64,000 bases of DNA, taken from positions 6,200,001 to 6,264,000 of the forward strand of contig NZ_CP097289.1 in assembly GCF_023498005.1 (NCBI RefSeq), written 5' to 3'. A program made the translations under genes and the position numbers. The DNA is from Streptomyces durmitorensis (GTDB taxonomy: Bacteria; Actinomycetota; Actinomycetes; Streptomycetales; Streptomycetaceae). Shown here one piece after another: positions 1 to 64,000 of this stretch. Numbering within the stretch: the stretch's first letter is position 1; every line of letters starts with the position of its first letter. Below the pieces are notes generated by a model. It ran no database searches. It was not told the origin of the DNA and saw only the letters and a program-made list of their open reading frames with translations.

Positions 1-99
1 TGCGTGTATTCGTAAAACCCTCAACTCGGCTGTCAGCTCAATCACAGACGGTTCGTGGCTATTGGGGTCCGAGTACCCAGGAATCACGGAAGTCGACAT
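1..99 (-). CDS. N-terminal fragment of a probable helix-turn-helix regulator
   Basis: Partial gene running off the left edge; 33 codons are visible. The ATG at 99..97 has a very strong ribosome binding site (AGGAGGTGA, about 6 nt away). The visible peptide ends in ELTAELRVLRIHA, which resembles the first helix of Streptomyces XRE-type proteins that begin with ELTAELRRLK and continue into a helix-turn-helix; that assignment is inference from 33 residues. Codon 29 is TTA (forward bases 13-15) and the next two codons are CGA and ATA, so codon use is unlike the housekeeping genes to the right. TTA makes translation dependent on the bldA tRNA in Streptomyces (established knowledge). The CDS is very likely; its function is uncertain. 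Confidence 0.6.
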   Translation of the reverse strand, partial: MSTSVIPGYSDPNSHEPSVIELTAELRVLRIHA

Positions 100-523
100 G
101 GAGATTCACCTCCTGTCACCTCGTATTACAGGGGGTTGGATGTCCTTTACGTCACAACTCATCCCCCTTAAACGGCGCATAACGCCTGCGGGCGACTCTG
201 GTGAAATGTCCGATTGATCGGCCCTTTGTGGCGCCGGTGATGTGTGTCCGGCAACAATTCGAATTTCTGGCGAACGAGTTGTGTGGCGATGGAAACGATC
301 AAGCCGAATTAGTGGCCGTGCGCGGGCTTCGAATTGCCGTGCGGGAGCGCGGTGTTCATGTGCCCCAAGGGCGACCCCGTGTGCCGGACCCGTGCCGGAC
401 GCGTGCGGCGGTGGCCGACGATGTGTCACCGGCCGCATACAGAAGGCGCGTTGGTGGCACGATGGTCCTGGCGGGGGTGTGCGGGGTCGTACCCCCCGGG
501 CCGGGGAGAGACCGACCTAGGGT
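100..523. other. Intergenic region between divergent genes
   Basis: About 420 nt with no convincing gene. The first 200 nt are AT-richer than the rest of the window and must hold the promoter of the minus-strand regulator. Overlapping reading frames here (for example from 201 and 334) have poor codon bias, mutually overlapping frames and no family signature, so I treat them as spurious. No tRNA, terminator or long repeat was seen. Confidence 0.5.
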
Positions 524-727
524 GTGATCAGTGTGGCCATTTCGCTGTCAGTGGTGTTGCTGTTGGCGATCATCCTCATCGTGCTGATCCGCGGGGGATC
601 GATCAAAGCGGGGCCCGCGGTCGTCGCGGTGCTCTTCGGGTTCTTCCTCGCCTCAACCGGAATGGCACCCTCCATAAACCGCTTCCTCAATGAAGTGGCC
701 GAGACGATCAACTCGATCAGCTTCTGA
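524..727 (+). CDS. Small two-helix membrane protein
   Basis: 67 residues, starting at GTG with GGGGAGAG about 13 nt upstream. Residues 3-23 (VAISLSVVLLLAIILIVLI) form a hydrophobic helix, and residues 29-45 (GPAVVAVLFGFFLASTG) a second one; the C-terminal 20 residues look amphipathic (INRFLNEVAETINSI). No domain is recognised. An in-frame GTG at 533 is an alternative start. It stands alone, followed by a minus-strand tRNA-Gly. The hydrophobic pattern and GC-rich third positions support a real gene; the function is unknown. Confidence 0.65.
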   Translation: MISVAISLSVVLLLAIILIVLIRGGSIKAGPAVVAVLFGFFLASTGMAPSINRFLNEVAETINSISF

Positions 728-863
728 CCGGCGTACGCGGTCCGCTCGGCCGAGGCCCGGACCCGGCGTCCGCGGTCCGCTCCGCCCGGCGGTCCGACCC
801 CCGGAGACCCGAACGCAGAAAAGCCTCCGGCCCGGTTCCGAGGAACCGGGCCGGAGGCCACCG

Positions 864-934
864 AGCGGGTGACGGGAATCGAACCCGCGTAGCTAGTTTG
901 GAAGACTAGGGCTCTACCATTGAGCTACACCCGC
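864..934 (-). tRNA. tRNA-Gly (anticodon TCC)
   Basis: Read on the minus strand, the acceptor stem is GCGGGTG paired with CACCCGC, with discriminator T. The anticodon loop CTTCCAA gives TCC, and the T-arm has GGTTCGATTCC. The length is 71 nt. The 3' CCA is not encoded. Confidence 0.95.
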
Positions 935-1084
935 ATGCTTCGCACCACAGGACATCGCTGGTCAGCGACTGCGGCACGGCAAGCATCGTAGCGGGTCGGA
1001 GCCCCTCGCCGCACACCCCGTACGTACTCGCGATTAAGCGGGCGTCGCACTGCCTGCGGGCATGTACCCTACGTCTCGCACCGA

Positions 1085-1161
1085 CGGGGTGTGGCGCAGC
1101 TTGGTAGCGCGTCCGCTTTGGGAGCGGAAGGCCGTGGGTTCAAATCCCGCCACCCCGACCA
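1085..1161 (+). tRNA. tRNA-Pro (anticodon TGG)
   Basis: The acceptor stem CGGGGTG pairs with CACCCCG, the discriminator is A1158, and CCA is encoded at 1159-1161. The anticodon loop CTTTGGGA gives TGG, and the T-arm has GGGTTCAAATCCC. It lies 138 nt upstream of tig on the same strand. Confidence 0.95.
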
Positions 1162-1198
1162 GCAGGATCTCTTCCAGGATCTCCTTCACAAGATCGCA

Positions 1199-1229
1199 TT
1201 GTGGGTCGGCTCCCGCTTGCCGTTACTAT
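1199..1229 (+). promoter_or_regulatory. Candidate promoter for tig
   Basis: TACTAT at 1224-1229 fits a sigma-HrdB -10 box. TTGTGG at 1199-1204 is a possible -35, though the 19-nt spacing is long. It would give a 5' leader of about 65 nt. This is inference from motif alone. Confidence 0.35.
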
Positions 1230-1299
1230 GCAAGCTGTGTGCCCGTGTGTCTCTGAGCCGGGCTCAATCCCAAGAAGTCAGCCCCAAGGAGACCGAACC

Positions 1300-2691
1300 G
1301 TGAAGAGCGCCGTGGAGACCCTGAACCCGACCCGGGTTCGGCTCACTGTTGAGGTGCCCTTCGAGGAGCTCAAGGACAGCCTCGACGCGGCCTACAAGAA
1401 GATCAACCAGCAGGTCACGGTGAAGGGCTTCCGCAAGGGCAAGATCCCGGCCCGAGTCATCGACCAGCGGTTCGGCCGCGGCGCCGTCCTCGAAGAGGCC
1501 GTCAACGACGCGCTCCCGAAGTTCTACACCGAGGCCGTGAACGAGGCCGAGCTCAACGTCCTGGGCCAGCCCGAGGTGGACATCACCGAGCTGAAGGACA
1601 ACGAGACCCTCAACTTCACCGCTGAGGTCGACATCCGTCCCGCGATCGAGATCCCGGACTACTCCGGCATCGAGGTCGAGGTGGACGCGGTCGAGGTCAG
1701 CGATGAGGACGTCGAGAAGGCCGTCGAGGAGCTCCGTGAGCGCTTCGCGTCCACCTCGCCGGTCGAGCGTGCCGCCGAGGACGGCGACGTCGTGACGATC
1801 GACCTGGAGGCCAAGGTCGACGGCGAGGTCCTGGAGGACGGCGTCGCGTCCGGCGTCTCCTACACGATCGGCTCCGGCGAGCTCCTCGAGGGCATCGACG
1901 AGGCCGTCAAGGGCCTGGAGGCCGGTGGCGAGGCCACCTTCACCTCCGAGCTCAAGGGCGGCTCCGCCGCGGGCAAGGAGTCCGAGGTGACCGTCAAGGT
2001 CACCCAGGTCGCCGCCCGTGAACTGCCCGCCCTGGACGACGACTTCGCGCAGCTCGCGTCGGAGTTCGACACCCTGGACGAGGTCAAGGCGGACAGCCGC
2101 AAGCGCCTCGAGAACATGAAGCAGTACGACCAGGCGACGCAGGCCCAGGAGCGTGTCCTGGAGAAGCTGCTCGAGCTGGTCGAGGTCCCCGTCCCCGAGA
2201 AGCTCCTCGCGGACGAGATCGAGACCCGCAAGCACAACCTGGTGAACCACCAGCTCGGCCAGATGGGCCTCGACCTCGCGAAGTACCTGGAGATCCAGGG
2301 CAAGACCGAGGAAGAGTTCGACGCCGAGACCAAGGAGCAGGCCGAGAAGGGCATCAAGACGCAGTTCGTCCTGGACGAGCTCGTCAACAAGGAGAAGCTG
2401 AACGTGAACCAGGAGGAGCTCACCGAGCACCTCATGCGTCGCGCGCAGTCCTCCGGCATGTCCCCCGACCAGTTCGCCCAGGCCGTCGTCGAAGGCGGCC
2501 AGGTCCCGATGCTGGTCGGCGAGGTCGCCCGCGGCAAGGCCCTCGCGGTCGTCGTGGAGGCCGCGACGGTCAAGGACACGAACGGCGAGGTCGTGGACCT
2601 CGACGACGAGGACGAGGCTGCCGCCGAGGGTGAGCAGGCCGAGGTCGAGGTCGAGGCCTCGGAGCCCGCCGAGGAGAAGACCGAGGCCTGA
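1300..2691 (+). CDS. tig: Trigger factor, ribosome-bound chaperone and prolyl isomerase
   Basis: 463 residues from GTG 1300, preceded by AAGGAG at 1286-1291; the frame stays open further upstream, but this start matches the conserved N-terminus [15 protein letters not shown]. Trigger factor binds the ribosome near the exit tunnel and shelters nascent chains. Residues 1-145 are the ribosome-binding domain with the signature GFRKGKIP at 43-50. Residues about 150-240 are the FKBP-type isomerase domain ([25 protein letters not shown]). The rest is the helical chaperone domain, ending in an acidic Glu/Asp/Ala-rich tail typical of actinobacterial forms. It is followed by a strong terminator and then the clpP operon, the common tig-clp arrangement. 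Confidence 0.97.
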
Positions 2692-2714
2692 GCAGCCTCG
2701 CTTCACTGAACGCA

Positions 2715-2753
2715 CAGTGGGCCCCAGGGACGTGACGTCCCTGGGGCCCACTG
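2715..2753 (+). terminator. Terminator after tig
   Basis: Perfect 19-nt arms: CAGTGGGCCCCAGGGACGT at 2715-2733 and its reverse complement at 2735-2753, giving a very stable hairpin followed by CTTT. It lies 24 nt after the tig stop. Confidence 0.85.
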
Positions 2754-2758
2754 CTTTA

Positions 2759-2882
2759 GGGGCGCGGGGAACTGCGTGAGCAACCCCCACAAGCCGCAGG
2801 CGCGGCTGCCACGGGCGCTCCCACGGCGGGTGCGGCCTGTCGGGGGCGGGCCGCGCAGTTCCCCGCGCCCCTGACGGGGCGC
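2759..2882. repeat. Intergenic inverted repeat element (GGGGCGCGGGGAACTGCG family)
   Basis: Two perfect 18-nt arms, GGGGCGCGGGGAACTGCG at 2759-2776 and CGCAGTTCCCCGCGCCCC at 2854-2871, enclose 77 nt of GC-rich sequence. The right arm continues TGACGGGGCGC. The same right arm, followed by TTACGGGGCGC, recurs at 38872-38900 after obgE. As I recall, this motif is scattered between genes in many Streptomyces genomes; its function is unknown to me. It separates the tig terminator from the clpP1 promoter region. Confidence 0.7.
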
Positions 2883-2918
2883 CCCGGCAGCCCTGTAAGG
2901 CGCCCCCGCCAGAACCTG

Positions 2919-2932
2919 CGCTCACAGCGAAC
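2919..2932 (+). promoter_or_regulatory. Predicted ClgR operator upstream of clpP1
   Basis: CGCTCACAGCGAAC fits the actinobacterial ClgR core CGCYNANRGCGWWS at every position. ClgR is the known activator of clpP1P2 in Streptomyces and Corynebacterium (established knowledge). A TAGGGT hexamer at 2971-2976 could be the -10 box it serves, about 40 nt downstream. Confidence 0.6.
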
Positions 2933-3098
2933 AGTGAACTCTGCGGGATTCCCCGAAGGGGTCCGCGCGTTAGGGTCCATGAATACGAGGGCAGGGGAGT
3001 CCCCGAAGCCGTCCCGGAGCGGCGAGCACGCGGGGTCCCAAGCCTCAGAAGAAGACGTGAGACGGCCCGGCGCCGTCGTAAGACGAGCAGGTGGATAC

Positions 3099-3716
3099 GT
3101 GACGAATCTGATGCCCTCCGCCGCCGGCGACCCCTCCATCGGTGGTGGCCTCGGCGACCAGGTCTACAACCGGCTGCTCGGCGAGCGGATCATCTTCCTC
3201 GGCCAGGCCGTGGACGACGACATCGCCAACAAGATCACGGCGCAGCTGCTGCTCCTTGCCGCTGAGCCGGACAAGGACATTTTCCTTTACATCAACAGCC
3301 CTGGTGGATCCATCACGGCCGGCATGGCGATCTACGACACCATGCAGTACATCCAGAACGACGTGGTGACGATCGCGATGGGCATGGCGGCCTCGATGGG
3401 CCAGTTCCTGCTCAGCGCCGGTACGCCCGGCAAGCGCTTCGCGCTGCCGAACGCCGAGATCCTGATCCACCAGCCTTCTGCCGGACTCGCGGGCTCCGCG
3501 TCGGACATCAAGATCCACGCCGAGCGCCTTCTCCTCACGAAGAAGAAGATGGCGGACCTCACCGCGTTCCACACGGGCCAGACCGTCGAGCAGGTCACCC
3601 GCGACTCGGACCGCGACCGCTGGTTCGACCCGCTGGAGGCCAAGGAGTACGGCCTCATCGACGACATCATGCCCAACGCGGCCAGCATGCCGGGCGGCGG
3701 CGGCACCGGAGCCTGA
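3099..3716 (+). CDS. clpP1: ATP-dependent Clp protease proteolytic subunit ClpP1
   Basis: 205 residues from GTG 3099 ([20 protein letters not shown]); the frame is open for 55 more codons upstream, but this start matches the Streptomyces ClpP1 N-terminus. It is a serine protease subunit of the ClpP1P2 barrel that degrades proteins unfolded by ClpX or ClpC. The catalytic triad is visible: Ser99 in [12 protein letters not shown], His124 in ILIHQPSAG and Asp173 in SDRDRW. The YINSPGGS oligomerisation motif is at 64-71. ClpP2 follows after 62 nt with the same polarity, so the two are co-transcribed. The glycine-rich C-terminus is typical. Regulation by ClgR is predicted from the upstream box. Confidence 0.97.
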
Positions 3717-3778
3717 GCCTCACCGCTCAGCCCTCCCGAAGCCGACCTCAGCCCACGCTCCTCAGGAGACCTACAGAG

Positions 3779-4459
3779 ATGAAGAACTACCCCGGCAGCG
3801 GCCTCTACGAGCGCGCTCAGGCCGAGTACACCGGCCCCACGGCCGAATCCCGCTACGTCATCCCGCGCTTCGTCGAGCGCACCTCGCAGGGCGTGCGCGA
3901 GTACGACCCGTACGCGAAGCTGTTCGAGGAGCGCGTGATCTTCCTCGGCGTGCAGATCGACGACGCGTCCGCCAACGACGTCATGGCGCAGCTCCTGTGC
4001 CTGGAGTCGATGGACCCGGACCGTGACATCTCGATCTACATCAACAGCCCCGGCGGCTCCTTCACGGCGCTCACGGCCATCTACGACACGATGCAGTTCG
4101 TGAAGCCGGACGTCTCGACCGTCTGCATGGGGCAGGCCGCGTCCGCCGCAGCCGTGCTCCTCGCGGCCGGTACGCCGGGCAAGCGCATGGCGCTCCCGAA
4201 CGCGCGCGTCCTGATCCACCAGCCCTACAGCGAGACGGGCCGCGGTCAGGTCTCCGACCTGGAGATCGCCGCGAACGAGATCCTCCGGATGCGTGCGCAG
4301 CTGGAGGAGATGCTGGCCAAGCACTCCACGACGCCGATCGAGAAGATCCGCGACGACATCGAGCGCGACAAGATCCTCACTGCCGAGGACGCGCTGGCGT
4401 ACGGCCTGGTCGACCAGATCATCTCCACTCGGAAGATGAACAACGCCTCGGTCGTCTGA
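3779..4459 (+). CDS. clpP2: ATP-dependent Clp protease proteolytic subunit ClpP2
   Basis: 226 residues from ATG 3779 with AGGAG upstream. It is the partner subunit to ClpP1; actinobacterial ClpP works as a mixed ClpP1P2 tetradecamer. The core from [12 protein letters not shown] onward is characteristic of Streptomyces ClpP2, and residues 1-24 form a variable N-terminal extension. The catalytic triad is Ser122 ([10 protein letters not shown]), His147 (VLIHQPY) and Asp197 (IERDKIL). It is followed by a 16-bp stem-loop that separates it from clpX. Confidence 0.97.
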
Positions 4460-4483
4460 CGCAGCGCTGTAGCATCTGCCGTT

Positions 4484-4521
4484 CCTTGGCACGGTTCACG
4501 TCAAAGTGAACCGTGCCAAGG
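4484..4521. repeat. Stem-loop between clpP2 and clpX
   Basis: Perfect 16-nt inverted repeat: CCTTGGCACGGTTCAC at 4484-4499 and GTGAACCGTGCCAAGG at 4506-4521, with a 6-nt loop. It starts 24 nt after the clpP2 stop and is followed by a G-run, not U residues. It may be a terminator, a partial read-through element or a processing site separating clpX expression from clpP1P2. TACCGT at about 4549-4554 could be a clpX -10 box. Confidence 0.6.
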
Positions 4522-4615
4522 GGGGCCCGAACGGGGGGCCAGGCAAGGTACCGTCGGATATGAGGCACCAGGAGTCGCTGAACGTGGCGTCTCCCAGGCG
4601 AAGGGGAAGCACCTC

Positions 4616-5902
4616 GTGGCACGCATCGGTGACGGCGGCGATCTGCTCAAGTGCTCGTTCTGCGGGAAGAGTCAGAAGCAGGTCAAGAAGCTCATCGCAG
4701 GTCCCGGTGTGTACATCTGCGATGAGTGCATCGACCTCTGCAACGAGATCATCGAGGAAGAGCTCGCGGAGACGAGCGAGGTGCGGTGGGAGGAACTCCC
4801 CAAGCCTCGCGAGATCTACGAATTCCTCGAGGGGTATGTCGTGGGCCAGGAGCCCGCGAAGAAAGCCCTCTCGGTAGCGGTCTACAACCACTACAAGCGG
4901 GTCCAGGCCGGTGAGACCGGCGGCGCGCAGGGCCGTGACGACGCGATCGAACTCGCCAAGTCCAACATCCTGCTGCTCGGCCCGACCGGCTCCGGCAAGA
5001 CGCTGCTCGCGCAGACGCTCGCGCGCATGCTGAACGTCCCGTTCGCCATCGCGGACGCGACGGCGCTCACGGAGGCGGGCTATGTCGGCGAGGACGTCGA
5101 GAACATCCTCCTGAAGCTCATCCAGGCCGCTGACTACGACGTCAAGAAGGCCGAGACGGGCATCATCTACATCGACGAGATCGACAAGGTCGCCCGCAAG
5201 AGCGAGAACCCGTCGATCACGCGCGATGTCTCGGGCGAGGGTGTCCAGCAGGCCCTGCTCAAGATCCTGGAAGGCACGACGGCCTCGGTCCCCCCGCAGG
5301 GCGGCCGCAAGCATCCGCACCAGGAGTTCATCCAGATCGACACGACGAACGTGCTCTTCATCGTGGGTGGCGCCTTTGCCGGCCTCGAGAAGATCATCGA
5401 GTCGCGGGCGGGCGCGAAGGGCATCGGCTTCGGCGCCACGATCCACTCCAAGCGCGAGCTGCAGGAGAAGGACCGGTTCGAGGACATCATGCCGGAGGAC
5501 CTGGTGAAGTTCGGGATGATCCCGGAGTTCATCGGCCGCCTCCCCGTGATCACCTCGGTCCACAACCTGGACCGCGAGGCACTGCTCCAGATCCTGGTGG
5601 AGCCGCGCAACGCACTCGTGAAGCAGTACCAGCGCCTGTTCGAACTGGACGGCGTGGAGCTGGACTTCGAGCGCGAGGCCCTGGAGGCCATCGCCGACCA
5701 GGCGATCCTGCGCCAGACCGGCGCGCGTGGTCTGCGGGCCATCATGGAGGAGGTCCTCCAGTCGGTGATGTACGAGGTTCCGTCCCGCAAGGACGTGGCC
5801 CGGGTCGTCATCACGGCGGACGTCGTCCACTCGAATGTGAACCCGACGCTGGTGCCGCGCGACGCGCGGGGTCCGGGGTCCGGGGAGATGAAGTCGGCGT
5901 AG
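4616..5902 (+). CDS. clpX: ATP-dependent Clp protease unfoldase subunit ClpX
   Basis: 428 residues from GTG 4616. AAA+ hexameric unfoldase that recognises substrates, unfolds them and threads them into ClpP. The N-terminal zinc finger has Cys13, Cys16, Cys35 and Cys38. Walker A is GPTGSGKT at 122-129 and Walker B is IIYIDEID at 183-190. The ClpP-docking IGF tripeptide is at 270-272 (GAKGIGFGA), and the sensor-2 GARGLR at 369-374. All expected motifs are present and the length is normal. The gene lies 156 nt after clpP2, with a stem-loop between them, and ends at a bidirectional terminator. Confidence 0.98.
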
Positions 5903-5924
5903 CCGTCTCCAGGTCTACGTGAAA

Positions 5925-5956
5925 GGGGCGCCCGGCGAGTGATCGCCGGGCGCCCC
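5925..5956. terminator. Terminator shared by clpX and the convergent paralogue genes
   Basis: GGGGCGCCCGGCGA at 5925-5938 pairs perfectly with TCGCCGGGCGCCCC at 5943-5956, loop GTGA, followed by TTCGCGTT. It sits between convergent genes and can serve both strands. Confidence 0.85.
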
Positions 5957-6002
5957 TTCGCGTTGAACGACCTTGTCCCGTCGCCTACTTGGCCTACTTG
6001 GC

Positions 6003-6869
6003 CTACTTGACCTCGACGCGGACGTCGTCGCGCAGGTTGGTCACCAGGCTTGCGACGTCCTCAAGCGCGATGTCGTCGCCGCTCGCGGTGGCGGCGACGT
6101 CGGAGTACGCGGCGTACGCGACCGTGCTGTGGTCGCCCCAGACGCACATCGGCGTCTTGAAGCTGTTCGGGACACCTTCGTCGTCCGGACCGACCGCGCC
6201 CATCCTGAACTCGGCCGCCTGGCACTTCATGACGCCGTTCTCGAAGCCGTCCGGAGTGAACTCCTCGGGGCTGCCGATGAGTTTCATGCCGCCGGGCGTC
6301 TTCGAGTTCTTCTTCATCTCGGCGAACATGGCGTCGACGACCTTCTCCGGGTCGTCGATCTCCCCGTACACACCGGAGTAGTTGAGGGACCTCATGGTCG
6401 AGCCCTCGCCGCGGTTGTAGGCGGCGAAGACGTCCTGAGGGTTGCTGACGCCCTGCTTCTCCAGGTCCTTGAGGTCGCTCGACGACATGCCGCCACCGCC
6501 GCCGGCGGACGAGTCGTCCTTCTTGTACTCGCCGCCGAGGACGGACGCGGGCGCCGTCAGCTTGTACGTCTTGCCGTCGTCGGCGATGGACCCGCCGTCC
6601 TTCCCCGCGGTGAACCACCAGACGCCGGCACCGACCGCGGCGACCGCGACCACGGCGCCGACGACGATGCCGGCCTTCTTCCCGCCGCCGCCCTGCGGAG
6701 GCGGAGGCGGCGGAACCTGCCCGTAAGGGCCCTGGGGCTGCTGGGGGTAGCCGTAGCCGGGCTGCGGCACCGGAGGCTGCTGGGGGCCGCCGTAGGGCCC
6801 CTGCTGGCCGTAGGGCCCCGGCTGCTGCTGCGGCTGGCCGCCGTACGGGCCCGGCTGGTGGTAGCTCAT
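6003..6869 (-). CDS. Single-pass membrane protein with Pro/Gln/Gly/Tyr-rich N-terminus (paralogue 1)
   Basis: 288 residues from ATG 6869 with GAGGGGAG upstream. Residues 1-60 are low complexity with PGPYG and YGYPQQ units. A transmembrane helix spans about 66-88 (GIVVGAVVAVAAVGAGVWWF), followed by a folded domain of about 200 residues predicted outside the membrane. Two cysteines in the contexts MKCQAAEF and PMCVWGDHST are conserved in all three paralogues and probably form a disulfide. Shared blocks are YSGVYGEIDDPEKVVDAMF and the C-terminal LRDDVRVEVK. No known domain is recognised. It lies 19 nt after paralogue 2, so the two are probably co-transcribed. The stop region carries a 9-nt tandem triplication. 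Confidence 0.85.
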   Translation of the reverse strand: MSYHQPGPYGGQPQQQPGPYGQQGPYGGPQQPPVPQPGYGYPQQPQGPYGQVPPPPPPQGGGGKKAGIVVGAVVAVAAVGAGVWWFTAGKDGGSIADDGKTYKLTAPASVLGGEYKKDDSSAGGGGGMSSSDLKDLEKQGVSNPQDVFAAYNRGEGSTMRSLNYSGVYGEIDDPEKVVDAMFAEMKKNSKTPGGMKLIGSPEEFTPDGFENGVMKCQAAEFRMGAVGPDDEGVPNSFKTPMCVWGDHSTVAYAAYSDVAATASGDDIALEDVASLVTNLRDDVRVEVK

Positions 6870-6888
6870 TACGTGGCTCCCCTCGGTG

Positions 6889-7875
6889 TCAGAGCTTGAC
6901 GCGGACTTCCTTGCGGAACTTGGCCGTCTTCTCGGCGGCCTCGTCGAGGTCGGCGCTCTTGCCGGACATCGCGTTCGCCACGTCCGTGGTGATCACGATG
7001 CCGAGCGTGCTCTTGTCACCCCAGATGCAGGTGGCCATCGACATCTCGCTGGGGCCCTGGCTGCTGCCGGCCGACGACGTGCCGAGGTCGACCTTCATCT
7101 CCTGGCACTTCAGGAGCGCGCCTTCGAGCCCCGCGGGGCTGTACGACTTGGGGCTGCCGACCAGCGTCATCTTCTGGCCGCCGCTTCCGCTGCCTTCCTG
7201 GGCGTTCTTCTCCGCCTCGCCGAACATCGCGTCGACGACCTTCTCCGGGTCCGCGATGTCGCCGTAGACGCCGTTGAACTGCAGGATCTTCTGCGACAGC
7301 GGGTTGTCCTCGTCGCCCGCCTGGTACTGCGCCGTGACATCCTTGGCGTTCTTGACGCCGTGCTTCTCGGCTTCCCTGACGTCACTGGAGGTCATGCCGC
7401 TCTCGGCGGCCCCCTCCTCGCCCTTCTTGTACTCGGTGAGGACCGTGGCCGGCGTGATCAGCTTGTGCGGGCCGTCGTCCTCGATCCCGGTGTCGCCACC
7501 GGCAACGGACGAGGAGCCGCCCTTCTTGCCGCCGTCCTTGTCGTCACCGCCCGCGAAGACGAAGTACCCGCCGACGGCGACCGCGGCGACCGCGACCACG
7601 GTGGCGATGATGATGCCGGTCTTCTTGCCGCCGCCCTGCGGGGGCGGCGGCGGGACCTGCCCGTAGGGGGCCTGCGGCTGCTGGCCGTACGGGCCCGGCT
7701 GCTGGGGCTGGCCGTACGGCTGCTGCGGCGGGACTCCCTGCGGCGCCTGCTGGGGGTAGCCGTAGCCGGGCTGGGGTGCCTGCGGCTGCTGGCCGTAGGG
7801 GCCCGGCTGCTGGCCGTACGGGCCGGGCTGCTGGGGCTGCTGGCCGCCGTACGGGCCTGGCTGGTTGTAACTCAT
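6889..7875 (-). CDS. Single-pass membrane protein with Pro/Gln/Gly/Tyr-rich N-terminus (paralogue 2)
   Basis: 328 residues from ATG 7875, chosen because MSYNQPGPYGG is shared with the other copies and GGGGGAA lies upstream; an ATG at 7917 would add 14 residues. The N-terminal 90 residues are QPGPYGQQ-type repeats, followed by PPPPQGGGKK and a transmembrane helix (about 95-115). The C-terminal domain contains LITPATVLTEYKKG, FNGVYGDIADPEKVVDAMF, a Cys in LLKCQEM and a Cys in ATCIWGDKST, and ends FRKEVRVKL. The family is not recognised. It appears to be the first gene of a two-gene unit with paralogue 1, isolated from paralogue 3 by a terminator hairpin. Confidence 0.85.
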   Translation of the reverse strand: MSYNQPGPYGGQQPQQPGPYGQQPGPYGQQPQAPQPGYGYPQQAPQGVPPQQPYGQPQQPGPYGQQPQAPYGQVPPPPPQGGGKKTGIIIATVVAVAAVAVGGYFVFAGGDDKDGGKKGGSSSVAGGDTGIEDDGPHKLITPATVLTEYKKGEEGAAESGMTSSDVREAEKHGVKNAKDVTAQYQAGDEDNPLSQKILQFNGVYGDIADPEKVVDAMFGEAEKNAQEGSGSGGQKMTLVGSPKSYSPAGLEGALLKCQEMKVDLGTSSAGSSQGPSEMSMATCIWGDKSTLGIVITTDVANAMSGKSADLDEAAEKTAKFRKEVRVKL

Positions 7876-7926
7876 GACGTGGGTTCCCCCGTGAGTGCGC
7901 TTATGTGATGTCGACATCCTGACGGA

Positions 7927-7957
7927 AGCAGCCCCGGCCGAATCGACCGGGGCTGCT
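7927..7957 (-). terminator. Terminator downstream of paralogue 3
   Basis: AGCAGCCCCGG at 7927-7937 and CCGGGGCTGCT at 7947-7957 form an 11-bp hairpin. It lies between paralogue 3 and the start of paralogue 2, so it ends the paralogue 3 transcript. Confidence 0.7.
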
Positions 7958-7995
7958 GTGCGCGAGGTGACGCCTTCAGGACATCAGGCGAGAAA

Positions 7996-8934
7996 TCAGG
8001 CCTTGACGCGGACTTCCTTGCGGAGCTTCGTCGTTGTGTCCGCGGCGTCCTCGAGCGAGGCGCCCTTGCCGGTCATGGCGCTCGCCATGTCGACCGGGAT
8101 CACGATGCCGAGCGTGCTGTTGTCGCCCCAGATGCAGACGGGCATGCGGATCGACTTGGGTCCGGAGCCGCCACCCTTGATCTCCGTCTCCTGGCACTTG
8201 AGCACCGCGCCATCGGCGTCGAAGCTCTTCGGGCTGCCGATCAGCTTGCCGGTGGAGGTGGAGGCGTCCTCCTTCTTCGACTCCTCCTTCATCTTGTCGA
8301 ACATCCCGTCGACGACCTTGGACGGGTTGTCGATCTCGCCGTAGACACCCATGAACTTGATCATCTTCTGGGCCAGCGGGTTGCTCTTGTCGCCGGACTG
8401 GTACTCGGCGTCGACGGGCTTGCCGTTCTTGACGCCGTCCTTCTCGGCCCTCTCCATGTCGTCGTCGTTGAAGCCGTCGCCGGTCGAGGCCTGCTTCTTG
8501 TACTCGGAGAGGACCGTCTCGGGCGTCACCAGCTTGTGCGGGCCGTCGTCCGCCACCGCGGAGTTGCCCGCCGACGAGCTGTCGTCCTTGCCCGCCGTGA
8601 ACCACCAGATGCCGCCGCCGATCGCGACGAGCGCGACGACGGCGCCGATGATGAGGCCGGTCTTCTTGCCGCTGCCGCCACCCGCGGGCGGGGGCGGCGG
8701 GACCTGCCCGTACGGGCCCTGCTGGTTCTGGTCGTAGGGACCCGGCTGCTGCGGCTGGCTGTAGCCGCCCTGCTGCGGGGGAACTCCCTGCGGGGCCTGC
8801 TGGGGGTAGCCGTAGCCGGGCTGGGGTGCCTGCGGCTGCTGGCCGTAGGGTCCAGGCTGGCCAGGCTGCTGCCCGTAAGGACCGGGCTGCTGGGGCTGCT
8901 GCCCGCCGTACGGGCCAGGCTGGTTGTAGCTCAT
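7996..8934 (-). CDS. Single-pass membrane protein with Pro/Gln/Gly/Tyr-rich N-terminus (paralogue 3)
   Basis: 312 residues from ATG 8934, preceded by GGAGGGGAAC; upstream in-frame codons lack a binding site. The layout matches paralogues 1 and 2: PGPYGQQ repeats (1-85), a PPPPPAGGGSGKK spacer, a transmembrane helix (GLIIGAVVALVAIGGGIWWF), and an external domain with MGVYGEIDNPSKVVDGMF and cysteines in VLKCQET and PVCIWGDNST, ending LRKEVRVKA. It is transcribed divergently from valS across a 137-nt region. The three copies are clear tandem duplicates that have diverged in the extracellular part. Function unknown. Confidence 0.85.
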   Translation of the reverse strand: MSYNQPGPYGGQQPQQPGPYGQQPGQPGPYGQQPQAPQPGYGYPQQAPQGVPPQQGGYSQPQQPGPYDQNQQGPYGQVPPPPPAGGGSGKKTGLIIGAVVALVAIGGGIWWFTAGKDDSSSAGNSAVADDGPHKLVTPETVLSEYKKQASTGDGFNDDDMERAEKDGVKNGKPVDAEYQSGDKSNPLAQKMIKFMGVYGEIDNPSKVVDGMFDKMKEESKKEDASTSTGKLIGSPKSFDADGAVLKCQETEIKGGGSGPKSIRMPVCIWGDNSTLGIVIPVDMASAMTGKGASLEDAADTTTKLRKEVRVKA

Positions 8935-9059
8935 TGCGTGGGTTCCCCTCCGAACGCTTATGTGTTCCCGACATCCTGTACGAAGGCAGAGGCCCCGTGT
9001 GGCTGCAGGCCGCAACCGTTACTCAAGAATCCGGTTTCGGGACGGGTCTGTGACACCTC

Positions 9060-9065
9060 TAAACT
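9060..9065 (+). promoter_or_regulatory. -10 box of a leaderless valS promoter
   Basis: TAAACT is followed by exactly 6 nt and then the GTG start of valS. This places transcription initiation at or next to the start codon; no Shine-Dalgarno sequence is present. Confidence 0.6.
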
Positions 9066-9071
9066 GGCCCG

Positions 9072-11696
9072 GTGACCGAGAACACTCAGCAGCAGAATCC
9101 AGCGCCCACCACCGAACTGCCGACCCAGTACGCGCCGGCCGAGGTAGAGGGGACGCTGTACGAGCGCTGGGTAGAACGCGGCTACTTCTCCGCCGACGCG
9201 GCGAGCGAGAAGCCCCCGTACACCGTCGTCATCCCGCCGCCGAACGTCACGGGATCCCTGCACCTGGGCCACGCCTTCGAGCACACGCTCATCGACGCCC
9301 TCACCCGCCGCAAGCGCATGCAGGGCTTCGAGACGCTGTGGCAGCCGGGCATGGACCACGCCGGCATCGCCACGCAGAACGTCGTGGAGCGTGAGCTCGC
9401 CAAGGAGGGCAAGTCCCGCCACGACCTGGGGCGCGAGGAGTTCATCGAGCGCGTCTGGAAGTGGAAGGGCGAGTCCGGCGGGCAGATCTCCGGGCAGATG
9501 CGCCGCCTCGGTGACGGCGTCGACTGGGACCGTGAGCGGTTCACCATGGACGAGGGCCTCTCCCAGTCCGTCCAGACCATCTTCAAGAGGCTCTACGACG
9601 ACGAGCTGATCTACCGCGCCGAGCGCATCATCAACTGGTGCCCGCGCTGTCTGACGGCCATCTCGGACATCGAGGTCGAGTACCAGGACGACGACGGCGA
9701 GCTCGTCTCCCTGAAGTACGGCGACGGTGACGAGACCGTCGTCGTCGCGACCACCCGCGCCGAGACGATGCTCGGTGACACCGCCATCGCCGTCCACCCG
9801 GACGACGAGCGGTACAAGCACCTCGTCGGCAAGCTGATCAAGCTGCCGCTGACCGACCGCTCGATCCCGGTCGTCGCGGACGAGCACGTCGACCCCGAGT
9901 TCGGCACGGGCTGCGTCAAGGTGACCCCGGCGCACGACCCGAACGACTTCGAGATCGGCCAGCGTCACGACCTGCCGAACATCGCGGTCATGGACGAGCA
10001 CGCGGTCATCACGGTCCCTGGTCCCTTCCAGGGCCTCGACCGCCTGGAGGCCCGCTCCGCCATCGTCGGCGCCCTGCGCGCCGAGGGCCGCATCGTCGCC
10101 GAGAAGCGCCCGTACTCGCACTCGGTCGGCCACTGCTCGCGCTGCAAGACCACCATCGAGCCGCGCCTGTCGATGCAGTGGTGGGTCAAGGTCGCCCCGC
10201 TCGCGAAGGCCGCCGGTGACGCGGTCCGCGACGGCAAGGTCGCGATCCACCCGCAGGAGATGGAGAAGCGCTACTTCGACTGGGTCGACAACCTCCACGA
10301 CTGGTGCATCTCGCGTCAGCTGTGGTGGGGCCACCGGATTCCGGTCTGGTACGGCCCGAGCGGCGAGGTCGTCTGCGTCGGGCCCGACGACGAGGCGCCC
10401 ACCGGTGAGGGCTGGACCCAGGACAGCGACGTCCTCGACACGTGGTTCTCGTCCGGCCTGTGGCCGTTCTCCACGCTCGGCTGGCCCGAGGAGACCGACA
10501 GCCTCGCGAAGTTCTATCCGAACTCCGTCCTGGTCACCGGCTACGACATCCTCTTCTTCTGGGTCGCCCGGATGATGATGTTCGGCCTGTACGCGATGGA
10601 CGGCACCCCGCCGTTCCACACGATCGTGCTGCACGGCATGGTCCGCGACCAGTTCGGCAAGAAGATGTCGAAGTCCTTCGGCAACGCGGTCAACCCGCTC
10701 GACTGGATGGACAAGTACGGCTCGGACGCCGTCCGCTTCACGCTGGCCCGCGGCGCCAACCCCGGCGTCGACGTGCCGATCGGCGAGGACTGGGTCCAGG
10801 GCTCGCGGAACTTCGCCAACAAGATCTGGAACGCCACGCGCTTCGCGCTGATGAACGGCGCCACGATCGAGGGCGAACTGCCGCCCGCCGAGCAGCTGTC
10901 GGCGACGGACCGCTGGATCCTGTCCCGGCTGAACGCGACGGTCGCCGAGGTCGACGCGCTCTACGACGACTACCAGTTCGCCAAGCTGTCGGACGCCCTC
11001 TTCCACTTCGCGTGGGACGAGGTCTTCGACTGGTACGTCGAGCTGTCCAAGACGACCTTCATGGGCGGCGGCGACGCGGCGAAGGTCTCGGGCCGCGTCC
11101 TGGGCGAGGTCCTCGACGTGACGCTGCGCCTGCTGCACCCGATCGTCCCGTTCGTGACGGAGACGCTCTGGACGACCCTCACCGGCCGCGAGTCCCTCGT
11201 GATCGCCGAGTGGCCCTCCGACAGCGGCTTCCGTGACGCCGCGGCCGAGCAGGAGATCGAGACCCTCCAGCAGGTCATCACCGAGGTCCGCCGCTTCCGC
11301 GCCGACCAGGGCCTGCAGCCGGGCCAGAAGGTCCCGGCCCGGCTGTCCCTCGACGGCACGACGCTGGCCAAGCACGAGGGCGCCATCCGTCAGCTCCTGC
11401 GCCTCCAGCCGGAGGGCGAGGGCTTCGCGGCCACCGCCACGCTGCCGGTCTCGGGCGCCACGGTCGCGCTCGACCTGTCCGGCACGATCGACGTCGCGGC
11501 GGAGCGCAAGCGCCTCGCCAAGGACCTCGCGGCGGCCGAGAAGGAGAAGGCGCAGGCCACGGCGAAGCTCGGCAACGAAGCGTTCCTGGCCAAGGCGCCG
11601 GACAACGTGGTCGACAAGATCCGCGGCCGCCTCACCAAGGCGGACGCCGACATCAGCCGGCTGCAGGCCCAGCTGGACGGCCTGCCGCAGGCCTAG
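9072..11696 (+). CDS. valS: Valyl-tRNA synthetase
   Basis: 874 residues from GTG 9072. Class I synthetase that charges tRNA-Val in the cytoplasm. The HIGH-type signature is HLGH at 64-67 ([13 protein letters not shown]) and the KMSKS loop is at 531-535. The editing domain lies between them ([18 protein letters not shown]), and the C-terminal coiled-coil arm has [21 protein letters not shown]. The N-terminal 15 residues are polar and variable. The transcript looks leaderless. Leucine codons here mix CTC and CTG, unlike leuS. The stop codon abuts the stop of a convergent gene. Confidence 0.98.
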
Positions 11697-12368
11697 TCAG
11701 GCGGTGGTGACGGGGCCCATGGAACCAGCCGGTTCCATGGGCCCTGTCCCGTGTTCGGGTCCCGTCTCCTGCCCGGGGATGAGCAGGACCCGCTCGGGGA
11801 TGTGCAGCCCGAGGCGCACCAGCTCCGCCTCGGCGAGCGCGTCGAGGATGTCGGGGTCGCCGCCGCGCCAGCCCTCGGCGAGGCTGCCCGCGGTGGCGTC
11901 GGGGAGTTCGTACGCGGTCCGTGCGACCTCGTCCAGCGGCCTCAGCAGGGCGCGCAGGGCGAGCAGTTCGCGGCCGTCGTCGCTCGCGGCGAGCTCCTGG
12001 GCGGCGGCTGCCTGCCGGATCCAGCGCAGGCGCCGGGGGAGCCAGCTGCTGAGGACGAGGCCCACGGGTACGAGGAAGACGACGACGGCGCCCACGATCA
12101 CCGCCGCGCGGACGGTCACCGGGTCCCCGGCTCCGGCGGCGTCCGCGGCGGCCCGCAGCGCGGAGTCGACGCGATCACCGACCAGGGGCAGGCGGGAGGG
12201 GGCGCCGAGGGACGACGGGGCGGGGGCTTCCGGTGCGGGGCGGGTGAGCAGACAGGCCAGCCGGTAGGCGACGACGGCCGCGGCGGTCCACAGCGCGGTC
12301 CAGAGCAGGACCGCGCCGTCGCCGAGGAGCTGGCGGGTCCGTCGGCCGGGGTTCTGGGCATACCACAT
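11697..12368 (-). CDS. Two-helix membrane protein of unknown function
   Basis: 223 residues from ATG 12368 (MWYAQNPGRRTRQLLGDGAV); the frame is open much further upstream but runs antisense to the kinase gene. Hydrophobic segments lie at about 17-38 (AVLLWTALWTAAAVVAYRLACLL) and 85-107 (AVIVGAVVVFLVPVGLVLSSWL). The cytoplasmic C-terminal half contains RELLALRALLRPLDEVA and a segment ending in PERVLLIPGQE. I do not recognise a named domain. The final 16 codons overlap a perfect palindrome that probably terminates valS. The gene is divergent from the sensor kinase across 84 nt. Confidence 0.75.
   Translation of the reverse strand: MWYAQNPGRRTRQLLGDGAVLLWTALWTAAAVVAYRLACLLTRPAPEAPAPSSLGAPSRLPLVGDRVDSALRAAADAAGAGDPVTVRAAVIVGAVVVFLVPVGLVLSSWLPRRLRWIRQAAAAQELAASDDGRELLALRALLRPLDEVARTAYELPDATAGSLAEGWRGGDPDILDALAEAELVRLGLHIPERVLLIPGQETGPEHGTGPMEPAGSMGPVTTA
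11713..11744. terminator. Terminator palindrome lying inside the convergent gene
   Basis: GGGCCCATGGAACC at 11713-11726 and GGTTCCATGGGCCC at 11731-11744 are perfect 14-nt arms with loop AGCC. It starts 17 nt after the valS stop. On the minus strand it encodes GPMEPAGSMGP near the C-terminus of the membrane protein. Confidence 0.75.
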
Positions 12369-12452
12369 GGTCTGATTTGACCCCCGGAGACGGCCTTTGG
12401 GGGACCGCCACGCCGACGTGTCACACTTCACGAAATAAAGGTCATAAGTCTG

Positions 12453-13649
12453 ATGATTCGGGCAGAAAGACCTTGGATGATGGAAGGCATGCACGACCTG
12501 CCCGCCGCCGAGGCGTTCCGCCAGGCGACGGCTGCGGGCCGTCGCCTCGCCGGGCGCTGGGTACGCGCGCCCCGGGTGCAGGACGCTCTCACGGCACTGA
12601 GCTGCCTGGCCCTGATGAGCCTGGACATCCCCGGCCTGGCCGAGGCCGACAACTCCCTCAACGGCCCGCTCGCGGCCCTGGTCCTGGCCTGCGGCGCGGC
12701 GTCCCTGCTGCTGCGCAGGACCGCGCCCTGGGTGACGTACGCGGTGGCCCTCGCGCTCATCGGCTGGCTGCACGAGCTGACCCTGGCCCAGTTCGCGCTG
12801 TACTCCCTCGGCAGGTATCGCGGCCGTCTCGCCGGCACGGTCGGCGTGATCGGCTACGTGGCTTTCGCGTACGTGATGTTCACCCTGCCCGGCTGGCCGG
12901 TGCACCGCGGGGACACCTTGAGCTCCTTCCTCAGCCTGGTCGTGCCGATCGGGGTGCTGGCGGCGGGGGTCGGGGTCGCGGCCAACCGGCAGGACCTGGT
13001 CCGTGCGCTGCAGGCGCAGCGGGCGGAGACGGACGCGTTGCACGCGGTGCAGCAGGAGCGGTCCCGTATCGCACGGGACGTGCACGACTTCGTCGGCCGT
13101 GAGCTGACGCTGTTGAGCGTGCGCTCGCAGGTGCTTGCGCGCCGGGCGACGGGCGGGGCCTTCGAGGAGGGTTTCGAGGAGCTCTCCGAGACGGCGCGGT
13201 CGGCGCACCGGATGCTGAACGAGATCATCGTGCGGCGGGGCGTGGACGGCGCCCCGACGCCGGGCCTGGACGCGCTCCCCGAACTCGCGGAGCGCAGCGA
13301 GCGGGCAGGCACTCCGGTCGACCTCCTGATCGACGGGTCGGCCTACCGCCTGTCGCCCATCCGGCAGGCGGCGGTGCACCGGGTGGTGCAGGAGTGTCTG
13401 ACGAATGCGGCGAAGCATGCGCCGGGGGAGCGGGTGGATGTGCGGGTGGAGGTCGTCGCCGGCCACCTGCGCGTGACCGTACGCAACGCCCTGTCCGCCG
13501 CTGCTCCGGCCTCGTCGCCCGTCTCCGCGGGCACGGGTACCGCCGGTATGGCTGAGCGGGTTCACACGGTGGGCGGGAGCTTCTCGGCGGGGCCGCTGCG
13601 CGGGGCTTACGAGGTCCTTGCGACGCTTCCGGCGGGGGACGTGGCCTGA
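12453..13649 (+). CDS. Sensor histidine kinase of the NarL/DesK (HisKA_3) type
   Basis: 398 residues from ATG 12453 (AAAGGT 11 nt upstream); ATGs at 12477, 12480 and 12489 are alternatives. Membrane sensor kinase that would phosphorylate a NarL/LuxR-type response regulator. Four to six hydrophobic segments cover residues about 45-180. The dimerisation helix carries phospho-acceptor His211 in ERSRIARDVHDFV, the N-box is VVQECLTNAAKHAPG, and the glycine box is GTGTAGMAERVHTVGG. No response regulator gene lies next to it, so it is an orphan here, flanked by an unknown membrane protein and a convergent MreB-like gene. Its signal is unknown. Confidence 0.9.
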   Translation: MIRAERPWMMEGMHDLPAAEAFRQATAAGRRLAGRWVRAPRVQDALTALSCLALMSLDIPGLAEADNSLNGPLAALVLACGAASLLLRRTAPWVTYAVALALIGWLHELTLAQFALYSLGRYRGRLAGTVGVIGYVAFAYVMFTLPGWPVHRGDTLSSFLSLVVPIGVLAAGVGVAANRQDLVRALQAQRAETDALHAVQQERSRIARDVHDFVGRELTLLSVRSQVLARRATGGAFEEGFEELSETARSAHRMLNEIIVRRGVDGAPTPGLDALPELAERSERAGTPVDLLIDGSAYRLSPIRQAAVHRVVQECLTNAAKHAPGERVDVRVEVVAGHLRVTVRNALSAAAPASSPVSAGTGTAGMAERVHTVGGSFSAGPLRGAYEVLATLPAGDVA

Positions 13650-13788
13650 GGGCCGCCTGCGGCGGGGCGTGCGCTGCGTCTACTGCCCCCGGCAGCACCC
13701 GACCGAACAAGCCTTTCCCGCCCACCCACCCGATTGCCCCGCAGCGGCCAGCGATTCGCCGCAGTCGGGAGTGCTCGTGAGGGGACGT

Positions 13789-13880
13789 GCCGGTATGTCT
13801 GCCCGGAGCACGGTTCGCGGCGCTCCGGCAGCGAAGCAGCCCCGCGGTCACCGGACGATAGCGAGGACGGACATACCGGC
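13789..13880. repeat. Long-range inverted repeat enclosing a smaller hairpin
   Basis: GCCGGTATGTC at 13789-13799 is the exact reverse complement of GACATACCGGC at 13870-13880. Inside it, CCGGAGC (about 13804-13810) can pair with GCTCCGG (about 13823-13829). This could be a structured RNA or the edge of a small element; no coding signal was seen. Confidence 0.45.
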
Positions 13881-13893
13881 GCGGCCCCGCCCC

Positions 13894-13960
<67 letters not shown>

Positions 13961-13983
13961 GCACCGCACCGCCCGCCGCAGGC

Positions 13984-14991
13984 CTACGCCGCGGACATCA
14001 CCCGCTCCAACCCGTCGAAGTCCTCCACGCACTTCCCGCACCCCATCGCCACACTGTCCAGCGGATCATCGGCCACGAACACCGGAATCCCGGTAGCCGA
14101 AGCCATCCGCAGGTCCAGGGCCGGCAGGAGCGCGCCCCCGCCCGTCAGCACGATGCCGTGCTCCATGACGTCCCCCGAAAGCTCCGGCGGGCACTCCTCC
14201 AGCGTCGTCCGCACCGCGGCGATCACCGCCTCCACCGGCTCGTCGAGAGCGGCCCGCACCTCCGGCACCGTCAGCTCCACCGTCTTCGGAAGCCCCCGCA
14301 CCTTCTCCCGCCCCCGCACGGTGAACGTCCGGGACTCCAGCGCCTCGTCCCCCGGCACGGGCCACGCCGAGCCGATCGCGACCTTGATGTCCTCCGCCGT
14401 CCGTTCGCCGATCAGCAGTCCGTGCTCCTTGCGCACGAAGTTCGTGATCGCCTCGTCCAGGCGGTCCCCGCCCACCCGCAGCGACTGCGCCGTGACGATA
14501 CCGCCCAGAGAGATGACGGCCACCTCCGTCGTGCCGCCGCCGATGTCGACCACCATGGAGCCCCGCGGCTCCGCCACCGGGAGTCCCGCGCCGATCGCCG
14601 CCGCCATCGGTTCCTCCACCAGGTGCACGGCACGGGCCCCCGCCCGCTGCGCCGCGTGCACGATGGCCCGCCGCTCGACCGGCGTGACGCCGCTCGGCAC
14701 GCACACCACCATCCGCGTACGAGGACGGCGCCCCGGCACCGCCTTGCGCACGAAGTGCCTGATCATCTCCTCGGCGGCTTCGTAGTCGCTGATCACGCCG
14801 TCCCGCAGCGGGCGGATCGCGGTGATGGAGCCCGGCGTACGGCCGATCGTCTCCTTGGCCTCCGTGCCGACGGCGAGAGCCGTCCGCGCGCCCTCCTTGA
14901 CGGCGACCACGGACGGTTCGTTGAGCACGATCCCCTGACCGCGGACGTAGAGAAGGGTGTTCGCTGTGCCGAGGTCGATGCCTATGTCCAT
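13984..14991 (-). CDS. Second MreB/Mbl-type bacterial actin
   Basis: 335 residues from ATG 14991 (TTG at 15000 would add three). The whole chain aligns with the window's own MreB. It has phosphate-1 [19 protein letters not shown], connect-1 and adenosine motifs [18 protein letters not shown] and [15 protein letters not shown], and the C-terminal [17 protein letters not shown]. It is a full-length actin-fold ATPase, not a truncated form. It is more diverged than mreB, with an insertion-like loop [19 protein letters not shown]. Streptomyces commonly carry an Mbl paralogue besides MreB, linked to aerial hyphae and spore walls (established knowledge); placing one between valS and folC seems unusual. 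Two palindromes resembling DevR/DosR boxes lie 36-74 nt upstream. Confidence 0.92.
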
Positions 14992-15026
14992 GATCGCCAA
15001 GTTTGCCCGGCGAATTCCCGGATCGT

Positions 15027-15065
15027 CGGGACCAAGGTCCCGAATCGCCCGGGACCAAAGTCCCG
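15027..15065 (-). promoter_or_regulatory. Tandem DevR/DosR-like palindromes
   Basis: CGGGACCAAGGTCCCG at 15027-15042 and CGGGACCAAAGTCCCG at 15050-15065, with centres 23 bp apart. The known DevR/DosR core is GGGACTWWAGTCCC; the second box differs at one position of 14 and the first at two. A further GTCCCGAC half-site is at 15081-15088. They lie in the divergent region between the MreB-like gene and folC, nearer the former. Confidence 0.55.
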
Positions 15066-15110
15066 ACCAGGGCTGAGCAGGTCCCGACGGCGGCTGTCAT
15101 ACCCCGTCCG

Positions 15111-15116
15111 TAGACT
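15111..15116 (+). promoter_or_regulatory. -10 box of a leaderless folC promoter
   Basis: TAGACT, then 7 nt, then the GTG start codon of folC. No ribosome binding site precedes the GTG. Confidence 0.6.
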
Positions 15117-15123
15117 GGCGTGC

Positions 15124-16668
15124 GTGAGTGACCTCCCCCCGCCTGACAGCGAGCACCCCGACCGCGACGACCGCGACGGCCGTGACGACAGCGACGACCG
15201 TTTCGCCGAGATCGTCGAAGCCGAGACCGACCGTGACCCCGACCTCGCCGTGATCGAGGCGGGCAGCCGCACCCTGCGTACCCAGGCGGGCCCGCCCCAG
15301 GGCGACATCCCCTCCCGCCCCACCGACCCGGAGGTGGACAAGGCGCTGCGCGAGGTCGAGACAGAGCTCGCGAGCCGCTGGGGCGAGACGAAGCTCGAGC
15401 CCTCCGTCAGCCGCATCTCCGCGCTTATGGACATCCTGGGCGAGCCCCAGCGCGCGTACCCCTCGATCCACATCACCGGCACGAACGGCAAGACGTCCAC
15501 GGCCCGCATGATCGAGGCCCTGTTCAGCGCCTTCGAGCTGCGCACCGGGCGTTACACCTCGCCGCACGTCCAGTCGATCACCGAGCGGATCAGCCTGGAC
15601 GGCGCCCCCATCGAGGCCGAGCGCTTCGTGGAGACGTACAACGACATCAAGCCGTACGTGGAGATGGTCGACGCCAAGGAGGAGTACAGGCTCTCCTTCT
15701 TCGAGGTGCTCACGGGCATGGCGTACGCCGCCTTCGCGGACGCCCCCGTGGACGTCGCCGTCGTCGAGGTCGGCATGGGCGGCAGCTGGGACGCGACGAA
15801 CGTGATCGACGGCTCGGTCGCCGTCGTCACGCCCATCGACCTGGACCACACCGACCGCCTGGGCAATACGCCGGGCGAGATCGCCGCCGAGAAGGCCGGC
15901 ATCATCAAGCCGGACGCCACGGTGATCCTGGCCCAGCAGCCGGTGGACGCGGCGCAGGTGCTCCTGAAGAAGGCCGTCGAGGTCGACGCGACGGTGGCCC
16001 GCGAGGGCCTGGAGTTCGGCATCGTCTCCCGCACGGTGGCGGTCGGCGGCCAGCTCCTGACCCTGCGCGGTCTCGGCGGGGAGTACGAAGAAGTCTTCCT
16101 GCCGCTCCACGGCGCGTACCAAGCGCACAACGCCGCCGTCGCGCTCGCCGCGGTGGAGGCGTTCTTCGGCATCGGCTCGCAGCACGCGCGCCCGCTCGAC
16201 ATCGACACCATCCGCAAGGCCTTCGCCTCGGTCTCGTCGCCGGGCCGCCTGGAGGTCGTGCGCACCTCGCCGACCGTCGTCCTGGACGCCGCGCACAATC
16301 CGGCGGGTGCCCGCGCCACCGCCGAGGCGGTCAGCGAGGTCTTCGACTTCAGCAACCTGATCGGCGTGGTCGCGGCGAGCGACGGCAAGGACATGAAGGG
16401 GCTGCTCGAAGCCTTCGAGCCGATCTTCGCCGAGGTCGTCATCACGCAGAACTCCAGCCACCGCGCGATGGACGCGGACACGCTGGCCGGGCTCGCCGTC
16501 GAGGTCTTCGGCGACGAGCGCGTCCAGGTCGAGCCGCGCCTGCCGGACGCGCTGGAGGCCGCGATCACCCTCGCCGAGGAAGAGGGCGAGTACGCGGGCG
16601 GCGGCGTCCTTGTCACCGGCTCCGTCATCACCGTCGGCGAGGCCCGACTGCTCCTGGGGAGGGGCTGA
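15124..16668 (+). CDS. folC: Bifunctional folylpolyglutamate/dihydrofolate synthase
   Basis: 514 residues from GTG 15124 (MSDLPPPDSEHPDRDDRD). It ligates glutamate to dihydropteroate and extends the polyglutamate tail of folates, using ATP. The first 90 or so residues are an acidic extension rich in Asp and Arg, common in streptomycete forms. The Mur-ligase-type P-loop GTNGKTSTARM begins at about residue 119, followed by the folate-binding TSPHVQSITERI. Later blocks are ITPIDLDHTDRLGNT-like, EKAGIIKPD and VLDAAHNPAGA. It is followed after 5 nt by the DUF4233-type gene, the usual actinobacterial pairing. The long open frame upstream of 15124 is artefactual. Confidence 0.96.
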   Translation: MSDLPPPDSEHPDRDDRDGRDDSDDRFAEIVEAETDRDPDLAVIEAGSRTLRTQAGPPQGDIPSRPTDPEVDKALREVETELASRWGETKLEPSVSRISALMDILGEPQRAYPSIHITGTNGKTSTARMIEALFSAFELRTGRYTSPHVQSITERISLDGAPIEAERFVETYNDIKPYVEMVDAKEEYRLSFFEVLTGMAYAAFADAPVDVAVVEVGMGGSWDATNVIDGSVAVVTPIDLDHTDRLGNTPGEIAAEKAGIIKPDATVILAQQPVDAAQVLLKKAVEVDATVAREGLEFGIVSRTVAVGGQLLTLRGLGGEYEEVFLPLHGAYQAHNAAVALAAVEAFFGIGSQHARPLDIDTIRKAFASVSSPGRLEVVRTSPTVVLDAAHNPAGARATAEAVSEVFDFSNLIGVVAASDGKDMKGLLEAFEPIFAEVVITQNSSHRAMDADTLAGLAVEVFGDERVQVEPRLPDALEAAITLAEEEGEYAGGGVLVTGSVITVGEARLLLGRG

Positions 16669-16673
16669 CTCCT

Positions 16674-17054
16674 GTGCGTACGCTCTGTGCTTCGACGCTG
16701 ATCGGCGAGTTCTTCGTCATCGGCTTCGCCGGTCTGGTCGCCATGAAGGACCCGGACCTGTCGATGGGCACGGTCTGGACGGTCAGCGGCATCGCGATGC
16801 TGTTCTGCGTCCTGCTGTGCGGAATGATCACCCGGCCCGGCGGGGTGCAGCTGGGCTGGGCGCTGCAGATCGCGCTCATCGCGAGCGGGTTCGTCGTGCC
16901 GATCATGTTCTTCATGGGCGCGGTGTTCGCCGCGCTGTGGTGGGCCTCGCTGCACTTCGGCCAGAAGATCGACGAAGCGAAGGCCAGGTTCGCGGCGCAG
17001 GCCGAGTCCGGTGCCGAGTCCGGGGCCGGGGCCGGGGCCGAGGCAGGGGCCTAG
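16674..17054 (+). CDS. DUF4233-type membrane protein downstream of folC
   Basis: 126 residues from GTG 16674 with GGGGAGGGG upstream, 5 nt after folC. Hydrophobic segments lie at about 6-24, 34-52 and 60-95 (GWALQIALIASGFVVPIMFF), ending in an alanine/glutamate-rich tail (ESGAGAGAEAGA). In actinobacteria a small membrane protein of this kind (DUF4233) regularly follows folC. Its role is unknown; tight coupling suggests co-translation with folC. Confidence 0.85.
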   Translation: MRTLCASTLIGEFFVIGFAGLVAMKDPDLSMGTVWTVSGIAMLFCVLLCGMITRPGGVQLGWALQIALIASGFVVPIMFFMGAVFAALWWASLHFGQKIDEAKARFAAQAESGAESGAGAGAEAGA

Positions 17055-17153
17055 CCGGGCGGGCTCCCGGGACCGGAGGTAACGCGGTGTAGTGGGTGCC
17101 GGTATCGTGCCGGTCAACCCACACGCTCGTAGAAAAACTGCTTGGAGCCGCAC

Positions 17154-17567
17154 ATGACCCAGCGCACTCTCGTCCTGCTCAAGCCCGACACCGTCCGTCG
17201 TGGCCTGATCGGCGAGATCATCGGCCGTATCGAGCGCAAGGCGGGCTGGACGATCTCCGCGCTCGAGCTGCGTTCGCTCGACCAGGAGACGCTGGAGCAG
17301 CACTACGGCGAGCACAAGGGCAAGCCCTTCTACGAGCCGCTGGTCGCCTTCATGTCCTCCGGTCCGGTCGTCGCGCTCGTCGTCGAGGGCGAGCGTGTCA
17401 TCGAGGGCGTGCGCGCCCTCGCGGGTCCGACCGACCCGATCGCCGCGGCGCCCGGCTCCATCCGGGGCGACTTCGGCTCCATCGTCCGGGAGAACCTGAT
17501 CCACGCCTCGGACTCCGAGGAGTCCGCCGAGCGCGAGCTGAAGATCTTCTTCCCGGGTGTCGTCTGA
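17154..17567 (+). CDS. ndk: Nucleoside diphosphate kinase
   Basis: 137 residues from ATG 17154, with TTGGAG 6 nt upstream. Transfers the gamma phosphate of NTPs to NDPs through a phosphohistidine, balancing nucleotide pools. The nucleotide-binding start RTLVLLKPDTVRRGLIG and the catalytic His117 in ENLIHASDSEESAERE are intact. The length is typical of bacterial hexameric or tetrameric forms. TATCGT at about 17103-17108 may be the -10 box. It is followed by a hairpin terminator. Confidence 0.97.
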   Translation: MTQRTLVLLKPDTVRRGLIGEIIGRIERKAGWTISALELRSLDQETLEQHYGEHKGKPFYEPLVAFMSSGPVVALVVEGERVIEGVRALAGPTDPIAAAPGSIRGDFGSIVRENLIHASDSEESAERELKIFFPGVV

Positions 17568-17891
17568 CGTCCATATGCAGAGACGCGCGTAAAGAGTTCC
17601 GTAAAGACTTCTGACGCCTAGTCAGCAGGGCACCGCCCTGACCAGGGGTGGCCGAGAAAACCGGCCGCCCCTTGGCATATGCGCCCCAATTGGGGGAACC
17701 CGTGCCTCCGATGGCACGTCTCCAAGAGCGAGGCGGCGCATCATCTGCTGACAATGGCGAAGACCCTAGCGCCGTGTTCGTGCAGGCGAGACTACGATGG
17801 AAGCCTCCACGCCACACAGCACCCACCTCGCCTACCTAAAAAGCCATCAAACGCTCCAGGGAAGGCCAGACGCATCCTCATGGGGAACAAC
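17568..17891 (+). other. ndk-mreB intergenic region
   Basis: 324 nt with no gene. It contains the ndk terminator hairpin (17645-17671), the 12-bp palindrome CCCCAATTGGGG (17684-17695), and immediately after it GGAACC (17696-17701). The GGAACC could be the -35 of an ECF-type promoter with CGTCT near 17717-17721, but that match is weak. The mreB promoters must lie in this region. Confidence 0.5.
17645..17671 (+). terminator. Terminator after ndk
   Basis: GGGGTGGCCG at 17645-17654 pairs with CGGCCGCCCC at 17662-17671 (one G-U pair), with a 7-nt A-rich loop, followed by TT. It is 78 nt beyond the ndk stop. Confidence 0.6.
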
Positions 17892-18911
17892 ATGTCGTTC
17901 ATCGGCCGTGACATGGCTGTCGACCTCGGGACCGCCAACACGCTGGTGTACGTCAGGGGTCGGGGGATCGTTCTCAACGAACCGTCCGTCGTCGCGATCA
18001 ACACCAACACCGGTGGCATCCTCGCTGTCGGCGCCGAAGCCAAGAAGATGATCGGTCGCACGCCGGGCAACATCGTTGCCGTGCGACCGCTGAAGGACGG
18101 CGTCATCGCCGACTTCGAGATCACCGAGCGGATGCTCCGCTACTTCATCCTGAAGATCCACAAGCGGCGCTATCTCGCCCGCCCGCGCGTGGTCGTCTGT
18201 GTGCCTTCCGGCATCACCGGAGTCGAGCGCCGCGCCGTCATCGAGGCCTCCTCGCAGGCCGGCGCCCGCCAGGTGCACATCATCGAGGAGCCCATGGCCG
18301 CCGCCATCGGTTCCGGCCTGCCGGTCCACGAGGCCACGGGCAACATGGTGGTCGACATCGGCGGTGGCACCACCGAGGTCGCCGTCATCTCGCTCGGCGG
18401 AATCGTCACGGCACAGTCGATCCGTGTCGCGGGCGACGAGCTGGACAACGCGATCATCCAGCACATCAAGAAGGAGTACTCCCTCCTCCTCGGCGAGCGC
18501 ACGGCCGAGCAGATCAAGATCACCATCGGTTCGGCGTACGACATGGACGCCGACGAGCACACCGAGATCCGCGGCCGGGACCTGGTCTCCGGGCTGCCCA
18601 AGACCGTCGTCATCTCCGCCGCCGAGGTCCGCAAGGCCATCGAGGAGCCGGTCAACGCGATCGTGGACGCGGTGAAGACGACCCTCGACAAGTGCCCGCC
18701 GGAACTCTCCGGTGACGTGATGGACCGCGGCATCGTTCTCACAGGAGGCGGCGCCCTGCTGCGCGGCCTCGACGAGCGCCTCCGTCGCGAGACGGGCATG
18801 CCGATCCACATCGCCGAGGACCCGCTGGACAGCGTGGCGCTCGGCTCCGGCAAGTGTGTCGAGGAGTTCGAGGCGCTCCAGCAAGTGCTCGACGCATCAC
18901 CGCGCCGCTGA
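17892..18911 (+). CDS. mreB: Rod-shape-determining actin MreB
   Basis: 339 residues from ATG 17892 (GGGGAAC just upstream); an ATG at 17880 would add MGNN. Actin-like ATPase forming membrane-associated filaments that organise wall synthesis; in Streptomyces it mainly acts in aerial hyphae and spore-wall assembly. Motifs are [19 protein letters not shown] (phosphate 1), [18 protein letters not shown], and [18 protein letters not shown] (adenosine), with C-terminal [16 protein letters not shown]. It heads the mreBCD-pbp2-rodA group and is separated from mreC by 230 nt with two hairpins, suggesting partial read-through or separate promoters. Confidence 0.98.
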
Positions 18912-18938
18912 GAGTGGCGCGAACCCGCGACAAGGGTG

Positions 18939-18974
18939 TCCGCCGTACGAGTGCCTGTCACCTCGTGCGGCGGA
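18939..18974 (+). terminator. Hairpin after mreB (terminator or attenuator)
   Basis: TCCGCCGTACGAG at 18939-18951 pairs with CTCGTGCGGCGGA at 18962-18974 (one G-U pair), with a 10-nt loop. It lies 28 nt after the mreB stop. Confidence 0.65.
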
Positions 18975-19025
18975 TCGTTGATATAGAGAGCTCAGAAGAG
19001 AACACATAAGACGGGCATGGCATAA

Positions 19026-19072
19026 CAATTCCGCGGCGCCCGCAGACGCCGTGGAATTGGATTGCGTAGATT
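19026..19072 (+). promoter_or_regulatory. Second hairpin and candidate promoter before mreC
   Basis: CAATTCCGCGGCG at 19026-19038 pairs with CGCCGTGGAATTG at 19047-19059 (one G-U pair). Directly after it TAGATT at 19067-19072 fits a -10 box, 70 nt before mreC. The surrounding 100 nt are AT-rich for this genome. Confidence 0.5.
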
Positions 19073-19141
19073 TGCTCGGACATACGCACAGTTGCTCAGA
19101 ATTCCAAGGATTTCCAACTGAGGAAGGCACGGCCGCCGCAC

Positions 19142-20095
19142 GTGAGGGACACACGAGAGAGCCGGCTGCTCCTGGTGCTGCTGATCGCCATCGCGTTCGC
19201 TTTGATCACGGTGGACATCCGTGGTGGCGAGGACTCGCCGGTCGACGGTGCCCGCCAGGCCGCCGCCACGGTCTTCGGTCCGGTCGAGGACGGAGTGTCG
19301 TCCGCCGTAGACCCGGTCGGCAACGCCATCGGCGCGGTACGGGACTCCGGCGACCGGCATGACCGGATCGCCGAACTCACGCGGCAGAACGCCGCGTTGA
19401 AGGCGAAGCTCGGCAGCGACGACCGCAATCGCAGTCGGATCAGACAGCTGGACAGCATGCTCAAGAGCGCCGGTGCCGGTCAGTACGGCATCAAGGGCGC
19501 CGAGGTCATCGGCATAGGAGCGGCCCAGGGCTTCTCCTGGACCGTCACCATCGACGCCGGCGCCAACGACGGACTCAAGCGCGACATGACCGTCCTGAAC
19601 GGCGACGGTCTGGTCGGCCGCGTCACCACGGTCGGCCCCGGCACCGCGACCGTTCTGCTCGCCAACGACCCCGACTTCACCGTCGGCACCCGCATGGAGA
19701 AGACCGACGAGCTCGGCTTCGCCACCGGACAGGGCGACCGCCCGCTCTCGGTGCAGATGCTCAACGGCAAGGCCAAGGTCAAGAAGGGCGACCGCCTGGT
19801 CACCTTCGGCTCGCAGGCCGACAAGCCGTTCGTGCCGGGCGTGCCCGTCGGCGAGGTCGTCCGCGTCGACCCCTCGGGCGGCGACCTGACGCGCAACATC
19901 TACATCAAGCCGTACGTCGGCTTCACCAAGCTGGACATCGTCGGCGTCGTCGTCGAGGCGCCCCGCGAGGACCCGCGCGACACGGTCCTGCCGAAGAAGC
20001 CCGCCAAGCCGAAGCCGACCCCGACGGTGACCGTCACGGCCACCCCGTCAGGACAGCCCCCGGCCGACGGCGTCGACAACGGCAACGAGCAGTAG
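19142..20095 (+). CDS. mreC: Rod-shape-determining protein MreC
   Basis: 317 residues from GTG 19142. Bitopic membrane protein linking MreB to PBP2/RodA. The N-terminal transmembrane helix is at 8-24 (LLLVLLIAIAFALITV), a coiled coil at about 72-112 (HDRIAELTRQNAALKAKL), and the periplasmic-side beta domains at about 115-275 (VIGIGAAQGFSWTVTIDAG, GLVGRVTTVGPGTATVLL, VPVGEVV). The C-terminal 40 residues are a Pro/Lys/Thr-rich tail. mreD follows 13 nt later. Confidence 0.96.
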   Translation: MRDTRESRLLLVLLIAIAFALITVDIRGGEDSPVDGARQAAATVFGPVEDGVSSAVDPVGNAIGAVRDSGDRHDRIAELTRQNAALKAKLGSDDRNRSRIRQLDSMLKSAGAGQYGIKGAEVIGIGAAQGFSWTVTIDAGANDGLKRDMTVLNGDGLVGRVTTVGPGTATVLLANDPDFTVGTRMEKTDELGFATGQGDRPLSVQMLNGKAKVKKGDRLVTFGSQADKPFVPGVPVGEVVRVDPSGGDLTRNIYIKPYVGFTKLDIVGVVVEAPREDPRDTVLPKKPAKPKPTPTVTVTATPSGQPPADGVDNGNEQ

Positions 20096-20108
20096 GAGCC
20101 CCGGACCC

Positions 20109-20780
20109 ATGCGCTTCAACCGAATCCTGCTCTCCACCACCCTGGTCGTCGTCGCCCTGGTCATCCAGGTCAGCGTCCTCGCCCGGCTCCAACTGCCGGG
20201 CGCGGTCCCGGACCTGGTGCTGCTCACGGTGCTCGGCCTCGCCCTGGTCTACGGCCACGTGGGCGGCGCCCTCGTCGGCTTCGGCGCCGGACTCCTCGCG
20301 GACCTGGCACCGCCGGCCGACCACGCCGCCGGGCGGTACGCCCTGGTCCTGTGCGTCGTCGGCTACCTCGCGGGCCTGGCCAAGCCGGAGACCGGACGCC
20401 TCAGGTCCGCCACCGGGCCGCTCGTCGTGGTCGTCGGCGCCGCCATCGGGTCGACCCTCCTGTACGCGGGCGTGGGCGCCCTCGTCGGGGACACCGCCGC
20501 CCGCCACGTGGGCCTGGGTGGGCTCCTCTTCACGGCCGCCCTGTACGACCTGCTGCTCGCGCCGTTCACGGTGCCGCTGATCATCGCGCTCGCCCGCAGA
20601 GCCGAGAACGACCCGCTGGGGGAGAACTCTCCGGCCAACAAGACCACGGACGTCTCGTCCGGCTGGCTCTCCTCGGGCACAGGGCTGCGCATCGGCAACC
20701 AGCGCGGCGGCCTGCGGATGAAGGCGGCCAAGGCCCGCGTCGCGCGCGCCGGACGCATCAAGGGGGTCAAGCGCCTGTGA
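20109..20780 (+). CDS. mreD: Rod-shape-determining protein MreD
   Basis: 223 residues from ATG 20109, with AGGAG about 11 nt upstream. Polytopic membrane protein of the elongasome with about five hydrophobic segments (ILLSTTLVVVALVIQVSVLA, VPDLVLLTVLGLALVYGHV, LVVVVGAAIGSTLLYAGVGA and others). The C-terminal extension (about 180-223) is cytoplasmic and basic (MKAAKARVARAGRIKGVKRL), longer than in Gram-negative MreD. It is placed between mreC and pbp2 as expected. Confidence 0.94.
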   Translation: MRFNRILLSTTLVVVALVIQVSVLARLQLPGAVPDLVLLTVLGLALVYGHVGGALVGFGAGLLADLAPPADHAAGRYALVLCVVGYLAGLAKPETGRLRSATGPLVVVVGAAIGSTLLYAGVGALVGDTAARHVGLGGLLFTAALYDLLLAPFTVPLIIALARRAENDPLGENSPANKTTDVSSGWLSSGTGLRIGNQRGGLRMKAAKARVARAGRIKGVKRL

Positions 20781-20877
20781 TCGCGGTGCCGTTGACCTCG
20801 TACCCGACCGGCCGCGCACACAGGTCGGTCGTGTACACGTACCACTCGTACACACTCTGAGAGGGGGAGGAACAGCA

Positions 20878-23052
20878 GTGACCAACATCCCCGAGACCGG
20901 ACGGACCCCACGGGTCCAGATCCGTCTCATCGTCATCCAGATCCTCGTGCTCTCCCTCCTCCTCACCCTCGGCGGGCGGCTCTGGTACCTCCAGATCCGC
21001 AACGGTGAGGAGTACGCCGAGGAAGCCTCGGGCAACCACGTCCAGCAGGTCGTCGATCCGGCCGTGCGCGGCTCGATCCTCGACGCCCGCGGCGTGCCGA
21101 TCGCCGACAACCAGACCCGTCTCGTCGTCTCCGCGTCCCGCACGGAGCTGATGAAGATGAAGGACGACGGCAAGGCGGCCCTCGCCAAGCTCGCCGACGT
21201 CCTCGGCATGAGCGCCAAGGACGTCTCCGACAAGGTCCGTCTCTGCGACTCCAAGACCCCGCAGCCCTGCTGGAACGGCTCGCCCTACCAGCCGATCCCG
21301 ATCACGGACGAGGCCTCGCCCAAGCAGGCCCTCCAGATCCGCGAGCGCGCCGAGGACTTCCCCGGCATCACCGCCGAGCCCACCGCCGTACGCCGCTATC
21401 CCGCGCCCGGCAAGTCCAACACCGCCCAGGTGCTCGGCTACCTCTCGCCGGTCACCGACGAGGAGATCACCAAGGCCGAGCACACCGACTCGCCCTTCCT
21501 GCGCTCCGACATGGTCGGCCGCTCCGGCCTTGAGCGGACCTACGACGCGCAGCTGCGCGGCAAGGCGGGCGTCACCCGCTACGAGGTCGACAACCTCGGC
21601 CGCGTCATCGGCAAGGCCAAGGACGACCCGGCCCAGCCCGGCGCGAACGTCGTCACCAGCATCGACGCCCGCGTGCAGGCCCTGTCCGAGTACTGGCTGA
21701 ACGACGCCATGAAGAAGGCCCGCCAGGAGTTCGACAAGAACACCAACGAGAACTACAAGGCCGACGCGGGCGCCGTCGTCGTCATGGAGAACAAGACCGG
21801 ACGCATCGTCTCCATGGCGTCCAACCCGAACTACGACCCGAACGCCTGGGTCGGCGGCATCTCCGGCAAGGACTACACGAAGCTCACCGGCAAGAAGTCC
21901 AACTACCCGCTCCTGAACCGCGCCATCCAGGGCCAGGCGGCCCCCGGCTCGATCTTCAAGGTCATCCCCACGACCGCGGCGGTCAACGCGGGCTACGAGT
22001 TCAACGGGCGCTACCCCTGCCCCAGCTCGTACTCCATCGGCGGCCAGACCTTCAAGAACTTCGAGTCCCAGGGCCACGGCAGCATCACCCTCGGCCAGGC
22101 ACTCGAGGTCTCTTGCGACACCGTCTTCTACAAGCTCTCGCACGACCAGTGGGCCAAGGACGGCGGCAACAAGCCGAAGAAGGACGCCAAGGACTGGTTC
22201 TACAAGACCGCCCACCAGTTCGGCCTCGGCAAGGAGACCGGCATCGACCTGCCGAACGAGGTCACCGGACGTGTCCCGGACCGCCAGTGGAAGAAGGACT
22301 ACTGGAAGGCCAACAAGGACGGCTGGTGCAAGCAGGGCAAGAAGGGCGGGGACTACGTCGAGCAGATCGCGTACGAGAACTGCCTCGAAGGCATGAAGAT
22401 GCGCGCCGGTGACTCCGTCAACTACTCCATCGGCCAGGGCGACACCCTCGTCACCCCGATCCAGATGGCGACGATCTACTCCGCGATCGCCAACGGCGGC
22501 ACCCTCTACGACCCCACCGTCGGCAAGGCGATCATCAGCGCCGACGGCAAGCAGGTCCAGGAGCTCAAGCCCAAGTCGCACGGCAAGCTGCCGATGAACG
22601 AGAAGACGCGCACCGACATAGACGGTGCCCTCGCCGACGTGGCGACCCAGGGAACCGCCGCCTGGCGGTTCGGCGGCTGGCCGCAGGACAAGATCCCGAT
22701 GCACGCCAAGACGGGTACGGCGGAGGTCTACGGCAAGCAGACCACCTCGTGGTTCGCGACGTACACCAAGGACTACTCGATCGTGATGACGATCTCCCAG
22801 GGCGGTACGGGTTCCGGCGCTTCGGGACCCGCCGTCCGCAAGATCTACGACGGCATCTACGGCCTGGACGACAGCGGCAAGCAGAACCTCAAGAAGGCCC
22901 TGCTGCCCCAGCCGCAGAAGGACCTGCCGAAGATCGAGACCGACGGTTCGATCGACTCCCCGAAGATCAAGCCGTTCAAGCCCGAGGCCCCCAAGCCGCC
23001 GCAGGAGCAGCAGGAACTCGCGGGCGCGCCCGCGAACGGGAGGCGCGACTAG
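20878..23052 (+). CDS. pbp2: Penicillin-binding protein 2 (transpeptidase)
   Basis: 724 residues from GTG 20878 with GGGGGAGG upstream. Class B transpeptidase that crosslinks peptidoglycan with its partner RodA. An N-terminal transmembrane anchor is at about 16-40 (IVIQILVLSLLLTLGGRLWYL), followed by the dimerisation domain (residues about 50-230). In the transpeptidase domain the active serine is Ser358 (S-I-F-K, 358-361), the SxN-type motif is SCD at 412-414, and KTGT is at 611-614. The C-terminal tail is Pro/Lys-rich. Its stop overlaps the rodA start by one base (TAGTG). Confidence 0.97.
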   Translation: MTNIPETGRTPRVQIRLIVIQILVLSLLLTLGGRLWYLQIRNGEEYAEEASGNHVQQVVDPAVRGSILDARGVPIADNQTRLVVSASRTELMKMKDDGKAALAKLADVLGMSAKDVSDKVRLCDSKTPQPCWNGSPYQPIPITDEASPKQALQIRERAEDFPGITAEPTAVRRYPAPGKSNTAQVLGYLSPVTDEEITKAEHTDSPFLRSDMVGRSGLERTYDAQLRGKAGVTRYEVDNLGRVIGKAKDDPAQPGANVVTSIDARVQALSEYWLNDAMKKARQEFDKNTNENYKADAGAVVVMENKTGRIVSMASNPNYDPNAWVGGISGKDYTKLTGKKSNYPLLNRAIQGQAAPGSIFKVIPTTAAVNAGYEFNGRYPCPSSYSIGGQTFKNFESQGHGSITLGQALEVSCDTVFYKLSHDQWAKDGGNKPKKDAKDWFYKTAHQFGLGKETGIDLPNEVTGRVPDRQWKKDYWKANKDGWCKQGKKGGDYVEQIAYENCLEGMKMRAGDSVNYSIGQGDTLVTPIQMATIYSAIANGGTLYDPTVGKAIISADGKQVQELKPKSHGKLPMNEKTRTDIDGALADVATQGTAAWRFGGWPQDKIPMHAKTGTAEVYGKQTTSWFATYTKDYSIVMTISQGGTGSGASGPAVRKIYDGIYGLDDSGKQNLKKALLPQPQKDLPKIETDGSIDSPKIKPFKPEAPKPPQEQQELAGAPANGRRD

Positions 23053-24254
23053 TGGCCGGCAACAATGGCTTCTCCGTCTCCGGCTACGGGCCAGAGCGCT
23101 CGTCGATGTCCGCCCGCCTGCTCGCCCGCGACTCGCTGGTGCGCAGGCTGGACTGGCCGATACTGCTCGCGGCGCTCGCCCTCTCCGCGATCGGCTCCGC
23201 GCTCGTCTACTCCGCGACGCGCAACCGCACCGAGCTGGTCGGCGACGATCCGTACGCCTTCCTGCTCAAGCACCTCCTGAACACCGGCATCGGCATCGCC
23301 CTGATGGCGGGCACGATCTGGCTCGGCCACCGCACGCTGCGCACGGCCGTGCCGATCCTCTACGGCATCTCCGTCTTCCTCGTCCTGCTCGTCCTCACGC
23401 CGCTCGGCGCGACGATCAACGGCGCGCACGCGTGGATCGTGATCGGCGGCGGCTTCTCGCTGCAGCCCTCCGAGTTCGTGAAGATCACGATCATCCTGGG
23501 CATGGCGATGCTGCTCGCGGCACGGGTGGACGCGGGCGACCGGGTCCACCCCGACCAGCGCACGGTCCTGCAGGCCCTCGGCCTGGCCGCCGTACCGATA
23601 CTGATCGTGCTCCTCATGCCCGACCTCGGGTCGGTCATGGTGATGGCGATGATCGTGCTCGGCGTGCTCCTCGCCTCGGGCGCCTCCAACCGCTGGGTCT
23701 TCGGACTCCTCGGCACGGGCGCGGCAGGCGCGGTCGCCGTCTGGCAGCTCGGCATCCTCGACGACTACCAGATTGCCCGCTTCGCGGCCTTCGCCAACCC
23801 CGCGCTCGACCCGGCGGGCGTCGGCTACAACACCAACCAGGCGCGCATCGCGATCGGCTCCGGCGGTCTGTCGGGCACCGGACTCTTCAAGGGCTCGCAG
23901 ACCACGGGGCAGTTCGTGCCCGAGCAGCAGACGGACTTCGTGTTCACCGTCGCGGGCGAGGAGCTCGGCTTCGCGGGCGCGGGCCTGATCCTTGTCCTGC
24001 TCGGCATCCTGCTCTGGCGGGCCTGCCGCATCGCGCGCGAGACGACCGAGCTGTACGGCACGATCGTCGCGGCCGGGATCATCGCCTGGTTCGCCTTCCA
24101 GTCCTTCGAGAACATCGGCATGACGCTCGGCATCATGCCGGTGGCCGGTCTGCCGCTGCCCTTCGTCTCGTACGGAGGGTCATCGATGTTCGCTGTCTGG
24201 GTGGCCGTCGGCCTGCTCCAGTCGATCAAGGTGCAACGGCCGATGTCGGCATAG
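23052..24254 (+). CDS. rodA: RodA/SEDS peptidoglycan polymerase
   Basis: 400 residues from GTG 23052, sharing one base with the pbp2 stop, so translation is coupled. SEDS glycosyltransferase that polymerises lipid II with PBP2 as partner; the Streptomyces homologue in this position is called Sfr. Ten or so transmembrane helices are visible. Conserved SEDS blocks are GGGFSLQPSEFVKITIILG, LLMPDLGSVMVM, QTDFVFTVAGEELGF and PLPFVSYGGSSM. The N-terminal 35 residues are polar (NNGFSVSGYGPERSSMSAR). Confidence 0.97.
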   Translation: MAGNNGFSVSGYGPERSSMSARLLARDSLVRRLDWPILLAALALSAIGSALVYSATRNRTELVGDDPYAFLLKHLLNTGIGIALMAGTIWLGHRTLRTAVPILYGISVFLVLLVLTPLGATINGAHAWIVIGGGFSLQPSEFVKITIILGMAMLLAARVDAGDRVHPDQRTVLQALGLAAVPILIVLLMPDLGSVMVMAMIVLGVLLASGASNRWVFGLLGTGAAGAVAVWQLGILDDYQIARFAAFANPALDPAGVGYNTNQARIAIGSGGLSGTGLFKGSQTTGQFVPEQQTDFVFTVAGEELGFAGAGLILVLLGILLWRACRIARETTELYGTIVAAGIIAWFAFQSFENIGMTLGIMPVAGLPLPFVSYGGSSMFAVWVAVGLLQSIKVQRPMSA

Positions 24255-24291
24255 GCCGGTTGCAGGTCTGCCCTTGGCCTGGGATCGCGTC

Positions 24292-24297
24292 TAGATT
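24292..24297 (+). promoter_or_regulatory. -10 box of a leaderless promoter
   Basis: TAGATT, then 6 nt, then the ATG of the CYTH-CHAD gene at 24304. No Shine-Dalgarno sequence is present. Confidence 0.6.
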
Positions 24298-24303
24298 CGG
24301 TTC

Positions 24304-25914
24304 ATGGCGGAGACACAGCGCGAGATCGAGCGTAAGTACGACGTCGAGGCGGACGCGGCGCTGCCTGACCTGACCGGGGTCGCCGGGGTGGCCGACGTCG
24401 TCGACAAGGGCGTCGTCGAACTGGACGCCGTCTATCACGACACGACCGACCAACTCCTGCTCTCCGACTCGATCACGCTGCGCCGCCGCACGGGCGGCGA
24501 CGACGAGGGCTGGCACCTGAAGCTGCCGGTGTCCCTCGCGCAGGGCGTGCGGGACGAGATCCGGGCCCCGCTCTCGGACGCGGTGCCGCCCGAGCTTTCC
24601 GGGCTCGTGCGGTCCCGCGTGCGCGATGCCGCACTCGTGCCCGTCATGCGCCTGTTGACCGCTCGGGACCTGCGCCACCTCCTCGACGCCAAGGGCGCGC
24701 TCCTTGCCGAGCTGAGCATCGACCGGGTCAGGGCCGAGCGGCTCACGGAGGGCGGCGGCACCTCCGAGTGGGCCGAGATCGAAGTGGAGCTGGCGGACGG
24801 CGCGGACCCCGCGCTGCTCGACCGGATCGAGAAGAAGCTGAAGAAGCTGGGCGTCCAGCGGTCCTCCTCCGCGTCGAAACTGGCCAGGGCGCAGGCGGAC
24901 ACGGCGCTGAGCGAGACCCGGCAGCGGCTCGCGGAGAGCACGCCGAAGCCTGCCAAGGCCAAGAAGGGGAAGGCGGATGAGCAGTACATCGTCATCCAGC
25001 TGAAGGACTCCGCCGTGCAACCTGACCCCGTCACCGCTGCCGACCACGTCCTCGCCTACGTCCGCACCCAGCGGGACGCCCTCGTCGCCCTCGACCCCGA
25101 CGTCCGCCGCGACGTGCCGGACTCCGTGCACCAGATGCGGGTCGCCACCCGGCGGATGCGCAGCGCGTTCCGCTCGTACAGGAAGCTCCTCGACCGTGCC
25201 GTCACCGACCCGATCGGCGAGGAGCTGAAGTGGCTCGCGGGCGAGCTCGGGGTCGACCGCGACCAGGAGGTCCTCGCCGAGCGGCTCACGCACCGCGTCG
25301 ACGCCGTGCCGGGGACCCTGCTCCTGGGTCCGGTACGGGCCCGCCTGCAGATCTGGGGTGTCGCGGGCGCCGGTGACGCCCGGAGCCGGACCGTCGCCGC
25401 GCTCGAAGGGCAGCGGTATGTGCAGCTCCTGAACTCCGTCGACGCACTGCTCGCCGACCCCCCGCTGCGCAAGGCCGCCGCCGCGTCCCCCGACAAGGCC
25501 CTCCCCAAGGCCGTACGGAAGGACTACGCCCGCCTGGAGGCCCGCATCGAGCACGCCCTCGCGCTGGAGCCGGGGGAGGAGAGGGATGTGGCGATGCACG
25601 GTGCCCGCAAGGCCGCCAAGCGTGCCCGGTACGCGGGCGAGGCGGCCAGGCCGGCGCTCGGCAAGCCCGCCAAGCGGTTCGCGAAGCGGATGAAGGCCGT
25701 CCAGAAGGTTCTCGGCGATCACCAGGACAGCGTCGTGGCCCGTGAGGCGCTGCGGAACCTGGCGGTCCAGGCCCATGCGGCGGGCGAGACCTCCTTCACC
25801 TGGGGACTTCTGTACGGGCAGGAGGAGGCCACGGCCGCCGAGCGCGAGAACGAACTGCCGGGGGTGTGGCACCGGGCGTCCCGGCCCAAACTGAGGGCGG
25901 CATTGAGCAGCTGA
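24304..25914 (+). CDS. CYTH and CHAD domain protein
   Basis: 536 residues from ATG 24304. The N-terminal CYTH (triphosphate tunnel metalloenzyme) domain, about 1-205, starts with the signature Glu7-x-Glu9-x-Lys11 (EIERK) and has paired acidic/basic strands (DAVYHDTTD, ITLRRRTGG, WHLKLPV, WAEIEVEL). The CHAD domain, about 245-520, is helical with conserved histidines (SVHQMRVATRRMRSAFRSY, MHGARKAAKRARYAGEA). Such fusions hydrolyse inorganic triphosphate or bind polyphosphate (known for the families); the substrate here is inferred. The central linker is lysine-rich. It is probably a single-gene unit. Confidence 0.93.
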   Translation: MAETQREIERKYDVEADAALPDLTGVAGVADVVDKGVVELDAVYHDTTDQLLLSDSITLRRRTGGDDEGWHLKLPVSLAQGVRDEIRAPLSDAVPPELSGLVRSRVRDAALVPVMRLLTARDLRHLLDAKGALLAELSIDRVRAERLTEGGGTSEWAEIEVELADGADPALLDRIEKKLKKLGVQRSSSASKLARAQADTALSETRQRLAESTPKPAKAKKGKADEQYIVIQLKDSAVQPDPVTAADHVLAYVRTQRDALVALDPDVRRDVPDSVHQMRVATRRMRSAFRSYRKLLDRAVTDPIGEELKWLAGELGVDRDQEVLAERLTHRVDAVPGTLLLGPVRARLQIWGVAGAGDARSRTVAALEGQRYVQLLNSVDALLADPPLRKAAAASPDKALPKAVRKDYARLEARIEHALALEPGEERDVAMHGARKAAKRARYAGEAARPALGKPAKRFAKRMKAVQKVLGDHQDSVVAREALRNLAVQAHAAGETSFTWGLLYGQEEATAAERENELPGVWHRASRPKLRAALSS

Positions 25915-25978
25915 CCGCCGGGGTACGCTGGATGGTCACCCCTGCCAGATCATGAGAACCCTGCCGAAAGACGCTGTG

Positions 25979-27901
<1,923 letters not shown>

Positions 27902-28471
27902 GTGACGCAGCACGAGCCGGAGGGCGAGACGGGTGTTCCTCAACTCGCCCCGCCCTCCGGCCTCGTACATCTCTCCTTCATCGCCGCGATGGAGGAGTTC
28001 CGCGCCGAGGGGCGCGGCGGCGATGACGACGACACGACGCTCGGCCGCACCCTGCGCGACTACGGCGACAAGTGGCACGACCCGGTGGTCTTCGAGCGCT
28101 ACGTCACCGAGGTCCGCGCCGCCACCTACCCCGCCGAGCCGTTCTCCGTCCCCGTGACGACCCTCTGGTACGCGGACGGCGCCGACTACTTCGGCCGCCT
28201 CGCCATCCGGCACAGCGTCGGCACGCGCTTCCTGCGCGAGTACGGCGGCCACATCGGCTACGACGTACGCCCCACGGCCCGCCGCCGCGGCCACGCCACG
28301 GCGATGCTGATCGCCTCCCTGCCCTATGCTCGTGATCTTGGCCTTGGGTCGGTCCTTGTCACCTGCGACACCGACAACACCGGTTCGCGCAAGGTGATCG
28401 AGGCCGCGGGCGGCGCCTTCGAGGACGAACGCGGCGGAAAGCTGCGCTACTGGATCCCGACCGGCGCCTGA
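27902..28471 (+). CDS. GNAT-family N-acetyltransferase
   Basis: 189 residues from GTG 27902, which immediately follows the TAA of the radical SAM gene (TAAGTG), so translation is likely coupled. The acetyl-CoA binding motif A is seen in VRPTARRRGHATAMLIASL (R/Q-x-x-G-x-G/A type), preceded by IGYDV and followed by VLVTCDTDNTGSRKVIEAAGG, typical of GCN5-related acetyltransferases. The N-terminal 40 residues are an extension rich in Glu and Asp. The acceptor substrate is unknown. Confidence 0.85.
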   Translation: MTQHEPEGETGVPQLAPPSGLVHLSFIAAMEEFRAEGRGGDDDDTTLGRTLRDYGDKWHDPVVFERYVTEVRAATYPAEPFSVPVTTLWYADGADYFGRLAIRHSVGTRFLREYGGHIGYDVRPTARRRGHATAMLIASLPYARDLGLGSVLVTCDTDNTGSRKVIEAAGGAFEDERGGKLRYWIPTGA

Positions 28472-28508
28472 CCGAACCGGCACCCACCACTGACGCGTCT
28501 AGGACGGC

Positions 28509-29861
28509 ATGGACCTGGAAAAGCGGCCCCCGCTGCATGAGCGCGAGCCGGAGCAGCCGCTCACCGCACCACCCGCACCACAACTCCCCGCACCACAACA
28601 GCCGCAACCACAGCCGCAGGCCGACGGCTGCCTCGCCGTCGCGATCCGTATCCCGGTGCGGATCGTGGTGCTCGTACTCGTCGTGCCGGTACGCCTGGTG
28701 TGGGACGCGCTCGCCGTGTGCGGCCGCTTTCTCTACTTCCGGGCGCTGCGCCCCGTGGGACGCGCTCTCGGCGCGGGCGTGACATGGCTGCTCAAGGCGG
28801 TGTTCGTGTGGCCGTGGGTGGCGCTGTGGCAGTACGTGCTCGCGCCCGTGGGCAGGGGCCTGGCGTGGCTCGGTCGCGTGCTGGTCGTGGTGCCCCTCGA
28901 GTGGCTGTACGCGGCCGTCCTCACCCCGATCGGTCGTGGCATCGCCTGGCTGTGCGGGGGAGTTGGGCACGGTGCCGCGTGGCTGTGCGTGGCAGTCGGG
29001 CACGGCGTCGCATGGCTGGTGCGGACGCTCGTCGTGATCCCCGCCGTGTGGCTCTACACCTCCGTACTGACACCGATCGGGCACGCGATCGCCTGGCTCG
29101 CGCGGGGCATCGCGGCGGGTGCCGCGGTGGCCGGGCGCGGCATCGGCGCCGCTCTGGTGTGGCTGTTCAAGGCGGTGTTCGTGTGGCCGTGGGTGGGGCT
29201 GTGGCGGTACGTGGTCGTGCCCGTCGGCAAGGGCCTGGCCTGGCTCGGACGCGTGCTGGTCGTGATCCCGGCCGGGTGGCTGTACGCGTCCGTGCTCACC
29301 CCGATCGGGCACGGCATCGCCTGGCTGGTCCGGGGGATCGGGACGGTGCTCGGCGCCCTGGGCCGCTGGATCTTCGTCGTGCCCGCCGTCGCCCTGTGGC
29401 GCTGGGTGCTCGCGCCGATCGGGCGCGGGATCGCGGTCGTCGTGCGCGAGATCGGTGCCGCGCTCGGACACGCCTGGCGCATCGCCGGGTATGTGTCCCT
29501 CGCCGTGGGCCGCTTCCTCGGCAGGATCCTGCGGTGGCTCTTCGTCGACCCGGTGCGCTGGGTCTACCGCGCGGTCCTCACTCCCGTCGGTCACGCCGTG
29601 CGCGACGGGGTCTGGCGGCCGGCCGCCCGGGCGGTGAAGGACGCGGGCCGCGCCACCCGGCAGGCCCTGTCCGCCGCCCGCCAGAGCGTGCGGGACGCGC
29701 GTGCCGACGTACGCCGGATGCTGTTCGGTGCGCCGAAGGAACAGGTCCCGGTGGGGGCCGCCCCGATGGAGCCCGCACCGGTGCCGGTGGCCCGGCGGGA
29801 ACCGGACACGGCCGCGGCACGTACTCTAGGTAGCAGTACGACCGCACTCACGAAGGACTAG
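28509..29861 (+). CDS. Internally repeated Trp-rich membrane protein
   Basis: 450 residues from ATG 28509 (AGGA 4 nt upstream). The N-terminal 40 residues are Pro/Gln-rich. Residues about 45-375 consist of roughly eight imperfect units of 27-56 residues, each opening with a (L/V)xP(I/V)Gxx(I/L)AWL-like segment and closing with VxPxxWLYxxV. Examples are LTPIGRGIAWL, VVPVGKGLAWLGRVLVV and LTPIGHGIAWLVRGIG. The units are rich in Trp, Gly and Val with regularly placed Arg/Lys, and look like repeated amphipathic or membrane-inserting helices. The C-terminus is basic and helical (AARQSVRDARADVRRML). I recognise no named domain. It is co-directional with the radical SAM group and ends 4 nt before the next start. 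Confidence 0.85.
   Translation: MDLEKRPPLHEREPEQPLTAPPAPQLPAPQQPQPQPQADGCLAVAIRIPVRIVVLVLVVPVRLVWDALAVCGRFLYFRALRPVGRALGAGVTWLLKAVFVWPWVALWQYVLAPVGRGLAWLGRVLVVVPLEWLYAAVLTPIGRGIAWLCGGVGHGAAWLCVAVGHGVAWLVRTLVVIPAVWLYTSVLTPIGHAIAWLARGIAAGAAVAGRGIGAALVWLFKAVFVWPWVGLWRYVVVPVGKGLAWLGRVLVVIPAGWLYASVLTPIGHGIAWLVRGIGTVLGALGRWIFVVPAVALWRWVLAPIGRGIAVVVREIGAALGHAWRIAGYVSLAVGRFLGRILRWLFVDPVRWVYRAVLTPVGHAVRDGVWRPAARAVKDAGRATRQALSAARQSVRDARADVRRMLFGAPKEQVPVGAAPMEPAPVPVARREPDTAAARTLGSSTTALTKD
28794..29327 (+). repeat. Pair of 159-nt direct repeats inside the Trp-rich gene
   Basis: 28794-28952 and 29169-29327 are near-identical copies offset by exactly 375 nt (125 codons), both beginning AAGGCGGTGTTCGTGTGGCC. 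They reflect a recent internal duplication of a block of repeat units. Confidence 0.85.
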
Positions 29862-29865
29862 AACA

Positions 29866-30711
29866 CTGGGCAAGCGACAGCCCGAAGGCCCGCCGCCCGC
29901 TCCCGCGGTGCAGCGCATCCGACTGCGCTACACCAAGCGCGGCCGCCTCCGGTTCACCAGCCACCGTGACTTCCAGCGCGCCTTCGAGCGGGCGCTGCGC
30001 CGCGCCGAGGTGCCCATGGCGTACTCGGCGGGCTTCACCCCGCACCCGAAGGTGTCGTACGCCAATGCCGCACCCACCGGCACGGGCAGTGAGGCCGAGT
30101 ACCTGGAGATCGCGCTCACCGCGACGCGTGACCCCGACACACTGCGCGAGCTGCTCAACGAATCGATGCCCAGCGGGCTCGACATCGTGGACGCCGTCGA
30201 GTCCCGCACCTCGGGGCTCGCCGACCGGCTCACCGGATCCGTCTGGGAGCTGCGCCTGGACGGCGTGGAGCCCGCGGACGCGGAGCGTGCCGCCGAGGCC
30301 TTCCGGGCCGCGGAGGTCGTCGAGGTCCAGCGCCGGGCGAAGAACGGCATGCGGACCTTCGATGCCCGTGCGGCCGTCGTGAGCCTTGAGGCAATCGCCT
30401 CTGACGAGGCGATCAGCCACGATGCTGATAGGCCGACCGACCAGCCCTGTGCGATACTGCGGCTGGTTGTTCGGCACGTGACACCTGCCGTACGACCCGA
30501 CGACGTCCTGTCCGGTCTTCGAGCTGTGGCCGACCTGGCGCCGCCGGTCGCCGCAGCGGTGACCAGGCTGGCGCAGGGGCTTCTTGACGACGAGACCGGC
30601 ACGGTGACCGACCCGCTCGCGCCCGACCGCGAGGCAGCCACGGCCCCACTTGAGAACCAAGGGGCCGCCGCAGCCGCCGCGAAGGTGCCGGCGACGGAAG
30701 GTCCCGCGTAG
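29866..30711 (+). CDS. TIGR03936/DUF2344 radical-SAM-associated protein
   Basis: 281 residues if translation starts at CTG 29866, which has AAGGA 8 nt upstream; the reading LGKRQPEGPPPAPAVQRIRL matches the N-terminus I remember for Streptomyces homologues. The first standard start, GTG 29908, has no binding site and would give 267 residues. Core motifs are RLRYTKRGRLRFTSHRDFQR, PMAYSAGFTPHPKVSYANA and GSEAEYLEIALT, the DUF2344 signature. This family accompanies or is fused to the radical SAM protein at 25979. The C-terminal 50 residues are a variable Ala/Glu-rich tail. The function is unknown; position next to rne is conserved in actinobacteria. Confidence 0.85.
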   Translation: MGKRQPEGPPPAPAVQRIRLRYTKRGRLRFTSHRDFQRAFERALRRAEVPMAYSAGFTPHPKVSYANAAPTGTGSEAEYLEIALTATRDPDTLRELLNESMPSGLDIVDAVESRTSGLADRLTGSVWELRLDGVEPADAERAAEAFRAAEVVEVQRRAKNGMRTFDARAAVVSLEAIASDEAISHDADRPTDQPCAILRLVVRHVTPAVRPDDVLSGLRAVADLAPPVAAAVTRLAQGLLDDETGTVTDPLAPDREAATAPLENQGAAAAAAKVPATEGPA

Positions 30712-30947
30712 GGACGGATGTCGAAGCGCCGCCCTTGTACTCGGGAGCCACCTGGGTCGGGCAGCGCACTGACCGAGACTTTCGCCAGGCCGTCCGCATT
30801 TGGGCGTACGGAACCGGCGAGACAGACACATAGAGCTCCCGTGCGGCGCCCACGCCCCCGGATGGCGGCCCCGCGTAGCTGAGCGAGGGCCGCGGACATC
30901 ACCGGACCAGGCGCGGCGCCCGGGAGCGTGACGGGAGAACCGCCCGC

Positions 30948-33900
30948 ATGCTTGAGCCGAACGAACCCACTGAGGGCTCGGACAACAACACACCCAGCGA
31001 CACCCTGCCGCCGCGCCGCAGGCGCCGTGCGGCGTCGCGGCCCGCGGGTCCGCCCGTGGGAGCCACCGAGGGCACCAAGGGCGCCGAGGGCACAGCCCCG
31101 GCCATACCGGCCACCCCCGTTGCCGAAGAGCCCGCCGTGGCCGTTGCTCCTGAGCCCGTACAGGCCGAGGAACAGGCCGAGGAGGCCGCTCCCGCTCCGC
31201 GTCGCCGCCGTGCCACGCGCCGCGCCTCGGCTCCCGCCGGTGCGCCGCAGGGTGCGCAGACGCCCGCCGAGACGCCTGTGGCCGCCGAGACGCCGGTCGC
31301 CGAGCCCGTGGCCGCAGAGGCCCCGGTCGAGGCCGAGCCCGCCGAGGAAGCCGCTCCCGCTCCGCGCCGCCGCCGTGCCACCCGCCGCGCCTCCGCCCCT
31401 GCCGGTGCGCCGCAGGGTGCGCAGACGGCCGCCGAGACCTCTGTGGCCGCCGAGCCCGCCGTCGAGGAGCCCGCCGCCGAGGCCGCGCCCGAGGCGCAGC
31501 CGGAGTCCGGTGACGCCGCCCCGCGCCGTGCCCGCCGCCGTGCGACCCGCGGCTCGTCCGCGCCCGCCGCCGAGGCCGCCGCCGCACCCGAGCCCACCGA
31601 GGCGCCCAAGGCCGCTGAGCCGAAGGCCGCCGCGGAGCCCGCGCAGACCCCCGAGGCGGAAGCCGCCGAGGACGACGCGCCCCGTGGACGCCGGCCCCGC
31701 CGTGCCACCCGCAAGGCCGCCGCCGGATTCTCCGCGCCCGCCCCGGCCCGTGCCCGCAAGGCGCGTGGCGGTGACGCCGACGACGACTCCGGGAGCAAGC
31801 CCGCGCGCCCCGCCGTCGCCGTCTTCCAGGCGCCGGTGTTCGCCGAGCCGATGTTCCAGACCCCCGAGCGCGCCGCTGCCGCTGCCGCCGCCGAAGCGGC
31901 CGACGAGCCCGCCGAAGAGGCCGAGGCCGAGCAGCCCGTGGCCGCCGCACCCGTGGTGGAGGAGGAGACCGGCCCGCGCCGTCGCCGCCGCCGTCGGGCC
32001 CAGGACGAGCAGCCCGCCGCCGAGCGCGAGCCCGCCAAGGCCGCTCCGCAGCCCGCCGAGGCCGAGGCCCCCGAGCCCGAAGAGGCCGAGGACACCGCCG
32101 CGGACAACGGCAGCGACAACGACAACGACAACGACGAGTCCGACGACTCCGGTGAGCGTCACGGCCGCCGTCGCCGTCGTGGTGGCCGTCGCCGCCGCCG
32201 CGGCGAGTCCGCCGACGACTCCGGCGACCAGCAGGACTCGGACGCCGACTCCGACACGGACTCCGCAGCCGCCGAGCAGGCGGAGCAGTCCACCGAAGAC
32301 GCCGCGGACTCGGCCGAGCAGGCCGAGGACGACTCGGACGACAACGGCTCGGGTGCCGGTTCCAGCAGCAGCCGTCGTCGCCGTCGCCGTCGCCGTCGCG
32401 CCGGTGACTCCGGTGAGGCCGAGAACACCGCGGACGGCGACCCGGAGCGTACGGTCGTCAAGGTCCGTGAGCCGCGCAAGAAGGAAGAGCGCGAGCTGGG
32501 CACCGGCGCCGACGAGGTCACGTCCATCAAGGGCTCGACCCGCCTTGAGGCCAAGAAGCAGCGCCGCCGCGAAGGCCGCGAGCAGGGCCGCCGCCGCGTC
32601 CCGATCATCACCGAGGCCGAGTTCCTGGCGCGCCGCGAGGCCGTCGAGCGCGTGATGGTCGTCCGCCAGAACGGCGAGCGCACCCAGATCGGCGTCCTTG
32701 AGGACAACGTGCTCGTCGAGCACTACGTCAACAAGGAGCAGGCCACCTCGTACGTCGGCAACGTCTACCTGGGCAAGGTCCAGAACGTGCTGCCGTCCAT
32801 GGAGGCCGCCTTCATCGACATCGGCAAGGGCCGCAACGCGGTCCTGTACGCCGGTGAGGTCAACTTCGAGGCGCTCGGGATGGCCAACGGCCCCCGTCGC
32901 ATCGAGTCGGCCCTCAAGTCGGGCCAGTCGGTCCTCGTGCAGGTCACGAAGGACCCGATCGGCCACAAGGGCGCCCGCCTCACCAGCCAGGTCTCGCTGC
33001 CCGGCCGCTACCTGGTCTACGTGCCCGAGGGCTCGATGACCGGCATCAGCCGCAAGCTGCCCGACACCGAGCGCGCGCGTCTGAAGACCATCCTCAAGAA
33101 GATCGTCCCCGAGGACGCGGGCGTCATCGTGCGCACCGCCGCCGAGGGCGCGAGCGAGGACGAGCTGCGCCGTGACGTCGAGCGTCTGCAGCAGCAGTGG
33201 GAGGACATCCAGAAGAAGTCGAAGGCGGCCTCGACGAGCGCGCCGGGCCTGCTGTACGGCGAGCCGGACATGACCGTCCGTGTCGTCCGCGACATCTTCA
33301 ACGAGGACTTCTCGAAGGTCATCGTCAGCGGAGAGGAGGCCTGGGACACCATCCACGGGTACGTCTCCCACGTCGCCCCCGACCTGGCCGACCGCCTGCA
33401 GCGCTGGACCTCCGAGGTCGACGTCTTCGCGACGTACCGCATCGACGAGCAGCTGATGAAGGCGCTCGACCGCAAGGTCTGGCTGCCCAGCGGCGGTTCG
33501 CTGGTGATCGACAAGACCGAGGCGATGATCGTCGTCGACGTCAACACCGGCAAGTTCACCGGGCAGGGCGGCAACCTCGAAGAGACCGTGACGAGGAACA
33601 ACCTCGAAGCGGCCGAGGAGATCGTGCGCCAGCTGCGCCTGCGTGACCTCGGTGGCATCGTCGTCATCGACTTCATCGACATGGTCCTGGAGTCCAACCG
33701 CGACCTGGTCCTGCGCCGGCTGCTCGAATGCCTGGGCCGTGACCGTACGAAGCACCAGGTGGCCGAGGTCACCTCGCTCGGTCTCGTGCAGATGACCCGT
33801 AAGCGGGTCGGCCAGGGCCTCCTGGAGTCCTTCTCCGAGACCTGCGTCCACTGCAACGGCCGCGGCGTGATCGTGCACATGGAGCAGCCGACCTCCGCCG

Positions 33901-34913
33901 GTGGCGGCGGCAAGCGCAAGAAGCGCGGCCGCGGTGGCTCCGAGCAGGGTCAGGAGCACACGCACGAGCACGAGCACGAGGCCCCCGAGGGCGCGGACGA
34001 GGTCGAGACCGAGTCCGAGGCCGAGGTCGCCGCGGAGGCCGCTGCCCCGGTGGCGCTTCCCGAGCCGGAGTTCGTGCCGGACGAGGAGCTCTACAGCAGC
34101 GCGTCCGAGGCCGAGGCCGCGGCGTCCCGCGGTGGCCGCTCGCGCCGCAGGGCGACCCGTCGGGCATCGGCTCCGGCCGGCGCACCCAAGGCGGAGAGCG
34201 CCCCCAAGGCGGAGAAGCGCTCCAAGTCCCGGCAGGCCGCCACGGCCGAGGCTCCGGCCGCCGAGGACCCGGTCGTCGAGGCTCCGGTCGTCGAGGCTCC
34301 GGCCGCGCCGGCCAAGGAGGAGGCTGCTCCGCAGCCCGCCGCCGTCGAGGCCGCCCCCGAGGCGCCCGTGGACGACGCCGCTCCCAAGGGGCGTACGCGC
34401 CGTCGTGCGACCCGCAAGGCGACGGCGCCCGCCGGTTCGCCGAAGGCCGCAGAGAGCACCGAGCCGGAAGCCGCCGAGGTGATCGTCACCGAGGCGCCCA
34501 AGGCGGAGCCCGTCGCCGAGCCCGTCGTGGCCGAGCCGGTGGCCGAGGCCTCGGCCGACGCCGCCCCGGCCCGTCCGCGCCGCCGTGCGGTCCGCAAGGC
34601 CACCGCGCCGACCGCGTCCGAGGATGCGGCCGTCCTGGTCGTCCCGTCGGCGGAGAAGGCCGCTCAGGCCCCGGAGAAGGCCACGGAGAAGCCCGAGGCG
34701 GACGCCGAGGAAGCCGCTCCGGCCAAGAAGACGGCGCGTAAGACCGCCGCCAAGAAGGCGCCCGCCAAGAAGGCCGCCACCAAGAAGACCGCGGCCAAGA
34801 AGACGGCCGCCAAGAAGACGACGGCCAAGAAGGCGTCGAAGACGACGAAGAAGACCGCCGCGGCGGAGCAGGCGCCGGCCGGCGTCAAGGCCTCCGCGGC
34901 CGACGAGGGCTGA
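30948..34913 (+). CDS. rne: Ribonuclease E/G
   Basis: 1321 residues from ATG 30948 (GGGAG upstream). Single-strand endoribonuclease that initiates mRNA decay and processes rRNA and tRNA. The catalytic core is central, about residues 550-985: an S1 RNA-binding domain (VGNVYLGKVQNVLPSMEAAF), catalytic Asp864 in VVDVNTGKFTG, Asp908 in VIDFIDMVLES, and the zinc-link cysteines 966 and 969 in CVHCNGRG. Both arms (1-550 and 990-1321) are disordered, alternating acidic Ala/Glu tracts with arginine blocks; at least seven copies of an RRRATR(R/K)A-type motif occur. The extreme C-terminus is an AKK-rich, histone-H1-like tail. This N- and C-armed layout matches Streptomyces RNase ES. Confidence 0.97.
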   Translation: MLEPNEPTEGSDNNTPSDTLPPRRRRRAASRPAGPPVGATEGTKGAEGTAPAIPATPVAEEPAVAVAPEPVQAEEQAEEAAPAPRRRRATRRASAPAGAPQGAQTPAETPVAAETPVAEPVAAEAPVEAEPAEEAAPAPRRRRATRRASAPAGAPQGAQTAAETSVAAEPAVEEPAAEAAPEAQPESGDAAPRRARRRATRGSSAPAAEAAAAPEPTEAPKAAEPKAAAEPAQTPEAEAAEDDAPRGRRPRRATRKAAAGFSAPAPARARKARGGDADDDSGSKPARPAVAVFQAPVFAEPMFQTPERAAAAAAAEAADEPAEEAEAEQPVAAAPVVEEETGPRRRRRRRAQDEQPAAEREPAKAAPQPAEAEAPEPEEAEDTAADNGSDNDNDNDESDDSGERHGRRRRRGGRRRRRGESADDSGDQQDSDADSDTDSAAAEQAEQSTEDAADSAEQAEDDSDDNGSGAGSSSSRRRRRRRRRAGDSGEAENTADGDPERTVVKVREPRKKEERELGTGADEVTSIKGSTRLEAKKQRRREGREQGRRRVPIITEAEFLARREAVERVMVVRQNGERTQIGVLEDNVLVEHYVNKEQATSYVGNVYLGKVQNVLPSMEAAFIDIGKGRNAVLYAGEVNFEALGMANGPRRIESALKSGQSVLVQVTKDPIGHKGARLTSQVSLPGRYLVYVPEGSMTGISRKLPDTERARLKTILKKIVPEDAGVIVRTAAEGASEDELRRDVERLQQQWEDIQKKSKAASTSAPGLLYGEPDMTVRVVRDIFNEDFSKVIVSGEEAWDTIHGYVSHVAPDLADRLQRWTSEVDVFATYRIDEQLMKALDRKVWLPSGGSLVIDKTEAMIVVDVNTGKFTGQGGNLEETVTRNNLEAAEEIVRQLRLRDLGGIVVIDFIDMVLESNRDLVLRRLLECLGRDRTKHQVAEVTSLGLVQMTRKRVGQGLLESFSETCVHCNGRGVIVHMEQPTSAGGGGKRKKRGRGGSEQGQEHTHEHEHEAPEGADEVETESEAEVAAEAAAPVALPEPEFVPDEELYSSASEAEAAASRGGRSRRRATRRASAPAGAPKAESAPKAEKRSKSRQAATAEAPAAEDPVVEAPVVEAPAAPAKEEAAPQPAAVEAAPEAPVDDAAPKGRTRRRATRKATAPAGSPKAAESTEPEAAEVIVTEAPKAEPVAEPVVAEPVAEASADAAPARPRRRAVRKATAPTASEDAAVLVVPSAEKAAQAPEKATEKPEADAEEAAPAKKTARKTAAKKAPAKKAATKKTAAKKTAAKKTTAKKASKTTKKTAAAEQAPAGVKASAADEG

Positions 34914-34946
34914 CCTCGTCCTTCGTAGTCCGTACGTATGACCGGG

Positions 34947-34982
34947 TGCCCCCGGCGTGGTGAATTGGCCACGCCGGGGGCA
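34947..34982 (+). terminator. Terminator after rne
   Basis: TGCCCCCGGCGTGG at 34947-34960 and CCACGCCGGGGGCA at 34969-34982 are perfect 14-nt arms with an 8-nt loop, 34 nt after the rne stop. Confidence 0.85.
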
Positions 34983-35095
34983 TCTGGCTGTTGGAACGCA
35001 GTGAAGTACCTGTAAAACTCATGCGGTTGATGAAGAAGCACGCGAGCGTGGCGTTTGGGGAAACGCTCCGCTCGTGGCAGGGGAGGGGATGGACG

Positions 35096-36445
35096 ATGGC
35101 GCACGGTCGCCTGAGAGGCACGGGACGTCACCGAGCCGTGAAGCAGGTCAAGGGCGGACGCCAGGCCGTCGCACTGGCCACGGTCCTGTCGGCGGCGGGG
35201 ATCCAGACGGTCAGCGCGATGGGGACGGCGGCGGCGGACGGGGAGCCGCCACTGGTCGAGGCGCCGATCTTCAACAACCCGCTGGGCACCACCGAGCAGC
35301 AGTACGCGATACGCACCCGCCTGATCGAGCTGACGAACGCCGCGGTGCCGGGATCGACCATCAAGGTCGCGGTCTACCACGTGTGGGAGGCCTCGGTCGT
35401 GGACGCGCTCGTGGCGGCCAGGAACCGCGGTGTGAACGTCCAGATACTGCTCGACGAGTCCAGCAGGAGCGACCGCCCCACGAACACCTCGTACAGCACG
35501 CTGGCGACGGCGCTCGGCACCGACAAGAGCAAGCCGTCCTTCGTGGCGCTCTGCCCGACGGGCAAGTCCTGCCTGGGCGACCCGGCGTACGGCAAGTCGA
35601 TCATGCACAACAAGTTCTGGCTGTTCTCGGAGGTCGAGGGCGCCAAGGACGTCGTCGTGCAGACCACGTCGAACTCGACGCCCTCCGCGCACACGAAGTT
35701 CTTCAACGACGCGCTGCAGCTGCCGAACAACCCGACGATGTACGACGCGTACGCCGACTACTTCGCCGACATGATCCGCAAGGACTGGCGGAACTGGGAC
35801 TACCGCACGGTCAGCGACGGCCTCTACAAGGCGTACTTCTTCCCGCGCTCCGGCACGGTCAACGAGACCGACACGATGTACTCGGTCCTGAACAACGTCC
35901 AGTGCAACTACAGGGACGCGGCAGGGGTGGCCCGGCACACGAACGTCCGCGCCTCGATCTTCAAGATCACCCGCAAGCAGATCGCCGACAAGCTCGTCTC
36001 GCTCAAGAAGGCGGGCTGCACGGTCAGCATCCTGTACGCCGAGACCGACAGCGCCAAGAGCCAGGGCGGCACTCCCGGCACCTGGGAGGCGCTGCACAAG
36101 TCCGGCGGGCCGACCATGCGCTGCTTCAACGACGACCGGGACCCGCTGCACCCCGGCACCAAGCTGGTGACGCCCTACATCATCCACTCGAAGTACCTGC
36201 TCATCGACGGCAAGTACGACGGCAAGCAGAACAAGCTCTCCTTCACCGGCTCGCAGAACTACACGGCGCCCGCGCTGCGCGAGAACGACGAGGCGATCGT
36301 GAAGATCGACGACGACTCCGTGCACGACGCGTACCGCGGACACTTCGACCGCGTACGGACGATCGCCTGGCCCGGCAAGGCCGACAGCACCGACTTGTGC
36401 AAGGGCGTCAAGCCGCTGCCGCCGGACGGTGAGAAGCCGGTTTGA
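35096..36445 (+). CDS. Exported phospholipase D-like protein
   Basis: 449 residues from ATG 35096, chosen for GGGAGGGG 7 nt upstream; the frame is open 35 codons further up. The N-terminus is basic and then hydrophobic (HRAVKQVKGGRQAVALATVLSAAG), a signal peptide probably cleaved after residue about 45. Two PLD repeats are present. The first, His171-x-Lys173 in IMHNKFWLFSE, has Ser in place of the usual Asp; the second, His364-x-Lys366-x4-Asp371 in IIHSKYLLIDGKYDG, is complete and followed by GSQNYTAPAL. The family covers phospholipases, nucleases and synthases, so the substrate is uncertain. It is a single gene between terminators. Confidence 0.88.
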   Translation: MAHGRLRGTGRHRAVKQVKGGRQAVALATVLSAAGIQTVSAMGTAAADGEPPLVEAPIFNNPLGTTEQQYAIRTRLIELTNAAVPGSTIKVAVYHVWEASVVDALVAARNRGVNVQILLDESSRSDRPTNTSYSTLATALGTDKSKPSFVALCPTGKSCLGDPAYGKSIMHNKFWLFSEVEGAKDVVVQTTSNSTPSAHTKFFNDALQLPNNPTMYDAYADYFADMIRKDWRNWDYRTVSDGLYKAYFFPRSGTVNETDTMYSVLNNVQCNYRDAAGVARHTNVRASIFKITRKQIADKLVSLKKAGCTVSILYAETDSAKSQGGTPGTWEALHKSGGPTMRCFNDDRDPLHPGTKLVTPYIIHSKYLLIDGKYDGKQNKLSFTGSQNYTAPALRENDEAIVKIDDDSVHDAYRGHFDRVRTIAWPGKADSTDLCKGVKPLPPDGEKPV

Positions 36446-36608
36446 CCCTTCCGGCCAAGCCCCGTAATCTTGACCGTCGGCGTGTTACTAGGCACGTCCT
36501 ACCCCTGTAAACCTGATTTCCTTCCGGAGCCTGGCGTCCGGGAGAGGCCGACCGTGTCATGCGGGCGGCTGGACTGCGGGGGTCCCGTTCCGAGCGAGAG
36601 AGAGATCC

Positions 36609-36929
36609 GTGTACGCCATCGTGCGCAGCGGTGGTCGCCAGCACAAGGTTGCTGTCGACGACATCGTTGAGGTTGACAAGCTTCCCACCGCCAAGGTTGG
36701 CGACACCGTAGAGCTCTCTACGCTGCTCGTTGTCGACGGCGACGCCGTGACGAGCGACCCGTGGGTGCTTGCCGGTATCAAGGTCACGGCCGAGGTCGTG
36801 GACCACCACAAGGGTGCCAAGATCGACATCCTTCGCTACAAGAACAAGACCGGCTACCGCCGTCGCCAGGGTCACCGCCAGCAGTACACGGCGATCAAGG
36901 TCACCGGTATCCCCACGGCTGCGAAGTAA
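36609..36929 (+). CDS. rplU: 50S ribosomal protein L21
   Basis: 106 residues from GTG 36609. Ribosomal protein L21 binds 23S rRNA. The sequence [18 protein letters not shown] and the C-terminal [18 protein letters not shown] are diagnostic. A 163-nt upstream region has TTGACC at 36470-36475, a possible -35, but no well-spaced -10. rpmA follows after 14 nt. Leader-mediated autoregulation is possible but no structure is evident. Confidence 0.98.
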
Positions 36930-36943
36930 GGGACTGAGAACAC

Positions 36944-37198
36944 ATGGCACACAAGAAGGGCGCATCGTCCACTCGGAACGGGCGCGATTCCAATGCTCAG
37001 CGGCTCGGCGTGAAGCGCTTCGGCGGTCAGACCGTCAACGCCGGTGAGATCCTGGTCCGCCAGCGTGGCACCCACTTCCACCCGGGCTCGGGCGTCGGCC
37101 GCGGCAAGGACGACACCTTGTTCGCGCTGGACGCCGGTGCGGTGGAGTTCGGCACCCACCGTGGCCGCAAGGTCGTGAACATCGTTCCGGTCGCCTGA
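36944..37198 (+). CDS. rpmA: 50S ribosomal protein L27
   Basis: 84 residues from ATG 36944. L27 reaches toward the peptidyl-transferase centre. The sequence [20 protein letters not shown] and [20 protein letters not shown] is diagnostic. There is no cleavable N-terminal extension of the Firmicutes type. A strong hairpin follows, separating it from obgE. Confidence 0.98.
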
Positions 37199-37225
37199 AT
37201 CAGGCTTCCGTAGAACAGGTTCTTC

Positions 37226-37273
37226 GCGAGGGCGGACCTCACTTCCCTGTCGGGAAGCGGGTCCGCCCTTCGC
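37226..37273 (+). terminator. Terminator between rpmA and obgE
   Basis: Nested stem: GGGCGGACC at 37230-37238 pairs with GGTCCGCCC at 37260-37268, enclosing CTTCCC/GGGAAG (37242-37247, 37252-37257), and extended by GCGA/TCGC at the base. It is 28 nt after the rpmA stop. Confidence 0.75.
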
Positions 37274-37331
37274 GTGTTACATCTAGGGGCATTTCGTCCC
37301 TGACATCCGTATGTTTCTGGAGGCACATCCC

Positions 37332-38771
37332 ATGACCACCTTCGTGGACCGCGTCGAGCTGCACGTCGCCGCGGGTAGCGGGGGCCACGGCTGTGCCTCC
37401 GTCCACCGTGAGAAGTTCAAGCCGCTCGGCGGCCCTGACGGTGGCAACGGCGGCCGTGGCGGTGACGTGATCCTGGTCGTCGACCAGTCGGTCACGACCC
37501 TGCTCGACTACCACCACTCCCCGCACCGCAAGGCGACCAACGGCGCCCCCGGCGCCGGTGACAACTGCTCCGGCAAGGACGGCCAGGACCTGATCCTGCC
37601 CGTGCCGGACGGCACCGTCATCCTCGACAAGGAGGGCAACGTCCTCGCCGACCTGGTCGGCCAGGGCACGACGTACGTCGCCTCGCAGGGCGGCCGCGGC
37701 GGCCTGGGCAACAGGGCACTCGCCTCGGCCCGCCGCAAGGCGCCCGGCTTCGCCCTCCTCGGCGAGCCGGGTGACGCGGGAGACATCGTCCTGGAGCTCA
37801 AGACGGTCGCGGACGTCGCGCTCGTGGGGTACCCGAGCGCGGGCAAGTCCTCGCTGATCTCGGTCCTGAGCGCCGCCAAGCCGAAGATCGCGGACTACCC
37901 CTTCACGACGCTCGTCCCCAACCTCGGTGTGGTGACGGCCGGTTCGACCGTCTACACCATCGCCGACGTGCCCGGTCTGATCCCGGGCGCCAGCCAGGGC
38001 AAGGGCCTCGGCCTGGAGTTCCTGCGGCACGTCGAGCGGTGCAGCGTCCTGGTGCACGTCCTGGACACGGCGACCCTCGAGTCCGACCGTGACCCCGTCT
38101 CCGACCTCGACATCATCGAGGCGGAGCTGCGGGAGTACGGCGCGGGCCTGGAGAAGCGGCCGCGGGTCGTCGTCCTGAACAAGATCGACGTACCGGACGG
38201 CCAGGACCTCGCGGACCTCGTCCGCCCCGACCTGGAGGCACGCGGCTACCGCGTCTTCGAGGTGTCGGCCGTGGCGCACAAGGGGCTCAAGGAGCTCTCC
38301 TTCGCGCTCGCCGAGGTGGTGGGCGCGGCACGTGCCGCGAAGCCGAAGGAGGAGGCGACCCGCATCGTCATCCGGCCCAAGGCCGTGGACGACACGGGCT
38401 TCACCGTCAAGCTCGGCGACGACGGCATCTACCGCGTGCGCGGCGAGAAGCCGGAGCGCTGGGTGCGCCAGACCGACTTCAACAACGACGAGGCCGTCGG
38501 CTACCTCGCCGACCGGCTGAACCGTCTCGGGGTCGAGGAAGCGCTGATGAAGGCCGGTGCGCGCTCCGGCGACGGCGTCGCCATCGGCCCGGAGGAGAAC
38601 GCGGTCGTCTTCGACTGGGAGCCCTCGGTGATGGCCGGTGCGGAGATGCTCGGCCGCCGTGGCGAGGACCACCGCCTCGAGGAGCCCCGTCCCGCGGCCC
38701 AGCGCCGCCGGGACCGTGACGCGGAGCGGGACGAGGCGGAGAAGGCGTACGACGACTTCGAACCCTTCTAG
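37332..38771 (+). CDS. obgE: GTPase Obg, ribosome assembly and developmental regulator
   Basis: 479 residues from ATG 37332, with GGAGG 9 nt upstream; ATG 37311 is upstream of that site and unlikely. P-loop GTPase involved in 50S maturation; in Streptomyces Obg also affects the onset of aerial growth (established knowledge). The N-terminal glycine-rich Obg fold is 1-158 ([29 protein letters not shown]), G1 is GYPSAGKS at 166-173, and G4 is NKIDVP. The C-terminal OCT domain is about 350-430 ([18 protein letters not shown]), followed by an acidic/Arg tail. Confidence 0.97.
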
Positions 38772-38795
38772 GCGGGATCGCCTCGGGCAGATTGG

Positions 38796-38831
38796 AAAGG
38801 CCCCCCGGAGCATGGGCTCCGGGGGGCCTTT
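38796..38831. terminator. Terminator after obgE
   Basis: AAAGGCCCCCCGGAGC at 38796-38811 and GCTCCGGGGGGCCTTT at 38816-38831 are perfect 16-nt arms with a 4-nt loop, followed by CTGTTG. It also faces the convergent gene at 38916. Confidence 0.9.
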
Positions 38832-38870
38832 CTGTTGTTCGTGCACCGTGCTGGTGCGTCGGGGCTGATC

Positions 38871-38900
38871 GCGCAGTTCCCCGCGCCCCTTACGGGGCGC
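38871..38900. repeat. Second copy of the intergenic repeat arm
   Basis: CGCAGTTCCCCGCGCCCC at 38872-38889, then TTACGGGGCGC, identical except one base to 2854-2882. It lies between the obgE terminator and the 3' end of the convergent transferase gene. Confidence 0.75.
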
Positions 38901-38915
38901 TCCCTGACGGGGCTG

Positions 38916-41006
38916 CTACGCCGTGACCGCGTCCTCCGCGCCGTTCTGTTCCGTGGGGTCGGACTCCATCTCCTCCGCCGCGTCCTGCGCCGCGCGCTGG
39001 CCGGGGATCTCCGCGTCGATGCGCGTTGCCATGCGGAAGCGGCGCTCGTCGGCCTTGGCCGAAAGGGCGAGGGCCGCTTCGTTGAAGCGGACCAGGGAGG
39101 GCGGGTCCGAGGGGCCCAGGAGGTGCTCCTTGAGGGCGGCGCGCGCCTCGGCGTGCGTGTCCTTCTCCGGGGAGCGGACGGCCTCCAGGAGGGCCGGGAC
39201 GCCCTCGGCGGTCGGGGAGAGGATCGTCGCCGCGCTCACCGTCGGGAAGCCCGAGCGGAAGTCCGTCTCGGACATGCCGGACGTGTTGGCGACCGCGTAC
39301 GGCTTCTCGCTCGTCAGCCAGTCGGAGACGACCGAGGAGACATCGCTGATCAGCAGGTCCGCCTGGTTGAAGCAGGAGAAGATCGCGGGGCGCGCGGTGG
39401 TGATGATCTGGTGCTCCCACTCGGGGAACGACGCCCAGTACGCCGCCTCCCACGCCGCCGTCGCCTCGGCGACGGCCGCCTGCTGGTCGCCGTCCGGCGT
39501 GCCCTGGAGCATCATCCGCTCCATCTCGTCCACGCTCTTGCGGAACGCGGTCGAGGTCAGGCGGTCCAACTCGGCGGTGCAGCGCGCCAGTTCGGCGGCG
39601 GCCTCCGGTCCCGGACGCTCGCCCGAACGCTTGGCGGCGGCCTCGCGGATCATCGCCTTCATGCGCTCGTTGGCCGCGCCGGCGCGGGGGTCCTGCGAAC
39701 CGGTCATCGGGTGCGGCTTGTAGATGAGCCGCACGCCGGGGTCGGCCAGGAGGTGCCGGACGATGTTCTCGCCCGCGAGGGTCACCGACGTGTTGCCGGG
39801 GTTGCCGTCCCAGCCCTCCCAGGTGGGGGCGTACAGAACGGTCGTGAAGGGGCCCGTGGGGGCGCCCGTCGAGCGCAGGATCGGGGACAGCTGGGGGCGG
39901 CCGACCTCGACCACGTCCTTGTCCTCGACGCCGACGTCGGCCGCCTGGTAGCGGTCGCGCGCGGCGGGGCCCGCCACCCACACCTCGTCGTACGCCTTCG
40001 CGTACGGGTTGCAGGAGGACAGCTTGTCGCTCTCGCCGTGGTTGATGAAGGCGTGCTTGATCGTCGGGATGCGCAGGACCTGCGAGGTCTTCGCGGCGTT
40101 CGCCGGGTGCAGCATCATCTTCAGCGTCGAGGTCTCCAGGGAGAACATCGTCGCGACCTTCGGGAAGCAGATGATCGGGACGTCGGTCGCGTCGATCTTC
40201 TGCACCATGAACCGCTCACGCAGCACGATCAGCGGCTTGCCGTCGAGCTTGGAGAGCGTGGAGAGCCACATGTTCGCCTGGTACGCGGACGTGGCGCCGC
40301 CCGAGAAGTACATCGCGACGGACGGCTGGTAGTCGGCCAGCCAGTTGTCCAGCCACTCCATGACCTTCTCGTCGTTCTTCGCGCGCTTCTTGGGGAGCAG
40401 CCACGTGGCGAGGTAGATCGCGCCGAGGCCCATCAGGGCGATGGAGATGCCGAGGCCGATGCCGCCCCAGTACGCGTCCGTGGTGGCCGCGGTGACCATC
40501 AGGCCGGCCGTGGCGGGGATCGAGAACGTCAGGAGGCGGTGGGCCTGGCGGCGCGAGAGGATCCGCGGCGGGGCCGCGGTCAGGTGCAGCGCGGACGTGT
40601 CGATGTTGCGCGTGACGATCGGCAGCTGACGGCGGCGGCGCACCAGTATGGCGGTGGCCTGGCAGCCGAAGTGCAGGAAGTAGAAGGCGAGCAGCGAGAT
40701 GGTCAGCGGCGACTGCTCGGCCAGCGGTTCGATGCCGTCGATGCGCAGCAGGCCGACCAGGATCAGCATGTCGCGCAGGAGCTGCCTGACGGTGACATCG
40801 AAGCGGATCTTGCCAAGGAGGGAGAGGAGGCCCGGCTGCTTGTACTGCAGATAGACGTCCAGTGCGAGGTTCGCCGCCGACGCGGCGATGAACACCGGTA
40901 CATACGGGACCAGCGCGCTGACGAGCTGGGCCGTGAAGAGCGCGAACATCGCGAACAGCGCGGAGAGCTGCACGATGCGGCGGGGTGCGAGTCCGGCAGA
41001 GGGCAC
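38916..41006 (-). CDS. CDP-glycerol glycerophosphotransferase-family protein
   Basis: 696 residues from GTG 41006, chosen because AGGAG lies 9 nt upstream; the frame is open 37 codons further. Several hydrophobic segments cover residues about 8-240 (membrane domain), followed by a TagB/TagF-type catalytic domain from about 260. Expected motifs are FINHGESDKLSS, VLYAPTWEGW, LIYKPHPMTG and ADLLISDVSSVVSDWL. Members polymerise or prime glycerol- or polyol-phosphate teichoic acids from CDP-activated donors. The membrane domain suggests a surface-polymer role, but donor and acceptor are not shown. It is a single gene, convergent with obgE and divergent from proB. Confidence 0.88.
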   Translation of the reverse strand: MPSAGLAPRRIVQLSALFAMFALFTAQLVSALVPYVPVFIAASAANLALDVYLQYKQPGLLSLLGKIRFDVTVRQLLRDMLILVGLLRIDGIEPLAEQSPLTISLLAFYFLHFGCQATAILVRRRRQLPIVTRNIDTSALHLTAAPPRILSRRQAHRLLTFSIPATAGLMVTAATTDAYWGGIGLGISIALMGLGAIYLATWLLPKKRAKNDEKVMEWLDNWLADYQPSVAMYFSGGATSAYQANMWLSTLSKLDGKPLIVLRERFMVQKIDATDVPIICFPKVATMFSLETSTLKMMLHPANAAKTSQVLRIPTIKHAFINHGESDKLSSCNPYAKAYDEVWVAGPAARDRYQAADVGVEDKDVVEVGRPQLSPILRSTGAPTGPFTTVLYAPTWEGWDGNPGNTSVTLAGENIVRHLLADPGVRLIYKPHPMTGSQDPRAGAANERMKAMIREAAAKRSGERPGPEAAAELARCTAELDRLTSTAFRKSVDEMERMMLQGTPDGDQQAAVAEATAAWEAAYWASFPEWEHQIITTARPAIFSCFNQADLLISDVSSVVSDWLTSEKPYAVANTSGMSETDFRSGFPTVSAATILSPTAEGVPALLEAVRSPEKDTHAEARAALKEHLLGPSDPPSLVRFNEAALALSAKADERRFRMATRIDAEIPGQRAAQDAAEEMESDPTEQNGAEDAVTA

Positions 41007-41236
41007 GGGCTTGGGCTCCTGGCGGGGGATCGGGGGGATCGGATGGGGGGAACGCGGGAAGTCGACCACTGACCGTATGACGTGCGGTGGCTCCGTAGCA
41101 ATCTTCCGTGACGACAATCACCGGATAAAGGGGCAAAGGTACTGAACCTCGAAGGCGGGTTTCGCCTCGGGGGAGTCTTCGGCCCCTGCCCCGTCCGCCC
41201 CTCGAAATGCGGGGGCATCCCACCTGGGCACTCGCG

Positions 41237-41242
41237 TAGATT
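41237..41242 (+). promoter_or_regulatory. Candidate -10 box for proB
   Basis: TAGATT in the context GCGTAGATTGG, giving a leader of about 40 nt before GTG 41290. No clear -35 is seen. Confidence 0.45.
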
Positions 41243-41289
41243 GGCTGGTCCGGCAGGGAATGGGATCTTCGGGATCATTGGGGAAGCAC

Positions 41290-42417
41290 GTGGCTGGGGC
41301 AAGGCAGGGCATCGCAGAGGCCCACAGGGTTGTCGTCAAGGTCGGGTCCTCGTCCCTGACCACCGCGTCGGGAGGTCTGGACGCCGACCGCGTTGACGCA
41401 CTCGTTGACGTGCTCGCCAAGAGCCGCAGCGGCGGCGAGCGCGAGATCGTGCTCGTCTCGTCCGGTGCCATCGCCGCCGGGCTCTCGCCGCTGGGCCTGC
41501 GCAGGCGCCCCAAGGACCTCGCGAGGCAGCAGGCGGCCGCCAGCGTCGGCCAGGGCCTCCTGGTGGCCCGCTACACCGCTTCCTTCGCGCGTTACGGCGT
41601 ACGCGTCGGGCAGGTGCTCCTCACCTCCGACGACATGGCCCGCCGCGCCCACCACCGCAACGCGTCCCGCACCCTCGACCAGCTCCTGGCGATGGGCGCG
41701 CTGCCCGTCGTGAACGAGAACGACACCGTGGCGACGGACGAGATCCGCTTCGGCGACAACGACCGGCTCGCCGCCCTCGTCGCCCACCTCGTCCACGCCG
41801 ACCTCCTCGTCCTGCTCTCGGACGTGGACGGCCTGTACGACGGCGACCCGGCCAAGCCCGGCACCTCCCGGATCTCCGAGGTGGCGAACCCCGCCGACAT
41901 CGCGCACGTCCAGATCGGCAGCGCGGGCAAGGCGGGCGTCGGCACCGGCGGCATGGTCACCAAGGTCGAGGCCGCGCGGATCGCGGCGGCCGCCGGGATC
42001 CCGGTCGTCCTGACCTCAGCGATCCACGCCGCCGACGCCCTCGCGGGCCGCGACACCGGGACGTACTTCCACCGCACGGGCCGCCGCACCGGCGACCGGC
42101 TCCTGTGGCTCCAGCACGCCTCCGAGCCGCAGGGCGCGCTGACGCTCGACGACGGGGCCGTGCGCGCGGTCGTCGAGGGGCGCAAATCGCTGCTGCCCGC
42201 CGGGATCGCGGCGGTCGAGGGCGACTTCTCCGCGGGGGACCCGGTCGAGCTGCGGGACGCCTCGGGGCGTGCCGTCGCGCGCGGTCTGGTGAACTTCGAC
42301 GCCAAGGAGCTTCCGCAGCTCCTCGGCCGTTCCACGCGGGAGCTCGCGCGGGAGCTCGGACCGGCGTACGAGCGGGAAGTGGTGCACCGCGACGACCTGG
42401 CCCTCCTGCACGGCTAG
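41290..42417 (+). CDS. proB: Glutamate 5-kinase
   Basis: 375 residues from GTG 41290, with GGGGAAG just upstream. Catalyses the first step of proline synthesis, glutamate to glutamyl-5-phosphate. The amino-acid-kinase core has RVVVKVGSSSLTT, VLVSSGAIAAGLSPLGL, VVNENDTVATDEIRFGDND, LLSDVDGLYDGDP and GTGGMVTKVEAARIAAAAG. The C-terminal PUA domain is at about 285-365. The pathway's second enzyme, ProA, is encoded 0.8 kb downstream, separated by one small gene. Confidence 0.97.
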   Translation: MAGARQGIAEAHRVVVKVGSSSLTTASGGLDADRVDALVDVLAKSRSGGEREIVLVSSGAIAAGLSPLGLRRRPKDLARQQAAASVGQGLLVARYTASFARYGVRVGQVLLTSDDMARRAHHRNASRTLDQLLAMGALPVVNENDTVATDEIRFGDNDRLAALVAHLVHADLLVLLSDVDGLYDGDPAKPGTSRISEVANPADIAHVQIGSAGKAGVGTGGMVTKVEAARIAAAAGIPVVLTSAIHAADALAGRDTGTYFHRTGRRTGDRLLWLQHASEPQGALTLDDGAVRAVVEGRKSLLPAGIAAVEGDFSAGDPVELRDASGRAVARGLVNFDAKELPQLLGRSTRELARELGPAYEREVVHRDDLALLHG

Positions 42418-42600
42418 CCCTTCCCGCCCTTCGCGGCCCCCGCGCCCCACGGTTCCGTCGTCCCAGGAGTCACAGCCGCCCCAGTGGTCCCCGGCCGAAA
42501 ACAGGCGCGAACGCCGCGTTCCGACCGGCCCCTGCGAGGTGAAACTCCCCAAAACCGCCCCGCGGGGGCGCTTGGCCTGCTCAACTTTGTTCCAGACACT

Positions 42601-42638
42601 TCCGCACGACCATTGCGTATCCGCACCACCATTGCGTA
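42601..42638 (+). repeat. Two 19-nt tandem repeats before the proA-linked small gene
   Basis: TCCGCACGACCATTGCGTA (42601-42619) is followed directly by TCCGCACCACCATTGCGTA (42620-42638); one base differs. The repeat ends at the ribosome binding site of GTG 42651. The rest of the 42418-42600 gap shows only a short GC hairpin near 42556-42570. Confidence 0.85.
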
Positions 42639-42650
42639 GAGGAGGCCGTC

Positions 42651-43130
42651 GTGAGACGAGTGCGCCCGGGAGCGTCGTCCCGCGCGTCGGCTGAGCGGTC
42701 CCTGACCAGCGTCGCCGCCGGGGCGACGTACACCGACACGCAAGCGGCGGGCGAGACGGACGAGAGACAGGAGGGCGAGACGGTGGAGGCGCCCCGTCTG
42801 TGGCACGTCACCCTGAGCGTCTCGGGGACCGAAGCCCCCCTGAAGGAGGTCAGGCGAGGCCTCGAACAGCTCGCCCACGACCACCCCTTTCTGCTGACCA
42901 GCAGGTATGCACCCGACCACGCGGAGATCCGGTACTGGGAAGAGGCCCGCGACCTGCACGACGCGGCCGCGGTGGCGCTCCGGCTCTGGGGCGAGCACCG
43001 GCAGAGCGCGAAGCTCCCGCCGTGGGAGATCGTGGGGCTCGAAGTCATCGACCGCGACACGTACCACCAGCGCATCGCGGAGGGGTACGGTCCGCTGCCG
43101 GCGACCCCGGTGGGCGTGCACCCTTTTTGA
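42651..43130 (+). CDS. Conserved small protein between proB and proA
   Basis: 159 residues from GTG 42651, which has GAGGAGG 5 nt upstream. An internal GTG at 42783 also has a strong site (AGGAGGG, 7 nt) and gives the 115-residue form MEAPRLWHVTLSVSG, the N-terminus I associate with streptomycete homologues. Two proteins may be made. The core has a compact alpha/beta pattern (PLKEVRRGLEQLAHDHPFLLT, YAPDHAEIRYWEEARDLHDAAAVALRLW, LPPWEIVGLEVIDRDTYHQR). No named domain is recognised; a predicted regulatory or ferredoxin-like fold is only a guess. The N-terminal 44 residues are Ser/Thr/Glu-rich. Confidence 0.8.
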   Translation: MRRVRPGASSRASAERSLTSVAAGATYTDTQAAGETDERQEGETVEAPRLWHVTLSVSGTEAPLKEVRRGLEQLAHDHPFLLTSRYAPDHAEIRYWEEARDLHDAAAVALRLWGEHRQSAKLPPWEIVGLEVIDRDTYHQRIAEGYGPLPATPVGVHPF

Positions 43131-43192
43131 GCCGTCGTGAGCACGGCGGTCTCGGCTGCTGAAACAGCGGGTGGACCCCGGCCGCTCCGCAT

Positions 43193-43198
43193 TACGCT
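43193..43198 (+). promoter_or_regulatory. -10 box of a leaderless proA promoter
   Basis: TACGCT, then 6 nt, then ATG 43205. No ribosome binding site is present. Confidence 0.6.
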
Positions 43199-43204
43199 GC
43201 GGGC

Positions 43205-44506
43205 ATGACGTCCCTCTCCCCTTCGTTCTCGGGCCTGCCCTACGACAACCTCTCGCCGGTCGCCCAGGCCGCGTACCGCGCCCGCGGCGCCGCCGCGACG
43301 CTCGCGCCACTGCCGAGGTCCGTCAAGGACGACGCGCTCCTGGCGATCGCCGACGCCCTCGAGGTGCGCACCGCCGAGATCATCGAGGCCAACGGCAAGG
43401 ACACCGCCCGCGCCCGCGAGGCCGGGACCAGCGAGTCCATCGTCGACCGCCTCACCCTCACCCCGGAGCGGGTCCGCGCCATCGCCGCCGACGTGCGCGA
43501 CGTGGCAGCGCTGCCTGACCCCGTCGGCGAGGTCGTCCGCGGCTCGACCCTGCCCAACGGCATCGACCTGCGCCAGGTCCGCGTCCCGCTCGGTGTCGTC
43601 GGCATCATCTACGAAGCCCGTCCGAACGTCACCGTGGACGCCGCCGCCCTCTGCCTGAAGTCCGGCAACGCGGTGCTCCTGCGGGGCTCGTCATCGGCGT
43701 ACGAATCGAACACGGCGCTCGTCCGGGTCCTTCGCGACGCCGTCCACGGAGCGGGCCTGCCCGCCGACGCCGTCCAGCTCGTGCCCGGCGAGAACCGCGA
43801 ATCCGTGCGCGAGCTGATGCGCGCCCGCGGCCTCGTCGACGTCCTCATCCCGCGCGGCGGCGCCTCGCTGATCAAGACCGTCGTCGAGGAGTCCACCGTC
43901 CCGGTCATCGAGACCGGCACCGGCAACTGCCACGTCTACGTGGACGCCGACGCCGACCTGGACATGGCCGTCGACATCCTCATCAACTCCAAGGCCCAGC
44001 GCCCCAGCGTCTGCAACGCCGCCGAGACCCTCCTGGTGCACGCGGACATCGCCGACGCCTTCCTGCCGCGCGCCCTGGACGCCCTGGCCGAGGCCGGGGT
44101 CACCGTGCACGCCGACGAGCGGGTCATCACCTACGCCGACGGCTCGAAGGCCACCGTCGTGCCCGCGACCACGGAGGACTGGGAGACCGAGTACCTCTCG
44201 TACGACATCGCGGCGGGCATCGTCGACTCCCTGGAGCAGGCCGTCGAGCACATCCGCCTGTGGACCTCCGGGCACACCGAGGCGATCGTCACCACCTCGC
44301 AGCAGGCCGCGCGCCGCTTCACCCAGCTGGTGGACTCCACGACGGTCGCCGTGAACGCCTCCACGCGCTTCACGGACGGCGGTCAGTTCGGCTTCGGCGC
44401 CGAGATCGGCATCTCCACGCAGAAGCTGCACGCCCGGGGCCCGATGGGGCTGCCCGAGCTGACGTCCACGAAGTACATCGTCACCGGCGACGGCCACATC
44501 CGCTGA
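43205..44506 (+). CDS. proA: Glutamate-5-semialdehyde dehydrogenase (gamma-glutamyl phosphate reductase)
   Basis: 433 residues from ATG 43205. Reduces glutamyl-5-phosphate with NADPH to the semialdehyde that cyclises toward proline. It is an aldehyde-dehydrogenase-type fold: NAD(P) region [20 protein letters not shown] and [15 protein letters not shown], and catalytic Cys270 in [13 protein letters not shown]. The C-terminal [27 protein letters not shown] is diagnostic. The length is normal. Confidence 0.97.
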
Positions 44507-44561
44507 ATTCCCGCTCGGGCCCAATTCTCGTACCGTCTGCCCAGATTGCCCCTTCCGGGTC

Positions 44562-44567
44562 TACGCT
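44562..44567 (+). promoter_or_regulatory. -10 box of a near-leaderless promoter
   Basis: TACGCT, then GGAAGG, then GTG 44574. The six bases between could also act as a ribosome binding site if initiation is slightly upstream. Confidence 0.5.
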
Positions 44568-44573
44568 GGAAGG

Positions 44574-45152
44574 GTGCCGGAGGACGTGGGGGGCACGCCG
44601 TCGTTTCCTGACGGCTGGGAGCCCGACGACGACCACGACCGCGGGGGTGCGGACGAAGAGTTCGCCTCCGTGGTCTTCGACGAGGACTTCATCAAGGCCG
44701 CCGAGGTCCATGAACCCACCGCGGTGGAGCGGCTGTTGGCCGCCGCCCAGGCGCGCGCCGAGGCCACCGAGGCCGAGAACCGCCGGGCCCGCACCCGGGG
44801 TTCGGGCCGCGATTCGCCGGAGGACGACCTCTACGACGAGGGCTTCGGCCCCGACGACGGCGGCGAGTTCGGCCACGACCCGGACCTCGACGACGTGTAC
44901 GACCGCGAGTTCACCGAGGACGGGTACGGCCGGCAGAGCGGCTATGGGAGCCGCAACCGCTGGCACCGCCCCGTCGCCTGGATGCTCGCCCTCCTGATGG
45001 GCATCGGCATGGTCGCGCTCGCCTTCACCGCGGTCTACCGCGGCGCGTCCACGGGCCGCCAGGACCCGTCCCCGCCGCCGGTGTCCACAGAGCCCTCGGC
45101 CTCCGCGGAGTACGACCCACCCCCCGTGTCCGCGGCACCCCGCATCCCGTGA
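44574..45152 (+). CDS. Single-pass membrane protein with SVVFDE motif (member 1)
   Basis: 192 residues from GTG 44574. Residues 1-130 are acidic and probably cytoplasmic, with the block DEEFASVVFDEDFIKAAEVH at 28-47 followed by EPTAVERL. One transmembrane helix is at about 133-155 (PVAWMLALLMGIGMVALAFTAV), then a short Pro/Ser-rich external tail. The same N-terminal block appears in the next gene, so the two are related through this motif only. No domain is recognised. Confidence 0.8.
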   Translation: MPEDVGGTPSFPDGWEPDDDHDRGGADEEFASVVFDEDFIKAAEVHEPTAVERLLAAAQARAEATEAENRRARTRGSGRDSPEDDLYDEGFGPDDGGEFGHDPDLDDVYDREFTEDGYGRQSGYGSRNRWHRPVAWMLALLMGIGMVALAFTAVYRGASTGRQDPSPPPVSTEPSASAEYDPPPVSAAPRIP

Positions 45153-45206
45153 GAAGTTGTCAGAACTTGTCGTGTACCAGGGCGTTTACCTGACCGCGCT
45201 GAGACC

Positions 45207-45212
45207 TACCCT
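45207..45212 (+). promoter_or_regulatory. -10 box of a leaderless promoter
   Basis: TACCCT, then 6 nt (GAAGGT), then ATG 45219. TTTACC at 45185-45190 is a possible -35 at 16-nt spacing. Confidence 0.55.
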
Positions 45213-45218
45213 GAAGGT

Positions 45219-46286
45219 ATGGGCGGGCCAGGAGAACCACCCGAGGGGACGCCCGAGGGCGCTCCCGCCGGTGGTGAGGACGAGTACCGATCCGTCGTCT
45301 TCGACGAGTCGTTCGTCCGCGCCGCACGGCTCCAGGAGTACTCCGCGCAGGAGCGCCTGGACGATCACACGCACGCGGTGCGCCGCCGTCCCGCGCGTCA
45401 TCGACGCCTGTCCAAACAGGCCGTGATCCTCGTCCTGTTGATCGCCGTCGCCTTCGGCACCGCGATCTACATGGGCGTACGCCATCCGTACCAGACCCCG
45501 GCCGCACAGCGCCCCGAGCCGCTGCGGATGACGGTCATACCGCTCGCCCCGCCGGGCCCGGTGCCGGGCGCCGAGAAGCCGGCCGACCTGTTCGCGCACA
45601 GCCAGGCCGCGCAGTTCCGGGTGGGCGCCTCGGGCATCAACCTGCCCTCGGCGCGCCGCACTTCGCACTTCTCGGACGGCCAGGTGATGGCCGCGCTGAC
45701 CACCGCCAAGGACTATCTGGTCGAGTCCTCGCTCGACCCGGACGTCCTCACCGGCGGCGCCGTGCGCTCCGCCCGCATCCTGCTCGACCCGCAGCAGCTC
45801 GACCAGTTCGACGAGAGCTTCGCGCACCCGGCGGCCGACGGACGCCACGCGCCCACGGGCTGGCTGGTGCGCTTCGACCCGACGAAGACGGCCCTCGCCA
45901 CGCCCGGCATCCGGGTCCACGGCACGCTGCACGCCACGGAGACGGACAAGAACACCCTTGAGGTGACCTCGGACCACACCTTCGTCTACGCGCTGCGTCC
46001 GGCCGGCAAGGGCGAGCACGCCAAGGCCTCGCTGTTCACCGTCCGCCGCGAGCTGCAGTTCCGCTTCGACCGCGACGACCTGCGGATGCGCCAGGCCGAG
46101 CTGCTCGTGTCGTACATGCAGGCAGGCCCGCTCGCCTGCTCCGCCGACGCGGCCAACCAGCTGCGGCCGCTGCTCGCCGGGCAGAAGGCGAAGGCGGGCG
46201 GCCCCGCGGGCACCGACCCGTACGCGACGGGTGACGCCACGGCGCTGTGCGGCTCGCTCGCGGCCACCGCCCAGCCTTCGCTCTGA
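45219..46286 (+). CDS. Single-pass membrane protein with SVVFDE motif (member 2)
   Basis: 355 residues from ATG 45219. The N-terminal cytoplasmic part has EDEYRSVVFDESFVRAARLQ at 20-39 followed by EYSAQERL, closely matching the preceding protein. A transmembrane helix is at about 67-88 (QAVILVLLIAVAFGTAIYMGV). The extracellular domain of about 260 residues contains HFSDGQVMAALTTAKDYLVES, ILLDPQQLDQFDESF and LRPAGKGEHAKASLFTVRREL, plus two late cysteines that could pair. I do not recognise the fold; it resembles a conserved actinobacterial membrane family. It has its own promoter. Confidence 0.85.
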   Translation: MGGPGEPPEGTPEGAPAGGEDEYRSVVFDESFVRAARLQEYSAQERLDDHTHAVRRRPARHRRLSKQAVILVLLIAVAFGTAIYMGVRHPYQTPAAQRPEPLRMTVIPLAPPGPVPGAEKPADLFAHSQAAQFRVGASGINLPSARRTSHFSDGQVMAALTTAKDYLVESSLDPDVLTGGAVRSARILLDPQQLDQFDESFAHPAADGRHAPTGWLVRFDPTKTALATPGIRVHGTLHATETDKNTLEVTSDHTFVYALRPAGKGEHAKASLFTVRRELQFRFDRDDLRMRQAELLVSYMQAGPLACSADAANQLRPLLAGQKAKAGGPAGTDPYATGDATALCGSLAATAQPSL

Positions 46287-46312
46287 GGTGCTGCCCGGGG
46301 GCTGCCCGGGGG

Positions 46313-47404
46313 TTACTTGTCCTCGGTGGGGCCGCTGCTGTCCTGGCCGCCCTGTCCGCCTTGCCCGGTGAACTTCCCGCGCAGCTTGCCGCCCAGGTCG
46401 CCCGCGCCGCCCGCGATGTCGTTGACCAGCTTCATCAGCGGGTCCTTGCTGCTACGCATGTCGTCGGCGTAGCTGGACGCCGACTGGCGGAAGGAGTCCG
46501 ACACCGAGGTGTCCCTGTCCTCGTCGCGGCGGGGGTAGTGGCCGTCCATGATCCGCTGGTAGTCGCGGGTCTCGGCCCACTTCTTCAGCTCGGCGGCGCG
46601 CACGGTGGTGAAGGGGTGCGTGCGCGGCAGCATGTTCAGGATCTTCAGGACGGAGTCGCGCAGGTCGCCCCCGGCCTCGTACTCCTTGGCCTGCTCCAGG
46701 AACGCGTCCACGTTCATCTCGTGCAGGTGGTTGCCGCCCGCGATCTTCATCAGGCCACGCATCGACGCCTTGAGGTCCTGGCCCACCAGGAGCCCGGCGC
46801 GGTCCGCCGACAGCTCGGACTTGCGGAACCACTCGCGCAGGGCGGTCACGATCGCCATGATCGCCATGTTGCCGAGCGGGATCCAGGCGACCTTGAGCGC
46901 GAGGTTCGTGAGGAAGAGCAGTATCGTCCGGTACACCGAGTGGCCGGACAGGGCGTGGCCCACCTCGTGGCCGACGACCGCGCGCATCTCCTCCTCGTCC
47001 AGCAGCTCGACGAGCCCCGTGGTCACCACGATGATCGGCTCGTCGAGGCCGATGCACATCGCGTTCGGGTTCGGGTCCATGTTCACGTACATCGGTGGGA
47101 CCTTCTCCAGGTCCAGGATGTAACAGGCGTCCCGCAGCATGGTGTTGAGGTGCGCGAACTGCGCGTCGGAGACCCGCACGGAGTCGGAGAGGAACAGGAG
47201 CCGCAGGCTCCGCTCGGGGAGCAGCCCGCTGAGCGCCTTGAAGACGGTGTCGAAGCCGGTCAGCTTGCGCAGGGCCACCAGGGCCGATCGGTCCGCCGGG
47301 TGTTCGTACGCCCGTGACGAGATGCCGGGAAAGCGCCTGCGCTGCCTGCTCGGCACGTTCTCGTGGCCACCGTCCTGCAGGCCGTGGTCGTTGTCGTCGG
47401 TCAT
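46313..47404 (-). CDS. M48-family zinc metalloprotease
   Basis: 363 residues from ATG 47404 (purine-rich GGGGGATGGGG upstream). The zinc-binding HEVGH is at 146-150, with the third ligand Glu197 in SELSADRAG (ExxxD). It is an HtpX/Ste24-type peptidase, usually membrane-associated and involved in membrane-protein quality control. A hydrophobic segment at about 160-188 (ILLFLTNLALKVAWIPLGNM) could anchor it. The C-terminal 60 residues are Gly/Gln/Ser-rich and disordered. It is transcribed alone, convergent to the previous gene. Confidence 0.92.
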   Translation of the reverse strand: MTDDNDHGLQDGGHENVPSRQRRRFPGISSRAYEHPADRSALVALRKLTGFDTVFKALSGLLPERSLRLLFLSDSVRVSDAQFAHLNTMLRDACYILDLEKVPPMYVNMDPNPNAMCIGLDEPIIVVTTGLVELLDEEEMRAVVGHEVGHALSGHSVYRTILLFLTNLALKVAWIPLGNMAIMAIVTALREWFRKSELSADRAGLLVGQDLKASMRGLMKIAGGNHLHEMNVDAFLEQAKEYEAGGDLRDSVLKILNMLPRTHPFTTVRAAELKKWAETRDYQRIMDGHYPRRDEDRDTSVSDSFRQSASSYADDMRSSKDPLMKLVNDIAGGAGDLGGKLRGKFTGQGGQGGQDSSGPTEDK

Positions 47405-47503
47405 GCCCCATCCCCCATGCTCGTCCAGTCATGCCCCCGAGGTGGGACCCAGCCTAGGCGGAGATACCGTGACAGGGCAGCACAGCGAATGGAGTCGCCC
47501 GTC

Positions 47504-47827
47504 ATGGCCGTCATGGAGCACAGCGCCGCAGCCCACCACTGGGTCACGGAGGCGGCCGCCCTGGCCGCCAAGGAGCAGGGAGCGGGCAATCTGCTCCGCA
47601 TCGTGCTGATCGTCATGGTCGTCGGCTGCGTGCTCATGGCGTGGTTCCTGCTGCGGGGCTACAAGCAGGGTGCTGACGCGGCGCCGGGGGGCGGGGACGC
47701 GGAGCGCGTAGACGGGGACACCGGTCGCGAGGGCGGGGACACCGGTCCCGAGGGCGGGGACGCGGAGCGCGGCGAGGACCGTCCCGGCGGGGGAGACAAG
47801 GGCGACCGCGCGGACCACAACGGCTGA
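47504..47827 (+). CDS. Small single-pass membrane protein with acidic glycine-rich tail
   Basis: 107 residues from ATG 47504 (GGAG 9 nt upstream); ATGs at 47489 and 47513 are alternatives. TACCGT at 47465-47470 may be the -10 box. A transmembrane helix is at about 31-51 (LLRIVLIVMVVGCVLMAWFLL), followed by a tail of GGD/GGE-type repeats (DTGREGGDTGPEGGDAERGE). No domain is recognised; it resembles other short streptomycete membrane proteins with one helix and a charged tail. It is divergent from the M48 protease. Confidence 0.65.
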   Translation: MAVMEHSAAAHHWVTEAAALAAKEQGAGNLLRIVLIVMVVGCVLMAWFLLRGYKQGADAAPGGGDAERVDGDTGREGGDTGPEGGDAERGEDRPGGGDKGDRADHNG

Positions 47828-47911
47828 GTCGGCGTGAGCTCGGCCGGTGCCCCCGCATACGATGGCCCCGAAGTCTTTGTCCCGCCCACCTCCGGATAGG
47901 TCCTGCCGACG

Positions 47912-48073
47912 ATGAGCCTCCACAGCACCGCCTCCCAGCTGGTCACTCTCGCCTCCGAGGGCAAGCACGTCGACGAGCACGCAAGCATCAGTCCTCTGGT
48001 CACCGGCGGTGGCGCGTTCGTCGCGCTGATGCTGCTCCTGTGGATCACCACGCGCTTCAACCGGGACCGCTGA
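47912..48073 (+). CDS. 53-residue membrane peptide gene upstream of nadD
   Basis: Short gene: ATG 47912 to TGA 48073, with GGATAGG about 11 nt upstream. The peptide starts MSLHSTASQLVTLASEGKH and has one hydrophobic helix (PLVTGGGAFVALMLLLWITT) ending in RFNRDR. Good GC-rich third positions and the start/helix/basic-end layout argue for a real gene. TACGAT near 47868 could be its -10 box. Function unknown. Confidence 0.65.
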   Translation: MSLHSTASQLVTLASEGKHVDEHASISPLVTGGGAFVALMLLLWITTRFNRDR

Positions 48074-48122
48074 GCGGTCTCACGGAACGGACGGCTGAAA
48101 CAGCGCCCGTCGACCGGGCCGG

Positions 48123-48128
48123 TAGGGT
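48123..48128 (+). promoter_or_regulatory. -10 box of a near-leaderless nadD promoter
   Basis: TAGGGT, then 8 nt, then ATG 48137. There is no ribosome binding site before this ATG. Confidence 0.5.
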
Positions 48129-48136
48129 CTGCACGC

Positions 48137-48775
48137 ATGGGAGAGCAGGACATGCCTACCGGTCCCGGTACCGGCCCGGCCAGCAAGGGCAAGCGCCGCC
48201 TCGGAGTCATGGGCGGAACGTTTGACCCGATCCACCACGGACACCTGGTGGCGGCCCAGGAGGTCGCCGCGCAGTTCCACCTCGACGAGGTGGTGTTCGT
48301 GCCGACCGGGCAGCCGTGGCAGAAGAGCGACAAGGTGGTGTCCCCGGCCGAGGACCGTTATCTGATGACGGTCATCGCGACGGCCGAGAACCCACAGTTC
48401 TCGGTGAGCCGCATCGACATCGACCGCGGCGGACCGACCTACACGACGGACACGCTGCGCGATCTGCGCACGCTCAATCCCGACACGGACCTCTTCTTCA
48501 TCACGGGCGCCGACGCCCTCGGCCAGATTCTCACCTGGCGCTACACCGAAGAGCTGTTCTCCCTGGCGCACTTCATCGGGGTCACCCGGCCCGGCCATAC
48601 GCTGGCCGACCCGGGCCTGCCGGAGGGCGGCGTCTCCCTCGTGGAGGTCCCGGCCCTCGCCATCTCGTCCACGGACTGCCGTGAGCGGGTCGCCAAGGGG
48701 GATCCCGTCTGGTATCTGGTGCCGGACGGTGTGGTGCGTTATATCGACAAGCGCGAGCTGTACCGCGGCGATTGA
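48137..48775 (+). CDS. nadD: Nicotinate-nucleotide adenylyltransferase
   Basis: 212 residues from ATG 48137 (ATG 48152 is an alternative start). Adenylates nicotinate mononucleotide to deamido-NAD in NAD synthesis. The nucleotidyltransferase signature [11 protein letters not shown] is at 26-36 and the C-terminal [10 protein letters not shown] is present. The first 18 residues are a variable Gly/Pro extension. The order nadD, LytR-type protein, rsfS, phosphatase downstream is the conserved actinobacterial set. Confidence 0.96.
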
Positions 48776-48791
48776 GCCGAGAGGGGCACCG

Positions 48792-50528
48792 GTGAACGAC
48801 CGACAGTACGACCCGTATGCGGGCGGCGACCCGTATGCGGGCGAGTACGCGGCTGACCAGTACCAGGTCGTCGGGTACGACGAGTACGGCCAGCCGGTGT
48901 ACCAGCAGGTGCAGCCCTCGGCCTCGTACGACCAGTACGGGGCCCAGGCCCAGCAGCAGTCGCAGCAACAGCAACAACATCAGCAGCAACAGCAGCCGCA
49001 GGGCTACGGATACGACCCGTACGCGACGGGGCAGCAGCCTCCTGTCCCGCAGTACGACGCCTCGTACGACGCCTCGTACGACTCCGGTTCCTACGGGACG
49101 TACGACCAGCAGCAGGCTCAGCACCAGCACCAGCCCCAGCAGCAGGCCGCCCAGCAGACGCAGACCGGCTGGATCCCGCAGCAGTCGCGGCAGCCGGAGC
49201 GAGAGCCTGAGCCGGAACTGGATCTCGAACCCGAGCCCCGGCGCGGTGCGGAGCGCGATCCCGCGTACGAGACCCAGCAGTTCTCCTTCATCGAGGAGCC
49301 GGACGAAGAGTCCGAAGACGTCATCGACTGGCTGAAGTTCACCGAGAGCCGCACCGAGCGGCGCGAGGAGGCCAAGCGGCGCGGGCGCTCCCGGGTCGTC
49401 GCGCTCGTCGTGGTGCTCGCACTCGTGATCGCGGGCGGCGTCGGCTATCTCTGGTACGCGGGCAAGCTGCCCGGCCTCTCGGACGACGCGTCCGGCGACG
49501 CCGCCGCGGCGGCCGGACCGCAGAACCGCGACGTGATCGTCGTCCACCTGCACAACACCAAGGGGGGCGGCACCTCCACGGCGCTCCTGGTGAACAACAC
49601 CACGACCAAGCGCGGCACCACCGTCCTGCTGCCCAACTCCCTCGCCGTGACCGACGACGACGGCGCGGGGACGACACTCGGCAAGTCGGTCGACGAGGAC
49701 GGCTCGACCGGCACCCGGGAGTCGATCGACAGCCTGCTCGGCACCCAGGTCGAGGGCACCTGGCGGCTCGACACCCCGTACCTGAACAACCTCGTCGAGC
49801 TCGTCGGCAACATCGACGTCGACACGAACGCGAATGTGCCGGACCCCAAGGCCAAGAACGGTCAGGCGCCTCTCGTGAAGAAGGGCGAGCAGCAGACCCT
49901 GAGCGGCCCGATGGCCGTCGCGTACGCCACCTACCGCGCGTCCGGCGAGTCCGAGACCGCGCAGCTCGGCCGGTTCGGCCAGGTCATGCAGGGTGTCCTG
50001 CGGAAGCTGTCGTCCGACCCGCAGGCCGCGACGACCACCGTCCAGTCGCTCGCCCAGATCCTGGACCCGTCGCTCAAGGAGAAGGACCTCGGCGCCTTCC
50101 TCGCCAAGCTCGCCGACCGTGCGAAGGGCGGCGACTACTCCACGGAGCGGCTCCCGGTGCAGCAGGACGGGACGCTCTCGGAGCAGGCCGGCGCGAACGT
50201 GGTCAAGGAGGTACTCGGCGGCGCGGTCAAGAGCCCGGAGAAGGGCGCGGCCGTCCGGGTCGGCGTCAAGAACGCCTCCGGGAGCAAGGGAGCGGGCCAG
50301 GACGCACGGATCTCGCTGGTCAACGGCGGCTACACCTTCGTCGACAGCGGCGCGGGCTCGACGGCCCAGGCGGCATCGCAGGTCACGTACGCCGAAGCGG
50401 ACAAGAAGACGCAGGCCACCGAGGTCGCCAAGACCCTCGGCCTGCCGGACAGCGCGGTCCGCAAGGGCAAGACCGCACCTAACGCGGATGTGTCGGTCGT
50501 CCTCGGCCAGGACTACCGGGCGGGATGA
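48792..50528 (+). CDS. LCP-related (LytR-CpsA-Psr) membrane protein with LytR_C domain
   Basis: 578 residues from GTG 48792 (GAGGGG upstream). Residues 1-165 are Tyr/Asp-rich and then strongly glutamine-rich (QQQ runs at about 52-70 and 106-122). A transmembrane helix is at about 201-222 (RVVALVVVLALVIAGGVGYLWY). The external region 240-400 resembles an LCP domain, but the expected RSDT is GTST and the PRD catalytic block reads LPNS, so the phosphotransferase arginine appears lost. A C-terminal LytR_C domain follows (about 475-575, VRVGVKNASGSKG to VVLGQDYR). It may be a binding or scaffold protein rather than an active glycopolymer ligase. Confidence 0.85.
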   Translation: MNDRQYDPYAGGDPYAGEYAADQYQVVGYDEYGQPVYQQVQPSASYDQYGAQAQQQSQQQQQHQQQQQPQGYGYDPYATGQQPPVPQYDASYDASYDSGSYGTYDQQQAQHQHQPQQQAAQQTQTGWIPQQSRQPEREPEPELDLEPEPRRGAERDPAYETQQFSFIEEPDEESEDVIDWLKFTESRTERREEAKRRGRSRVVALVVVLALVIAGGVGYLWYAGKLPGLSDDASGDAAAAAGPQNRDVIVVHLHNTKGGGTSTALLVNNTTTKRGTTVLLPNSLAVTDDDGAGTTLGKSVDEDGSTGTRESIDSLLGTQVEGTWRLDTPYLNNLVELVGNIDVDTNANVPDPKAKNGQAPLVKKGEQQTLSGPMAVAYATYRASGESETAQLGRFGQVMQGVLRKLSSDPQAATTTVQSLAQILDPSLKEKDLGAFLAKLADRAKGGDYSTERLPVQQDGTLSEQAGANVVKEVLGGAVKSPEKGAAVRVGVKNASGSKGAGQDARISLVNGGYTFVDSGAGSTAQAASQVTYAEADKKTQATEVAKTLGLPDSAVRKGKTAPNADVSVVLGQDYRAG

Positions 50529-50555
50529 CGGCACGACGGCATTGACGGCACGGAC

Positions 50556-50586
50556 CCCCGGCCGGGAGCCTCCCGGCCGGGGTTTT
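50556..50586 (+). terminator. Intrinsic terminator with U-tract
   Basis: CCCCGGCCGGGA at 50556-50567 and TCCCGGCCGGGG at 50571-50582 pair perfectly with a 3-nt loop, followed by TTTT at 50583-50586. It ends the LCP-related transcript 28 nt after its stop. Confidence 0.9.
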
Positions 50587-50692
50587 CGGCGGGGTGACGC
50601 AGCAGACACGGTGATCGAACGATGGCCGGGAGTGCTGTCGGCGGTCCGTGAGACCCTTGGTGTGTCTTGACCACCTGAAGGAAAGCTCACTA

Positions 50693-51139
50693 GTGACCGC
50701 CACGGACCGCTCCATCGAGCTCATCAAGGCAGCCGCACAGTCGGCCGCCGACAAGCTCGCGCACGACATCATCGCGTACGACGTCAGTGACGTGCTGTCG
50801 ATCACCGACGCCTTCCTGCTCGCGTCCGCGCCCAACGACCGCCAGGTCAAGTCGATCGTCGACGAGATCGAGGAGCGGCTCAGCAAGGAGCTCGGCGTCA
50901 AGCCGGTGCGCCGTGAGGGCGACCGCGAAGCCCGCTGGGTCCTCCTGGACTACGTGGACATCGTGGTGCACGTCCAGCACAGCGAGGAGCGTGTCTTCTA
51001 CGCCCTCGAGCGCCTGTGGAAGGACTGCCCCGAGATCGAGCTCCCCGCGGATGCCGTCGCGACTCGTGGCAAGGCCGCCGAGCACGCCGAGCAGCGCGCC
51101 GCGGAGGAGGCAGCCGATCTGGACGGTGAGCTTCGGTGA
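50693..51139 (+). CDS. rsfS: Ribosomal silencing factor RsfS
   Basis: 148 residues from GTG 50693, with AAGGAAAG about 8 nt upstream. Binds L14 on the 50S subunit and blocks subunit joining when nutrients are scarce. Conserved blocks are ATDRSIELIKAAAQSAADKLA, ITDAFLLASAPNDRQVKSIVDEIEE, and WVLLDYVDIVVHVQHSEERVFYALERLW. The C-terminus is an acidic helix (EHAEQRAAEEAADL). The stop overlaps the next start (GTGA), so translation is coupled. Confidence 0.97.
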   Translation: MTATDRSIELIKAAAQSAADKLAHDIIAYDVSDVLSITDAFLLASAPNDRQVKSIVDEIEERLSKELGVKPVRREGDREARWVLLDYVDIVVHVQHSEERVFYALERLWKDCPEIELPADAVATRGKAAEHAEQRAAEEAADLDGELR

Positions 51140-51777
51140 CCAACCGCGGCTGCCGGATCATCCTGTGGCGGCACGGCCAGACGTCCTGGAACCTGGAGCG
51201 CCGCTTCCAGGGCTCCACGGACATCGAGCTGACCGACACCGGTGTCTCGCAGGCCAGGCGCGCCGCCCGGCTGCTCGCCTCGCTGAAGCCGGACGCCATC
51301 GTGGCGTCCGACCTCAAGCGGGCGGCGGCCACCGCGAGTGAGCTCGCCGGTCTCACCGGCCTGGAGGTCACGTACGAGCAGGCACTCCAGGAGACGTACG
51401 CCGGTGAGTGGCAGGGCCTGACGCACGACGAGATCATCGCGCGCTTCGGCGACCAGTACTCCGCGTGGAAGCGCGGCGAATCGGTGCGCCGGGGCGGCGG
51501 CGAGCTGGAGACCGAGGTCGCCGACCGGGCCGCGCCTGTCGTGCTGCGCCATGCCGAGAAGCTGCCGGAGAACGGCACGCTCGTGGTGGTCAGCCACGGC
51601 GGCACGATCCGTACGACCATCGGCCGCCTCCTCGGCCTGGAGTCCCACCACTGGGAGGGCCTCGGCGGGCTCTCCAACTGCTGCTGGTCCGTGCTCGGCC
51701 AGGGCGCGCGGGGCTGGCGCCTGCTGGAGCACAACGCCGGCACGCTGCCGGAGCCGGTGCTCGGCGACGACGATTAG
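51136..51777 (+). CDS. Histidine phosphatase (phosphoglycerate mutase family)
   Basis: 213 residues from GTG 51136, overlapping rsfS by 4 nt. Histidine-phosphatase superfamily: the RHG motif is at 12-14 (ILWRHGQTSWN) with nucleophile His13, and the second histidine is in VVVSHGGTIRTTIG. In Mycobacterium the gene in this position beside rsfS and nadD encodes GpgP, glucosyl-3-phosphoglycerate phosphatase (established knowledge). By position and length this is a candidate orthologue, but many family members act on other phosphates. Confidence 0.92.
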   Translation: MTNRGCRIILWRHGQTSWNLERRFQGSTDIELTDTGVSQARRAARLLASLKPDAIVASDLKRAAATASELAGLTGLEVTYEQALQETYAGEWQGLTHDEIIARFGDQYSAWKRGESVRRGGGELETEVADRAAPVVLRHAEKLPENGTLVVVSHGGTIRTTIGRLLGLESHHWEGLGGLSNCCWSVLGQGARGWRLLEHNAGTLPEPVLGDDD

Positions 51778-51905
51778 CCCTGGACCGGGCGGGTGCGAGA
51801 GCCGCTGGTCGGAGGGCCTGAGAGGGCCCGTCACCCGGATTTCACATTCCGGCTCGTCGCAGGCTAAAGTTCTTCTTGTTCGCCCGCCGAGCGGGAAGAA
51901 CACAC

Positions 51906-51978
51906 GGGGCTATAGCTCAGTTGGTAGAGCGCCTGCATGGCATGCAGGAGGTCAGGAGTTCAATTCTCCTTAGCTCCA
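51906..51978 (+). tRNA. tRNA-Ala (anticodon GGC), copy 1
   Basis: The acceptor GGGGCTA pairs with TAGCTCC (one G-U pair), discriminator A. The anticodon loop ATGGCAT gives GGC. D-arm and T-arm (AGTTCAATTCT) are normal. 73 nt, CCA not encoded. Identical to the copy at 56379. Confidence 0.95.
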
Positions 51979-51981
51979 CAA

Positions 51982-52926
51982 TCAGGATCCCGTCCTCATC
52001 AGAGGGCGGGATCCTCTCGTTTCCCCAGCCCCAGCCCGTCCCGCTTCCCCAGCCCCTCCCGCTTCCGCAGACCCTTCCGCTTCCGGGGGCCTGAGCTCAC
52101 GCAGCACGGCCGACCGCCGGCGGCTCTCGTCGTCGTCCGGTGTGTACGCCACGATCCGGCACTCCGGCATGCCGTTGATGGACAGCGAGACCGACGTCAT
52201 GCGCAGCTCACCGACCGCCTCGTGCCGGAACGTCTTCACGCGCGGCCCCGGCGGCGCCACGTCGCCGCTCTCCCACAGCGCGGCGAAGTGCGCGCTCGCG
52301 GCGGACAGGCGGCGTATGAACCCCTCCCAGGCGGGCTCGCCCACATGCCGTCCGTACGAACTGCGCAGCGTCGCCACCATCACCGGCAGCTCCTCGTCGC
52401 GGAAGACCAGCGGGCAGACGGGATCGGGCGCGATGAACAGGGTCCACAGCACGTTCGGGACGCCGAAGGCCTCTATCTGTGGGACGAAGAAGAGGTCGCG
52501 ATAGGCGGGGTTGGTGGCGAGGATGTCGTACCGCGCGTTGTAGACCACCGCCGGGCGGGGATCGAGGGCGTCGATGATGCCCTGGATCTCCGGGCCGACG
52601 GCCTCGGGGGAGGGGGCCGTGCAGTCCGGGGCATACGGCACGTCGGCCAGGTGGTACAGATGCTCGCGCTCCGCCCTGTCGAGACGGAGCGTGCGCGCCA
52701 CGGCGTCCAGGACCTGGGCCGACGCGTTGATCGGGCGGCCCTGCTCCAGCCACGTGTACCAGGTGACGCCGACTCCGGAGAGCTGGGCGACCTCCTCGCG
52801 GCGCAGGCCCGGCGTGCGGCGGCGCAGGCCCGGGGGCATGCCCACGTCGGCGGGTGTCACCCTGGCCCTGCGGCCGCGCAGGAAGGCGGCGAGCTCCGGC
52901 CTGCGTCGCTGAGTCGTCGTCCCCAT
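51982..52926 (-). CDS. XRE/MmyB-type helix-turn-helix regulator
   Basis: 314 residues from ATG 52926 (GGGGGAC upstream); ATG 52944 would add six. The N-terminal HTH (about 5-80) contains LRRRTPGLRREEVAQLSGVG and VTWYTWLEQGR, the standard opening of this family. The MmyB-like ligand-binding domain follows (VVYNARYDILATNPAYRDLF, VGELRMTSVSLSINGMP). It is divergent from the MFS exporter at 53039 and probably represses it, responding to a small molecule. The C-terminus is a Gly/Ala/Glu-rich tail (AEAGGAGEAGRAGAGE), and the last 11 codons overlap the tRNA-Ala terminator. Confidence 0.92.
   Translation of the reverse strand: MGTTTQRRRPELAAFLRGRRARVTPADVGMPPGLRRRTPGLRREEVAQLSGVGVTWYTWLEQGRPINASAQVLDAVARTLRLDRAEREHLYHLADVPYAPDCTAPSPEAVGPEIQGIIDALDPRPAVVYNARYDILATNPAYRDLFFVPQIEAFGVPNVLWTLFIAPDPVCPLVFRDEELPVMVATLRSSYGRHVGEPAWEGFIRRLSAASAHFAALWESGDVAPPGPRVKTFRHEAVGELRMTSVSLSINGMPECRIVAYTPDDDESRRRSAVLRELRPPEAEGSAEAGGAGEAGRAGAGETRGSRPLMRTGS
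51984..52015 (+). terminator. Terminator of tRNA-Ala copy 1, inside the convergent gene
   Basis: AGGATCCCGTCCTC at 51984-51997 pairs with GAGGGCGGGATCCT at 52002-52015 (one G-U pair), loop ATCA. It encodes the last residues of the XRE regulator on the other strand. Confidence 0.7.
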
Positions 52927-53038
52927 CGTCGTCACGTCCCCCATCGTCGGTCCACGCCCCCGGCCTTGCCAGGTGCTGTCAGTACCAGCATCAGCGGGCT
53001 CTCGTTACCCGTACCAACTCGCCGTCAGGCTCGGTGCC

Positions 53039-54517
53039 ATGACAACGACCACCCCGTCCACCGCAGCGGATCCCGCTGGTTCACGTCCCGCATCCAGTAA
53101 AGCCCCCGGCACTGACAACCGCCCCGGGCGGCTTCTCGCGGTCGTCATCGCCGCGCAGTTCATGGCGCTGCTCGACGTCTTCATCGTCAATGTCGCCGCG
53201 CCCACCATCCGCACCGAACTGGGCGCTTCCGGCGCCGGGTTGCAGCTGGTCATCGCCGGATACACCATCACGTACGCCGTGCTCCTGATCACCGGCGCGC
53301 GGCTCGGCGACCGCCTCGGCCACCGTCGCGTCTACCTCATGGGCCTCGCGATCTTCACCGTCGCCTCGCTCGCCTGCGGACTCAGCCAGGGCACGGGCGA
53401 GTTGATCGCCTTCCGGCTGCTTCAGGGCGCGGGATCGGCGCTTCTCATCCCGCAGGTGCTCAGCCTGATCCAGCGCAACTTCACCGGCGAGGCGCGGACG
53501 AAGGCGCTCGGCGCGTACTCGGCCGTGCTCGCCGTCGGGGCGGCCGCGGGGCAGGTGCTCGGCGGAGTCCTCGTCAGCGCCGATCTGTTCGGCACCGGCT
53601 GGCGTCCGGTGTTCCTGGTGAACGTGCCGGTCGGCGTGGTTCTGCTGGTCATGGCACGGCGGGTGCTGCCGCGTGACGCTGCCAGGAGGCCGGGGCAGGG
53701 GCGGCGGGAGCGTGGGCTCGACCTGCCGGGGCTCGTGCTGCTCGGCGGGGCCGTGTCGTTGCTCACCGTGCCGCTCGTGCTCGGCCAGCAGGAGGGCTGG
53801 CCGCTGTGGTCCTGGCTCTCGATGGGCTCGGCCGTGGTGCTCTTCGCGCTCTTCTGCGCGTACGAGTCCCGGCTCGCCCGCGGCGGCGGGGCGCCGCTGA
53901 TCGCGCCGCGGGTCCTGCGCATCCCCGGCATGGGCCTCGCGGTCTTCCGGATCACCGCGGTGATGGCGGTCAACGCGGGCTTCCTGTTCGTGCTCACGCT
54001 GCACATCCAGGGCGGCCTCGGCTACAGCGCGCTGCGCGCGGGTCTGACGTTCGCGCCGACCGCGGTGGTCTTCGGCGCGGTCGGCCTGACCTGGCGCCAC
54101 TGGCCTGCGGCGGCCCAACGCGCACTGATTCCCGGTGGATTCGCGCTCACCGCGGTGTCGGCGGTGGCGGTGGGGTTGCTGCTGCGGGACGGCGGTGAGG
54201 GCGGACCGTGGCTGTATGCGGCGTTCGTGGGCATCGGCGCCGGTCTCTCCCTCGGGTTCAGCCCGACGCTCACCCGGGCGCTCTCCACGGTGCGGCCCGA
54301 GGACGCGGCGGACGCCAGCGGACTGCTCTCGACGGTCGCTCAGCTCGGCCAGCTGATCGGTGTCGCGTGTTATGGCGCACTTTTCCTCAACCGGCTTGAG
54401 TCACAAGGGGCTCCGGGGGCGTATTCATCCGCGGACGCGCTCCTGGTGTGTGCGTACGCACTGGCAGCGGCGGCCGCACTGGGCGCCGTGTCCGGACTGG
54501 TACGACTGCGTCGCTGA
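53039..54517 (+). CDS. MFS drug exporter (DHA2, 14-helix type)
   Basis: 492 residues from ATG 53039; a longer frame upstream lies in the shared promoter region. Motif A after helix 2 is GARLGDRLGHRRVYL, and the first helix has the DHA2-typical FMALLDVFIVNVAAPTI. About 14 hydrophobic segments, no large soluble domain. Proton-driven efflux of small hydrophobic compounds is likely; the substrate is unknown. Its 112-nt divergent promoter region with the XRE regulator includes the small dyad TGCTG-N7-CAGCA (about 52975-52991), a possible operator. Confidence 0.93.
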   Translation: MTTTTPSTAADPAGSRPASSKAPGTDNRPGRLLAVVIAAQFMALLDVFIVNVAAPTIRTELGASGAGLQLVIAGYTITYAVLLITGARLGDRLGHRRVYLMGLAIFTVASLACGLSQGTGELIAFRLLQGAGSALLIPQVLSLIQRNFTGEARTKALGAYSAVLAVGAAAGQVLGGVLVSADLFGTGWRPVFLVNVPVGVVLLVMARRVLPRDAARRPGQGRRERGLDLPGLVLLGGAVSLLTVPLVLGQQEGWPLWSWLSMGSAVVLFALFCAYESRLARGGGAPLIAPRVLRIPGMGLAVFRITAVMAVNAGFLFVLTLHIQGGLGYSALRAGLTFAPTAVVFGAVGLTWRHWPAAAQRALIPGGFALTAVSAVAVGLLLRDGGEGGPWLYAAFVGIGAGLSLGFSPTLTRALSTVRPEDAADASGLLSTVAQLGQLIGVACYGALFLNRLESQGAPGAYSSADALLVCAYALAAAAALGAVSGLVRLRR

Positions 54518-54603
54518 CCGGGTCGCTCAGGCCGTGGCAGAATCGGACAGCCGGAAGGGGACCGCACCAGACCACCGATTGTGACCCGACGGGAGGGAGA
54601 GCG

Positions 54604-54795
54604 ATGCCTGCGAGCATCCTCGATGGGGCCGACCGCCCCGTCGCAGCGGCCGCGCCGTGTCGCGCTGCCGCTCCCTTCGCGGCGATCGCCCTCCTGACCT
54701 GTCCGTCCTGCGGTTCGTCCCATGTCGCCCAAGTGCTCGGCGACAACGGCGGTGTCTCGTACGTGTGCACGGCCTGCGGCCGCAGCTGGAGCTGA
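54604..54795 (+). CDS. Zinc-ribbon miniprotein 1
   Basis: 63 residues from ATG 54604, with a purine-rich GGGAGGGAGAG just upstream; a longer frame to 54448 lacks a start signal. The C-terminal half has LTCPSCGSSHVAQVL and YVCTACGRSWS, two CxxC pairs that would bind one zinc. The first 30 residues are Ala/Pro-rich. It is followed 3 nt later by a second cysteine-pair protein; the two are probably translated together. Confidence 0.75.
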   Translation: MPASILDGADRPVAAAAPCRAAAPFAAIALLTCPSCGSSHVAQVLGDNGGVSYVCTACGRSWS

Positions 54796-54798
54796 TTG

Positions 54799-55032
54799 AT
54801 GGGTGCACACAGGCGGAAGTGCGACTGGTGCGGCAGTGGTACGCCGATCGTCCGCGACATGGAACCGGTCAACCCGGACTATCAGTACTGGTGCGAGGAG
54901 TGCGCGCGGGCGCTGATCATAAAGGGCGACCCCATCGAGACGTACCGCGAGCTCGAAGGGGAGCCGATCTATGGCCGGCTGCTCGACGAACACTGCACGC
55001 TCAAGCGCTTCTATTCCTTCGCCACGGCCTGA
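54799..55032 (+). CDS. Zinc-ribbon miniprotein 2
   Basis: 77 residues from ATG 54799 (GGAG 8 nt upstream), 3 nt after miniprotein 1. CDWCGSGTP and YWCEECARALI give two CxxC pairs spaced about 22 residues apart, a likely structural zinc site. The C-terminal part ends GRLLDEHCTLKRFYSFATA. The 3' end overlaps the convergent mannosyltransferase gene by 22 nt. Function unknown. Confidence 0.75.
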   Translation: MGAHRRKCDWCGSGTPIVRDMEPVNPDYQYWCEECARALIIKGDPIETYRELEGEPIYGRLLDEHCTLKRFYSFATA

Positions 55033-56267
55033 TCCACCAGCGGGTCCGACGTCCGATTTTGTCCGGCTCCTTGCAGCAGGAACGCGAAAGCGGTCCCTAC
55101 GTAGAGGGCGGACAACGTCATCTCGCCATAATTCTGGCCGAGTTCAAGCCGTCCCACGCCGTGCGGAACCCACCACAGGGCGTACGAACAGAAGACGAGG
55201 ACCACTGCGCCGGTAGCCGCCCACCGGGCCCGGCCGCCCCGGCGCGGCGCGTCCGTCCACACGAGCAGCGCCATCGGCACGCACCACACCCAGTGGTGCG
55301 ACCACGACACCGGGCTGACCAGGAGCGCCGTCGCCGCGCAGGACACCGCCGCGCGGGCCCGCTCCCCGCGCAGCGCGGCGCGCACCGCGACCGCGAGACC
55401 GAGCGCGCCGACCGCCGCCGCGGCCAGTGCCCACCAGATGCCGGGCTCCTCGGTGTGCAGGAGCCGCGCGAGGACCCCGCGCAGCGACTGGTTCGCGGTG
55501 TCCTCGGCGAGCCCGACCCGGCCCGCCTCGAAGACCATGCGGGTCCAGAAGCGCCGGGAGTCGTAGGGCAGCACGGCGGCCGCGAGCAGTGTCGCGCCGG
55601 CGAACGAGACGGCCGCCACGCACGCGTGCCGCGTCGGCGCGCGCCAGGGCCCGCGCCGTACGGCCTCGGCGGCGCCGGTGAGCAGCAGGAACACCGCGAA
55701 GAGCGCGGGCGTGAGCTTGATCGCCGCCGCGACGCCGATGCCCAGGCCCGCCCAGCGGTGGCCGGGCCGCCGTGACAGGTCCCACAGGACCAGGACGGCG
55801 AGCAGCAGATTGATCTGGCCGTACCGAAGCGTCGTCCACACCGGCTCGGCCCAGACCGCGAGGGCCGAGACCCACAGGGCGGTCTCCACGCGCGCGTGGC
55901 CGACGCCCCGGGCGGTCGGTACGGGCCCGACGAGGCGGAGGGCGAGGTGCGTGAAGGCCACCAGGAGGAGCAGGTTCCCCAGCGTCGCCAGCGTGCGCAT
56001 GTCCGCCGTGTCCAGGAGCGTCAGCGGCGTGAACAGCAGGGCGGCGAACGGCGGGTAGGTGGTGGGCAGATGGGCCTCGGTGGTGCGCAGCGCGTAGAGG
56101 TCGCCGCCCGCGCGCACGGTCTCGCCCTCGGCGCGGTAGACCATCAGGTCGATCATCGAGACGTCCGCGGCGCGCTGCGCGAGCCAGAAGGCCGTGAAGG
56201 AGAGCAGGCACGCCCCGGCGGCGAGGGGCACGCGGCGGCGGGCGCCGACAAGCGCGATCACGGTCAC
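55011..56267 (-). CDS. GT87-family membrane mannosyltransferase
   Basis: 418 residues from GTG 56267, which has TACTGT (-10 box, forward bases 56276-56281) 8 nt upstream, so the transcript appears leaderless; the frame continues upstream into the tRNA gene and cannot be coding there. Integral membrane enzyme with about 10 helices. Family features are the acidic loop after the first helix (SMIDLMVYRAEGETVRAGGD), YPPFAALLFTPL, RYGQINLLLAVLVLWDL and the SPVSWSHHWVWCVP block. GT87 enzymes transfer mannose from polyprenyl-phosphate-mannose in PIM/LAM-type or related glycan synthesis; the acceptor here is unknown. Confidence 0.88.
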   Translation of the reverse strand: MTVIALVGARRRVPLAAGACLLSFTAFWLAQRAADVSMIDLMVYRAEGETVRAGGDLYALRTTEAHLPTTYPPFAALLFTPLTLLDTADMRTLATLGNLLLLVAFTHLALRLVGPVPTARGVGHARVETALWVSALAVWAEPVWTTLRYGQINLLLAVLVLWDLSRRPGHRWAGLGIGVAAAIKLTPALFAVFLLLTGAAEAVRRGPWRAPTRHACVAAVSFAGATLLAAAVLPYDSRRFWTRMVFEAGRVGLAEDTANQSLRGVLARLLHTEEPGIWWALAAAAVGALGLAVAVRAALRGERARAAVSCAATALLVSPVSWSHHWVWCVPMALLVWTDAPRRGGRARWAATGAVVLVFCSYALWWVPHGVGRLELGQNYGEMTLSALYVGTAFAFLLQGAGQNRTSDPLVDQAVAKE

Positions 56268-56378
56268 GAAGGCTGACAGTACCGGCCGTATCCGTACAGA
56301 CCGGAAACGATTTGGTGGAGCACGGGGAGGAGCGTGTAATGTTGGCGGAGCCGCCGGCGGAACCGGGCGGACAGGCAA

Positions 56379-56451
56379 GGGGCTATAGCTCAGTTGGTAG
56401 AGCGCCTGCATGGCATGCAGGAGGTCAGGAGTTCAATTCTCCTTAGCTCCA
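56379..56451 (+). tRNA. tRNA-Ala (anticodon GGC), copy 2
   Basis: Identical across all 73 nt to the copy at 51906-51978, including the two bases after the discriminator. The upstream flank differs. Confidence 0.95.
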
Positions 56452-56462
56452 CAGAAGATGAG

Positions 56463-56491
56463 AGCGGGCCACTCGGATCGGGTGGCCCGCT
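56463..56491 (+). terminator. Terminator of tRNA-Ala copy 2
   Basis: AGCGGGCCAC at 56463-56472 and GTGGCCCGCT at 56482-56491 with a 9-nt loop, followed by TTCG. It also faces the convergent redox operon. Confidence 0.75.
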
Positions 56492-56523
56492 TTCGTGTGT
56501 CTCCTAGTCGGTCGGTCGGCGGG

Positions 56524-58119
56524 TCATGACCGTCCGCTGCCGAGCGCCCTGCGGCCCCGGCCGCGGCCCGGCGGGAGCGCGAGCGGCAGCGCCGTGCGCG
56601 GTGAGGGTGCGGACGGGTCCTCCTCGATGCGCAGCGCGAGCGCGGGGCAGCGGCGTACGGCACGTGTGGCGCGCGCTTCGGAGTACCGCGGTACGGACGC
56701 CTCCGCGACGCCGGGGAAGCCGTCGGGGCCCAGCTGGATCAGCTCGGGGATGATGTCCGCGCACAGCCCGTGGCCCTGGCAGAGCGTCCAGTCGACGGCA
56801 AGCCTGCGGCCACTGGGGGCCTCGGCCTGCGAGACCTCCTGCTGGAGCGGCAGGACGCCCTCCACGGGGCGGCCGCAGCCGCCGCCCAGGACGTGCGCGG
56901 CGAGGTCGTCCGTGAACGCCGTGATCGTGGACTCGATGAAGGCCGCCGTGCCGTCGGGGTGCTTGCAGGCGCCGCGCCGCTTCACGGCCCGTGTCACCTC
57001 GCGCAGCGCCTCCAGGGCTGTGGGGCCACCGCCGTCCAGGACGTCGGCGAGACCGCGGGCCGCCGCCGGAAGGCCCAGATAGCAGGGGCCGCACTGTCCC
57101 GCGCTCTCGGAGGCCAGCCAGTTCGCCACGTGCAGCGCCTCCCCCAGCGGGCAGGTGCCGGGGCCGATCGGCAGGATCGCGCCCGCGCCGAGCGCGCCGC
57201 CGCAGGCCTCCAGGGAGGCGCGTGAGACGACCGCGTCATGAGCGGTGATCGCGTCGAGCCACTTGCCGTGATAGCCGCCTGTCAGGACGCCCTGGGGGAG
57301 CGGCGGCGCACCGGCCAGCTGCAGGACGTACCGCAGGGGCACTCCGGTGGGGACCTCGACCACCATGGGCCGGGCGACGGCTCCGGAGACGGTGAGCAGC
57401 ACCGTGCCGGGCTCCTCCCGCAGGCCGGTGCGGCAGTAGCGGTCGGCGCCGATCCGGGCGGCGACCGCGAGCTGGGCGAAGGTCTCCGCGTTGGACAGCA
57501 GCGTGGGCGCTCCGCCCACTCCGGAGTCGGACGTGCGCACCTTGCGGCCCGGCGGCATCGGAGGGCCGCCGTCCGCCGAGCGCACCAGGGCCGATGACTC
57601 GCCGGTCACCATGCGCACCGGATTGCGCTGCACGCGCGCGCGGATGCTCGATCCGCGCCGGTTGGTCAGGCCGCGCTCGGCGAGCGCCGCGAGCATCGAG
57701 GACTCGGTGGAGTCCCGGGTCACGCCCACGACGAGGGTGCGGGCCCCCAGGGCCTCGGCGGCAAGGAGAGCGCCGTCGAGAATGAGGTGCGGTGCGCGGT
57801 TGATCAGGACGGTGTCCTTGCGGCAGGCGGGTTCGTCCTCGCTGCCGTTGACGACGACCACGGGGCGCACACCCCGGCGTATCGCCGCGTCGGCGACCGC
57901 GCGCAGCTTCTTGGCGAAGGGGAAGCCCGCGCCGCCCCTGCCGCGCAGCGAGATGGCCTCGGAGAGGCCGGCGAGGGACTCGCCCGCGATGGGTTCGAGC
58001 GGGCCGTGCACCTTCAGGTGCATCGCCAGGTCCAGGCGCTCGACCAGGTCGAAGCCCGAGGTCAGGAGCGGAAGCCCGACGACGCGGACTTCGGGGACGT
58101 CGGGCAGCGACGCGTTCAC
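56524..58119 (-). CDS. NuoF-like flavo/iron-sulfur protein fused to a [3Fe-4S]-type ferredoxin
   Basis: 531 residues from GTG 58119 (GGAGG 7 nt upstream). Residues about 20-410 resemble the NADH-binding subunit NuoF: GRGGAGFP at 60-67 (NADH/FMN) and NGSEDEP at 91-97. The N3-cluster motif is ESAGQCGPC at 338-346 with Cys385 in RGACKHPDG. One of the four expected cysteines is Ala340, so the cluster is incomplete or non-standard. Residues 440-500 are an actinobacterial small ferredoxin (Cys447, Cys453, Cys491 with CP), giving a [3Fe-4S] pattern. It overlaps the membrane partner gene by 4 nt (GTGA). It probably passes electrons from NAD(P)H to the di-heme membrane protein. Confidence 0.9.
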   Translation of the reverse strand: MNASLPDVPEVRVVGLPLLTSGFDLVERLDLAMHLKVHGPLEPIAGESLAGLSEAISLRGRGGAGFPFAKKLRAVADAAIRRGVRPVVVVNGSEDEPACRKDTVLINRAPHLILDGALLAAEALGARTLVVGVTRDSTESSMLAALAERGLTNRRGSSIRARVQRNPVRMVTGESSALVRSADGGPPMPPGRKVRTSDSGVGGAPTLLSNAETFAQLAVAARIGADRYCRTGLREEPGTVLLTVSGAVARPMVVEVPTGVPLRYVLQLAGAPPLPQGVLTGGYHGKWLDAITAHDAVVSRASLEACGGALGAGAILPIGPGTCPLGEALHVANWLASESAGQCGPCYLGLPAAARGLADVLDGGGPTALEALREVTRAVKRRGACKHPDGTAAFIESTITAFTDDLAAHVLGGGCGRPVEGVLPLQQEVSQAEAPSGRRLAVDWTLCQGHGLCADIIPELIQLGPDGFPGVAEASVPRYSEARATRAVRRCPALALRIEEDPSAPSPRTALPLALPPGRGRGRRALGSGRS

Positions 58120-59342
58120 TTGTTGCCTCCGGTGGCGGCGTTCCAGGGCTCGCCCGAGCTCGGCGCCTGGAAGGTGTTGGGCAGCGGTTCGGTGGCGGGG
58201 CCGCTGTCGTACGGGGCTTGGTACGGCGCCTCGTACGGAGGGTCGTGGGCCGCGTCGTACGGGGGGTCGTACGGCGGCGGGTCGTACGCGGTGTCGTGGG
58301 AGCGGTAGGAGGTGTCCTCGAAGCCGTACGCCGTGGAGTGGGTGTCGTACGGCGGGTCGTACGGGATGTGCGGGGCCTCGGCCGGGGGAGGCGGGGACGG
58401 GGCCGGCCAGCGGGGCGGCGGGGGGTCGGTGCTCGGCACGACCTCCGTGGGCTGGTTGGTGGAGGCGAGGACGCGGTAGGCCGCGGCGATGCCCACCACC
58501 GGGGGCGGGTCGGAGGCGGCTTCGGGGGCGCGGCCAGGAGCGGCGGCCGTGCCGGGGAGCGGGGACTCGGCGGTGTCCCGGCGGACGGGCTCCCGGTTGC
58601 GGGCCCTGCCCTCCGGTTCGAGCAGGGCCAGGATCCGGGCGGCCGCCTTCCGCTTGATCGGGAGCGGGGCCGCGCGCAACGCGACCGCACCCGCGACGGC
58701 GACCAGGCAGAGGCAGTACAGGGCGATCACCCATGGCTTGGGCTCGCGTCCCGCGTACAGGCCGTGGATCAGGGCCGAACACCAGGCGGGGTAGGCGAGC
58801 ATGTGCAGCGCGCGCCAGCGCGACGCGACCTGGACCGGGGACGCGAAGGCGCTGCGCAGGGCCCCGGTGACGCCTGTGACCACCATGAGGAGCCCGGCGA
58901 GCGAGCCGAGGCCGATGAGCCCGTCGCTGCCGGAGAAGCCGAGCCCGAAGGGGATCAGGGCCCCGACCGGCGACACGTGGTCGAGCGCGAGTTTGACGCT
59001 GACGTGCAGCAGAAGGAAGCCGATGGACGCGACGGCTGTGGCCCGGTGCACGGCCTGGGCGAGCAGTCGCTGGCGGGAGTGCAGGAAGAGCCGGTCCGAA
59101 GCGACCAGGCCCCAGACGACGGCGGCGGTCAGGGAGACCAGGGACAGGACGCCGGTGGTGAAGTCGAGGGCGGCGCGGAACGCGTCGCTCCCGAGGACGA
59201 CGAGCAGGGGTATCAGCAGCAGCGCGGCGGTTGTCAGGACTCCGCGCGTGGTTCTGCTCGGTTCGGGGAAGGCTGCGAACGAACGGCTCTGGCGGTTGGC
59301 GCGGTTGGTGCGGCTCTTGCGATGCGGATTCAGAGGGTTCAT
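58116..59342 (-). CDS. Ferric-reductase-like di-heme membrane protein
   Basis: 408 residues from ATG 59342 (GGAG 9 nt upstream); an earlier in-frame ATG at 59390 lies 16 codons up. Six hydrophobic segments at about 35-220. Four histidines are placed as heme pairs: His99 and His113, and His180 and His193, the ferric-reductase/cytochrome b spacing. The C-terminal 170 residues are cytoplasmic, Pro-rich and then built of YDPPYD/YEAPYQ-type repeats. First gene of a two-gene operon with the NuoF-ferredoxin protein, divergent from leuS. Likely a transmembrane electron-transfer module; the final acceptor is unknown. Confidence 0.88.
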   Translation of the reverse strand: MNPLNPHRKSRTNRANRQSRSFAAFPEPSRTTRGVLTTAALLLIPLLVVLGSDAFRAALDFTTGVLSLVSLTAAVVWGLVASDRLFLHSRQRLLAQAVHRATAVASIGFLLLHVSVKLALDHVSPVGALIPFGLGFSGSDGLIGLGSLAGLLMVVTGVTGALRSAFASPVQVASRWRALHMLAYPAWCSALIHGLYAGREPKPWVIALYCLCLVAVAGAVALRAAPLPIKRKAAARILALLEPEGRARNREPVRRDTAESPLPGTAAAPGRAPEAASDPPPVVGIAAAYRVLASTNQPTEVVPSTDPPPPRWPAPSPPPPAEAPHIPYDPPYDTHSTAYGFEDTSYRSHDTAYDPPPYDPPYDAAHDPPYEAPYQAPYDSGPATEPLPNTFQAPSSGEPWNAATGGNK

Positions 59343-59578
59343 GGGGGCGACTCCGAAATGGCTCGATCGCCGCATGCTAAGTGGCCGCATACCAGTGAGT
59401 ACGAGGTTTGAGTTATTGCGTTGTTATCTAAACGCGATGCGATCTTGGTGTTGCCCCGATAGCGGTCGGTACGCGGAGTAACCCTTGGCCAAAGGTCGGG
59501 TTCCGAGCCTCCGGCGGAGCGCGGAGCGGCACGGGGCGGCGCGGTGGAACCTCGTCGCGAGCCGCATGAGCGCTGCGG
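59343..59578. other. Divergent region before the leuS leader
   Basis: 236 nt between the redox operon and the leuS leader promoter. It contains an AT-rich stretch around 59405-59435 (GAGTTATTGCGTTGTTATCT) that probably holds the promoter of the minus-strand operon. No gene is seen. Confidence 0.4.
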
Positions 59579-59584
59579 TACCCT
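59579..59584 (+). promoter_or_regulatory. -10 box of the leuS leader transcript
   Basis: TACCCT, then 6 nt, then the ATG of the leader peptide at 59591, so the leader peptide itself should be translated from a leaderless transcript. Confidence 0.65.
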
Positions 59585-59590
59585 GACGCC

Positions 59591-59629
59591 ATGCGTGCCG
59601 TACGCCTTCTGCTTAGCGGGCCGCGCTGA
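59591..59629 (+). CDS. Leucine leader peptide of the leuS attenuator
   Basis: 12-residue peptide [15 protein letters not shown] 59591, stop TGA 59627-59629. Three successive leucine codons CTT-CTG-CTT are at 59606-59614; CTT is rare in this genome and read by the same tRNA-Leu(GAG) that reads CTC. It ends 45 nt before a hairpin with a U-tract. This is the classical layout of a transcription attenuator that senses charged tRNA-Leu. As I recall, leucine attenuators before leuS have been proposed in actinobacteria. Confidence 0.75.
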
Positions 59630-59635
59630 TCAGTC

Positions 59636-59660
59636 CCGACCGCCGGAAAATCGCGGTCGG
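59636..59660 (+). promoter_or_regulatory. Mid-leader hairpin of the leuS attenuator
   Basis: CCGACCGC at 59636-59643 pairs with GCGGTCGG at 59653-59660, loop CGGAAAATC. It lies between the leader stop codon and the terminator and could be the pause or anti-antiterminator stem. Confidence 0.5.
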
Positions 59661-59673
59661 CATCGGCGCGGCG

Positions 59674-59698
59674 TCCCCTCCTGTGTGAGGGGATTTTT
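59674..59698 (+). terminator. Attenuator terminator upstream of leuS
   Basis: TCCCCTC at 59674-59680 pairs with GAGGGGA at 59687-59693, loop CTGTGT, followed by TTTTT at 59694-59698 and CATTT. A U-rich intrinsic terminator in a non-end position, 58 nt before the leuS ATG. Confidence 0.8.
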
Positions 59699-59756
59699 CA
59701 TTTGGCCGGGACGGTCATTTCCGCAGGCAGAGACGATCGATGGAGCTTTGAGGATC

Positions 59757-62657
59757 ATGAGCGAGACGAATTCTGCTGCCGCCTCCGAGGTGGCCGCACC
59801 GCACCGCTACACGGCCGCCCTGGCCGCCGACATCGAGGCACGCTGGCAGGACTTCTGGGACGCGAACGGCACGTACGAGGCGCCGAACCCGAGCGGTGAC
59901 CTGGCCGCGGACGGGGAGGCGCAGGCCGCGCTGGTCGCCAAGCCCAAGCAGTTCATCATGGACATGTTCCCGTACCCCTCCGGCGCGGGCCTGCACGTCG
60001 GCCACCCCCTGGGGTACATCGCCACGGACGTCTACGCGCGCTTCCAGCGCATGACGGGCCACAACGTCCTGCACACCCTGGGCTTCGACGCCTTCGGCCT
60101 GCCCGCCGAGCAGTACGCCGTACAGACGGGCACGCACCCCCGGGTCTCCACCGAGGCCAACATCGAGAACATGAAGTCGCAGCTGCGCGGTCTGGGCCTG
60201 GGCCACGACAAGCGCCGCTCCTTCGCGACGATCGACCCGGACTACTACAAGTGGACCCAGTGGATCTTCGTCCAGATCTTCAACTCCTGGTACGACGAGG
60301 ACGCGCAGAAGGCGCGTCCGATCGCCGCCCTGGTCGCCCAGTTCGAGAGCGGTGAGCGTGCCGTACCGAACTCCACGCGCGCGTGGCACCAGCTGACCAC
60401 CCAGGAGCGCGCCGACCTGCTGAGCGAGTACCGCCTGGCGTACGCCTCCGACGCCCCCGTCAACTGGTGTCCCGGCCTGGGCACCGTCCTGGCGAACGAG
60501 GAGGTCACGGCCGACGGCCGCTCCGAGCGCGGCAACTTCCCCGTCTTCAAGGCCAAGCTGCGCCAGTGGAACATGCGCATCACGGCGTACGCGGACCGCC
60601 TGCTGGACGACCTGGACGGCCTGGACTGGCCCGAGGCCATCAAGCTGCAGCAGCGCAACTGGATCGGCCGCTCCGAAGGCGCCCGCGTCGACTTCCCGGT
60701 CGGCTCCGGCGACGAGGCCATCACCGTCTTCACCACCCGTCAGGACACCCTGTTCGGCGCGACCTACATGGTCCTGGCGCCCGAGCACGAGCTGGTCGAC
60801 AAGATGACCCCGGCCGCCTGGCCCGAGGGCACCCACGACGTGTGGACCGGCGGGCACGCGACGCCGGCCGAGGCCGTCGCCAAGTACCGCGCGTTCGCCG
60901 CCTCCAAGTCCGACGTGGAGCGCCAGGCCGACGCCAAGGAGAAGACCGGTGTCTTCACCGGTGTCTACGCCACCAACCCGGTCAGCGGCGAGCAGGTCCC
61001 GGTCTTCATCGCCGACTACGTACTGATGGGCTACGGCACCGGCGCGATCATGGCCGTCCCGGCGCACGACAGCCGTGACTTCGCCTTCGCGCGCGCCTTC
61101 GAGCTGCCCATGCGGTGCGTGGTCGAGCCCTCCGACGACCGCGGGACCGACGCCTCCACGTGGGACGACGCGTTCGGTTCGTACGACGCGAAGCTGGTCA
61201 ACTCCTCCGGAGAGGGCATCTCCCTGGACGGCCTGGGCGTCGTCGACGCCAAGGCGCGCATCACGGAGTGGATGGCCCGCAAGGGCATCGGCGAGGGCAC
61301 CGTCAACTTCCGCCTGCGCGACTGGCTGTTCAGCCGCCAGCGCTACTGGGGCGAGCCCTTCCCGATCGTCTACGACGAGGACGGCATCGCCCACTCGCTG
61401 CCCGAGTCGATGCTGCCCCTGGAGCTGCCGGAGGTCGACGACTACTCCCCGCGCACCTTCGACCCGGACGACGCGGACACCTCTCCGGAGACGCCGCTGT
61501 CCCGCAACGAGGACTGGGTCAACGTCACCCTGGACCTGGGCGACGGACCCAAGAAGTACCGCCGCGAGACCAACACCATGCCCAACTGGGCCGGTTCCTG
61601 CTGGTACGAGCTGCGCTACCTGGACCCGCACAACGACCAGAAGCTGGTCGACCCGGCCGTCGAGCAGTACTGGATGGGTCCGCGCGAGGGTCAGCCGACG
61701 GGCGGCGTCGACCTGTACGTGGGCGGCGCCGAGCACGCGGTGCTGCACCTGCTGTACGCCCGCTTCTGGTCGAAGATGCTGTTCGACCTGGGGCACATCT
61801 CGTCCGCCGAGCCGTTCCACAAGCTGTTCAACCAGGGCATGATCCAGGCCTACGTGTACCGCGACAGCCGTGGCTTCCCGGTGCAGGCCACCGAGGTCGA
61901 GGAGCGCGACGGCCAGTACTTCTTCGAGGGCGAGCCGGTCAAGCGCGAGCTGGGCAAGATGGGCAAGTCCCTGAAGAACGCGGTCACTCCGGACGAGATC
62001 TGCGAGGAGTACGGCGCGGACACCCTGCGCCTGTACGAGATGGCGATGGGCCCGCTGGACGTCTCGCGCCCGTGGGACACGCGCGCGGTCGTCGGCCAGT
62101 ACCGCCTGCTGCAGCGCATGTGGCGTCTGATCGTCGACGAGTCGACGGGTGAGGTCACGGTCGCTGACGTCGCGGAGTCCGACATTGCCGAGGGCACGCT
62201 GCGCGCCCTGCACAAGGCGATCGACGGCGTGCGCCAGGACCTGGACGGCATGCGGTTCAACACCGCCATCGCCAAGATCACCGAGCTGAACAACTACCTG
62301 ACCAAGGAGGGCGGCACACTGCCGCGCTCGGTCGCCGAGCGCCTGGTGCTGCTGATCGCTCCGCTGGCCCCGCACGTCGGCGAGGAGCTGTGGCGCAAGC
62401 TGGGCCACGGCGACTCGGTCGTCCACCAGGACTTCCCCGTGGCCGACCCGGCGTACGTGGTGGACGAGACCGTGACCTGCGTCGTGCAGATCAAGGGCAA
62501 GGTCAGGGCGCGCCTGGAGGTCTCCCCGTCGATCTCGGACGAGGAGCTGGAGAAGGTGGCCCTGGGTGACGAGAGGGTGCTGGCCGCGCTGGACGGTGCC
62601 GGGATCCGCAAGGTCATCGTGCGGGCGCCGAAGCTGGTGAACATCGTCCCGGCCTGA
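59757..62657 (+). CDS. leuS: Leucyl-tRNA synthetase
   Basis: 966 residues from ATG 59757 (GAGG just upstream); the frame runs 71 codons further up through the leader and is not coding there. Class I synthetase that charges tRNA-Leu. The HIGH-type motif is HVGH at 80-83 ([13 protein letters not shown]), the KMSKS loop appears as KMGKS at 734-738, and the CP1 editing domain lies between ([21 protein letters not shown]). C-terminal [13 protein letters not shown] is typical. Reading the frame codon by codon, all 77 leucines are encoded by CTG, with no CTC, CTT, CTA, TTG or TTA; other genes here mix CTC and CTG. It is controlled by the upstream attenuator. Confidence 0.98.
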
Positions 62658-62700
62658 CCGCGAAAGAGTCGCGCGAGGGGGCATGAGGGTAGTCCCCTAC

Positions 62701-62742
62701 GGGCAGGTTGGGGGTTCCGCTGGAACCCTCCGCCTGCCCTTT
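62701..62742 (+). terminator. Terminator after leuS
   Basis: GGGCAGG (62701-62707) pairs with CCTGCCC (62733-62739), enclosing GGGTTCC/GGAACCC (62712-62718, 62722-62728), followed by TTT. Confidence 0.8.
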
Positions 62743-62798
62743 GCGTTTACCGTTGAAGAGTCGGTGCGGAACCCGCCGCAGGACCTGAGGGGAGCGTC

Positions 62799-63572
62799 AT
62801 GGAAGCCGTGGGCGTGATCGTGGCGCTGCTCGTGTTGCTGTTCGTGATCTTTGGTGCGTACATGACGGTGAAGGCGATCGGTGCCGCCAAGCGCGGCGTG
62901 GACCGCACGATCTCGCAGGCACGCCGGTCGGTCGAGGACACGACGCTGCGCGCGAGGAGCTTCGCGCAGGTGGGCACGGCCGCCGAACTGGCCCAGCTGC
63001 GCATCAGGTTGCGCACGTCGATGCGGGCCACCCAGGACGCCCTCCAGGCGGGCGTGGCCGAGGACGCCTCCCTGAAGGAGTCCCTGGGGCTCTTCGAGCG
63101 GCTCAGCGCACACGGCCACGAGCTGGACGACGAGCTGCGGCGCCTCGAGCGGGACCCGGACAAGGCGGCCCTCGCCCAGCGGCTCCCCGCGCTGCGGGAG
63201 CGGACGGAGCAGATCACCAAGTCGGCGGACTCGCTGCGGTGGTCCGCGCGCGACCGCGCCCACCGGTTCGCGGACGACGACCTGGACTCGCTGAGCACGC
63301 AGATCGACCTGGAGGCGGGCGCGCTGCGGCACTGGACGAAGGAGCCTGCGCCCACGCAGACACCCGCCGCGTGGCCCGAGCCCGAGCCGGCGGCGGACGC
63401 GGGCAAGGGTGCGGAACAGACGTGGACAGAGCCGTCCGAGCAGCCGGGGAGGCCGGAGCGGCCGAAGCCGTCCGCGTCGGCGGACGAGCCGGAGCGGCCC
63501 GCCATCACGCCGCCGACGCCGCGGCCCTCGTACCCCTGGGAGAAGCAGGCCAGGCCCGAGAGCACGACGTGA
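62799..63572 (+). CDS. Membrane-anchored coiled-coil protein
   Basis: 257 residues from ATG 62799 (GGGGAG upstream). A transmembrane helix is at 4-24 (VGVIVALLVLLFVIFGAYMTV), then a long charged helical region to about 165 (SQARRSVEDTTLRARSFAQVG, LKESLGLFERLSAHGHELDDEL) with heptad-like spacing, then a Pro/Glu/Ser-rich disordered tail ending RPSYPWEKQARPESTT. No named domain is recognised. It may be an organising or scaffold protein; function unknown. It sits between leuS and degV, which in many streptomycetes is a conserved arrangement as far as I recall. Confidence 0.85.
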   Translation: MEAVGVIVALLVLLFVIFGAYMTVKAIGAAKRGVDRTISQARRSVEDTTLRARSFAQVGTAAELAQLRIRLRTSMRATQDALQAGVAEDASLKESLGLFERLSAHGHELDDELRRLERDPDKAALAQRLPALRERTEQITKSADSLRWSARDRAHRFADDDLDSLSTQIDLEAGALRHWTKEPAPTQTPAAWPEPEPAADAGKGAEQTWTEPSEQPGRPERPKPSASADEPERPAITPPTPRPSYPWEKQARPESTT

Positions 63573-63658
63573 GCGGGCGGGTGACCTGGCACGGCCGGGA
63601 GCACGGCTGGCAGACTGACCCGCATGGGGTCGGGCTGCCGTCGTCGGGCCCAGGCAGG

Positions 63659-63664
63659 TAATCT
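63659..63664 (+). promoter_or_regulatory. -10 box of a leaderless degV-type promoter
   Basis: TAATCT, then 7 nt, then ATG 63672. No ribosome binding site is present. Confidence 0.6.
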
Positions 63665-63671
63665 CCACCGC

Positions 63672-64000
63672 ATGTCCCGTCATGTCGCGATCGTCACGGA
63701 TTCAACGGCCTATCTGCCGCAGCGGACGATGGAGCGGCACGGCATCACGTCGGTACCCCTGACCGTGGTCCTCGGTGACCAGGCGCTCGAAGAGGGCACG
63801 GAGATCTCCGCGCGCTCCCTGGCCCTGGCGCTGCAGAAGCGGCGCTCCGTGACCACCTCGCGGCCGAGTCCGGAACTCTTCGCGGAGACCTATCGCAAGG
63901 TCGCGGAGTCGGGCGCGACGGCCATCGTCTCGCTGCATCTGTCCGCCGAGTTCTCGGGCACGTACGACGCAGCCGTCCTCGCGGCGAAGGACGCGCCGGT
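63672..64000 (+). CDS. DegV-family fatty-acid-binding protein (partial, runs off right edge)
   Basis: The first 109 codons are visible. The N-terminus RHVAIVTDSTAYLP, then PLTVVLGD, VTTSRPSPELFAETYRKV and VSLHLSAEFSGTYDAAV, is the DegV signature. DegV/FakB proteins bind a fatty acid for phosphorylation by a kinase (known in Firmicutes); in actinobacteria the physiological role is less clear. Confidence 0.93.
   Translation, partial: MSRHVAIVTDSTAYLPQRTMERHGITSVPLTVVLGDQALEEGTEISARSLALALQKRRSVTTSRPSPELFAETYRKVAESGATAIVSLHLSAEFSGTYDAAVLAAKDAP

Follow-up and report, generated by a model that had tools for sequence, protein, structure and literature searches.

Absence of tRNA-Leu(GAG)-read codons from leuS of Streptomyces durmitorensis and a possible link to the leuS leader peptide

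The leucyl-tRNA synthetase gene leuS of Streptomyces durmitorensis raises the question of why a long protein should take every one of its leucines from a single codon, CTG, when a short leader peptide encoded upstream takes most of its leucines from another, CTT. The gene lies in a window of 64,000 nucleotides (contig NZ_CP097289.1, positions 6,200,001 to 6,264,000 of the forward strand), and the features discussed here are, in window coordinates:

9072..11696, + strand: valS, comparison gene (CTC 32/75; GTC 57/66 of GTC+GTG)
59591..59629, + strand: predicted leuS leader peptide, 12 residues, leucine codons CTT CTG CTT, with similar leaders in relatives
59606..59614, + strand: leader leucine codon run CTT CTG CTT, first and third codons taken as read by tRNA-Leu(GAG)
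59673..59699, + strand: intrinsic-terminator-like hairpin with an 8-pair stem and a 6-base loop (59673-59694), then a T run
59757..62657, + strand: leuS, leucyl-tRNA synthetase, 966 aa (codon count; NCBIfam TIGR00396 match)

By wobble rules, CTC and CTT are both decoded by tRNA-Leu(GAG), and they are referred to below as GAG-read codons.

The leuS frame (59757-62657, ATG to TGA) is covered by TIGR00396 in two stretches with 900 bits summed. An earlier note on this DNA had claimed that all leucines of leuS are CTG and none CTC, and the recount that it proposed found this to be exact: of 77 leucine codons, 77 are CTG, and CTC, CTT, CTA, TTA and TTG number 0. The note was also right that valS (9072-11696) uses CTC freely, with 32 CTC and 43 CTG codons. 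The other codon boxes of leuS have no bias toward G (GTC 54/73 for valine, ACC 32/52 for threonine, CGC 50/54 for arginine), and the out-of-frame counts of CTC, 3 in one shifted frame and 25 in the other, resemble those of other genes (3.1 and 25.9 per 1,000 codons in leuS, genome means 4.0 and 20.9). The avoidance is specific to leucine and is in-frame only.

The genomic background was drawn from a 1.825 Mb sample of the 9.86 Mb genome that takes in the window, with sampled regions picked partly around leuS, leuA, and the ribosomal and ilv/leu regions; 1,188 genes were predicted using an ORF and GC-by-position rule, and some of these calls are spurious. In this sample CTC accounts for 19,975 of 45,529 leucine codons (44%), CTC+CTT for 47.7%, CTG for 48.1% and CTT for 3.8%, so that the earlier estimate of CTC as about one third was too low. 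The judgement that chance is a very poor explanation was sound: the probability of 0/77 is 2e-22 under a binomial model and 1e-12 under a beta-binomial model with fitted between-gene spread, and chance is ruled out as the cause of the CTG purity. For GAG-read codons leuS is the most extreme of the 1,188 sampled genes and thus the top outlier of the genome tabulation that the note had suggested. In the sample 455 genes have 40 or more leucines, and of these it alone has no more than two GAG-read codons; the next gene up stands at a fraction of 0.26, and the unrelated genes of equally pure CTG use that would have counted against the idea are absent from that set. Of 886 genes containing 20 or more CTC+CTG codons, those with the smallest share of CTC are leuS (0/77), leuA2 (4/38) and leuA (5/36); ranked by binomial p over all 1,188 genes, leuA2 is second and leuA fifth, after two short ORFs. 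At least one of these short ORFs is probably spurious, and the third-listed gene is, by eye, probably antisense.

A set of 93 distinct leuS genes was compiled from 67 of at least 80 listed loci, 29 of 30 further Streptomyces genomes and the window's own, minus 4 duplicates; the set is of Streptomycetaceae, with two members titled merely "Actinobacteria bacterium". In this tabulation across many Streptomyces leuS, also proposed by the note, 209 of 7,025 leucine codons among the matches listed are GAG-read, with none in 49 of the 93 genes and three or fewer in 75. Among the same matches, the GAG-read share is 3.0%, 2.4% and 2.8% in successive thirds of the gene, and the exceptions are concentrated at few sites, one of which recurs in 13 of the 93. 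On this comparison of sequences the avoidance in leuS is old. Two of the 93 genes stand out by lacking it, L058 (18/76 GAG-read) and L078 (30/78), the latter identical in sequence to leuS of genome G010; in that lineage neither leuS (30/78) nor leuA (18/40) avoids GAG-read codons, yet both leaders are present. A loss in G010 by way of a diverged tRNA-Leu(CAG) was considered and dropped, the readable part of that tRNA looking usual; ARAGORN reported no tRNA-Leu(CAG) at the site, where the gene is readable in part only. In another family, the leader-bearing leuS genes L329 and L331 contain 5 and 7 TTG codons, respectively, and 0 CTC or CTT. Because they retain TTG without CTC or CTT, the trait looks better worded as "no GAG-read codon" than as "CTG only": GAG-read codons are avoided and CTG is not required.

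These counts weigh heavily on two of the possible explanations. A cause at the level of the sequence itself, whether mutational bias, import from a genome rich in CTG, or selection against CTC in the RNA or DNA, is scarcely credible: local composition or strand skew is rejected by the normal state of the other leuS codon boxes, RNA- or DNA-level avoidance by the normal frequency of out-of-frame CTC, and recent transfer by conservation across Streptomycetaceae leuS, with the pattern recurring in leuS of several families. Plain codon optimisation, in which leuS would be highly expressed and CTG the fast leucine codon, draws some help from the high C-ending codons of leuS in several other boxes, from actinobacterial leuS genes with no leader found, whose use of GAG-read codons is slightly under that of flanking genes (median log odds near -0.4), and from two CTC-poor genes of the ribosomal region (L116:13888-14724, 1/11; L116:8695-9234, 3/11), but it is contradicted in this genome and is very improbable. 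Seventeen genes taken as highly expressed, which are ribosomal-protein, rpo, elongation-factor and groEL genes chosen by eye and not from expression measurements, use CTC for 212/439 of CTC+CTG codons (0.48, the same as the genome), and leuS with 0/77 does not share the leucine codon preference of ribosomal and elongation-factor genes. The fractions are 16/28 for EF-Tu, 13/22 for part of EF-G (named by eye), 45/88 for RpoB and 25/49 for GroEL, and ten other aminoacyl-tRNA synthetase genes together have 228/498 (0.46). Selective charging of tRNA isoacceptors, reportedly set out by Elf et al. in 2003 and Dittmar et al. in 2005, expects cognate codons to be shifted from background, and such a shift is seen here (0/77 versus 0.48 in the genome and 0.48 in the 17 genes).

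The leader upstream of leuS (59591-59629) reads ATG CGT GCC GTA CGC CTT CTG CTT AGC GGG CCG CGC TGA. That it uses CTT, as the note had said, is true of two of its three leucine codons, the third being CTG; of genomic leucine codons CTT makes up only 3.8%. A predicted leader ORF with three consecutive leucine codons is found in 29/29 genus genomes, as CTT CTG CTT in 25 and CTC CTG CTT in 4, and a leader that uses the codons its gene avoids is a further expectation of selective charging that leuS agrees with. The locus has both predicted elements of an attenuator, a short leader ORF with cognate codons (59591-59629) and a putative intrinsic terminator between leader and gene (hairpin 59673-59694 and T run), and leuS is preceded by a similar hairpin at 15 of 37 loci from beyond the main Streptomyces set. 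In the minimum-energy fold of the leuS leader region the terminator is kept next to an upstream helix, and no alternative pairing was derived from it. A leuS leader-peptide attenuator was predicted for S. avermitilis and S. coelicolor in 2005 (PMC1262725), and the putative leader in the window fits that description.

The same 37 loci, 4 of which are also among the 93, were used to compare GAG-read codons in leuS with those in flanking genes; from the 148 class genomes available, the leuS regions of 20 were read, all with the long LeuRS form. Under a strict leader rule (three leucines in a row), 19 leuS genes with a leader have a median log odds of -1.82 and 18 without one -0.43, with a Mann-Whitney p of 9e-4 that ignores shared ancestry. 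The rule was relaxed to two-leucine leaders after the upstream regions of L092 and L106 had been read by eye, giving medians of -1.82 for 21 genes with a leader and -0.42 for 16 without (p 4e-5, again ignoring shared ancestry). Before other genes the strict and relaxed rules matched 14/920 and 16/920 times, respectively. Avoidance is slight in five leuS genes that have a leader (L105, L335, L336, L337, L340; log odds between -0.32 and -0.89) and moderate in two for which none was found (L323, L327). Outside Streptomyces, to judge by these loci, avoidance in leuS tends to go with a leader.

The other CTC-poor genes, leuA and leuA2, both encode 2-isopropylmalate synthases. They have 531/568 residues and 34/36 leucine codons in common and therefore count as a single case; leuA2, for which no leucine-run leader was found upstream though CTC is avoided, probably inherited its codons from leuA ancestry and is not independent. 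Across 29 other Streptomyces, 129 of 1,073 leuA leucine codons are GAG-read, and in 29/29 genus genomes the leuA leader combines three GAG-read codons with a single CTG. A third leuA-type gene, identical to leuA at 295/567 residues, has the leader CTC CTT CTT CTC and no avoidance (CTC 21/46 leucine codons). Avoidance of CTC is weak or lacking in leuB (22/32), leuC (13/38), leuD (8/18), ilvB (16/35) and ilvC (10/28), and no leucine-run leader was found within 350 bases upstream of any of them. Because these five genes lack strong depletion, the avoidance is not simply a matter of leucine biosynthesis, and an extension to leucine-supply genes generally does not hold.

Published work on S. coelicolor bears on the leuA leader. 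Mutations in it had some effect, inconsistent with classical attenuation, and mutation of the candidate regulatory codons of the ilvB leader, which mixes isoleucine, valine and leucine codons, had no effect; the authors prefer a protein-binding LEU element for leuA, in which the Shine-Dalgarno box of leuA base-pairs with the run of leucine codons (PMC1262725). Because of these leader mutants and the LEU element, it is possible that the leuA leader does not sense tRNA and that base pairing dictates its CTC and CTT codons instead. The case of leuS, with its predicted classical attenuator, is untouched by the leuA and ilvB mutant results.

Among other synthetase genes, valS has a bias of its own. 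In 29 genomes its valine codons are GTC in 1,726 of 1,964 GTC+GTG cases, the corresponding fraction being 0.54 for flanking genes and 0.69 for leuS; its leucine codons are ordinary (CTC 836/2,026), and no valine-run leader was found upstream in 29/29 loci. leuS and valS make a contrasting pair in which the skew of each gene falls on the codons of its own amino acid; this suggests a wider rule, and valS suggests that cognate bias does not strictly depend on a leader. A comparison of proS, thrS, serS and glyS in one genome, with argS and alaS left out, was mixed: type II proS has CCC 17/25 versus 117/314 in other synthetase genes (Fisher p 0.005) and the second prolyl synthetase (L320) 16/33; the first thrS copy has ACC 21/31 (p 0.09) and the second (L317) 13/14; serS (9/20) and glyS (31/32) of this genome have no cognate-codon shift.

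The supply of tRNA was estimated from gene copies in 31 genomes. tRNA-Leu(GAG) has two copies in 28, three in 2 and only contig-end pieces in 1, and a CAG-like tRNA gave one match in 29, the anticodon CAG being confirmed for the window's genome alone. There, two copies of tRNA-Leu(GAG) and one of tRNA-Leu(CAG) meet a demand of 47.7% GAG-read versus 48.1% CTG codons and, judged by gene copies only, the avoided isoacceptor is not undersupplied. The core of the earlier note's argument, that codons of tRNA-Leu(GAG) are avoided by the synthetase gene and used by its leader, holds in the sequence tests, and leuA is a second case; the supply-and-demand part of selective-charging theory finds no support in gene dosage, with two GAG copies against one CAG. 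A single search pattern for tRNA-Leu(UAG) matched 2 of 31 genomes, the window's own not among them, and this tRNA is absent from the tRNAs typed, which do not cover all of 67 tRNA matches. For leucine-starved E. coli, CUU, CUC and CUA are described as highly variable, CUG as fast, and UUG and UUA as less variable (PMC3783181), and E. coli theory regards CUG as a reasonable control codon without, in the part consulted, calling it insensitive (PMC1183508).

What has to be explained, all of it observed, is a codon pattern and its conservation, the leaders, a hairpin resembling a terminator, and the tendency of avoidance to occur where there is a leader. The explanation we favour, and consider probable if far from certain, is that genes switched on at low Leu-tRNA(GAG) lose the codons of that tRNA. 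The leuS leader would be part of a ribosome-mediated attenuator and be read largely by tRNA-Leu(GAG) at CTT or CTC. When Leu-tRNA(GAG) is scarce, a ribosome would stall on these leader codons, the terminator would not form and leuS would be transcribed; we infer the stall, the antitermination and the low Leu-tRNA(GAG) at leuS induction. The leuS message would then be present mainly when GAG-read codons are read slowly, any CTC or CTT in its body would stall the very ribosome making the cure, and selection would have purged every one of them, leaving the synthetase a private supply line via tRNA-Leu(CAG). The leuA gene, whose own leader is mostly GAG-read, would have been moulded likewise, perhaps with a switch other than a classical attenuator. 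Under this scheme tRNA-Leu(GAG) need not be the scarcer tRNA, because all that is asked is that sensor and body use different tRNAs. Counted against it are the third leuA-type gene, leuA2, the five little-avoiding leader-bearing leuS genes, L323 and L327, lineage G010, the leaderless valS bias, the tRNA gene counts, and the leuA and ilvB mutants.

A rival account is general selective charging as proposed by Elf and colleagues, in which the genes most important when leucine runs short would steer clear of the isoacceptor prone to discharge, with or without a leader of their own. It would cover leuS and leuA, leuA2 with no leader found, and the cognate bias of valS with no valine leader found; it agrees with the great variation of CUU, CUC and CUA and the fast CUG in E. 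coli (PMC3783181), and it is helped if the leuA leader is no attenuator (PMC1262725). We nevertheless regard it as unlikely, though the strongest of the competing accounts: leuB, leuC, leuD, ilvB and ilvC show no strong depletion, avoidance tends to accompany a leader outside Streptomyces, and tRNA-Leu(GAG) is not scarce by gene dosage. If instead LeuRS charged tRNA-Leu(GAG) least efficiently, a shortage of the enzyme would empty that tRNA first and leuS would avoid its codons in order to recover. This fits leuS and its leader codons and does not depend on tRNA-Leu(GAG) having few gene copies, but it explains leuA less directly because leuA answers a shortage of leucine, not of the enzyme, and we think it improbable. 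Translational fidelity, with CTC and CTT misread as phenylalanine codons in leucine shortage and so avoided by genes made then, would likewise yield GAG-codon avoidance in starvation-induced genes; it can be given almost no weight, since TTG, also one base from phenylalanine codons, is retained in L329 and L331, and since retention of the same codons in the leader is unexplained unless stalling is desired there.

Relative to these alternatives, loss of the sensor tRNA's codons from the genes it controls remains the preferred reading, and parts of it are already known: leuS attenuation has been predicted and selective charging is established theory. The attenuator described for leuS of S. avermitilis and S. 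coelicolor is alike in having a short leader with leucine codons and then a terminator upstream of leuS, and the same paper describes a leucine-codon leader before leuA and argues against classical attenuation there; in the portion of its main text consulted, no mention was found of which leucine codons the leuS leader contains or of codon use in leuS or leuA (PMC1262725). Amino-acid biosynthetic pathways have been described as favouring starvation-insensitive codons and their leaders sensitive ones (PMC2891978). Selective charging in E. coli rests in theory on tRNA supply versus demand (PMC1183508), whereas in leuS the exclusion is total, tends to track a leader and runs opposite to gene dosage. 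In the leu operon attenuator of E. coli and Salmonella the control codons are a chosen synonym, CUA, and a swap to CUG cut sensitivity; that control codon is rare, whereas the tRNA for CTT and CTC in Streptomyces serves 48% of leucine codons (PMC1183508). Serine-codon sensing by SinR in Bacillus subtilis is similar in that synonymous codons within a gene link protein level to conditions, but in that gene particular codons reduce the protein level under inducing conditions, and leuS lacks codons, apparently to stay on (PMC3862929). A literature search of limited coverage found no description of leucine codon exclusion in actinobacterial leuS or leuA, in agreement with the note's statement that none had been seen for Streptomyces leuS.

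A general rule may also be proposed, tentatively and with somewhat less confidence than we would need to call it probable: a gene induced by low charging of one isoacceptor sheds all codons of that isoacceptor, and its translation becomes independent of it, with leuS and leuA as two leucine cases and valS as a third, leaderless one. Under such a rule, codon exclusion could be read from the genome alone to name both the sensor isoacceptor and its target genes. If the leuS reading is true, selection has purged a long and presumably essential gene, for a reason tied to one tRNA, of a codon accounting for 44% of leucine codons in the genome sample. The Streptomyces leuS would then be a strong natural test case for selective charging beyond E. 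coli, and would offer a sequence-only route to the genes that need translation in a given amino-acid shortage.

Two of the three leuA-type genes in one genome avoid CTC, and these two (both 2-isopropylmalate synthases) are 93% identical to each other. The three genes are as follows.
L119, 12844-14571: leuA-type gene
L203, 6742-8604: leuA-type gene
L202, 7441-9222: leuA-type gene
Only the first of the CTC-avoiding pair has a detected Leu leader, while the third gene uses CTC freely although its leader has four codons of the kind read by tRNA-Leu(GAG). Both the leuS and leuA leaders are retained in one Streptomyces lineage, that of genome G010 (loci L306, L186; L078, the last with a leuS identical to that of G010), which lacks CTC avoidance in leuS (30/78) and in leuA (18/40). 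The leader-bearing leuS of Austwickia (L100) has TTG at 19 of its 68 Leu codons, as if TTG were replacing CTC.

Two tRNA-Leu(GAG) gene copies are present in 28 of 31 sampled Streptomyces, and the CAG-like tRNA-Leu match is single in 29 of the 31 (L210, L211, L212, L256-L285); a search of the window's genome for tRNA-Leu(UAG) found none. The window itself carries two tRNA-Ala(GGC) genes, separated by ~4.4 kb.
51906-51979: tRNA-Ala(GGC), same strand as the next
56379-56452: tRNA-Ala(GGC)

Codon counts revealed that the window valS (9072-11696) strongly prefers GTC over GTG (57/66), as do valS genes across 29 Streptomyces (L345-L373; GTC 1,726/1,964). In both sets Leu codon use is normal despite the skewed Val codons, and valS is a case of cognate-codon bias in which a search for a leader of the Val-run type found none.

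Paired synthetases were compared within one genome.
L318: prolyl synthetase, CCC 17/25
L320: prolyl synthetase, CCC 16/33
L317: threonyl synthetase, ACC 13/14
L315: threonyl synthetase, ACC 21/31
Cognate bias, unclear in L320 and L315, is possible in one member of each pair in this genome (L318 and L317).
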